Part shown: piece after piece, positions 1-34,831 of the stretch
How positions within the stretch are numbered: position 1 is the first letter of the stretch
How the letters are laid out: every line of letters begins with the position of its first letter
Source: a virus
Direction: 5' to 3' (one strand)
IMG/VR virus record: IMGVR_UViG_3300030117_007581
Location: 1-34,831 of that record
DNA length: 34,831 bases
Notes under the pieces: model-generated
Seen by the model: the letters and a program-made list of their open reading frames with translations, nothing else
What the model was told of the DNA's origin: nothing
Databases searched by the model: none
Translations under genes and position numbers: made by a program

Positions 1-2912
1 GAACCGACTCTACGCCATCTGAAATAAGAACCTGTATCTGCTGAAGCCGCTGTTATAGTCGGTGTGTACTCAACCCAATCCGTAAACAGTTCATCGTTTA
101 CACCCGAATTGAGTAGCACCACGTCGTTGACTTCGGGGGTAACCGTTAAAAGCATTCCTGCTTTGTGTTCATCTCCACTATAAACACCGCCTGAGGCTTG
201 GGCCGGACGAATAGTGTCGCCTTTATTTAAAACTATGGTAGCACTACAAAAAGCCCCGTCGTTATCTAGACCTTTACCATAAGCTACCCGATTGTTATTA
301 AGTCCTGTCCCTGAAGGATCTGTAGAAGATAAATCATTTTTTATTATAGCTACATAGTTATCACCACTGGCGTTTCCTCTCTGCCAAACGCTCATAGTAA
401 CTTTACATTTTATATTAGCTTCAAAATGAGTATAAGCAGAAGAACTTCCATTAGTAAAAGTTCCATAATTTGAAGTGATCGTATTAGTTACTGTGTTTGT
501 ATAGTAAGGAGTGTAAGAGTTATACGCTCCTGCGTCTGTATTTAAATGAGCGACTTGAGTTTCCCCAATACTTGAAGTCTGCAAGAATTGATTGGCACTC
601 AAAGCAATGTCATCGTAGTAAAGTTCAACATCAGTGTCAGTATCTAGGCAATGAAAGCCAAACTGAAGGGTGGTACAGTTAGCAGAAAAAGACATTTGTT
701 TTCTATAGGTTTTTGCTTCGTTACCAGTAGTATCATTGGCAGGTAGGTAATCAAGTTCATCAGTCATAACCCCAGTAACAACCTTTCCGGTCACAGTAAC
801 GTCTGACCCTGAATAACCATAGGTCACACTATGGGTAGCCGTATAACCATTACCCCCACCCTCATTTACCACAGAGGTTATGTACCTATAATAAATATTA
901 TTACTGGAATCTTTGAATATAATTCTATCTCCAACTTCTGCCACATTCGCTACAGTAGCATCAATTGCTCCTGTGATAGCATTACTGCCATCTGAAGATA
1001 CAGTTATAATTGGCTTCGTTCCATCTCTGGCAACAAACCTAAAGCTTTCCCCATCCCCACCGTTACGAGTGTAGTACTGTAATTGGAGGACCATGTTCTT
1101 TCCGGCATAACCAGAGTTGATTGTTTCTTCGTGATACCAATAGTTCCGAATAGAGTTTCCAGTTGTATCGTATTTAAATACTTTTTCTGAACCAATTAAA
1201 TCAGCAGCAGTAGTGTGCCTAGTAACATCACCATTGGATAAGGTTCCCCCACCAAGAAAAACCGCATCGTTACCTTCACCCGAATTATCGGCATCAGCAC
1301 TCTTAGCTTGAATGGTAAAGAGAGTATCAATGCTTCCTACTCCGCCCCCTGATCCTATTTCTGTTGCACTACCACCTTGCCCATGAAAATAAAGCTTTGA
1401 GTTGTTGGCATAAAGCCTAACATCACCAGAATCAGAAGGAGCACTAGGCGCTGAGATAGAGTCAAAATCTACATAAGAAGTAAACTCCGGCTGACTAATT
1501 GGAGCCTTGGCATCTAGCTGAGTCTGAGCATTACTTGATAATGTACTTATATGACCAAACTCTGTATTAGAAACAGAACCATCGTGTATAAGGTCTGCAT
1601 CCAACCTGGCACTTGAAGTAATTGATGCTTGTTTAGCATCTAATTGAGTTTGAACACTAGACGTAGCGTCCATCCTATTTAAATAAGTAGATGTTGTAGT
1701 CATTGCAACATCTTCATTTAATTTGGGACTAGTTAATCTTTTATTAGTAAGGGTATCAGTAGTATCTGTCCCTACAAGAGTTGTGGTAGCATCTGGTAAA
1801 GTTACTATCCTATTATCACCTAAAGCCTCAGGACATTTTACAGTCGCAGTATGAGAACCATTATCCTCATCTTCTTGAAAAACAATAGACCCTGATGCAT
1901 CAGTATCCCCTTTAATAACAGGGTTATCTAGGACCGCACCCTCTTTTAAACTGACCGCACCACTTGATACAGAGAATGAATCACTACTGAAACTGGCAAT
2001 CCCTTTGGAGGAGGTAGTGGCATCGGCTGTGGTCTGAGCATCTACATAGGCTTTAACTGCGTTCTGAGTAGGCGCTTTGTTAGTGGCAGACCCCAAACTA
2101 GTGTTATTATCTAAAGCTGCTCCCGCAAAAGTACCTGCTGAAATTTGACCTGATGTAGTAATGTTGTCGGATCCGGTATCAATAGTTCCAAACCCAGAAG
2201 TAATAGACCCCGCATTCAAAGCCCCAACACTAGTAATCTGAGTTTGGGCAGCATCTACACTAAAGGTTATGGACTCTTCTCCGACTGTATCATTCGTGGT
2301 GGATTTAGTAAGACCTGTCCCCCCAACTAATTTATTATCTAAATAATTGGCAGTCCCTTCATTCTCAGTAACTTTTAATTTATAAGTCGAGTCTGCAATA
2401 TCTGTATCTAAGACCAGGGCAGTGGCATCAGAGTTCCATTTCATAATCCCGTGGGCAGAGGGTTCAGGAGCAGTAAGGCTAACTGCTGCGTTTTTATAAG
2501 TATGAGGGAGAGTAATCACCCTATCAGTAATTTCTTTTAACTGCTGAGTGAGTGCTGCTAGTTTGTCAAGTGCAGTCTCATGACTGTCAGCGGGAAAGGC
2601 ATCCCCACTCGCATAATCTGTTGTTTGTTCGTACCGCAGGACTCTTCTAATAACTACAATAATATTTGCATAGGCGGATCCTACACTAGCAGCCGGAGAG
2701 GTCCCAAACCTGACAGTCGTTGCCGGAGTCCCAACAAGAGTATAATCTGTGGTCAGGGTTTTCTTAGTCTCTGTGACTGTAGATGTCCTCTGGTCCCTTA
2801 CCCAAACTTCTAAATCTGAGTTTTCAAAAAAATCCACGCCTATAGTAAAGTCCACATGGGAGTTACCAGTACATGCAATTCGAGTTACTACATCTGTATT
2901 TGTTATTGTCAT
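1..2912 (-). CDS. Tail fibre protein, T7 gp17-like N-terminus (3' end outside window)
   Basis: An open frame of 970 codons runs from an ATG at 2912 to the left edge without a stop. AGGG sits just upstream, and the ATG lies one base after the stop of the upstream 1484-residue gene. The first 150 residues match the virion-anchoring domain of T7-type fibres, including an acidic-then-basic helix near residues 115-135 (ALDKLAALTQQLKEITDR). The middle is Ser/Thr/Gly-rich beta repeat with a TLTNKRLTSP element and two TQLDAK elements around an HDGSVSNTEF segment, common in podovirus fibres. The visible end contains WVEYTPTIT and FRWRRVG, typical of a C-terminal fibre module. Its role is host-receptor binding on the outside of the virion. 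The C-terminus may continue at 34831 if the molecule is circular. Fibre identity is firm; the receptor is unknown. Confidence 0.88.
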   Translation of the reverse strand, partial: MTITNTDVVTRIACTGNSHVDFTIGVDFFENSDLEVWVRDQRTSTVTETKKTLTTDYTLVGTPATTVRFGTSPAASVGSAYANIIVVIRRVLRYEQTTDYASGDAFPADSHETALDKLAALTQQLKEITDRVITLPHTYKNAAVSLTAPEPSAHGIMKWNSDATALVLDTDIADSTYKLKVTENEGTANYLDNKLVGGTGLTKSTTNDTVGEESITFSVDAAQTQITSVGALNAGSITSGFGTIDTGSDNITTSGQISAGTFAGAALDNNTSLGSATNKAPTQNAVKAYVDAQTTADATTSSKGIASFSSDSFSVSSGAVSLKEGAVLDNPVIKGDTDASGSIVFQEDEDNGSHTATVKCPEALGDNRIVTLPDATTTLVGTDTTDTLTNKRLTSPKLNEDVAMTTTSTYLNRMDATSSVQTQLDAKQASITSSARLDADLIHDGSVSNTEFGHISTLSSNAQTQLDAKAPISQPEFTSYVDFDSISAPSAPSDSGDVRLYANNSKLYFHGQGGSATEIGSGGGVGSIDTLFTIQAKSADADNSGEGNDAVFLGGGTLSNGDVTRHTTAADLIGSEKVFKYDTTGNSIRNYWYHEETINSGYAGKNMVLQLQYYTRNGGDGESFRFVARDGTKPIITVSSDGSNAITGAIDATVANVAEVGDRIIFKDSSNNIYYRYITSVVNEGGGNGYTATHSVTYGYSGSDVTVTGKVVTGVMTDELDYLPANDTTGNEAKTYRKQMSFSANCTTLQFGFHCLDTDTDVELYYDDIALSANQFLQTSSIGETQVAHLNTDAGAYNSYTPYYTNTVTNTITSNYGTFTNGSSSAYTHFEANIKCKVTMSVWQRGNASGDNYVAIIKNDLSSTDPSGTGLNNNRVAYGKGLDNDGAFCSATIVLNKGDTIRPAQASGGVYSGDEHKAGMLLTVTPEVNDVVLLNSGVNDELFTDWVEYTPTITAASADTGSYFRWRRVG

Positions 2913-2913
2913 A

Positions 2914-5900
2914 TTATAGCCCTGCCATTTCTATATAAAATTCTCTTTGTTTTTGTTGGTACTCTAAGTTCTTCGCTTTAAACATTTCTCTTCCCATCTC
3001 TCTGTACTGCCTAACCACATCTTTAATAACCTGCACTTTTGTATACCGAGGAAGGTCTTGGTAATAATCTTGCTTTACTAGTTTGTTTAAAGTTTCTTTT
3101 AACGTAGCAGGTCCAACCCCAATCCCTGCCGAATATCTTGATAATTCATCATACTGCTCGCTATTCAATTTTATAAGTTTTTTTCGGCCATCAGGAGTTC
3201 TTAAGGCGAAAGACTTTCTAATCTTACCTATTACAAGGTCTTCGGGATTACGATACAAGGCAGGTCCTTCTGCCATACCTAAGTCTTTTAGTTCCCTATA
3301 AATAGGTTCCTCTTTTTCCATGGAGACATTGAATGCTGCTCTAATAGCACTCAACATTGTTGGACTAACACTGTCACCAACTAATTCTCTTGGGGCATCC
3401 CCATAAAACATTTCCTCTCCAAGAACATTCCTAACTGGAGGCAAATCCCTATTAAAATAAGGTAACATATTTTTCCATTGGTTCATTACTGACTCCATAA
3501 CCTTTAGACCATTTTCGTCATAGGTGTATGCAGTTTGTTTGGCAGGATCGATTATCTTTGTGGCCAATCGCTGTGCTCCTGATAAAGGAGTTAACCCTGC
3601 TGCCACTGTATTCAATCCTTGAATTAACCCAAATTTTGCTTTTTCAAATGAACTTGATTGTCCACCTGAAGCCATAGACAATTGATGAAGACTCTCTATT
3701 AAAAATTCTGGAGTAGCAAAACTAGCTGTTGCCCAAGCTAATGCCGCCCCTATTTTAAATCCTTCTTGATGTTCCTCTTCTGCATTTATAGCGGCTTTGT
3801 AAGTGTCCATATAATCACCTACTAGCCTTAGCATCCTCCCAAACGCCCCCAATTGATTTGAAGAAATCCAGTTACCTGCTACTTTCACGCTATACGGTCG
3901 CCTTCCATCTGCCATCCACTGTTTTTTAGCTCTAAAATCTGATGGTCCCCCTCCAGTAATATCAAACTGAGTCGCCAATATTCCGATCACCCCTGCCGAA
4001 GTTAACATTTTGGAATGGGCGATCGCTTTGTTTCTTCCCCCCATCGCTACTTGCTTTTGATAACTTTGATTGAGTAAGTTTAAGCCAAGAAACCTTTGAC
4101 TAGCAAAATCCGCCATGTTGTACCCAATTCTAGTAAACGGATGAATAACCCTAAGACCAGGGAAATCCATAAGCCTGTCACCCAAACCGGAGATGTTTAA
4201 TTGTTGTCTCCCTTCAAGCCCAAAAGATAACTCATTATACGAACGGTCCTCTGGATTAGTGTTTTTTTGAGAATATCTTTTAGTGTGAGTATATTCTCTG
4301 GCTACCTCTAAAGCTTCATCTCTAAGCTCAGCTTTTTTCAAGTTCTTCTTAAAAAGATCATTATAAACTTTTTCAAACTTGGCATTGTCTATATTTTTCA
4401 TCTGACCTATATCCATGTTTGTTTGTCGAATAGCGAGGTCAGTTAATTCATTTCTGTATAGATTAAATTTAAAATATTCATCAGTGGCGTTTAAAACTTT
4501 GGATGGAAGGTTCATCACATTATTATTCGTCCACTTTAATTTTTTACTAAGTGGGTTCTCTAATAAACTTTTTAATGCTTTATCTTTAACCGAAGAATCT
4601 ACAGAAGCCCAATATTTAGAAATTGGCTTAAACATCCCCGCATCCATAATATTCTGGAGATCCTCTACATTTAATTCATCATGGGCAGATGAAAACTTTT
4701 GCCCATGTGGATCCAAAATTGAAGCAGACTCTTGAAATGCTTCTGCTGTTCTCTTCGCTTCCAATTGTTGAAAAGATTCAAGCTGTGCCCCTCTTTTTGC
4801 ATCTAAGGAGTCAAGTATCGCTCTATTATAGGATACACTGTCCATATAAGAATTTTTTATAAGCTCTACTTTTTCTGGATCTAGATCATTCCATCTATAA
4901 TATTCGTTACTAAGTTTTGCAGGCATCCTCTCTAGGGAGTAAGCTATTCTATTTAATACGTTACCTGTTAGGTTGTTCACCACTGCCATTCCAGATAGTA
5001 AACTATTATAAAAAAGATTCTTAACTGCTTCTTTAATTTTATTAAAAGAATGATGTCCTGCTATTTTATTTAGAAATTCGTTAAATACTTCTTCTTCAGC
5101 TTCTTCAAGCGACTTCTTACCCGCCATTAATTTCTTTGTTTGAACTTTTCTGTACTTTAAAAGATGGTCAAACAATTGACGTTGGGATCTTCTATCCGCT
5201 AAAGAAAGTATATTTTCTATCTTTTTATTTTGTTCACGAGTTCCTTTATACCCAGGCTGTTGAGCTAACTGGGCAAATGTCTCACCCTTTTTAGATTGAC
5301 TTGTACGTACCTGCTTTTCTACTTTTTCAGCTTGAGTTACAAAATCAGGAGATTGCCTTTTTTCAGATACAGGTGTCCCCAAAATCTTTTCTTGGACATC
5401 ATCTCTTAAAAGACGTAATGCCCTAGCAGGTTCACTTGCTAACTTCTTTTTAAAATTTCCTAAATGAGTTAGCCCCTCCAATTGCCTGGTCATAAGAGCA
5501 GACCTTTGAGCTATTTCTTTTATAGTATCGGGGTTAGTATCTTTAGCATTTAGTCTATTTAGAAGGGTCATATTCTCAAAAAAATCTTCAGATGCTCTTT
5601 TGGAAAGGGCAGATGTTACAACTTGAGCTTCGTATATATCTGACATTGCTCCTTCAACATTCTTAAAACTTTTTAACGCTGCTTCAGGATTAAACCCATT
5701 TTTCTCAGCGAACTCTTTCCAAAGTTGTTGAGCATACTCATCTCTTTTAACTCTATCCGTGGGACCTTTAGCCCACGCATTGTCCACTTCTTGTTTAAGG
5801 CTTTTTATAACCTCTTTTCCTTTTTTGACCAAAACTCCTATATCATCCACATCTGATATTTTATGAATAAAGTTTCCTTCTTCTAGGTTCTTCTTGGAAA

Positions 5901-7368
5901 CTCTGACCACTCCAGAATCATTAACTACATCTGATAATTGTTCATATAATTTAGGTTGTTTTGTCTTAAGTAATTCTATGCTCTTATCTTTACCACGCTT
6001 AATTAATTTTTTAGTTTCTTTTATAACAGATGCAGCTTCTTCTCGAATCTCTTTATCTTTTGATAACTTTTTCCCTTTTTCAGAAACCCTTCCAAATGCT
6101 TCTTTCATAGCATCAGGGTCATTGTCTTTTACTGCCCTCTCCAAATCTATAACATCATCTTTAAAATCTTGGATGTTCTGAGCGTCCTCCACATTCTTAG
6201 CTTTTTTAGTCATGTTTTGGATCTTATCAATAGACCAGGAGATAGCATCACTTAAACCTAAATCTTCTTTAATCGCCCCCTCTTGGTCCCTCCAGTAAGC
6301 CCCAAGATGATCTACTAATCTAGGATTTTTGGAGTGAGTCTGTTCGATTGCGTGATTGGTTAGATCATTAAGATTAAAACTTTCATTCTGTTTAATTCTT
6401 TTTACATAAGAATCTATTATCTCTGGAGAGTTTTTTATAGAATTAACTAAAGCCCCATTCCTATATAAGTTCATAGCAGCAGGTAAGGTTTTCATAGCGT
6501 TCATACCTGCGCCTATCCCCCAACCTAACATTAAACCTTCCCCAACTCCTTTAGCTTTTACTTCCCAAAAACTGTCGTCTTCTTCAATTTTTAGGTTACT
6601 AAGGAACTGCCTGCCAAGTGTTAGGTCAGTGTTGTCTACAATAAAATTAGATAAGTTCCCTGTATCTTTGGTGGTCAAGAGGGCATCGATCCCTGCTCCT
6701 GTCCCCATATTAACCATAAGCTTTTTTAAAGCTGATGCATCCTTCAGGTATTTAAGTTTATTAACATGTTTGAATACTGCCCCTGGACCTATGAACGCCC
6801 CTACAATTTGTCCTGGTAAACGGGAGGCTAATTTAGTTTGATCCTCCTCTACAGGAAACGCCCCATATTTTAAATCTCTCCACCATTCATTTTTATCCAC
6901 CCCTTCTAACTCAACCATATGAAGAAGAAAATTAGGCACCGCCTCCACAAAATTAATCAACCCTCTGGCAGCATGATTAACATTGGAAGTAACCATCTTC
7001 TGCTTCTCTCCAAAAAATTGAAGAACAGGGTTATCACTTTTAGAAGCCGCATCCGCCATTTGAAAAACCAAGGCAGATGGAGAAGTAGGGAACTTGTAAG
7101 AACTCACAGCTTGGTTCTCAAACTTTTGAATAAACTCTTCATTCTCTTTATCATTGACTGCTTTTTTTGCTACTTGAGTTTGACCATAATTTCCAAAAGC
7201 CATGTTCTGGTCATCTTCCATTAACGAATCTATGACTTGTTCTTCATTTAATTGATTTATCTGATGGTTGTATTTTTGGATTAAAAAGTTAGGGCTTCTT
7301 ACCGCTAAATAATCATCGGCAAGGCTTGTAAGCATTCTAGAATCATTAGTTATTTTTTCTTCTAACAT
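2914..7368 (-). CDS. Large internal virion (ejection) protein, T7 gp16 position
   Basis: This 1484-residue protein starts at an ATG preceded by AAGGGC and lies between the second internal-protein gene and the fibre, the position of T7 gene 16. It is Lys/Glu-rich and largely helical, with long coiled-coil-like stretches (about residues 370-720) and hydrophobic patches near residues 185-300 and 820-850. The last 100 residues include an LNSEQYDEL...YYQDLPRYTK...VVRQYREM pattern that I recognise from the C-termini of many very large phage virion proteins. I see no lysozyme or lytic transglycosylase motif at the N-terminus, unlike T7 gp16. By position and size it is likely packed in the head and ejected with the DNA, but that is inference. 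Length is close to T7 gp16 (about 1300 residues). Confidence 0.7.
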   Translation of the reverse strand: MLEEKITNDSRMLTSLADDYLAVRSPNFLIQKYNHQINQLNEEQVIDSLMEDDQNMAFGNYGQTQVAKKAVNDKENEEFIQKFENQAVSSYKFPTSPSALVFQMADAASKSDNPVLQFFGEKQKMVTSNVNHAARGLINFVEAVPNFLLHMVELEGVDKNEWWRDLKYGAFPVEEDQTKLASRLPGQIVGAFIGPGAVFKHVNKLKYLKDASALKKLMVNMGTGAGIDALLTTKDTGNLSNFIVDNTDLTLGRQFLSNLKIEEDDSFWEVKAKGVGEGLMLGWGIGAGMNAMKTLPAAMNLYRNGALVNSIKNSPEIIDSYVKRIKQNESFNLNDLTNHAIEQTHSKNPRLVDHLGAYWRDQEGAIKEDLGLSDAISWSIDKIQNMTKKAKNVEDAQNIQDFKDDVIDLERAVKDNDPDAMKEAFGRVSEKGKKLSKDKEIREEAASVIKETKKLIKRGKDKSIELLKTKQPKLYEQLSDVVNDSGVVRVSKKNLEEGNFIHKISDVDDIGVLVKKGKEVIKSLKQEVDNAWAKGPTDRVKRDEYAQQLWKEFAEKNGFNPEAALKSFKNVEGAMSDIYEAQVVTSALSKRASEDFFENMTLLNRLNAKDTNPDTIKEIAQRSALMTRQLEGLTHLGNFKKKLASEPARALRLLRDDVQEKILGTPVSEKRQSPDFVTQAEKVEKQVRTSQSKKGETFAQLAQQPGYKGTREQNKKIENILSLADRRSQRQLFDHLLKYRKVQTKKLMAGKKSLEEAEEEVFNEFLNKIAGHHSFNKIKEAVKNLFYNSLLSGMAVVNNLTGNVLNRIAYSLERMPAKLSNEYYRWNDLDPEKVELIKNSYMDSVSYNRAILDSLDAKRGAQLESFQQLEAKRTAEAFQESASILDPHGQKFSSAHDELNVEDLQNIMDAGMFKPISKYWASVDSSVKDKALKSLLENPLSKKLKWTNNNVMNLPSKVLNATDEYFKFNLYRNELTDLAIRQTNMDIGQMKNIDNAKFEKVYNDLFKKNLKKAELRDEALEVAREYTHTKRYSQKNTNPEDRSYNELSFGLEGRQQLNISGLGDRLMDFPGLRVIHPFTRIGYNMADFASQRFLGLNLLNQSYQKQVAMGGRNKAIAHSKMLTSAGVIGILATQFDITGGGPSDFRAKKQWMADGRRPYSVKVAGNWISSNQLGAFGRMLRLVGDYMDTYKAAINAEEEHQEGFKIGAALAWATASFATPEFLIESLHQLSMASGGQSSSFEKAKFGLIQGLNTVAAGLTPLSGAQRLATKIIDPAKQTAYTYDENGLKVMESVMNQWKNMLPYFNRDLPPVRNVLGEEMFYGDAPRELVGDSVSPTMLSAIRAAFNVSMEKEEPIYRELKDLGMAEGPALYRNPEDLVIGKIRKSFALRTPDGRKKLIKLNSEQYDELSRYSAGIGVGPATLKETLNKLVKQDYYQDLPRYTKVQVIKDVVRQYREMGREMFKAKNLEYQQKQREFYIEMAGL

Positions 7369-7378
7369 AAATCAGCCC

Positions 7379-9613
7379 TTATTGTTCGCCTGCTACGCTT
7401 TGGCGCTCCACTTGTGGATTCTCAGTAGGTTTAGGATCCTTAGTCTTAAGATTTGGGAAAGGATGTATTGCATCCGTTATCACTTCCCCTGCATACCCTA
7501 TATCTACCTTTCTTAATTCTTTCTCTTCATCTATATCAAAAATCCCTACTCTTACTTGAGAAACTTCATTATATAATTTTAAAGAACCTTCTAGTTTGTC
7601 TAATGCTTCCATCTGCTCTCTAGGATTAGGGATTGGTGCCCCAAATAATTGACTCTTTATACCCGCAAAATTCGATTCTTTTCTTTCTAAATGTTTTTGT
7701 AGCTCTACTTTCTCTTCTAATATTGCTTTTTTAAGTGCTCTAAATTCTCTTCTTCTTTCAATAGGTTTGTTAAAATAATCCTTCTTTAAATAATCATTAA
7801 TTTTATTACTTGTACCTACCCCTGCGGGCCCTTGTTGTACTTCTTCATACTCAGTTATTGCGCTTTGAACTCCCCATGCAGCCTCGTAATGTTGATCCCT
7901 AACAAATTTTGTTAAACCTTTTACCATATCTTCTGGGGACTCTTCTCTATCATGAAAGAGTGTTTGGATTTTCCTCCAAAGTTGTCTTTTAAACTCAGTG
8001 GCTTGTATATATCGTTTATTAAATTTACCCGAAGCTTGAGTTAGCTTACCTGTTATTTTTATAAGCCTCCCAAAAACTTCCCTTTTTTCTTTATATAATT
8101 GGCGGTTTGTTCTTGCGCCATCTATTTTATTTGATACTGCTATTTTATCAGTTCTAGTTAAAATATTGTCAGCTTCAACTCTATCCATAAGTTTTTTGGC
8201 TTCTTTTTTATCCCACGTTCCATCAGCTATCATTTGCATCATCTCATGGGTATAATTAAACGCTGACGCTAATGAGGTATGTTGTTTCGCTAAAGAAATA
8301 CCTGGACTTTCACTAGATATAAGGCTTCCTCTTTTATCGTGCCTTAGATTAGAATACTCATTATGAACAGAGGCTAAATGATCTTTTAATGCTTTACCTG
8401 AAAGACCAAGGATAACTCTTTTTTCTTCTGGTTCTAAATCAAAGTTGGGATGATCTTCGAGAAGCTCTCCTCCATTTAAATCATTAGAATTTTCATGCTT
8501 GTCTGCGAACTCATGTAACTGAGCGTATATATGTTGGGTTTTTATGGTGTCTTCATCTTCTTGACTTTCGTTTTTCCTTTCAATCCCTTCTAATACATCA
8601 TATCCTTTTTTTAGTTCGATTTTTAATTGCTTTTCAAGATCTTCAACATCTACCCCTAGATCTTTTCTACCTTTTATAAACTTAATTGTGTCTCTAGCCC
8701 ACTGGGGCAGAACATACCCATCATAATATGTTTTTAATTTTTCAATGTTTGACTTGTCACTAGCATAGCGACCCATAGCTGTTTTTACTTTTTCTTTTAA
8801 CGATGTGCCTATGGTGGTGTTTACAAGACTCTCTAATTTTTTTGTAGAGGATTTTTCTTTTGACCAATTCTCAAATTCCGTAAAAAAGAGTTGTTTTTGA
8901 TTACCGTCCATACCCTCAATATGTTCTTCAAACTCTTTTTCTGACATGCCTGGGGAATGTTCCTCTCTATATTGATCTAGTAACATTTTTTGAAATAAGC
9001 CCTTGCCCTTATTAAATACTTCAGCTAAGCCATTATCCCTTGATGTTTTATTAGTTAAATCAAGCCCTTTCACTAAATTTTTTAATTCTACTGTGCCATT
9101 TTCCTGTAAAGTTTTACTATATGTTTTTGCCCCATTAATAAGTTGAAATTTTATACCCTCATTTCTATATAGCTGCTGCATCGTTTTAATAGTTTCGCCA
9201 TTCGTTTTAAAAAACTTTTCTCTATTAAAATTATCTACTTTAGAAGAACGATTCGGTATAGGGTTCCCATTTGCGTCTTTAGACTCCAGAAACCATTCGG
9301 CATGAGTATTCTTTATTACTTCATCCACCATTGGGACTATATCTTTATTTTTATTAGCAGGGTCAGCCATTATTACTGAGATTTTTGATTTTAAATTTTT
9401 TTCATAGTCAGAACTTACAATCTTACTTGCTAATACTTCTTCCTTTTCCTTTTGCTTAAAATAGGCATCCCCTAACTTATAAGCTATATCTCCAATCATC
9501 TGACCTATCTGACCCCAACCTTCTGCATGAGGTGATCCAGGGTCTACTCCAGGACTCATCCCTGATCTAAAGTCATATCTATTTGATTGTTTTAATTTGG
9601 GAATCCTTACCAT
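7379..9613 (-). CDS. Internal virion protein, T7 gp15 position
   Basis: This 744-residue protein has an ATG preceded by GAGG. Its stop is 10 bases before the next gene. It is highly charged, almost entirely predicted helix and rich in Lys, Glu and Asn, with no signal peptide or membrane segment. The N-terminus (MVRIPKLKQSNRYDF, then GMSPGVDPGSPHAEGWGQIG) has the Gly/Pro-rich lead and following amphipathic helix usual for gp15-like core proteins. T7 gp15 has about 750 residues, so the length also fits. It probably forms part of the internal core or ejected channel with the 166- and 1484-residue products. No enzymatic motif is visible; the assignment rests on order, length and composition. Confidence 0.65.
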   Translation of the reverse strand: MVRIPKLKQSNRYDFRSGMSPGVDPGSPHAEGWGQIGQMIGDIAYKLGDAYFKQKEKEEVLASKIVSSDYEKNLKSKISVIMADPANKNKDIVPMVDEVIKNTHAEWFLESKDANGNPIPNRSSKVDNFNREKFFKTNGETIKTMQQLYRNEGIKFQLINGAKTYSKTLQENGTVELKNLVKGLDLTNKTSRDNGLAEVFNKGKGLFQKMLLDQYREEHSPGMSEKEFEEHIEGMDGNQKQLFFTEFENWSKEKSSTKKLESLVNTTIGTSLKEKVKTAMGRYASDKSNIEKLKTYYDGYVLPQWARDTIKFIKGRKDLGVDVEDLEKQLKIELKKGYDVLEGIERKNESQEDEDTIKTQHIYAQLHEFADKHENSNDLNGGELLEDHPNFDLEPEEKRVILGLSGKALKDHLASVHNEYSNLRHDKRGSLISSESPGISLAKQHTSLASAFNYTHEMMQMIADGTWDKKEAKKLMDRVEADNILTRTDKIAVSNKIDGARTNRQLYKEKREVFGRLIKITGKLTQASGKFNKRYIQATEFKRQLWRKIQTLFHDREESPEDMVKGLTKFVRDQHYEAAWGVQSAITEYEEVQQGPAGVGTSNKINDYLKKDYFNKPIERRREFRALKKAILEEKVELQKHLERKESNFAGIKSQLFGAPIPNPREQMEALDKLEGSLKLYNEVSQVRVGIFDIDEEKELRKVDIGYAGEVITDAIHPFPNLKTKDPKPTENPQVERQSVAGEQ

Positions 9614-9627
9614 ATCATTAGCCTCAT

Positions 9628-10128
9628 TTAACCTAAGAGAAATTGATTCCAGGTTTTTCCTTTACCATGTCTAAATTTATAATAACCTAATTGCCCTATC
9701 CCTCCGGCAAGAGACCCAATCGTTTGATAAGGAGTAATATTGTTATAAAAATTCTGTCTTGAGTTAGCTATACCTATTTTATAATCAGATAGTTCCAAAT
9801 TAGCTGCCGCCTGTTCCTCGATAGCAATTTTTTCTTCTTCTGCTAAACCGATAACTTGTTGAGCTGCTCTAACGGCTGAGTCTGAAAACTCTACCCCCGC
9901 TACAGCATAACCTACTTCTTGTTGCCCAAGGACTTCATCGACTTGTCGTTGAAAAAGAACTAACTCTCTTTCTTTAGATTTGTTTATTAAAATCTTTTGA
10001 TTTTCTAAAAACTTTTTTTGTTTTTCAGCAGCATCGGCCATCATCTCATTCTGTTTTGAATTAGAATAGATTTGTAGTCCTGTGCTAACTACTGTAGCCG
10101 CTGCCACATAAGCCATTGGGGTAGCCAT
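9628..10128 (-). CDS. Small internal virion protein, T7 gp14 position
   Basis: This 166-residue protein begins at an ATG that shares one base with the stop of the GNAT-like gene (TAATG). An Ala-rich hydrophobic N-terminus (AYVAAATVVSTGLQIY) is followed by a helical Lys/Gln/Glu segment, a short Gly turn (VGYAVAGVEFSDSAVRAAQ, about residues 92-110), another helix and a C-terminal Gly-rich stretch (IGSLAGGIGQLG). That layout is characteristic of the small internal protein of T7-like and related podoviruses, which inserts into the outer membrane during DNA ejection. The hydrophobic ends fit a membrane-inserting ejection protein. The role follows from family pattern and synteny, not a catalytic motif. 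Confidence 0.7.
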   Translation of the reverse strand: MATPMAYVAAATVVSTGLQIYSNSKQNEMMADAAEKQKKFLENQKILINKSKERELVLFQRQVDEVLGQQEVGYAVAGVEFSDSAVRAAQQVIGLAEEEKIAIEEQAAANLELSDYKIGIANSRQNFYNNITPYQTIGSLAGGIGQLGYYKFRHGKGKTWNQFLLG

Positions 10129-10556
10129 TACACATTCTCCAGTCTAGAGTATAAATACTGGTCCTGACCTTCAGGACCGATGCTTTTTATTTTTGCTTCC
10201 TCTGTGAACCCTAAAACTTTTGCCCACTTTTCTTTATGAGGAAACCCATCGTCCACCCATATCTGATACCTTTTTTGTTTAGTATTTTTTATAAACTCTG
10301 ATATCAAACGCTTTATCTCCCGATGCAAGCTCTTGTTGTATTTCTTAATATTAACCACATCTGGGATAAAATAAAACTCCGATGCAAAACGATGAAGGCA
10401 TTTAACACCTGCTATTCCTAAAATATTTTTATCTTTAAAAATCGTTACAAACCCAAACTCTTTTAGTTCGTAATTATAAATGATGTCTTCTTTAGAAGTA
10501 GGAGGAGCATTAATAAAATCAGCATCATCAGGAGTAAATCGTTTTGTACTAATCAT
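10128..10556 (-). CDS. GNAT-like acetyltransferase-fold protein, T7 gene 13 position
   Basis: I chose the ATG at 10556 (MISTKRFTPDD, 142 residues) because AGGGGG lies just upstream. A longer reading from 10583 would overlap the nozzle gene more and lacks a better ribosome site. As called, it overlaps the nozzle gene by 8 bases and shares a base with the gp14-like start. The sequence has GNAT features: a beta pair FGFVTIFKDKNILGIAGVK in which an acetyl-CoA-site strand would lie, a long amphipathic helix (LHREIKRLISEFIKNT), and a final KWAKVLGFTEEAKIKSIGP, the usual 'neighbour/large clumsy residue then GF' end of GNAT proteins. T7 gene 13 lies at the same position. Whether it acetylates anything or is a structural cofactor is unknown. 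Confidence 0.7.
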   Translation of the reverse strand: MISTKRFTPDDADFINAPPTSKEDIIYNYELKEFGFVTIFKDKNILGIAGVKCLHRFASEFYFIPDVVNIKKYNKSLHREIKRLISEFIKNTKQKRYQIWVDDGFPHKEKWAKVLGFTEEAKIKSIGPEGQDQYLYSRLENV

Positions 10557-13500
10557 AAGTAATCCCCCTATGAACAATCGCAAGTAAATTCATCGGGAGA
10601 GGTTTATCCTGGATAACTTTAACTTGAAAAAACCTTTCATAGTCCCCAGGAAAATCTAAGTACTTATCTCCAGTAAATAACTCTAAGGCAGACCCCATGC
10701 CATGCCCCGCAGGTCTAAATACTATCTCTTCCAAGTCACTGTCAGCAGCAGACCCTAGCCCAAACTTAGCTCCGTATGTCTTGAAAAATCTTAAGACAAT
10801 TGCTTCGTTTCGTTTAAAGGATCCTTGAGGAGTTCCTGCTTCTCCCCCTGCCTCTAACTTCATAGTCTTCATATTACTTGTGTATTTAAGTCCTGCTATA
10901 ACTTCTGAGACAGGATCTTTTAGCGATAAAAACCCATTGGAGTCAACGCTTGATAATTCGATTCTTGTAGGACAACTAATAGGCCTAAATAAATAATGCC
11001 CTGAAGCCCCTTTTCCATTTATGTCCAATACTACTGGAGTATCGGCTGTGGCATTGGCATAGGAAGAAGCAAGTTTAAATTGAGTGTCAGAAGTTCGAAC
11101 AATATAATAATCAGTGTTAGGAGTTAAAGAAACTGTCCCACTAGAATTATAGGTTATATCTGAATTAGCTGAAGACTCATAATGAACTTTAGTTCCTGTG
11201 ACTAAGTTATGGTCTCTGTCTGCTCCTGCCCCATCAACTAGTTTTAAAGTATCATCAACATTTACATTACCTGGTAGAACGACAAAAGCACTACTAACAA
11301 AACCATTTGTTTCATAAAAACCATCAGCTAATACCTCCACTTCCTGATTTTGCAAGTGGGTAAATCCTGGAAAAGAATATGCAGTTACAGGAGTAATAGT
11401 AACTGTACTCGCACTTCCCGCAAGTCCACTTATAGTTTGGGGAACATCTTCAAACGCTGCCGAAGCAGTCGTGGCAAATTTTATAAGATCATCAGTCTCT
11501 CTTATTATCCACACATGCCCATCAGAGTTTACACTAACTCCTCCAGGAAGAGTGCCCCCCGTTAAAGTAACTTTTGTTCCTGTCCCGTATCCATGTCCAG
11601 GAATAGAAACCGTGTCATCGCTAACACTAACAATCCCACTATTATTAGCATCAAATGTTTTTACATTATCGGAAATTTTTACCCTCTTGGCAGAATCCGA
11701 AAACCATGCCTGGTCATCGTCATAAGTCGAAGTATTTTTCAAAAGAGTATGATCAAAATCCCCACCTATTTTTTCTAAGTAATGTTTTGTTGAACCTGCT
11801 ACAGTCCTGCTAAGTGAGATATAAAGGTCATCAAAAGTACCAGTACTGTTAGGAATAACAGTAACTCCGTTAATCGAAACATCATCCCCTCCTAGAGTGT
11901 GTCTGTGCCAAGCTACGGTCTCCGTATCGTTATCTAACGTCAAACCGATCAATTTATTTGTACTTGTCACAAACCAAACAATCCCCCTAGAGGCTTGATG
12001 AATCATTTGGGTTATCTCAATACCTGCTGTGTTCGTGGTAGGACTGGCACCGTGACTAACAATATGTTCCGAAGCTACCGACAAGTTCCTTGCCATGTAC
12101 CCACCATAGTCATTGTTATAACGAAACTCTCTTACCCTTTTCCCATCTCTAGTGACAAACAGTGTAGCCTGTTCCACCCGTTTAACTTGAGTCCCCAAAC
12201 CTCCATGGTTAGTCTGAGGTTGGATAAGAACATTAGTCGCTGTAACTGCACTCTCCCCACCTGTGATTACATACTCTGCCCCAAGTGTACCTACTTCCAA
12301 AGCTCTCTGAGCAGCTAACCATGTTATCTGGTTTACTTCCTGGGAAGCTATATTAAATGCCCAAGGATCTGAAGCTTTTGCAGTAATTCCACTGTAATCA
12401 AGTTCAGTAGGAACACCCGCATCATCTGTTCCTGTACCTGCTCCCATTCGGGAAGCCATAAAGTGATAAAAGTTATTCGTCATACTGGCATAAACAGTAT
12501 CGGACCTATCCTGAGTCCCTCCGAAAACTATTCGACTTTCAAAAAAGGCTACTGTTCTAGGCCATCCCCTATAATTATTCCAGGCTGATTCTTGCCAGTT
12601 ATCCGATTTAGTTCCTCCTGCATCTACATGAACAGTAACTTTAGCTTTTCCTGTTAATTGAGGAACTAAGGTATGTGTACCGGATCCTCCAGAAAGAGAG
12701 ATCCCTGTTCCCCCTGAACCCGCATCCTGTACTTGATTTTGATTAGTCGCACTTAATTGGAAATGATCTGTGTTGTTGTTAACTACATAATAATCAGTAT
12801 CCGCACTTAAGCCCGTTGGGACCGCCCCTGTCGTAGTAAACTGAATAATATCATTGTTAACAAACGGATGCCCTGTATAATTGACTCTATTATTTCCCGT
12901 ATCAAAAGACCAAGTACTTGTACTCGTAACCGATGCAGGTAGCCCATCCGAATAATTGATTTGATAAATACCCCAATGTGAAGAGAATAATTTATAATAC
13001 GCACCAAAGAAACCTGTCCTACTATTGCAGCTCCAGTATGGGACACTAACATCCGTGCCCCCACTCTTTACCATTAAAAAAGTTCCATCAGTCGCACCTT
13101 GAGATCCTGAAGCTTTTATCATCAAATCTGGATCTATGTTAGCTGTATTGTAAGGAACCGAAAGTGCTTTTTTCTTTTCACTAGGCCAATAAGATTCTGA
13201 ATGCCTACTGATTTGAAACTTACTTGAAGCAATCCTAGAGATAACCATCGGTTGGATTCTACCGCTAGAGTGAGTTAAGAAAAACTCCCCTGCTGACTGA
13301 GCATAAATAAACCCATTTAGATCCGTAGTAATATTGGAGAGTCCCTCTCCTCTAAAACTCCCTGATGCTGACCCGACTGTAAAATTTTGAGAAGTAGCAT
13401 AAACCCCTTCATCTACCCTTAAGGAAACTGCCGTTCCAGAAGAATCAAACATTTTAAACTTAAGAACGTCTGTGCTAACAGGTTCCATAGTTATGACATA

Positions 13501-13731
13501 GGCTTCAGTTTTTGAAAAAATAAAGTTCAATAGGATAACTTTATTCGTAGCTGAAAAGTCCAGAACAAACCTGCTCCCTGGTCTCCTCGCAATCCCACCT
13601 TGCCTTACTGTCAAAAAGTTCTCAAGTTCAGCCACTCCCCCAAAGTATTCCTTTAGGTCAGTTCTTCCATCTAACTTTGGATGGAGTTCTCCCGCAGCGA
13701 AACTATTTTGAACAAACCGATATCTGGTCAC
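10549..13731 (-). CDS. Tail tubular protein B / nozzle protein (T7 gp12-like) with three inserted beta modules
   Basis: The 1060-residue product begins MTRYRFVQNSFAAGELHPKL and continues with LENFLTVRQGGIARRPGSRF, the signature N-terminus of podovirus nozzle proteins. It caps the tail tube below the gp11-like adaptor. T7 gp12 has about 794 residues; most of the extra length is three modules with the pattern 'G-h-G/F...G..h.h..G..P.G......YYVh....d.FqLs' at about residues 285-360, 715-785 and 835-925 (for example ADTDYYVVNNNTDHFQLS and NTDYYIVRTSDTQFKLA). These resemble the E1 FCCH-type beta module that recurs in phage tail proteins. Start and upstream stop overlap as ATGA with the tail tubular A gene. 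Confidence 0.9.
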   Translation of the reverse strand: MTRYRFVQNSFAAGELHPKLDGRTDLKEYFGGVAELENFLTVRQGGIARRPGSRFVLDFSATNKVILLNFIFSKTEAYVITMEPVSTDVLKFKMFDSSGTAVSLRVDEGVYATSQNFTVGSASGSFRGEGLSNITTDLNGFIYAQSAGEFFLTHSSGRIQPMVISRIASSKFQISRHSESYWPSEKKKALSVPYNTANIDPDLMIKASGSQGATDGTFLMVKSGGTDVSVPYWSCNSRTGFFGAYYKLFSSHWGIYQINYSDGLPASVTSTSTWSFDTGNNRVNYTGHPFVNNDIIQFTTTGAVPTGLSADTDYYVVNNNTDHFQLSATNQNQVQDAGSGGTGISLSGGSGTHTLVPQLTGKAKVTVHVDAGGTKSDNWQESAWNNYRGWPRTVAFFESRIVFGGTQDRSDTVYASMTNNFYHFMASRMGAGTGTDDAGVPTELDYSGITAKASDPWAFNIASQEVNQITWLAAQRALEVGTLGAEYVITGGESAVTATNVLIQPQTNHGGLGTQVKRVEQATLFVTRDGKRVREFRYNNDYGGYMARNLSVASEHIVSHGASPTTNTAGIEITQMIHQASRGIVWFVTSTNKLIGLTLDNDTETVAWHRHTLGGDDVSINGVTVIPNSTGTFDDLYISLSRTVAGSTKHYLEKIGGDFDHTLLKNTSTYDDDQAWFSDSAKRVKISDNVKTFDANNSGIVSVSDDTVSIPGHGYGTGTKVTLTGGTLPGGVSVNSDGHVWIIRETDDLIKFATTASAAFEDVPQTISGLAGSASTVTITPVTAYSFPGFTHLQNQEVEVLADGFYETNGFVSSAFVVLPGNVNVDDTLKLVDGAGADRDHNLVTGTKVHYESSANSDITYNSSGTVSLTPNTDYYIVRTSDTQFKLASSYANATADTPVVLDINGKGASGHYLFRPISCPTRIELSSVDSNGFLSLKDPVSEVIAGLKYTSNMKTMKLEAGGEAGTPQGSFKRNEAIVLRFFKTYGAKFGLGSAADSDLEEIVFRPAGHGMGSALELFTGDKYLDFPGDYERFFQVKVIQDKPLPMNLLAIVHRGITYD

Positions 13732-14297
13732 AGTCTACTCTCCACAAAGCTGTCATCAATAAGGTCAGGTGCAGTCCCTTCTTGTGCATCAATACTTCTA
13801 GCAGCACTCAACACATTCTCATATTCCCCTAAAAGTTTTTGACTTAGAGAAGAACTTTGGACAAGTGCATAGCTGATGTCAGCCGCTAGTCTGAATGATA
13901 AAGCTTCTATAAATTGGGAATCATATTCTGCTGTAGCAGTTACTCGTGAAATATATTTTATTTTTACCGTGGCACTATCCGATAAAAGTTTCCTGTCAGC
14001 TTCAATTGACCATTTAATAGTATTGTCATGAAGCTCTAAGACTCTTAAACAATCTGAAGGAAGGAGATACTCGTAATCATATTCAAAAGCAGGAGTAGTT
14101 GTTAACTGACTCAACTCCATCCTTTTAATAGCGAAGTTCCAGGGGTGTGCCCTTAAAACTTCATCTCGAACTTTTTCATATTGTTCGTTACAAAGCTGTG
14201 CCCTTCGATTGGTTTCAGTCAGACTATTAATACGTTCCGCACCGAGTTTGACAAGCGCAGAATTAGAAATAGACGTTTCAGTTGTAGTTAACGCCAT
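13728..14297 (-). CDS. Tail tubular protein A / adaptor (T7 gp11-like)
   Basis: This 189-residue protein forms the dodecameric adaptor between connector and nozzle in T7-like virions. It carries the family landmarks NSALVKLGAERI near residue 12, CNEQYEKVRDEVLRAHPWNFA (residues about 36-56), FEYDYEYLLPSDCLRVLEL (71-89), and the late helix FIEALSFRLAADISYAL. Length matches the family (about 190-200). The ATG follows GGGGTAGGT. The gene ends in an ATGA overlap with the nozzle gene, so the two are probably translationally coupled. It is the first gene after the terminator at 14312-14334, so its expression depends on read-through or on a promoter I did not identify. Confidence 0.92.
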   Translation of the reverse strand: MALTTTETSISNSALVKLGAERINSLTETNRRAQLCNEQYEKVRDEVLRAHPWNFAIKRMELSQLTTTPAFEYDYEYLLPSDCLRVLELHDNTIKWSIEADRKLLSDSATVKIKYISRVTATAEYDSQFIEALSFRLAADISYALVQSSSLSQKLLGEYENVLSAARSIDAQEGTAPDLIDDSFVESRL

Positions 14298-14311
14298 ACC
14301 TACCCCGATGC

Positions 14312-14334
14312 AAAAAAGGGGACCGAAGTCCCCT
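14312..14334 (-). terminator. Rho-independent terminator downstream of the capsid genes
   Basis: On the minus strand a perfect 7-bp stem AGGGGAC/GTCCCCT closes a TTCG tetraloop and is followed by a run of six T. It sits between the stop of the 152-residue capsid-linked gene (14340) and the start of tail tubular A (14297). T7 has its main late terminator at the corresponding place, after gene 10. It would reduce tail gene transcripts relative to capsid transcripts. Confidence 0.93.
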
Positions 14335-14339
14335 AATAA

Positions 14340-14798
14340 TTAATCAACTACGTACATAACCATAATTTTAATTGAGTCTGATGTATCAGTAGCAACATCA
14401 TTGTGCATAATTTTAACTTGAAGAAAGCAACCTTCAGCATCAAACTTTTTAAGTCTACCTGCTAAACTTCCTTCGCTTAAGTTAATTTCAAGGTTTGTAG
14501 GAACATACCCATCAAAAAAACCATCTTCATCAGCAGCAATTGAACCATCATCTGAAGCAGTCCAACCAACATCAATTGAACCACCACCCATGGCAGTATT
14601 AACTAGATGGACATCTAAGATTCTAGCTCCCTTAGGGATCTTCATAAATCTAATAGTATCATCCGCAACAACATCACCTGCGAAGGTGTAGTCATCATAA
14701 GCAACACGCATTACTCCGTATTGTTCCCCTGCGGGAATCTTTTCCGAAGGTACGTTCACATATTGTTTTGTGTAATTTGTACTGTAATATGCAGCCAT
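14340..14798 (-). CDS. Capsid-associated protein, possible decoration or head protein
   Basis: The 152-residue product lies 12 bases after the major capsid gene and is followed by the terminator, so it is co-transcribed with the capsid and probably abundant. It is mostly beta, begins MAAYYSTNYTKQYVNVPSEKIPAGEQYG, and has IPKGARILDVHLVNTAMGGGSIDVGW in the middle and a hydrophobic final strand IKIMVMYVVD. The 'PKGA.hhdh' segment occurs in a group of small phage head proteins encoded beside the capsid gene, often thought to be decoration or minor capsid proteins. The RBS is AGGAGG (tatcctcct on the plus strand) before the ATG. The structural role is inferred from position and composition; no function is proven. 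Confidence 0.6.
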   Translation of the reverse strand: MAAYYSTNYTKQYVNVPSEKIPAGEQYGVMRVAYDDYTFAGDVVADDTIRFMKIPKGARILDVHLVNTAMGGGSIDVGWTASDDGSIAADEDGFFDGYVPTNLEINLSEGSLAGRLKKFDAEGCFLQVKIMHNDVATDTSDSIKIMVMYVVD

Positions 14799-14810
14799 TA
14801 TATCCTCCTA

Positions 14811-15764
14811 TTATTCTTTACAAGCAATTTCTACGACTTTGTTTTCTTCCATACGAGTCGCACCCATTCCCATACAGGCGTATACTTGTGTACTGTATGA
14901 CTTATCTGCTCTCTCAGAAATTTTCCCTTGAACTTCTTTGGCCGTAGCTAAAAGAAGACCATCTTGTGCCCAAGCAAAACACTTTCTGTAAGTAGCAGAA
15001 CCAGGAGTCAAAGCTTGAGAACCTGTACCGTAAGTACCATCAGCATTGTTATAACTAATGTTGGAACTACCGTAGTCAGTAGATAGTCTTTCTGTTCTTA
15101 TGAACTTAAAGCCTAGGAATGTGTCTATCTCACCCTGAACAAGAGCTTTAACAGTGTTAAAGTCGGCAGATGTAATAGAAGTTTCGCCCAATAGAGCTTG
15201 AAGTTGAGAAGATCCAATAGCAATATAACGTGGAATAGATTCATCCACATCATTGGCATCAAATTTCTCTTTAACTTTTCTTAAAGTTTGAAGGTTCAAG
15301 TTGTTACCTGCTGTAGCAGAACCATCAAAGGCAGCTACTTTATTAGCTGCGGCAAGAGCTACAGTAGAACTTCCATCCTCTCCGCCATATGCTGAACCAG
15401 TAGCGGCTTCGATAATCAGGTCATCTTTTGCTCTAGCTAAGGCCCAAACAGCAGCTTGAGCATAAGCACTAGTAGGATCAATAAGCATTCTGATTTTATC
15501 AGCATCATCAACTAGATCTGCCCACTCATAATCAGTCAACGTAACTCTACGTCTTGAATGTGGAGTATCGATCTGAGGAGTATCAGCATGACGAGAAGTT
15601 CTCTTAACAGCCGTTACAGAACCGATTCTATCATAAAAAGCAGACTTTCCTCTTTGAGATTCGTTTCTTACGAATGCTCCTAGCCTGCTACCTTTTTGTT
15701 GAGACAAATGGAAAACGTTTGCAGAAAATTGTTTCACAAACGCTGTAGTAATTTCACTAGACAT
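14811..15764 (-). CDS. Major capsid protein (HK97 fold)
   Basis: The 317-residue product forms the icosahedral head shell. Recognisable landmarks are the N-terminal helix (AFVKQFSANVFHLSQQKGSRL), the conserved TPHSRRRVTLTDYEWADLVDDADKIRMLIDPTSAYAQAAVWALARAKDDLIIEAA region (split here only by description; residues about 66-120), and the spine-helix segment LRKVKEKFDANDVDES followed by RYIAIGSSQLQALL. This resembles capsids of SIO1-like and other non-RNAP podoviruses as well as the T7 family. GGAG lies six bases before the ATG. A scaffold gene directly upstream and a capsid-associated gene plus terminator downstream support the call. No frameshifted minor capsid form is evident. Confidence 0.92.
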   Translation of the reverse strand: MSSEITTAFVKQFSANVFHLSQQKGSRLGAFVRNESQRGKSAFYDRIGSVTAVKRTSRHADTPQIDTPHSRRRVTLTDYEWADLVDDADKIRMLIDPTSAYAQAAVWALARAKDDLIIEAATGSAYGGEDGSSTVALAAANKVAAFDGSATAGNNLNLQTLRKVKEKFDANDVDESIPRYIAIGSSQLQALLGETSITSADFNTVKALVQGEIDTFLGFKFIRTERLSTDYGSSNISYNNADGTYGTGSQALTPGSATYRKCFAWAQDGLLLATAKEVQGKISERADKSYSTQVYACMGMGATRMEENKVVEIACKE

Positions 15765-15833
15765 ATTTAACTCCGTGGTTACTAAACGTTAAAAAAATTT
15801 ACTCTATTGAATTGCCCCGATAACAGGATTCAG

Positions 15834-15880
15834 AAGTGAACACTCCAAGGAGGTCCTTTCAGATTATCTCGTGTCCACTT
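15834..15880 (-). promoter_or_regulatory. Stem-loop in the leader of the capsid mRNA
   Basis: On the minus strand AAGTGGACAC (15880-15871) can pair with GTGTTCACTT (15843-15834): ten base pairs with one G-U, around a 27-base loop that itself holds AAGGACCTCCTT. It lies in the only sizeable gap inside the head gene block, between scaffold and capsid. It could protect the 5' end of capsid mRNA or be an RNase III site; that is inference. Confidence 0.5.
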
Positions 15881-15883
15881 GTT

Positions 15884-15912
15884 ATATTAAAGATTTTAAA
15901 ATTTTGCGTCAA
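15884..15912 (-). promoter_or_regulatory. Candidate sigma70-type promoter for the capsid gene
   Basis: On the minus strand TTGACG (15912-15907) is followed by a 17-base spacer and TAATAT (15889-15884). The -35 matches consensus at 5 of 6 positions and the -10 at 4 of 6, with ideal spacing. It lies just after the scaffold stop and about 120 bases before the capsid start. A dedicated capsid promoter is plausible, as with T7 phi10, but here of the host type. AT-rich DNA yields such matches by chance. Confidence 0.45.
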
Positions 15913-16692
15913 CTATAGATGTTGGAATAATCTTTGAACATCTGCCACTGCCGCCTCGTGATTTGGATGTCCTTTTTGATGATATGGGTGGTTAGGATCC
16001 GCCATAACAGTATTAATTTCTGCTTGGGCATCCGAAGGTGTCCTTCCCAATTGAACAGGTCCTTCTCCTTGAAAAGTATCTTCTGACAATGTTTCTCCAA
16101 TTTTGGCAAAAGTCTTTATCAATTCTGGATGATTCCCTAAACCTGAGTCATCTAAATAAGTTTTGAAGCTCTCATCAGTAAAATGATTTACTGCCGCTTG
16201 AGCAGACCTAACTTTATTATCGTACTCTTTTCCCCATTCAGTTTTTAAACCATTTACAGCTTGGTCCACTTTTGACTGAGCTTGTTTAGTATATTCTTCA
16301 CCTTGTCGATTAGCTTCTTCATTATACCAATTAAAAAGCTTTTGAGCTTGGGCGGGTAAGATCCCTGCTTCATGGGCAGATTCTTTAAACCCTTTAAAAA
16401 AGTTTTCATCAAACTCTTGCCCACCTGTTTCAATACTGTAGTCGTCCACTTTCTCCGGTAAGCCAAGTTTAGAAAAAACATTGTTCTTCCAATCATCATC
16501 AGTGGCATACTGTCCTGGTACAACTATCCGATCCTTGCCTATCATGCGTTGGGCATTAACATATGATTTGGCCAAATTCTCTACCGTCTCAATCGGTCCC
16601 AAACTTGGATCTTCTTTAATGTCTTCAGGTAAAGCACTCTTCCACGTTACTTCTTCAGTGGAGCCATTCTCCGGTGTTTCTGTATTGTCCAT
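15913..16692 (-). CDS. Capsid assembly scaffolding protein
   Basis: This 259-residue acidic, Gln/Glu/Lys-rich helical protein lies immediately upstream of the capsid gene. The N-terminus (WKSALPEDIKEDPSLG, then VENLAKSYVNAQRMIGKDRI) is the common start of podovirus scaffolds. The C-terminus has a short conserved-looking segment with NHPYHQKGHPNHEAAVADV, matching the 'pY.....P.H..av..v..L' end of the family that contacts the shell. It assembles the procapsid and leaves before packaging. The start at 16692 overlaps the end of the Bbp19-like gene by 38 bases. Confidence 0.88.
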   Translation of the reverse strand: MDNTETPENGSTEEVTWKSALPEDIKEDPSLGPIETVENLAKSYVNAQRMIGKDRIVVPGQYATDDDWKNNVFSKLGLPEKVDDYSIETGGQEFDENFFKGFKESAHEAGILPAQAQKLFNWYNEEANRQGEEYTKQAQSKVDQAVNGLKTEWGKEYDNKVRSAQAAVNHFTDESFKTYLDDSGLGNHPELIKTFAKIGETLSEDTFQGEGPVQLGRTPSDAQAEINTVMADPNHPYHQKGHPNHEAAVADVQRLFQHL

Positions 16693-16933
16693 CAGTCTCT
16701 AGTCCTCTGTTAAGTATATCTTGTAACTCTCTTTCATCGGTTTTTAGTATAGACAGAATTCTTAGAATAACATTCCTATGACCTTCTCTTAATGCCATCT
16801 CATGAGGATCATTTGAAAAAGTAGACGTTATCATAAAACTATTCTTCATCAAATCATAAAGAACCCGCTCGCCTTCATCACTGCGAAATATTTTTTTGTA
16901 ATCCGCAGTTATATCTAACATCTTATTTTTCAC
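16655..16933 (-). CDS. Bbp19-like small virion-region protein
   Basis: This 92-residue protein sits between connector and scaffold, where many podoviruses encode a Bbp19-type protein. It shows the family layout: a helix containing YKKIFRSDEGERVLYDLM, then FMITSTFSNDPHEMALREG followed by a basic helix (HRNVILRILSIL). The function of the family is not established; it is thought to be a head-region protein. The end overlaps the scaffold start, suggesting translational coupling. No membrane segment or catalytic motif is visible. Confidence 0.65.
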   Translation of the reverse strand: MKNKMLDITADYKKIFRSDEGERVLYDLMKNSFMITSTFSNDPHEMALREGHRNVILRILSILKTDERELQDILNRGLETDGQYRNTGEWLH

Positions 16934-18544
16934 TTATTCCCCTTGATTTGGACTCATATTTTGAAGGGCTGATGCCCCATCTTTGGCCATAGAAGCTTGT
17001 GCCATCATCTGTTGCATCTGCTGCGCTTGTGCCTGCTGTGCCTGCCTAGCTTCTCTTGTTCCTATTACATCCTCCATCGGACGTAACATTTGTTCAGGAA
17101 GCCCATACGCTTTAGATAAAAACCTTAATGCCTGATCCCCGTTGAGGTTGTCAATAATTTCAGGCTGTAATTGAGAAAGAGGAGCTAGAATATTCATAAC
17201 TCTTACAAAACTATCTGCTTCAGAAGTCTTCTGTGCCTTAGCTATCTGGCTACTATACTGCACCTGTAATTCACGATCGGCTAACACTTCTGGAATCATG
17301 CCCAACATTTTTTTTCGCATCATTATATTGAACAGTCTGCCAACCATAGGACGTAGTAATTCAAACTGTTGTCTTCCCAGGATAGGTCCAAGTAACCTGA
17401 GTTTCTCTTCTGTTCTCTGAGCTACTTCCGTAGCTGTCATCTGAGGACCTGTGTTTAATTGCAATTGATCTATAAAGAAGGCTTCTCTAATCTTCATTCG
17501 AATAGATTCAACAAACTGAATCCCAAAATCAATCTTAGATCCTGTGTCCAAAGGAGTGATCATCTTATCAGTTCCAAGCCCCGCCCTATAAAAATTGATT
17601 GCCCCTGGCGTGGTCTTGAATGGCATGAGCACACCATCATCCGGCATAAGGAGAGGAGGATCTATAACCTTTTGTGCTCCCCTAATAGTTGTCTTCATAA
17701 CCAAGTTAAGCATCTTAAGATCCGCTAGTGCCTTCATAGCAGGAGACCTACCATAGACTTCACCCGCTATCTTAGTCCACCGAGGAACAACAAATGGGAA
17801 CTCTTTAAAGCCCCCTTCATTAAGAAGAAGTTGTTTTTCTTTTAACACATACGCACTTCTAAACTTAAACCCCTTCTTTGTTGCAGGGTATTCAACATCA
17901 TCTTCAATAGGTTCTACTGCATGAATAATCTCATATTCCTGCATATAATTAGTTTTCAATTGTTCAAGGAGAGACTGATCCATCGCCTCCTCTCCGAAGT
18001 GTTGTCGGATTTGTCTTACACTGTACTTAAACGTCCTATAAACCGTGTCCACAATAGACTGATGATTTTCACTTATATAAGACTCATAAATAGGCCTAGA
18101 CTGAAACCTGACCACATCTGTATCATGTTCCTCAATCCGCATAAGCCCCGTTCCAAAACAGCCAACGTCCAGATAAAGCTCATGAATATGTGTGTGGAAA
18201 TTAGAGTTATTCAATACATTATGCATCTGCCTGGCACTATCTTGTAACCAAAGACGAACTTCATCGTCTTGATCTAAGAACTCGTCCCCTGTGCTTAGCG
18301 AGAACCATGGTGTTGCAGGGTTTGTCAACATCCCATGCAGGGCAGATGCTAACAATTCATTAGAGTGGATACCCGTTGAATCAAATAACTGATTCCCCTT
18401 TTTCTCACCCTTCATGTTAGTTTTATAAACATCATCCTTCCTGGGAATAACGTAATCCGCAAGCTCTTGCCAGTGTTGATCCCAGTTAACCCTTTGACCT
18501 TTTAAATACTCATATCTATCAATTATTTTTCTCGCTAAACCCAT
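16934..18544 (-). CDS. Portal / head-to-tail connector protein (T7 gp8-like)
   Basis: The 536-residue product forms the dodecameric DNA channel at the capsid vertex. The N-terminus (ARKIIDRYEYLKGQRVNWDQHWQELADYVIPR) and the block NELLASALHGMLTNPATPWFSLS are diagnostic of T7-like connectors. Later segments also fit: VGCFGTGLMRIEE, EVYGRSPAMKALADLKMLN (residues about 255-275) and QMTATEVAQRTEEKLRLLGPILGRQQFELL. The C-terminus has a Gln/Ala run (RQAQQAQAQQMQQMMAQ) that would form the flexible crown. Length matches T7 gp8 (536). It lies 3 bases after the 216-residue gene and directly before the Bbp19-like gene. Confidence 0.93.
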   Translation of the reverse strand: MGLARKIIDRYEYLKGQRVNWDQHWQELADYVIPRKDDVYKTNMKGEKKGNQLFDSTGIHSNELLASALHGMLTNPATPWFSLSTGDEFLDQDDEVRLWLQDSARQMHNVLNNSNFHTHIHELYLDVGCFGTGLMRIEEHDTDVVRFQSRPIYESYISENHQSIVDTVYRTFKYSVRQIRQHFGEEAMDQSLLEQLKTNYMQEYEIIHAVEPIEDDVEYPATKKGFKFRSAYVLKEKQLLLNEGGFKEFPFVVPRWTKIAGEVYGRSPAMKALADLKMLNLVMKTTIRGAQKVIDPPLLMPDDGVLMPFKTTPGAINFYRAGLGTDKMITPLDTGSKIDFGIQFVESIRMKIREAFFIDQLQLNTGPQMTATEVAQRTEEKLRLLGPILGRQQFELLRPMVGRLFNIMMRKKMLGMIPEVLADRELQVQYSSQIAKAQKTSEADSFVRVMNILAPLSQLQPEIIDNLNGDQALRFLSKAYGLPEQMLRPMEDVIGTREARQAQQAQAQQMQQMMAQASMAKDGASALQNMSPNQGE

Positions 18545-18547
18545 CTC

Positions 18548-19198
18548 TTACCTTCTTGTTAAAAGGGACTCTCTCTGTCCTGGTCTTCTACGGCTACCCT
18601 TAATCGCTTGTTGCCTTCCTGCATACATCCTAGCAAGTCCCATTAACTCTCTTTCAATTTGGGACTTCTCTCCTCCCTCATAGTCTTCTCTTGTTTTATT
18701 AGGATGGAAGTATTTTTTTATTGCAGTCGATTCCGTAACCGTCCTATCTTGGGGTACAAGTGACCCTACATCAGACCGTAACTTTTCTTCCTGGGCAAGT
18801 TCTCCCCCTAATTGCCTAAATAATCCTACGTCTTCTATATTTAATCCTTGGAATGTCCTTTCTCCTAACATGTTTTTAATTGTGGACTTCCACGCACCTT
18901 TATTCATTAGCATATGAAGAGGCAGCTTTTTTAAATAGTCCACATCTTTTTCAGTCATGCCTGGTACGTCCAGAACTCCTCCAACATCTCTACTCATTCC
19001 CCCCAATATGTCCATTCCTGAGTGGACAACATCTTCTGCTAATCTCCCTACCGCTTTTAACGGTTGTACTTTATGAAGCTGCCCTAAAGTATCATCCAAA
19101 AACCCTTTTGGATCCTGCACCATATCTGGAATCTTCCCTACCGTTTGATCCAATACATTTTTTACTGTGTCCCCTACTTGTCTAATTGTCCTTGCCAT
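18548..19198 (-). CDS. Unknown protein between terminase and connector
   Basis: I do not recognise this 216-residue protein. It starts MARTIRQVGDTVKNV after AGGAGG on the minus strand (ttcctcct on the plus strand), has amphipathic helices in the first 90 residues with Gly pairs (ILGGMSRDVGGVLDV), and ends in a strongly basic tail (GSRRRPGQRESLLTRR). It is 3 bases from the connector gene and 8 bases from the terminase, so it is clearly part of the packaging and head operon. The basic tail could touch DNA or RNA. A minor head protein or packaging accessory is possible, but nothing in the sequence decides this. Confidence 0.75.
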   Translation of the reverse strand: MARTIRQVGDTVKNVLDQTVGKIPDMVQDPKGFLDDTLGQLHKVQPLKAVGRLAEDVVHSGMDILGGMSRDVGGVLDVPGMTEKDVDYLKKLPLHMLMNKGAWKSTIKNMLGERTFQGLNIEDVGLFRQLGGELAQEEKLRSDVGSLVPQDRTVTESTAIKKYFHPNKTREDYEGGEKSQIERELMGLARMYAGRQQAIKGSRRRPGQRESLLTRR

Positions 19199-19206
19199 AT
19201 TTCCTC

Positions 19207-20520
19207 CTAAAGTGAAAAGTAATCATACTCCATAACACACTCTCTTGGTAACTCTCCGTAGTTATCCTTTCTCTGAGTTTCTGGACGTATCCCTTGGGCC
19301 AAATATCTAAAAGCATCTGCCCCATGACTTGCCCAATTGTGTTTCGGCTTCGCCATAAAGATCTGATTCTTACCATCCCATTTTTTCTCATAAGCCTTCA
19401 ATGCTTCTAATCCTCGCCTACATTTTACCTCATCAAACCAACATTGAGGAAGTAAAGATCTAACCGCATGGATCCCATCATCTACTCCCCATCTAGGAAG
19501 AACATATATCCTTTTTAACCCCAAACTTCGGAGAGTCTCCACTCTACTTTTACCTGTACCGAGTTCTCTTGCTTTAGCATCGTGTGGAAGAAAATGTTCT
19601 CCGTATATATAATCCTTTTTATTCAACTCTTTTACAAACCACTCTAATCCTTGACCGGACATCTCCAAATAATCAATCACTCGATATTCAGTCCCTATAC
19701 TCTGACAAAACCAAATAGCTGTGGTATCTCCGATCCCAAGGTCCCAAGCTGTGTCCACTACTACTTTTGGTTCATAGACTACGCTTGTTATTCGATTGTC
19801 CTTCTCTAGCTTAGCAATTGTCTTTTGGTAGTACGCCCCAACGTTAGCAGCAGTCCAACTACATTCAAACTCCTGCTCAAACTCTTCTTCACTCATTTCA
19901 GCCTGTGCAGCTTCCAGTTCAGCTTTGGGAATAACTTCTGTTTCTGAAGCTCTATGTAAAGAAACATACCAGTCTTTTCCTTCGAGTTGTTTTGCTTTGT
20001 TATATAGATTGTAAAAATGATTTTGGCCTTTAGGGGTCCCGATAAAAATCGCCCAGCCTTCACGGTCAGCCAATGCAGGCCTAATAACCTCCCCCCAAAC
20101 TGACGGATCACAGACCCCGAACTCGTCCAATACGCAGCCATCAATATAAATACCCCTAAGGGAGTCTGGATTTTCTGCCCCCAAAAGTAATAGACGGACT
20201 TTATCATCTAAGTGTGGTCGGGGAATGTCCACTCTCAATTCAGCTTCGTTCGCTTTTGTTCCTGGGATGCCCTTCGTAAATTCTTTTACATATTCCCAAG
20301 CTACCCTTTTGGCCTGACCATAAGTACCCGCCAAGTAAACGTACTGTGGGTTTTTCCTTGGATTCCTAAGTCCCCTATCCAACATCTCATTAATAGAGAG
20401 GACCGTTTTCCCAAACCTTCGGTGCAACACCAAAACATTAAATCGTTTCATGTTGCGGTGTATTTCCATTTGCAATGGTCGAGGCGTGTAGCCTGTTGCT
20501 ATCGTCTTTACTTTACCCAT
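19207..20520 (-). CDS. terL: Terminase large subunit (packaging ATPase and nuclease)
   Basis: This 437-residue motor pumps DNA into the head and cuts concatemers. From the ATG at 20520, preceded by AAAGGA at a rather long 10-base spacing, the ATPase has the phage Walker A variant HRRFGKT (residues 33-39), Walker B CVLDEFG (D132, E133) and coupling motif IFIGTPKGQNHFY (158-170). The RNase H-fold nuclease follows with VVDTAWDLGIGDTTAIW (acidic residues 256, 260, 265), an HDAK segment in EHFLPHDAKAREL, and NWASHGADAFRYLA near the C-terminus. All expected catalytic motifs are present. An upstream GTG at 20544 is possible but has no ribosome site. The start overlaps the 44-residue upstream gene by 13 bases. 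Confidence 0.95.
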   Translation of the reverse strand: MGKVKTIATGYTPRPLQMEIHRNMKRFNVLVLHRRFGKTVLSINEMLDRGLRNPRKNPQYVYLAGTYGQAKRVAWEYVKEFTKGIPGTKANEAELRVDIPRPHLDDKVRLLLLGAENPDSLRGIYIDGCVLDEFGVCDPSVWGEVIRPALADREGWAIFIGTPKGQNHFYNLYNKAKQLEGKDWYVSLHRASETEVIPKAELEAAQAEMSEEEFEQEFECSWTAANVGAYYQKTIAKLEKDNRITSVVYEPKVVVDTAWDLGIGDTTAIWFCQSIGTEYRVIDYLEMSGQGLEWFVKELNKKDYIYGEHFLPHDAKARELGTGKSRVETLRSLGLKRIYVLPRWGVDDGIHAVRSLLPQCWFDEVKCRRGLEALKAYEKKWDGKNQIFMAKPKHNWASHGADAFRYLAQGIRPETQRKDNYGELPRECVMEYDYFSL

Positions 20521-20642
20521 GGAATATCTATCCTTTTCCCACACTCACAAGACACCACCACTCTTACCGATTCAGTAGAGTAAGTCCTGCTTAATACATG
20601 AATCCCCAATTTACAAAGGATTCTAAATATTCTTCGCTTCAT
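20508..20642 (-). CDS. Small CxC-containing protein (44 residues)
   Basis: An ATG at 20642, preceded by AGGTG at six bases, opens a 44-residue basic protein starting MKRRIFRILCKLGIHVL and ending SCECGKRIDIPWVK. The CxC plus an earlier Cys suggests a partial zinc-ribbon, and small 'VxCxCGK' proteins are frequent in phage gene blocks. It overlaps the 3' end of the preceding small gene by 20 bases and the terminase start by 13 bases, as expected for coupled genes. The function is unknown. Confidence 0.6.
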   Translation of the reverse strand: MKRRIFRILCKLGIHVLSRTYSTESVRVVVSCECGKRIDIPWVK

Positions 20643-20784
20643 ACAAAACACCTGTGTCCATAATTCGCACTAACTCGCATAGCAAATAATCTTCGGGGTC
20701 ATCGTTGTCATCCAAAATATATAACAAATCTGGAATGTCTTCCTCAGAGCTTAACTCGTCTTCTGGATCCAAGATGTGATACAC
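20623..20784 (-). CDS. Small acidic protein with uncertain start
   Basis: A frame rich in Asp and Glu (YHILDPEDELSSEED, then ILDDNDDPEDYLLCELVRIM) ends at a TAG at 20623-20625. From the first standard start codon, GTG at 20784, it has 53 residues, but that GTG has no ribosome site. The frame stays open upstream through VIKIDN to the terminase small-subunit stop, where AGGAGG lies four bases before an in-frame ATC, so a non-standard start is possible. Such acidic small proteins occur between the terminase genes of other podoviruses. The function is unknown. Confidence 0.55.
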   Translation of the reverse strand: MYHILDPEDELSSEEDIPDLLYILDDNDDPEDYLLCELVRIMDTGVLYEAKNI

Positions 20785-20810
20785 GTTGTCTATTTTGATA
20801 ACAGTTTTGA

Positions 20811-21320
20811 TTATTCCTCCTTGGGAACCTCCAAAACTTCTGGTTCTGGAGAATCCTCCAAACGTCTAATCCCCGTATCCACTATAATTTTTAAAGGAGA
20901 GTTCTCATCTCCTGTTATTTTGGTCTGTGCCCCATACGTTTCAGGGCTTGCCCTCTCCGCCAACCACCTATAAAGATCCGTCCTTAACTTAAGACCAGGA
21001 ACGTCCGACTTATCAATCTCCTCCGTGTTAGCAATCTGGAGGATCTTGTGGGCAAAAATGTCAGCCCCGTCTTTTCTTGCCTGGAGGAGTTGTTCGCCAA
21101 ACTCTTCAAAGTTTCTTTTCCACCTGTAGATTGCACTTGCAGGAATCCCGCATCTGTCCGCCACTTCTTTATACGAAAGTCCCTCTCTCACCAAATCACA
21201 TATCATTGTCCCTACCTCGGTCGAAAACCGCAAGTTTGTAGGTAAAGACACATTTGGATCCGTAACCGTAACTACCTCTCCAGACTCCAAAACTATTTCC
21301 CTTTCTACTTCCTTCACCAT
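20811..21320 (-). CDS. terS: Terminase small subunit (DNA recognition)
   Basis: The product has 169 residues from the ATG at 21320, preceded by AAGGA at 10 bases. A TTG at 21356 would extend it by 12 residues but has GGGG only one base away. A helix-turn-helix, LSYKEVADRCGIPASAIYRWKR (about residues 47-68), binds the packaging site; the following helices include LQARKDGADIFAHKILQIA and LKLRTDLYRWLAERASPETYG, both typical of terminase small subunits. The acidic C-terminus (EDSPEPEVLEVPKEE) would contact the large subunit. It is the first gene of the minus-strand arm, next to a TATAAT promoter element. Confidence in the family is high, and its place two small genes before terL supports it. Confidence 0.87.
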   Translation of the reverse strand: MVKEVEREIVLESGEVVTVTDPNVSLPTNLRFSTEVGTMICDLVREGLSYKEVADRCGIPASAIYRWKRNFEEFGEQLLQARKDGADIFAHKILQIANTEEIDKSDVPGLKLRTDLYRWLAERASPETYGAQTKITGDENSPLKIIVDTGIRRLEDSPEPEVLEVPKEE

Positions 21321-21364
21321 ACTAGAATTATCCTTTGAAATTTGAATCCTGAGCAATCCCCTCT

Positions 21365-21392
21365 ATTATATGTACCTTGTGCATTGGGTCAT
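21365..21392 (-). promoter_or_regulatory. Candidate promoter of the late (packaging and head) arm
   Basis: On the minus strand ATGACC (21392-21387, 4 of 6 matches to TTGACA) is followed by 16 bases and a perfect TATAAT (21370-21365). Transcription would begin near 21358, about 40 bases before the terminase small-subunit ATG. It is the best host-type promoter in the region. Confidence 0.55.
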
Positions 21393-21552
21393 TACATTCT
21401 CAAAAATAGGTCTCGGTCTGAGGATCCTCCCACGAGTATATAAGTAAATAAATTTTTTGGGGTATGGGGGTCACTCAGCAAAATTTGTTTAGTCCGATTG
21501 AAGGGACCCCTTTGGGTCTAAATAAATTTTATTGGGCCGCTAATAATTATTA

Positions 21553-21575
21553 TTGTCAATGAATTGTATTGATAA
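21553..21575. promoter_or_regulatory. Imperfect dyad TTGTCAAT-N7-ATTGATAA
   Basis: Two 8-base arms match at 7 of 8 positions around a 7-base spacer. Size and place in the divergent region fit an operator. The binding protein is unknown. Confidence 0.4.
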
Positions 21576-21585
21576 GCATGTGTTT

Positions 21586-21604
21586 GTCAACAAGAATCGT
21601 TGAC
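21586..21604. promoter_or_regulatory. Perfect dyad GTCAAC-N7-GTTGAC
   Basis: Six-base perfect inverted arms lie around a 7-base spacer, the same spacer length as the preceding dyad and sharing a GTCAA core with it. It is probably an operator for the same regulator. Confidence 0.45.
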
Positions 21605-21670
21605 TGTCCATAGTTGGATAGTGTCCAGGTCTGGGCACAATAGATCTTGTTTAGTGTCCATGTCTGGACA
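21605..21670. promoter_or_regulatory. Three operator-like dyads TGTCCA-N4-TGGRYA
   Basis: Three copies of a 16-base site occur: TGTCCA TAGT TGGATA (21605-21620), TGTCCA GGTC TGGGCA (21622-21637) and TGTCCA TGTC TGGACA (21655-21670, a perfect dyad). The first two are 17 bases apart and the third 33 bases on, close to multiples of a helical turn and a half. A single dimeric regulator could bind all three cooperatively. No cognate regulator is recognisable among the genes. Confidence 0.6.
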
Positions 21671-21763
21671 TCCAGGGGATAATGCACATAATCAACAATT
21701 GTCCTGGTATCAATGACTTAGCGTTCCATTATTTTGTTGCATTGTTTCCATTATCTGGTAGTA

Positions 21764-21780
21764 TTGACTCATAGAGTCAA
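21764..21780. promoter_or_regulatory. Perfect dyad TTGACTC-ATA-GAGTCAA
   Basis: Seven-base perfect arms surround a 3-base centre, 24 bases before the first plus-strand start codon. It could be an operator over the early promoter or a hairpin in the 5' leader. There is no T run, so it is not a terminator. Confidence 0.5.
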
Positions 21781-21803
21781 AACTAACGGATAAGGATTTT
21801 AGC

Positions 21804-21962
21804 ATGAGACTAGTAACTGAGACCATCGACCAAGCCTTAAAGAGAGGCGTAACGGTTGAGAGGCTTGAAACCAAGGGTAAGGCTAAAAGAACACCTAGGA
21901 CCGCCAAAAAAGCCAAAAGAAACAGGTTTATGAGCGTGTATCTAGACCAGGGGAGGAACTAA
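21804..21962 (+). CDS. Small basic early protein (52 residues)
   Basis: This is the first gene of the plus-strand arm, with AAGGA seven bases before the ATG. The N-terminal 25 residues (LVTETIDQALKRGVTVERL) form one amphipathic helix; the middle is very basic (KGKAKRTPRTAKKAKRNR), then FMSVYLDQGRN. The composition suggests nucleic acid binding, and its location beside operator-like dyads would suit an early regulator, but I do not recognise a family. It ends in a TAATG overlap with the next gene. Confidence 0.65.
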   Translation: MRLVTETIDQALKRGVTVERLETKGKAKRTPRTAKKAKRNRFMSVYLDQGRN

Positions 21963-22141
21963 TGAAGGTAGAAATTAAATTAGAGGAACTTAACCTAAGT
22001 AAAAGAGAAGCTACCGCCTTTATGAATTACTTAAGAAGTACCCAAGGCGGAGAGGTAGGCTTAGAGGTTAACCCTAAAGATCTTATTGATGCCTACGCCA
22101 AAGTTAAGGCGTTTATTATCAAAAAGGAAAAAGAGGGATGA
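21962..22141 (+). CDS. Small early protein of unknown function (59 residues)
   Basis: The product begins MKVEIKLEELNLSKREATAF and ends in a lysine-rich helix (DAYAKVKAFIIKKEKEG). It is coupled at both ends by overlapping stop and start codons (TAATG, ATGA), so it belongs to the same early transcript as its neighbours. The fold is probably mixed alpha/beta. No motif is recognised. Confidence 0.65.
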   Translation: MKVEIKLEELNLSKREATAFMNYLRSTQGGEVGLEVNPKDLIDAYAKVKAFIIKKEKEG

Positions 22142-22311
22142 GTTTAGCAATTGCCTTGATAAGTTTAATCGTAAGCTTCCAGATGTCAGTTTTCCTGGGA
22201 GCTTGCACCGGAGGCAAGGCAAAAGAGTTATGGGAGGAAGGCGAAAAGGAACACCTTAACGCCAAACTAAAAGAGCGTTTTTTGCAAGTGGAATATCGGC
22301 GCATCAAATGA
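22138..22311 (+). CDS. Small single-pass membrane protein (57 residues)
   Basis: A hydrophobic segment (LAIALISLIVSFQM followed by SVFLGAC) spans residues 3-23 and is followed by a charged cytoplasmic-type tail rich in Glu and Lys. The ATG overlaps the previous stop (ATGA). Early membrane peptides of this size are common in phages, sometimes altering host envelope or defence functions; nothing here shows which. It is the last gene before the repeat array. Confidence 0.6.
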   Translation: MSLAIALISLIVSFQMSVFLGACTGGKAKELWEEGEKEHLNAKLKERFLQVEYRRIK

Positions 22312-22686
22312 AGGTTGTACCACTGTTCCACTTATTTTCGGAAAAAAGTTTTTTTATATATATACTCTCTACTCTATGCGTTATTTTTACATATATTTTA
22401 TATTTTTATTTTTATTAAAAAAAAGTGGAACAGTGGAACACTTATGAAAAAACTTAATACTACTGGCGACTTAACGTGTACCACAATGAAAAGCAAAAGT
22501 GGTACAAAGTGGAACAAACTGGTACAAAAACAGAGCATTAAATACAAAGCATTAAACGCAATACATAAAAAAAACAAAATAACACCTAACAGCGTGTACC
22601 ACATAAGCCCAATTTGTACCACTTTGTACCACTTTGTACCACTTTGGAAAAATATGTGGAACACATTTAACATGGGAGGTCAGAGC
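22312..22686. repeat. Iteron-like array, probable replication origin or operator array
   Basis: This 375-base gene-free stretch holds 13 copies of TGTWCCAC or its complement GTGGWACA. Plus-sense copies start at 22316, 22324, 22477, 22595, 22615, 22625 and 22635; complement copies at 22425, 22433, 22499, 22509, 22519 (one mismatch) and 22656. Two groups of three are spaced exactly 10 bases, one helical turn, and two pairs abut at 8 bases. A pair in each orientation flanks an AT-rich core at 22332-22424 that could unwind. Iteron sets beside an AT-rich region are the classic design of initiator-dependent origins. The adjacent J-domain gene fits. A regulatory array is the alternative. Confidence 0.8.
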
Positions 22687-23190
22687 GTGAAAATGCAAGT
22701 GGCTTTGGGCGTTTTGGGGATCATAAATATCCCTGAAATTGACCTAAAAGAAGTCAAAAAAAATTACCGGATTAAATGTAAGGAATTCCATCCAGACATT
22801 AATCCAAACGGTGAAGAAATGATGAAGGCGATTAACGCAGCGTATGAGAGATTATTGGATTGTCGGTTTCCAATAATCATTAAAGAAGGTCAAGAGATCA
22901 AAACCGACTTCTCCAAAGTTTTGGAGGAGATCCTGGTCAAGATTAAGCACATTCCAGGTATCGAGATTGAAGTATGTGGGAGTTGGATTTGGGTAAGTGG
23001 GAACACTAAGCCCTACAAGGACCAATTAAAAGAGGCGGGGTTCAAGTGGGCATCTAAAAAGCAAAATTGGTTTTATGCAGCAAGTCCAGGTGGGACTAAG
23101 AAGGGTCGAGGTTGGTCCATGGGGAAAATCAGGGATATTTACGGATCCCAACAAGTGGAAAAAGAAGAACGAACCAAGATGGCAGCATGA
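22687..23190 (+). CDS. J-domain (DnaJ-like) protein with C-terminal KWA-type module
   Basis: I chose GTG at 22687 because GGAGGT lies six bases upstream; the frame continues further upstream but there it only translates the repeat array. The 167-residue product has a J domain in residues 4-57, with a helix before and after the HPD motif (FHPDINP, HPD at 35-37), which stimulates DnaK-type ATPases. The C-terminal part has IWVSGNTKPYKDQLKEAGFKWASKKQNWFY (residues about 101-130, described here by ends and length), a module seen with J domains in phage and plasmid proteins. There is no Gly/Phe or zinc region. It probably recruits host DnaK to a phage complex, plausibly at the neighbouring origin. 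It is followed by a strong terminator. Confidence 0.85.
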   Translation: MKMQVALGVLGIINIPEIDLKEVKKNYRIKCKEFHPDINPNGEEMMKAINAAYERLLDCRFPIIIKEGQEIKTDFSKVLEEILVKIKHIPGIEIEVCGSWIWVSGNTKPYKDQLKEAGFKWASKKQNWFYAASPGGTKKGRGWSMGKIRDIYGSQQVEKEERTKMAA

Positions 23191-23191
23191 C

Positions 23192-23218
23192 AAGGGAGGG
23201 GATAACCCCTCTCTTTTT
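23192..23218 (+). terminator. Rho-independent terminator after the J-domain gene
   Basis: GGGAGGGG pairs with CCCCTCTC (one G-U) around an ATAA loop and is followed by five T, with AA upstream that can pair with the start of the T run. It starts two bases after the J-domain stop codon. Confidence 0.9.
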
Positions 23219-23219
23219 G

Positions 23220-23231
23220 GCGAATATTCGC
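23220..23231. promoter_or_regulatory. Perfect palindrome GCGAATATTCGC
   Basis: A 12-base perfect palindrome lies between the terminator and the ribosome site of the next gene. Its GAATATTC core reappears split in the dyad at 23592-23610, also followed by TAAAG, suggesting a shared binding protein. Confidence 0.45.
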
Positions 23232-23245
23232 TAAAGGAGGATTGA

Positions 23246-23446
23246 ATGAAAATTGAATATTTTACGAGAAAGGTTTTTGGAGATGTTAGGGCTTATCCGG
23301 CCAATGATTTTGCAAAACAATGCTTAGAACTAGTCGGAGGCGGTAACTCAACATTTAGTTATGCAGATTTAAAAAGGTTGCAAAAATTAGGACATGAGTG
23401 CAATCAAGTGCTCGACCCTAGTCTGATTTTTAATCTGGAGGAGTGA
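23246..23446 (+). CDS. Conserved-type small phage protein (66 residues)
   Basis: AAAGGAGG lies just upstream of the ATG. The product begins MKIEYFTRKVFGDVRAYPAND and continues with an Ala/Leu helix, a Gly-Gly-Gly turn and a second helix (YADLKRLQKLGHECNQVL). The pattern 'Y..R.VYG..R.Y..N..A......' followed by 'l...dl..l..LG' is one I have seen in short uncharacterised proteins of many podoviruses. No catalytic residues are evident. It is followed directly by the 35-residue membrane peptide. Confidence 0.7.
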   Translation: MKIEYFTRKVFGDVRAYPANDFAKQCLELVGGGNSTFSYADLKRLQKLGHECNQVLDPSLIFNLEE

Positions 23447-23554
23447 ATGATTAAACTAATTTTATTTATGGCATTACCAATAAGTTTTATTGGACATCCA
23501 GTGGCTTTGTTACCGTTATTCCTTTTAATGGTGGTAGGGGTCCTTGAAAATTGA
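23447..23554 (+). CDS. Very small hydrophobic peptide (35 residues)
   Basis: The ATG directly follows the previous stop (TGA ATG), with GGAGGAG upstream. The product is almost wholly hydrophobic (LILFMALPISFIG, then VALLPLFLLMVVGVLEN) and would span the membrane once or as a short hairpin. Its strong ribosome site supports real translation. The function is unknown. Confidence 0.55.
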   Translation: MIKLILFMALPISFIGHPVALLPLFLLMVVGVLEN

Positions 23555-23566
23555 GGTAAGCTTGAG

Positions 23567-23610
23567 TTAAACAGTTGCATATCAAGTGTATAATATTCGT
23601 AAAGAATATT
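23567..23610 (+). promoter_or_regulatory. Candidate early promoter with overlapping dyad
   Basis: TTAAAC (23567-23572), 16 bases, then a perfect TATAAT (23589-23594). An inverted repeat AATATTC-N5-GAATATT (23592-23610) covers the -10 and the expected start site, where a repressor would block initiation. The -35 is weak. Confidence 0.5.
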
Positions 23611-23631
23611 TTAGAAAAACGGGAGGAGTGA

Positions 23632-24174
23632 ATGAAACATGAGTATTTAGTAAAACCTGTATTAGGAAGAGAACGAGATGGAGATTACAGCCTACTCGAA
23701 AAAATTAAAAACTTTGAGTGGATTGAGGAAGAAGACGAGGAGGAGGAAGCTGAAGGATGTGGAAATGTATGTAGTGAATTAAAAGTGAATAGAAAAACTC
23801 ATAAGCCTAGTTTTGGTAGGAAAAGATTTATGGAACCAGGTTATGAGGAAGAAGAAAAAAAGTATGTAGGTTTTTATCAGGCCATACCGTCTTGTTTACT
23901 TTTATATCGTTTAGGATGTTTGTTTGAAGGTCGCCCACGTTTTGAGGGACCTGAAGGGTATAAGGTCACCTGGTCTTTTTCTCTACGCCATACTAGTGGG
24001 GAGAGGATTACTTTTGGCGAGTGGAAGGGAGGAGCTTTGTTTTGGTTGGAAGCGGGTAGCTCTGATGGACTTCCAAAAGATTTTAAAAAAGATGTTTTAA
24101 AATTGCTTGGGGTTTTACTCCATAAAAATTGCCCCCATCCGTATGACGAACTAGTGGCCGGAAGTGTGGCTTAA
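23632..24174 (+). CDS. Unknown protein with acidic stretch (180 residues)
   Basis: GGGAGGAG lies upstream of the ATG. The N-terminal third has a run of Glu and Asp (FEWIEEEDEEEEAEG, residues 28-42) and Cys residues nearby (CGNVCSEL). The C-terminal two thirds look globular, with alternating strands and Trp/Gly (VTWSFSLRH, GEWKGGALFWLEAGS). I do not recognise a family. It is the first gene after the promoter and dyad at 23567-23610. An acidic DNA-mimic type inhibitor is a thought, but the acidic part is short. Confidence 0.65.
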   Translation: MKHEYLVKPVLGRERDGDYSLLEKIKNFEWIEEEDEEEEAEGCGNVCSELKVNRKTHKPSFGRKRFMEPGYEEEEKKYVGFYQAIPSCLLLYRLGCLFEGRPRFEGPEGYKVTWSFSLRHTSGERITFGEWKGGALFWLEAGSSDGLPKDFKKDVLKLLGVLLHKNCPHPYDELVAGSVA

Positions 24175-24183
24175 GGAGGATTA

Positions 24184-24357
24184 ATGAATGAAGAAGTTTG
24201 GGTAATCTGTGATTGGGCCAACAATTTAATGTTCTCTGAAGAGTTTAAATCAGAAGAAGACGCTATAGAATTTCTTCACGAAAACATTACAGAAGACGAT
24301 GACATCCAGGAATATTGGATAAGAGAGAAGTATGAGCATGAAGAAACTCAGCTATAG
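24184..24357 (+). CDS. Small acidic protein (57 residues)
   Basis: The start follows AAGGAGGATTA, a ribosome site repeated almost exactly before the next gene. The product (MNEEVWVICDWANNLMFSE...) reads as a strand, a turn, an amphipathic helix with SEEDAIEFLHENI and a charged tail. It is strongly acidic with no known motif. The position between two well-initiated genes and the good ribosome site support it. Confidence 0.6.
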   Translation: MNEEVWVICDWANNLMFSEEFKSEEDAIEFLHENITEDDDIQEYWIREKYEHEETQL

Positions 24358-24365
24358 GAGGATTA

Positions 24366-24725
24366 ATGAGAAAAAAATGGAAGGTAAGGAATAGGTTTGT
24401 TTTGGAGGAACCTTTAAAAGTAGCTATTGCACGGGAGCTTGGGGAGTTAAAGCTTCAAAACTTAGAGTTAAAAGAGCGGATAAAATTGATTGAATCTAAT
24501 TTGGAGGAGGTCAACACCGAACGATTAACTAAGCAAAAAATACAAGACATCCTGGGGTTTAGTCTCCTCCGCCATGGGGGAGCAAGTATGGAACCACCTC
24601 AGGAAGAGGAAGAAGAAGACGAGGAGGAGGTAAGACCAGGACAATGGCATAACAGAAACAAAGAAGAAGAGGTAAAAGGAGATTTATTAAGCAAGATTAA
24701 AAAAGACATGAAGAAAAAAAAGTAA
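24366..24725 (+). CDS. Coiled-coil protein of unknown function (119 residues)
   Basis: GGAGGATTA precedes the ATG. Residues about 15-60 form a heptad-like helix (LGELKLQNLELKERIKLIESNLEEV), followed by an acidic run (PPQEEEEEDEEEVRPG) and a lysine-rich C-terminus (LLSKIKKDMKKKK). The opposite charges of the two ends could drive self-association or nucleic acid contacts. It belongs to the block of small early genes. No family is recognised. Confidence 0.65.
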   Translation: MRKKWKVRNRFVLEEPLKVAIARELGELKLQNLELKERIKLIESNLEEVNTERLTKQKIQDILGFSLLRHGGASMEPPQEEEEEDEEEVRPGQWHNRNKEEEVKGDLLSKIKKDMKKKK

Positions 24726-24743
24726 TTTTCTAGGAGGAGAAGC

Positions 24744-25097
24744 ATGGCCAAAAAAACTGCAAAACCTTTGGTAACGGAATCGAAGGAAGTAAAGAAATTA
24801 TTAGAGCATTACCACCGAGTTAAAGCGGAGATAAAAAAGTTGGAGGACCATCAAACGGACTTGAGGGATGACATCTTAAATTTTATGAAGGAAGGGGAAG
24901 ATTTTAAGTATGATTGTATTTATGCTGATGATTTTAAAGCAAGTGTTAGCGTTCAAACCAATCATTATTGGTGTGAAAAGAGTCTTAAGGAGTACTTAGC
25001 TGATCAGTTTGACACTTTTAAGAAAACTTTCAAGTGTAATGCAGTCACTTTCAACAAATTGTCAGTAACTATACTTAAAAAGAAGGGGGCAGCATGA
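24744..25097 (+). CDS. Unknown protein, coiled coil plus small beta domain (117 residues)
   Basis: AGGAGGAG precedes the ATG. A basic N-terminus (MAKKTAKPLVTESK) leads into a helix with heptad spacing (LLEHYHRVKAEIKKLEDHQTDLRDDILNF, residues about 19-47), then a beta segment and C-terminal lysines. The same 'long helix then short beta domain' design recurs in the 139-residue protein at 29840-30259, with no clear sequence match. It ends in ATGA overlap with the next gene. The function is unknown. Confidence 0.65.
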   Translation: MAKKTAKPLVTESKEVKKLLEHYHRVKAEIKKLEDHQTDLRDDILNFMKEGEDFKYDCIYADDFKASVSVQTNHYWCEKSLKEYLADQFDTFKKTFKCNAVTFNKLSVTILKKKGAA

Positions 25098-25351
25098 GGA
25101 AAATGAGAAGACAAGGAGACTCCCGAACGGTAATGGTTCGGGAGCACATTATAATTAAAAACATGTGGGAATATTACGTCATTAGTATCGATGAGGTTGA
25201 TGAGGAAGACCAAGTTCAATACTGTTATGTGATGGGTTTCGAATGTGAGTTTGGTGATGTATATATACCGGAGATAGAACCTTATATCATTTCCAGAACT
25301 AAGAACTTAGACGAGGTGATGCCTCCGACTGATTTTGAGTGGGTAGAGTGA
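25094..25351 (+). CDS. Small unknown protein (85 residues)
   Basis: The ATG overlaps the previous stop. The product is basic at the N-terminus (MRKMRRQGDSRTVMVREH) and acidic later (ISIDEVDEEDQVQYCYVMGF, EFGDVYIPEIEP), with alternating hydrophobic residues suggesting a small beta fold. It is the last gene before the structured non-coding leader. No family is recognised. Confidence 0.6.
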   Translation: MRKMRRQGDSRTVMVREHIIIKNMWEYYVISIDEVDEEDQVQYCYVMGFECEFGDVYIPEIEPYIISRTKNLDEVMPPTDFEWVE

Positions 25352-25549
25352 TGTTAGAATTATACTTAAGTTATATACTGTGTCGGCCTGTTATTATAAA
25401 CAGGCCCTCACCTCAGTACATTTTTAGAAGTCACCTCTGTAGAATGGTGTTGCCTGTCAGTTGTACGACTAGGGGCAGTCGAGTTTATCCTTGTAAACTT
25501 GAGAGCTTTTACATACGCTATGTAGCTCAAAGTTTTAAAAAGGATAGTT
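25352..25549 (+). ncRNA. Structured non-coding stretch: candidate leader RNA or small RNA
   Basis: About 200 bases between two genes hold a series of stem-loops. Stem 1 is a perfect 8-bp GGCCTGTT/AACAGGCC (25385-25406). Stem 3 is TGCC...GGCA enclosing GTC...GAC (25451-25477). Stem 4 is a 9-bp helix with loop TCCTTG (25479-25502). Stem 5 is GAGCT + ACATA pairing with TATGT + AGCTC, 10 bp with a three-base bulge and CGC loop (25503-25528), directly abutting stem 4. A weaker CACC/GGTG stem lies at 25432-25449. No T run follows stem 1. A frame of about 89 codons crosses the region but does not look like a protein. It could control translation of the primase-helicase that begins 21 bases later, act as a free RNA, or be a DNA structure for replication. 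Confidence 0.6.
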
Positions 25550-27976
25550 ATGTCGGTTATCCAAATCGTAAAGCAACGACTGCTTGGAGAAGGAACTTCT
25601 CAAAATTGGATTTTGTGTAAACAGAAAGTTTCTAGCGTTCCAAAACTATTTGAAAATATAGACCGATTGTTGGAAACCTTCAATAGCGAAGACCAGTATA
25701 ATTTATTTTACACTGTGGCGCATATTAGGGGGGACGACTCGACTCGTACTTTAGTAAGTCAGGAGATCATTCCTTTTGATGTGGACGATGTTGATGAAAA
25801 TCAGATTGAAGACTGTATTTTGGTGGTCGAGAATGTCCTGGGAATCTCAAGAGAAGAGATGGGGATAATTTACAGTGGGAACGGCCTCCAGTTTTTAATA
25901 TTATTAGAAAATCCCATTGAGCATAAAGATTATTTTAATAAAAAAAGAGACATCTATAAAAAAATATGCGAGATAATCCAGGAAGAGTTTGAAGCAAAAA
26001 GAGTCAATGGGCACGTTGACCCAAGTGTGTTTTCTCATGCAAGGGTCATGCGTGTTCCGAACACTCGGAATATTAAGAAGGGAAAAGAGAAACAGGCCAG
26101 ACTTTTGTATAAGAAGTTTAAGCCTGTTAAAAATTTCCTGGAAGTAGAAGCTCCCACGGTTCTTCCTGAACCAAGTAAGCCAGTAGAATACATATACGAT
26201 AAAGCAGCAATCATTTCAGAGTGTGGTTTTTTAAGGTGGATGAAGGTTAACCAGAACCAACAATCTGAGCCGCAGTGGTACGCCATGCTCTCAGTTTTGG
26301 GAAGAGTTGATAGAGAGTTGGCGCATGAGTACAGCGTGGAATACGATGAGTACGACTATGACCAAACTGAAAAGAAGATTGACCAGGCATTGAAAAATGC
26401 AGGTCCTAGTACGTGCCATCATATTAATAGTATTTGGGAGGGGTGTAGTAAGTGTCCCCACTTCTCCAAAATAAAAAGCCCTATTACTTTAAGAGGACAT
26501 GACGTTCCCCAACTTAATGTGAAGTTAAGAGGGCAGCACCATGCTGTGAAAAGTGAAAAGAATAACGATGAGTACACCTATAGGTTTAGAACCCTTAAGG
26601 GTGGGTTTGGGAAAATAGATTATGAGACTTTGTATAACGAAATTAAGAAAAAACTGGGGAACTTACTCTTCCACGATGCTACGGGCAAGTTCCATACGTT
26701 CAATAAATTCAAGTTCTATTGGTCGGAACTAAGTGAGAACGCTTTAACTCAGTTCATCCACCAAAAAGTAGGGCCTTATGACAAGAGGGCAACGAAGAGT
26801 GAAAAAACTGAGTACGTAAGTTTTGTGAGTGACGAAGTTTTGGAGTTGGATCCGCAGTTTTTTAACAAACCTGGGGCTTTGAACTTTGAAAATGGGTACT
26901 TGGAAATGTGCCTTGAAACAGGCGAGGTTAATTTTATCACGCATGAAGATTACTACAAGACGCATGATGTGATGAAAGGACATGCCTTCACTTATCAATA
27001 TGATTTTGATTATGAAGCAGATGCCGAATGTTCTATGTGGAACAAGTTTTTAAAAGAAGTTTCCCTGGAAGATCCGCAGATGGTGGATCTTTTACAGGAA
27101 TATGTGGGGGCAGCTTTGTTAAGGATCCCCAATAATAAAGTAGCAAAAGCGTTAATCCTTCATGGGGAAGGTGCCAATGGTAAGAGTGTATTTTTGGAGA
27201 TGGTTGAGAGGATCCTCCACGAACAGAACACTTTTCCTTTTGGTCTCCAAGACTGTGAAGACTTACAAAAAAGAGGGAATCTAGTGGGGAAGTGTGCTTC
27301 GATTAAAGACGAGGCACCAAAAAGAGCACTACTGGAATCGGACAGTTTTAAAACATTAGTAACGGGAGGGACGATGGATTATAGGAATCTATACCAGAAT
27401 CCCAAGCGTTTTAATAACTCAGCTAAGTTTTTTATAGCATGTAACGACTTACCTTTTTCCCAGGATGTTTCCATTGGTCTTTTGAGAAGAATGTTAATCG
27501 TTCCTTTTGAACTTTATATTCCTGAGTACAAGCAGGATAAGTTCTTAAAGGAAAAGTTAGAGCTAGAGTTACCAGGCATAGTGAACTGGAGTGTGGAAGG
27601 AGCACAAAGGTTTATTAGGCAGAACTGGAGGTTCTCTCCTTTTAAAAGGGGAAGTGAAAAAGTATTAGAGTACAAATTAGAAACCAATATTATTTTTACA
27701 TATATTGATGAGCACATAGAGTTGGCAGAAGAAGGGTTTATTTCTTCTAAAGAGATTTGGTTGAGCTTTAAGGATCACTATGAGCAAGAAGCCCGTAGAT
27801 TTAATAGTCAAGTGTCCTTCATCCGCAAGCTTAAGCAGACTTTGGCACAGACTTACCCCGATAAAAAGTTCCCCACCAAAAGAGAAAGAGTTAAGGGAGC
27901 TAATCTTCGTGGTATAATGGGGATTAAGTTTAAAGACATGGAGGTTCAAGACTATGCAGCAAGTACTATCTTTTGA
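25550..27976 (+). CDS. Primase (AEP-type) fused to SF3 / D5-type helicase
   Basis: This 808-residue replication enzyme joins an archaeo-eukaryotic primase-like N-terminus to a superfamily 3 helicase. The primase has IIPFDVDD (D77, D79 as metal ligands), YSGNGLQFL where the usual His is Gln (Q114), and ARVMRVPNTRNIK (164-176). A Cys/His cluster, CHH...C..CPHF (289-305), and a helical linker follow. The helicase has Walker A GEGANGKS (539-546), Walker B CASIKDEAP (D587, E588), sensor FFIACNDLP (627-635) and LLRRMLIVPFE with the arginine finger region. It would open the origin and prime both strands. It replaces the T7-type gp4 primase-helicase here. AAGGAT lies upstream of the ATG. Confidence 0.9.
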   Translation: MSVIQIVKQRLLGEGTSQNWILCKQKVSSVPKLFENIDRLLETFNSEDQYNLFYTVAHIRGDDSTRTLVSQEIIPFDVDDVDENQIEDCILVVENVLGISREEMGIIYSGNGLQFLILLENPIEHKDYFNKKRDIYKKICEIIQEEFEAKRVNGHVDPSVFSHARVMRVPNTRNIKKGKEKQARLLYKKFKPVKNFLEVEAPTVLPEPSKPVEYIYDKAAIISECGFLRWMKVNQNQQSEPQWYAMLSVLGRVDRELAHEYSVEYDEYDYDQTEKKIDQALKNAGPSTCHHINSIWEGCSKCPHFSKIKSPITLRGHDVPQLNVKLRGQHHAVKSEKNNDEYTYRFRTLKGGFGKIDYETLYNEIKKKLGNLLFHDATGKFHTFNKFKFYWSELSENALTQFIHQKVGPYDKRATKSEKTEYVSFVSDEVLELDPQFFNKPGALNFENGYLEMCLETGEVNFITHEDYYKTHDVMKGHAFTYQYDFDYEADAECSMWNKFLKEVSLEDPQMVDLLQEYVGAALLRIPNNKVAKALILHGEGANGKSVFLEMVERILHEQNTFPFGLQDCEDLQKRGNLVGKCASIKDEAPKRALLESDSFKTLVTGGTMDYRNLYQNPKRFNNSAKFFIACNDLPFSQDVSIGLLRRMLIVPFELYIPEYKQDKFLKEKLELELPGIVNWSVEGAQRFIRQNWRFSPFKRGSEKVLEYKLETNIIFTYIDEHIELAEEGFISSKEIWLSFKDHYEQEARRFNSQVSFIRKLKQTLAQTYPDKKFPTKRERVKGANLRGIMGIKFKDMEVQDYAASTIF

Positions 27977-28160
27977 GAGAAAGGAACAGTTGTTACACCA
28001 TTTTGAAAAAAGAGCAGACGAACTATTTATGATACATAGCAGGTGGAAAAGAAGTAATGCAGATAAAGGTTATTTAAATATGATTAAAACTACGCATAAC
28101 TTAAACATAACTCTCCTTAGAATTTTTGGAGACGGTAAGGATAGGAGGAGCTTTTTATGA
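27954..28160 (+). CDS. Small basic helical protein (68 residues)
   Basis: The ATG lies inside the end of the primase-helicase gene (23-base overlap) with GGAGG nine bases upstream, and the stop overlaps the SNF2-helicase start (ATGA). The product is helical and basic (SFERKEQLLHHFEKRADELF, HSRWKRSNADKGYL). Coupling to two replication genes suggests a role there, but no motif is recognised. Confidence 0.6.
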   Translation: MQQVLSFERKEQLLHHFEKRADELFMIHSRWKRSNADKGYLNMIKTTHNLNITLLRIFGDGKDRRSFL

Positions 28161-29590
28161 GGTTTAAGGTAAAACCTTACGCCCACCAATTAGAGGCCTT
28201 GGAGGCCAGTAAGATTCATGATGATTATGCGCTATTTTGGGAGATGGGAACAGGTAAAACAGGAGGGATGATTAACATCCTAAGAAATGTTTACACCCGC
28301 AAGAAAAGAATTTCACGAACACTCATCTTAGGACCATTAGCAGTTGTCCAGAACTGGAAGAGAGAATTTGAGATCCACTCTTGGATACCTCAGAAGCATA
28401 TCTATGCTTTAAATAAGTCAGGTCCTAGGAGAAACAAAGAGATTGCTAGAATCAGTGAACTAGATGAGGGGATATTAATTTTAAACTACCAGGCGTTGAC
28501 CAGGAAAGAAACAGTATCTCTTTTGTTAAAGTGGAAGCCTGAGGTTTTGGTTTGTGATGAGTCCCACATGCTTAAAAACCCTCAGAGTAAAACGTCTAAG
28601 ACGGTTTATAAACTCTCCCTTAGCTGTGCACATAGGTATATTTTAACAGGTACACCTATATTAAATAGCGAGTTGGACATCTTCCAACAATATAAGATCT
28701 TGGATGATGGGGATACTTTTGGACGGACATTTAATATGTTTAGATCCAACTACTTTATAAATGATAATGCATCCAATCCTCATGTTTCCTGGCCTAAATG
28801 GATCCCCAATCCTTACAAAGAGGTGCAAAAAGATATTAGTAGGCTGATGTACCGTAAGGCAAGCAGGGTCAGAAAAGAAGAATGTTTGGATCTTCCTCCG
28901 TATATTAAGCAGACTTACGAAGTGCAGATGTCTACTGTCCAGGCAAAAGCATATGAGGAAATGAAAAAGGATTACATAACGTGGATAGAATCCGTTAAGG
29001 AAAAAACTCCAGTCGTAGCGCAGTTAGCAGTCACTCGGCTGTTAAGGCTACAGCAGATTATAAGTGGCTTTGTAAAGACTGAGACTGGGCAGGAAGTTAA
29101 CTTTGATAAAAACCCACGGTTAGATGCACTAGAAGAATTATTAGAAGGTTTAATAAAACACGATAAAGTTATTATTTGGTGTAGTTTTAAAAATGATTAC
29201 AAAATTATAGAAAAGATGTTAAATAAACTCCAGAAAAAGGATTTATTTGGTTATGTATTTCTCACCGGAGATCAAAATGGATTCGAAAAACAACAGTCAA
29301 TCGACTGCTTTCAACAACACGCTCAATGCAAAGTTATCGTCGCTAACAGAGCATCTGGAGGAGTTGGTATCAACCTTACAGCGGCTAGATACAGCATCGT
29401 CTACTCAAGAGACTTCTCCCTCGCCAATGAGCTCCAAAGTGAAGCCCGAAACTATAGAGGAGGAAGTGAGATCCACTCTAATATAGTTAAAATAGACTTG
29501 GTTACTCCAGGTACAGTAGACGCTCAAGTGCTAGACGCTTTAAGTAATAAACAAAAAATTAGTGATGTAATTTTGGATATAAGACCATAA
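28157..29590 (+). CDS. SNF2-type superfamily 2 DNA helicase / translocase
   Basis: All seven SF2 landmarks are traceable in the 477-residue product: a Q-motif-like PYAHQLEAL, Walker A EMGTGKT (29-35), motif Ia LILGPLAVVQNW, motif II DESH (134-137), motif III LTGTPILN (163-170), motif V VANRASGGVGINLT and motif VI QSEARNYRGG. The fold and the DESH box put it in the SNF2 group, common in phage replication modules. It probably moves along double-stranded DNA to remodel forks or remove proteins. It is coupled to the upstream small gene by ATGA and to the next gene by TAATG. Confidence 0.92.
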   Translation: MRFKVKPYAHQLEALEASKIHDDYALFWEMGTGKTGGMINILRNVYTRKKRISRTLILGPLAVVQNWKREFEIHSWIPQKHIYALNKSGPRRNKEIARISELDEGILILNYQALTRKETVSLLLKWKPEVLVCDESHMLKNPQSKTSKTVYKLSLSCAHRYILTGTPILNSELDIFQQYKILDDGDTFGRTFNMFRSNYFINDNASNPHVSWPKWIPNPYKEVQKDISRLMYRKASRVRKEECLDLPPYIKQTYEVQMSTVQAKAYEEMKKDYITWIESVKEKTPVVAQLAVTRLLRLQQIISGFVKTETGQEVNFDKNPRLDALEELLEGLIKHDKVIIWCSFKNDYKIIEKMLNKLQKKDLFGYVFLTGDQNGFEKQQSIDCFQQHAQCKVIVANRASGGVGINLTAARYSIVYSRDFSLANELQSEARNYRGGSEIHSNIVKIDLVTPGTVDAQVLDALSNKQKISDVILDIRP

Positions 29591-29850
29591 TGGAAGAAGA
29601 TAAATATAAAATTATGCGAGTTGGGAAGGAGTTGTATAAACTTCCTGAGGCGGATGAAGACTTTAAAGACATGCCTCCCGTTCCAAAAGCTATTTTTGAT
29701 CAACTAGTACAGGCCAAAAGATTTCCCATGCCCCCGTACTACATTTGTCAAAAAGAATATCAGAAGAACCATTTCTATTGGCTGTTTAAGCAACGCTTAA
29801 ACTATATTGTTCAACAAGAAAAAAAAGGACTTCCAATTGATGACACTTAA
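29590..29850 (+). CDS. Small unknown protein (86 residues)
   Basis: The ATG shares a base with the helicase stop (TAATG). The product has a Pro-rich middle (MPPVPKAIFDQLVQA, RFPMPPYYICQKEY) and an aromatic-rich C-terminal helix (KNHFYWLFKQRLNYIVQQEKKG). It overlaps the next gene by 11 bases. It is clearly in the replication operon; the function is not recognisable. Confidence 0.6.
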   Translation: MEEDKYKIMRVGKELYKLPEADEDFKDMPPVPKAIFDQLVQAKRFPMPPYYICQKEYQKNHFYWLFKQRLNYIVQQEKKGLPIDDT

Positions 29851-30259
29851 GGACCTAGATGCTTTGGTCAAGCAGATGCGGGATGAGTACGAGAAGTATA
29901 GCGAGTGCAGGGCACAAGCGGCTATTCACGATAGGGTTTGTAAAAGACTAAAGATTGAGATACTAGATGTACTAAATGAAAATGGTAAGTCCAAGTATCA
30001 TGTAGACGGCTTGGGTATGGTGAGTGTAAAGAATAATTATAAAGTCACTGTACCAAAAAATCCTGAAGATAAGCTGAAGATGCTTGAGTACTTTAAAAAC
30101 TTTGGGGAAAACATTTATGCTGACAATGTTAGTGTAAACTACCAAAGGTTAAACAGTTGGTATAATGCAGAAGTAGAGGAGCAGGGACCTGATTTCCAGA
30201 TACCTGGAGTTGGTGCACCTGTTATAGAACAATCAATAAGTTTTAGGAGTAGTAAATGA
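29840..30259 (+). CDS. Unknown protein, helix plus beta domain (139 residues)
   Basis: I chose ATG at 29840 (MTLKDLDALVKQM) because AAGGA lies 10 bases upstream and the longer reading starts with a TTG and a low-complexity lysine run. A long helix (residues 4-45) precedes a beta segment (KSKYHVDGLGMVSVKNNYKV) and a C-terminal helical part with YADNVSVNYQRLNSWYNAE. The layout resembles the 117-residue early protein at 24744-25097. It may be a small DNA-metabolism accessory, but no motif proves this. It ends in an ATGA overlap. Confidence 0.62.
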   Translation: MTLKDLDALVKQMRDEYEKYSECRAQAAIHDRVCKRLKIEILDVLNENGKSKYHVDGLGMVSVKNNYKVTVPKNPEDKLKMLEYFKNFGENIYADNVSVNYQRLNSWYNAEVEEQGPDFQIPGVGAPVIEQSISFRSSK

Positions 30260-30993
30260 CTGTAGCGAAGAAAGAACAAAGTAAAAGTGTAACCGTGAAA
30301 AGAAGTGCTGAAGTAACCACAAATGAAAACCTGAGCGCATGGGCTGAAGAAGTTGAAGTAAACCGTGATAATATTATTCCTCCAGGGATTAGATTATGTC
30401 AATCTATGAGTGAGAGAGTGCAAGAGGGTTTGAATAAACCTGGCGACATGATTGATACTCTTAGCGGGGAAGTCCTGGGAGATTACGAAAAACCTATAGA
30501 AATCATACCTTTTTTGGTGTCGAGTTCTTGGAAGGTCTTTCACAATGATAAGTACCATTCCGTAGAACCGATAACCAAACTCACCAAAAATCTGCCTTTA
30601 GAGGAGAAATTACCTGATGGCACAGTGATTAGAAGAGATAAATGTATTAACGCTTGGGTAGTTCTCCCCCACCAAATAAAGGATGGCAATGCTATTCCTT
30701 ACCTAATTTCATTTTCTCGGACTTCCTTTCAGGCAGGGAAGAAAATAGAGACTCGTATTTTTAGAAACACTATACACCGTCCAAAACTATCACCTGCGGC
30801 ATACACTATGTCCCTACACTCTTTGAAAAAAGAAAATCCTAAGGGGAGATACGCTGCTTTTGATTGCAACGACACTAGAAAAAGTACTGAAGAAGAGCAG
30901 ATGATAGCATTTAAGTTTTATAAAGATCTTTCTGATAAAAAAGATATTAAAGTAGCTGTGGCAGAAGAAGACTACAGCGATAAGTTATTTTAA
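30256..30993 (+). CDS. Possible ssDNA-binding or replication accessory protein
   Basis: The 245-residue product is coupled to the previous gene by ATGA. After a basic, flexible N-terminus it has IIPPGIRLCQSMSERVQEGLNKPGDMIDTLSGEVL, a pattern of uncharacterised phage proteins in replication blocks (shown here by composition at residues about 40-75). A beta-rich core follows (IIPFLVSSSWKVF, CINAWVVLP, PYLISFSRTSF). It ends with an acidic tail and terminal Phe (VAEEDYSDKLF), as in the C-terminal tips of T7 gp2.5 and bacterial SSB that recruit partners. The ssDNA-binding role is my inference from tail and context; no SSB domain is certain. Confidence 0.5.
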   Translation: MTVAKKEQSKSVTVKRSAEVTTNENLSAWAEEVEVNRDNIIPPGIRLCQSMSERVQEGLNKPGDMIDTLSGEVLGDYEKPIEIIPFLVSSSWKVFHNDKYHSVEPITKLTKNLPLEEKLPDGTVIRRDKCINAWVVLPHQIKDGNAIPYLISFSRTSFQAGKKIETRIFRNTIHRPKLSPAAYTMSLHSLKKENPKGRYAAFDCNDTRKSTEEEQMIAFKFYKDLSDKKDIKVAVAEEDYSDKLF

Positions 30994-31001
30994 GGAAAAA
31001 T

Positions 31002-31235
31002 ATGAAGGCAGCTAAAATTAAGAAAAAAATCCCTCCTTTTGTAGGGAGATATATTAATAAAAAATTGGACCCTGAAAAGGTAGTAACTCTCTACATACGA
31101 TCTTTTGACCGTAAGTTAAAAGACTGGGCACTTGCACATGCACATGCCCAACGCAAGACACTTGGAGAGTTTTTTATGGAGATCCTTAAAGAGTATAAAA
31201 AGGAAGCCTCCAAGCGTGATAGTAAACGAAAATAA
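31002..31235 (+). CDS. Small ribbon-helix-helix-like protein (77 residues)
   Basis: AAGGA lies five bases before the ATG. The segment VVTLYIRSFDRKLKDWALAHAHAQRKTLGEFFMEIL (residues about 27-62, here given by ends) has a strand followed by two helices in the spacing of a ribbon-helix-helix fold, and both ends are lysine-rich. A DNA-binding regulator or accessory is likely by fold. It is a candidate ligand for the operator-like dyads at 21.6 kb or the repeat array, though nothing links them directly. The end overlaps the polymerase start by 20 bases. Confidence 0.6.
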   Translation: MKAAKIKKKIPPFVGRYINKKLDPEKVVTLYIRSFDRKLKDWALAHAHAQRKTLGEFFMEILKEYKKEASKRDSKRK

Positions 31236-33009
31236 TTTTTTTGAAGTACTTGAATATCTAAAGCAGAAAGATGATTTATCTTTGGATACAGAGACTACTG
31301 GATTGCTTTTTGAAGATAGATTATTTAGCATCATAATATCCTGCTTTGGTTCTAACAAGGTACAGAATTACTACTTTAGTTTTAACGCTTCTCCCCTAGA
31401 GGGTGATTCTGTGCCTTGCCTTGATAAGAATCTATTGGCTTGTTTGGGAACACTTTTTGCGGATCCGTCTAAGGTCTGGTACATCCACAATGCTAATTTT
31501 GATTTGGTCATGCTGCTAAAGGAAGGTGTCTGTATAATGGGCACAGTCCATTGCACCCTAGGAACAGAGCGCATCATCCATAATAACCTTCCGTCTTATA
31601 GTTTAGCTAAATTGTGTAAGAAGTACCATCTTGGTGAGAAACTTGAGGATAAAGTAAAAAAATACATAACAAAACACAAGCTTTTCACCAAAATTGCCGT
31701 TCCTGGGAAGGCACGAGAACAACGAAAACCCCATTATGACCAGGTTCCTTTTGACATGATTAGTGAATACGGGATGCAGGACGGGGAACTTACTTTTATT
31801 TTGGGGAGGAAGCAACGCCAATTTATTAGGCGACCCGAAAATGAATTGCTAGTTAAGGTAGCTGCCAATGAGAGGAAACTCTCCCATGTATGTGCTGCTA
31901 TGTCGTATCTCGGCATTAAACTAGATACTGATTACACTCAGTCTATGTTTGACAAAGAATCCAAACTCTTGGATGATTTGAAGGCACAGTATAAAGACAG
32001 TTTGGCAGCTGACTTCTCTAGGTCCTCAAGGGACTTACTCCAAGTTTTTAGAAAGAATGGGTTAAAGGTTCCCCTCACATCCAGGGGGAACCCTTCCTTT
32101 AATTCTGAAGTTTTATCTGAGATTGATCACCCTTTACCTCGACTAATTTTAGATATTAGAAAACGGGAGAAGTTCCTGGGGACCTACTATTCCTCCTTCC
32201 TTTATTATAAAGACTCTAATGATCTTATCCATCCGTACATGCATCAAGCCGGAACTGAAACAGGAAGGTTTAGTTACTCCTCTCCAAACTTGCAAAATGT
32301 TCCTAAAAACTCTGTAGTCAGGAAGTGTTTTATTCCCAGGAATGACGACTATTTTTTGGTGGGAATAGATTATGATCAACAAGAATACCGAATCATGGCT
32401 GATAGAGCAGGAGAACATTCTCTCATAAAAATGGTTATGGAAGAAGGAGTTGATGTCCACACTGCTACTGCAAAAATGATGGGTGTGGACAGAGTAACCG
32501 CCAAAACAATTAACTTTATGCTTTTGTATGGGGGAGGGGCTAAGAAGTTAGCTGAAACTCTTAAAGTCTCCGTTCAAAAAGCCCAGTCACTTAAGAACTT
32601 GTATTTTTCCAGGCTTCCGGCCATTGGTAAGTTTATTAATAAAGTGAAAAGCACAGGACAAACCCATGGGTATGTTCATAATTTCCTCCATAGAAAGTTC
32701 TCTTGTACTAGGGATACTTCTTACAAGCTCCCTAACCATCTTATCCAAGGGTCAGGTGCAGATGTTATCAAGGTAGCTATGGTAAAGTTGTATGAGTACC
32801 TCCTACCTAAAAAAAGCAATATGATTCTTCAAGTACACGATGAACTGCTATTCGAGATCCACAAAAGAGAACTAGACATTATTGAAGATATAAAAGACAT
32901 TATGACTAATGTTTATCCAAGCAAAAACGGCATTAAACTTTCCGTTGAAGAGACGTACTATAAATCCTGGGGAGAACCACATGGCCAAGAAGCCAGAGAC
33001 ATTGTTTAA
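31216..33009 (+). CDS. Family A DNA polymerase with 3'-5' proofreading exonuclease
   Basis: The product has 597 residues from GTG 31216 (VIVNENNFFEVLEYL); earlier ATGs in frame give a tail translated from the overlapping gene. The exonuclease has LSLDTETTGL (D24, E26), HNANFDLV (D96) and YGMQD (Y185, D189). The polymerase has motif A GIDYDQQEYR (D385), motif B RVTAKTINFMLLYG (R426, K430, F434, Y438) and motif C QVHDELLF (H541, D542). The residue matching E. coli Phe762 is Phe, not the Tyr of T7 or the Leu of many temperate phages. There is no 5'-nuclease domain. It is the replicative polymerase. Confidence 0.93.
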   Translation: MIVNENNFFEVLEYLKQKDDLSLDTETTGLLFEDRLFSIIISCFGSNKVQNYYFSFNASPLEGDSVPCLDKNLLACLGTLFADPSKVWYIHNANFDLVMLLKEGVCIMGTVHCTLGTERIIHNNLPSYSLAKLCKKYHLGEKLEDKVKKYITKHKLFTKIAVPGKAREQRKPHYDQVPFDMISEYGMQDGELTFILGRKQRQFIRRPENELLVKVAANERKLSHVCAAMSYLGIKLDTDYTQSMFDKESKLLDDLKAQYKDSLAADFSRSSRDLLQVFRKNGLKVPLTSRGNPSFNSEVLSEIDHPLPRLILDIRKREKFLGTYYSSFLYYKDSNDLIHPYMHQAGTETGRFSYSSPNLQNVPKNSVVRKCFIPRNDDYFLVGIDYDQQEYRIMADRAGEHSLIKMVMEEGVDVHTATAKMMGVDRVTAKTINFMLLYGGGAKKLAETLKVSVQKAQSLKNLYFSRLPAIGKFINKVKSTGQTHGYVHNFLHRKFSCTRDTSYKLPNHLIQGSGADVIKVAMVKLYEYLLPKKSNMILQVHDELLFEIHKRELDIIEDIKDIMTNVYPSKNGIKLSVEETYYKSWGEPHGQEARDIV

Positions 33010-33280
33010 AGAAAAAGTGCTATCACTTGTTAGTGAGATGCCTAATAGTTGGTTTGTAAAGAATCAAGGCGTGTCCACACGAGGGATCCCTGACGTTTTT
33101 GGGTGTATTAACGGGAGATTTGTAGCACTAGAATTAAAAAAGAGTGATAAAGAAAAAGAAGATCCTCTTCAAACCTTCGTTTTGGAAAAAGTTAGCCAAG
33201 CGGGGGGGCTTGCCTTTTACCTTTACCCCGAAAATTGTGAAGAGGTACTAGCTTATATACAGAAACAAACCTCTTTTTGA
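32981..33280 (+). CDS. VRR-NUC domain nuclease
   Basis: The ATG at 32981, with GGAG seven bases upstream, overlaps the polymerase end by 29 bases and gives 99 residues. The PD-(D/E)xK core is GIPDVFG (D38) and FVALELKK (E51, K53), followed by a Gln-containing helix (DPLQTFVLEKVSQAGG). Small VRR-NUC proteins act on branched DNA and are common at the end of phage replication operons, where they may resolve junctions before packaging. It is the last plus-strand gene and converges on the lysis cassette. Confidence 0.88.
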   Translation: MAKKPETLFKEKVLSLVSEMPNSWFVKNQGVSTRGIPDVFGCINGRFVALELKKSDKEKEDPLQTFVLEKVSQAGGLAFYLYPENCEEVLAYIQKQTSF

Positions 33281-33566
33281 AAACAAAACCTGCATTTAAA
33301 AACTTCTCCCACACTTTTGGGTCAGTAAGATCTTCGATTATAAGTTCTGTTTCTGCACATTTTTTCCACAAGATCTGTTTTGAACAGTACCTATAGCACA
33401 TCTTCCCTGCATTTTTTGGTACCTCCAAACTAGTGCACGGACGGTAAGTTCTTTTTCTGAACACTCTCGGGTCCAATTTCCTGGCTAAAGAGATTGATGA
33501 GCAGGCTGAGTTCAAAACCGAGATCATCAATAATACTATCCACTTTGAGATGGTCGGGCTTTTCAA
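33192..33566 (-). CDS. Possible outer-membrane spanin-like lipoprotein, nested start
   Basis: A frame starting at TTG 33566, with GGAG seven bases upstream, lies out of frame inside the 86-residue gene. The 124-residue product begins with a basic residue, a hydrophobic run (WIVLLMISVLNSAC) and Cys, resembling a lipoprotein signal, although Asn replaces the usual Leu at -3. The mature part has several Cys and Tyr/Trp (YRPCTSLEVP, MCYRYCSKQILWKKCAETEL) and a plausible C-terminal WEKFLNAGFVFKKR. Nested starts of this sort are typical of Rz1. The 3' end overlaps the nuclease gene by 89 bases on the other strand. Confidence is moderate. Confidence 0.45.
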   Translation of the reverse strand: MKSPTISKWIVLLMISVLNSACSSISLARKLDPRVFRKRTYRPCTSLEVPKNAGKMCYRYCSKQILWKKCAETELIIEDLTDPKVWEKFLNAGFVFKKRFVSVYKLVPLHNFRGKGKRQAPPLG

Positions 33567-33690
33567 GTTCAAACTCCAGTTGTTTTTTTAACTTATGCAG
33601 CTTCCTCTTGTACTTGTTTTTTTGGTGGAAGGTATGAACGTCTAGGATCCTATCCGCCAATTTTATAGATGATGAGAGCAGGTCTAACAT
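33430..33690 (-). CDS. Unknown helical lysis-region protein (86 residues)
   Basis: GGGAGGGG lies ahead of the ATG. The product is helical, with LSSSIKLADRILDVHTFHQK, a basic heptad-like stretch (NKYKRKLHKLKKQLEFELEK) and a second helix (DSIIDDLGFELSLLINLF). There is no membrane anchor, so it is not a typical inner-membrane spanin even though a lipoprotein-like frame starts inside it. It lies downstream of the endolysin and probably shares its transcript. The function is unknown. Confidence 0.6.
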   Translation of the reverse strand: MLDLLSSSIKLADRILDVHTFHQKNKYKRKLHKLKKQLEFELEKPDHLKVDSIIDDLGFELSLLINLFSQEIGPESVQKKNLPSVH

Positions 33691-33726
33691 GGACGTTCCC
33701 CTCCCGTGTAGGAGTAGCTAAAGATG

Positions 33727-33903
33727 TTATTCTTCTGGAAGGAGTCGGTCCACGAGATTATCCATCATTGTGATTGCTAAGTCGTCAAAACGGTTTTCTG
33801 TTTTAATAACTATTTCCTCATTCAATGCGGATCGGATTCCACTGAACCAAAGCTTTCGCCCAAAAGCGAACCAATTAATTTTATCTTTTAGTTGTTCTTC
33901 CAT
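33727..33903 (-). CDS. Small unknown protein after the endolysin (58 residues)
   Basis: I chose ATG 33903 because AAGGAG lies six bases upstream and the start then falls 14 bases after the endolysin stop. A longer reading from 33978 would overlap the endolysin. The product (MEEQLKDKINWFAFGRKLW...) is a short amphipathic helix pair with DDLAITMMDNLVDRLLPEE at the end. It lacks a membrane segment. The function is unknown. Confidence 0.6.
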   Translation of the reverse strand: MEEQLKDKINWFAFGRKLWFSGIRSALNEEIVIKTENRFDDLAITMMDNLVDRLLPEE

Positions 33904-33916
33904 AAGTTTCTCCTTT

Positions 33917-34300
33917 TCAAACAATCGCTCGATTGCCGTTTCGTCTTCGTACTTGAAAATGGAAATGCGGAACACCACCTGGCCTTTTGTGATATACTAT
34001 AGGTCTATCTTCACCTGCTTTGTTAAACGCACCCTTACCTTTAAATGTCTTCTTAAATTCATATTGAAATCGTGCAATATGAAAATCAGACCAATTTTTC
34101 ACCGACACATCACATGCCCTCCCATCTCTATGTGTCGATGTCCTCCTTCCAGAAACTTCCTCCATAAGAGATGTGACAACACAAGGTAAATTATATTGAA
34201 TGCAATATTCGCTTGTAAAGGCTATCATTCCTAAAACTACAGGATCTATTTTTAAGAGATCATTTATATCAAGCTCTGGTTTTAACTTGATCTTTTCCAT
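33917..34300 (-). CDS. Endolysin, M15-type zinc peptidase
   Basis: The 127-residue product carries the M15 signature SxHxxGxAxD as STHRDGRACD (H57, D64) and a C-terminal HxH in VPHFHFQV (H112, H114), giving the zinc ligands. M15 phage enzymes cut peptide bonds in peptidoglycan stems (D-Ala-D-Ala or L-Ala-D-Glu endopeptidases), as in phage T5. There is no signal peptide, so a holin is needed for export. A strong GGAGGGGGA ribosome site precedes the ATG, and the start overlaps the upstream membrane protein gene by 19 bases. Length is normal for a single-domain enzyme. Confidence 0.85.
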   Translation of the reverse strand: MEKIKLKPELDINDLLKIDPVVLGMIAFTSEYCIQYNLPCVVTSLMEEVSGRRTSTHRDGRACDVSVKNWSDFHIARFQYEFKKTFKGKGAFNKAGEDRPIVYHKRPGGVPHFHFQVRRRNGNRAIV

Positions 34301-34533
34301 ACTTCCCCCTCCAATTCTTTTAATCTGGTTTCGATTGCACGGAAACGGTCTGAATAACTTTTGGTATCATTAATAAGTACCGCAAGCTTTTTGTCTAGCT
34401 CCGCCATGCTAATGCCAATTCGATTAATTCTAGAGAGTACTTGTCTAACGAAAAAAGCTATGATTGAGAGAAGGGAACCCCCCAACGCTATGAAAAGACC
34501 TATGACTACATCAAAGGTCAATTGCCCAGACAT
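34282..34533 (-). CDS. Holin-like single-pass membrane protein with coiled coil
   Basis: The 83-residue product has an N-terminal hydrophobic segment (VVIGLFIALGGSLLSIIAFFV, residues about 9-29) and a cytoplasmic-type helix with heptads (LDKKLAVLINDTKSYSDRFRAIETRLKELEGEVW). This layout resembles XhlA-type and other membrane-associated lysis proteins. The ATG shares a base with the upstream stop (TAATG), and its end overlaps the endolysin start. The place next to the endolysin makes a holin or inner spanin likely; which of the two cannot be told. Confidence 0.65.
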   Translation of the reverse strand: MSGQLTFDVVIGLFIALGGSLLSIIAFFVRQVLSRINRIGISMAELDKKLAVLINDTKSYSDRFRAIETRLKELEGEVWKRSS

Positions 34534-34646
34534 TAGTAACCACCTGTTAAGATAGTCTTCCTTTTCCTGGTCAACACACTTTTCTTTTTCTTTTTCTTTT
34601 TAGGCTTACTTTTACCTGTGTTGTATCGTTCATAATATTTTGGCAT
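34533..34646 (-). CDS. Very small lysine-rich protein (37 residues)
   Basis: GAGGTGA lies four bases upstream of the ATG. The product begins MPKYYERYNTGKSK, contains a run of seven lysines and ends TILTGGY. It is strongly basic and cannot be catalytic. It is coupled to both neighbours by overlapping or adjacent codons, which supports real translation. A nucleic acid or membrane-surface contact is possible; the role is unknown. Confidence 0.55.
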   Translation of the reverse strand: MPKYYERYNTGKSKPKKKKKKKSVLTRKRKTILTGGY

Positions 34647-34648
34647 GG

Positions 34649-34768
34649 TCACCTCATTATCGTTATAGGGCTAGCTCCAATCGGGGTAAATAAGCTTATA
34701 ATAAAACATAAGATTAACGAAATAGTTATGTATACAATCACAACATAATCTCCGTTATCATTTTTCAT
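34649..34768 (-). CDS. Very small membrane protein (39 residues)
   Basis: The ATG overlaps the preceding stop (ATGA). Residues 8-31 (VVIVYITISLILCFIISLFTPIG) form one transmembrane segment, preceded by a short acidic N-terminus. It is an alternative candidate holin, with the endolysin two genes downstream. The peptide is short for a classical holin, so a holin partner or regulator is also possible. Confidence 0.55.
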   Translation of the reverse strand: MKNDNGDYVVIVYITISLILCFIISLFTPIGASPITIMR

Positions 34769-34831
34769 TTAGGAAACTTCTCCTTAATGGCGGCACGAAG
34801 TTTTAAATACTCCTCCATCTTGCCTGCCTTA
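34765..34831 (-). CDS. 3' end of a gene entering from the right edge, possibly the tail fibre end
   Basis: A frame open from the right edge reads KAGKMEEYLKLRAAIKEKFPK and stops at 34765-34767, overlapping the next ATG. If the molecule is circular, this frame is the continuation of the fibre reading frame at position 1, giving a fibre of about 992 residues. If it is linear, it is the end of an unknown gene. Confidence 0.45.
   Translation of the reverse strand, partial: KAGKMEEYLKLRAAIKEKFPK

Follow-up and report, generated by a model that had tools for sequence, protein, structure and literature searches.

The question raised by this locus is what function can be assigned to a dense array of 8-bp repeats confined to a small gap between two genes of a podovirus (record IMGVR_UViG_3300030117_007581; the window analyzed is the whole stretch of 34,831 nt). 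The sequence-only reading counted thirteen copies of the motif TGTWCCAC, one of them mismatched, in 348 bases and regarded the array as an initiator-dependent origin of replication assisted by the J-domain protein encoded next to it. The recount agrees: there are 12 exact copies and one copy with a single mismatch (at 22519) at 22316–22663. The occurrence of both orientations, the two triplets phased at exactly 10 bp (22499/22509/22519 and 22615/22625/22635) and the abutting pairs enclosing a 93-bp AT-rich core were recomputed as well, and all of them were correct. The features relevant to the interpretation are listed below.

22312–22686, unstranded: putative replication-origin region, noncoding, bounded by the J-domain gene and by a small ORF whose stop is at 22311
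22316–22331, plus strand: left iteron pair, two abutting TGTWCCAC (22316/22324), from the motif count
22332–22424, unstranded: AT-rich core (86% A+T), the presumed melting element, with 6/93 substitutions in the near-identical strain L617
22425–22440, minus strand: right iteron pair, two abutting TGTWCCAC (22425/22433), from the motif count
22477–22526, unstranded as a group: iterons 22477 (+), 22499 (−), 22509 (−) and 22519 (−, one mismatch), including a triplet phased at 10 bp
22595–22663, unstranded as a group: iterons 22595 (+), 22615 (+), 22625 (+), 22635 (+) and 22656 (−), including a triplet phased at 10 bp
22687–23190, plus strand: J-domain protein with HPD, the neighbor of the array; start codon GTG at 22687 (ATG in L617); Pfam DnaJ match, E = 8e-9
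25550–27976, plus strand: primase-helicase of 808 aa, the proposed initiator, with a PrimPol-like N-terminus, a D5_N + DUF5906 SF3 helicase and a winged-helix C-terminus (aa ~711–796)
28157–29590, plus strand: SNF2-family helicase, encoded soon after the proposed initiator; relatives have this partner gene too
31132–33009, plus strand: Family A DNA polymerase, annotated by family match, the presumed replicative polymerase

The array is unique in the record. The exact motif occurs 15 times genome-wide vs. 1.68 expected (at most 6 in 100 dinucleotide shuffles), and only 3 exact copies are scattered over the remainder of the 34.8 kb. Its density amounts to 34 per kb inside the array vs. 0.09 per kb elsewhere; hence, the motif is by no means equally dense throughout the genome. 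The whole array resides within the 375-bp gap, which is considered to be noncoding since the frame open through the array from 22315 is not conserved in L617, where one extra base and the loss of 10 bp break it. The GC skew, proposed earlier as a check, does reach its minimum close by, at 21–22 kb, but the genes switch strands at the same place, so the skew was not counted as independent evidence. The Rfam search returned no match. Three dyads of 16–20 bp (e.g., GTGTCCAGGTCTGGGCAC and TGTCCATGTCTGGACA) lie at 21602–21675, in the gap with divergent promoters that separates terS from the rightward genes; they are kept in L617, some of them better paired there, and are likely repressor operators.

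Of the candidate initiators put forward in the sequence-only reading, it is the SF3 helicase that fits. The protein encoded at 25550–27976 scores 163.7 bits against TIGR01613, the P4 family of phage/plasmid primases (cut-off 108.7), and matches D5_N and DUF5906 in Pfam, while its N-terminus resembles PrimPol domains (E from 4e-4 to 2e-3), so it belongs to this family by score and by the combination of an SF3 ATPase with a primase domain. An AlphaFold model, confident at the ends only and of low quality across the ATPase (mean pLDDT 55), predicts a C-terminus similar to the winged helix of RFX, a DNA-binding domain (TMt 0.67–0.71). The best solved relative is 7ola/7om0, which we take to be the Rep protein of SaPI5; a single-protein search of viral contigs with the primase-helicase as the query yielded no relative.

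Collectively, the rarity of the array in the record, the class-wide link of such arrays to helicases, their conservation at the syntenic site and the concerted change of the iterons (see below) suggest, with a probability of about 0.8, that the array represents the replication origin of this podovirus, an origin of the P4/SaPI/PICI kind read by the phage's own SF3 primase-helicase. According to this scheme, the C-terminal winged helix of the primase-helicase would bind the 8-bp iterons, and the protein would assemble on the iteron sets on either side of the 93-bp core, melt the core, load itself and unwind the DNA outward; the N-terminal PrimPol domain would then provide primers to be extended by the phage PolA.

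A comparison with L617 is particularly informative in this regard. The contig of this strain stops short of the helicase gene, in whose C-terminus a change matching that of the iterons would be predicted. The connector and TerL are 100% identical, TerS is 99% identical, and the J protein and the small protein encoded at 21804 are 98% identical. At the same time, the iterons of L617 differ from those described above at position 4 in 11 of the 13 copies, reading mostly TGTG[AC]CAC, and positions 2 and 3 are unchanged throughout. The spacers and the iterons diverged to a similar extent (44/172 and 26/104, respectively); hence, what matters is that the iterons changed in a common direction and not how much they changed. 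Comparison of the two sequences thus indicates that the spelling of the iterons has been replaced wholesale between near-identical phages. Proteins that hardly differ while most of the repeats changed together, namely TerS, the J protein and the one encoded at 21804, are poor candidates and unlikely to be the readers of the repeats. This disfavors the earlier proposal of the 21804 protein as the initiator. The 21804 protein (21804–21962) is basic, comprises 52 aa and has a weak match to Tox-URI2, barely at the level of the Pfam cut-off and of doubtful meaning.

Repeats are also present at the syntenic site in other relatives, although with other sequences. These relatives, which are closer than the HTVC010P-type pelagiphages, keep the terS, terL, connector, SF3 and SNF2 genes. 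Ten to eleven copies of AAGTGT were found in L622, L624 and L627, and eight to ten copies of GTAACA in L632 and L634, in both cases beyond 200 shuffles; the five to six copies of TGGACA in L618 and L623 and the cluster in L625 are statistically weaker. In the relatives with the same gene order, the arrays are located 3.1–3.5 kb from the connector gene, and an AT-rich stretch lies beside the repeats.

The link to the helicases was assessed in the reverse direction, using 160 viral loci chosen by the helicase only (80 with DUF927 and 80 with VapE) and allowing any 7-mer, with a cluster defined as one 7-mer that is present in both orientations and five or more times within 400 bp. Such mixed-orientation clusters were revealed in 125 of the 160 loci (70/80 for DUF927 and 55/80 for VapE). 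In the trimmed loci, the counts were 69 and 55, respectively, and the dinucleotide shuffles gave 0; control loci preselected for repeats contained clusters in 25/94 cases. In 122 of the 125 cases, the cluster follows the helicase gene, with a median distance of 10 bp (DUF927) and 7 bp (VapE). Among 80 loci selected by the head-tail connector, ten harbored clusters, and in six of these ten loci the cluster is located at the syntenic site of the putative origin. The spelling of the clusters varies by clade (GTGGAAC, GTCCCAC, GCGGAAC, GTAACAC, TGTAACA, GGTTACA and others), and at least four copies of the exact octamer occur in 5/80 DUF927 loci and in none of the 80 VapE loci. Thus, the helicase class has a plan in common, not a repeat sequence. 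Among 17 annotated phage records with D5-type helicases, about half show clusters, several of them directly after the helicase gene; arrays placed in this way are found in Sfi19, LP-030-2, phiSP119-3, R18.1 and the satellite Javan601 (GGAACA, ten copies).

In the DUF927 set, the similarity of the repeats seemingly follows the C-terminus of the helicase and not its ATPase core: the partial correlation is 0.43 for the C-terminus given the core (Mantel permutation p = 0.001, with the relatedness of the loci partly controlled) and −0.05 for the core given the C-terminus. The corresponding values for the VapE set were 0.13 vs. 0.21.

The octamer itself was traced in viral contigs as at least four copies in mixed orientation within 500 bp. 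Mixed orientation was demanded because a pattern of triple direct repeats had yielded mostly coding repeats, as did its control, and was dropped. The scan revealed 59 loci in unrelated viruses, vs. 0 for a control octamer of equal composition, and a D5/VapE/DUF927 helicase was detectable with Pfam in 35 of the 59 (within 1.5 kb in 33 of them) vs. 1 of 120 control-pattern loci; of the other 24, several end at a contig edge or represent something else. In genome contigs, the same pattern was linked to a helicase in 11 of 89 arrays, and most of the arrays are unrelated to helicases. Since the arrays in bacterial genomes mostly mark other things, i.e., parS clusters, integrase-adjacent arrays and dispersed repeats, the octamer cannot serve as a diagnostic mark on its own.

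The origin of the satellite phage P4 is among the closest known counterparts. Its annotated ori contains 8-bp type 1 repeats GGTGAACA (equal to TGTTCACC, a spelling related to TGTTCCAC here) in both orientations at 10–11 bp spacing, about 2.3 kb upstream of the gene for alpha, an initiator that likewise combines a primase with a P4-family helicase. P4 differs in carrying type 2 repeats and the type 1 repeats again in a second cluster (crr) downstream of alpha, whereas a single cluster was found in the present record, which is linear and possibly incomplete. In this phage, the array precedes the helicase gene by 2.9 kb, whereas in nearly all of the helicase-selected loci it directly follows that gene. 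This position has a precedent in P4 and also in the Proteus phage 2207-N35, where ten noncoding TGAAACA repeats near terS (L607, 6392–6687) are 3.4 kb from a gene for a P4-family primase-helicase; there is also little room for an origin after the helicase gene, since the SNF2 gene follows closely both here and in L618. In their spelling, the repeats of 2207-N35 resemble parS half-sites.

Origins of PICI always comprise two iteron sets around an AT-rich region (PMC6092414), an arrangement that recurs here, and the Rep of the SaPI5 type also has a Primase_Cterm helicase. The SaPI/PICI origin, unlike the present one, lies directly 3′ of rep, and its host element is an island, not a phage. In the SaPI and SCCmec Cch2 helicases, the C-terminal domain binds iterons downstream of their own genes (PMC7581432); by analogy, such binding may be expected of the primase-helicase of this phage. 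Cch2 is a Primase_Cterm helicase as well, but its putative origin contains three 5-nt iterons only, directly downstream of the gene. The noncoding region after orf508 of the Streptococcus thermophilus phage Sfi19 displays eleven copies of AGTAAC in both orientations, an AT-rich stretch and a D5-type helicase; the repeat sequence is another one, and the array adjoins the helicase gene.

The part of the sequence-only reading that assigned a role to the J protein found no support, whereas its idea of an initiator-dependent origin is well supported. That reading envisaged an origin resembling those of iteron plasmids or lambda, with DnaK and the J protein encoded next to the array remodeling the initiator. 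The J gene does lie directly beside the array, its HPD is intact in the translation, and the gene is conserved in L617. Still, the repeats persist at the site in L618, L623, L625 and L627 (clearly in L627, more weakly in the other three), where an HPD-containing ORF was not found in the region searched, and in MW202738 a J gene related to this one occupies the same place, but no such array accompanies it; moreover, the J protein remained 98% identical in L617 while the iterons changed. Neither a Rep_3 match, a hallmark of classical iteron plasmid origins, nor a Phage_rep_O match, as in a lambda-type O/P origin, was obtained among the proteins scanned, and the array contains no DnaA box. A J/DnaK-dependent origin is accordingly very unlikely, and the J-domain protein is most likely a mere neighbor of the array. 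It possesses a conserved C-terminal domain and is related to proteins from phages of Fusobacterium and Enterococcus and from the podovirus ctCJ8213.

An operator or silencer is unlikely, too. In that case, a small phage DNA-binding protein, e.g., the 77-aa product encoded at 31002, would bind the octamers cooperatively and control the rightward operon. The array precedes the rightward early operon, its 8–10 bp phasing would suit cooperative binding by a ribbon-helix-helix protein, and the 31002 product looks ribbon-helix-helix-like by eye, though without a family match. However, the class-wide association is with helicases, the arrays being usually downstream of them and not before operons; the AT-rich core is conserved between the two iteron sets; and operator-like dyads are already available at 21602–21675. 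It is highly improbable that the array is a partition centromere, even though TGTTCCAC is identical to a half-site of parS TGTTCCACGTGGAACA and parS-like clusters are among the chromosomal arrays matching the same pattern: the array lacks the palindromic pairing of the 16-bp parS, the sole parS-like site with two mismatches lies elsewhere (at 27029), and there was no ParB family match among the proteins scanned. Arm-type sites of an integrase can be practically dismissed: similar octamers do occur beside integrases in L270, L336 and L372, but no integrase match was found among the proteins of this phage that were scanned. In these three Bacteroidales elements, arrays of TGTACCAC are located 44 bp from a tyrosine integrase (L270, 251–503; L336, 4988–5240; L372, 3059–3313; the Pfam match of the integrase was demonstrated for L270) and probably represent integrase arm sites sharing the octamer. 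In Coriobacteriia loci (L325, L323, L366, L421 and others), the octamer occurs within dispersed repeats GTGGTACAGAGGGACGGGG present in many copies per genome.

A broader generalization can tentatively be put forward for tailed phages as a whole, beyond P4 and the PICIs: self-loading helicases (D5, VapE and DUF927) may each use a private spelling of iterons read by the helicase C-terminus, with a wholesale turnover of this spelling between near-identical strains, perhaps selected to escape competition for the origin by satellites and co-infecting phages. The code relating the origin to its initiator would then be predictable from sequence. The fast turnover of iterons between close strains makes the co-evolution of initiator and origin directly testable. 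To specialists, the points of interest are likely to be the broader association of helicases with arrays and the wholesale replacement of iterons in closely related strains.

The HTVC010P-type pelagiphages are related to this marine-type phage by their connector (46–47% identity) and similar to it in genome size (about 35 kb), but they differ in the equipment for initiation: a comparable array was found in none of the four genomes read, and an annotated DnaA_C-domain protein is encoded in three of them. In the pelagiphages L438, L439 and L440, which possess a related connector, a DnaA_C-domain protein is encoded where this phage has its primase-helicase, which suggests an exchange of initiation modules.
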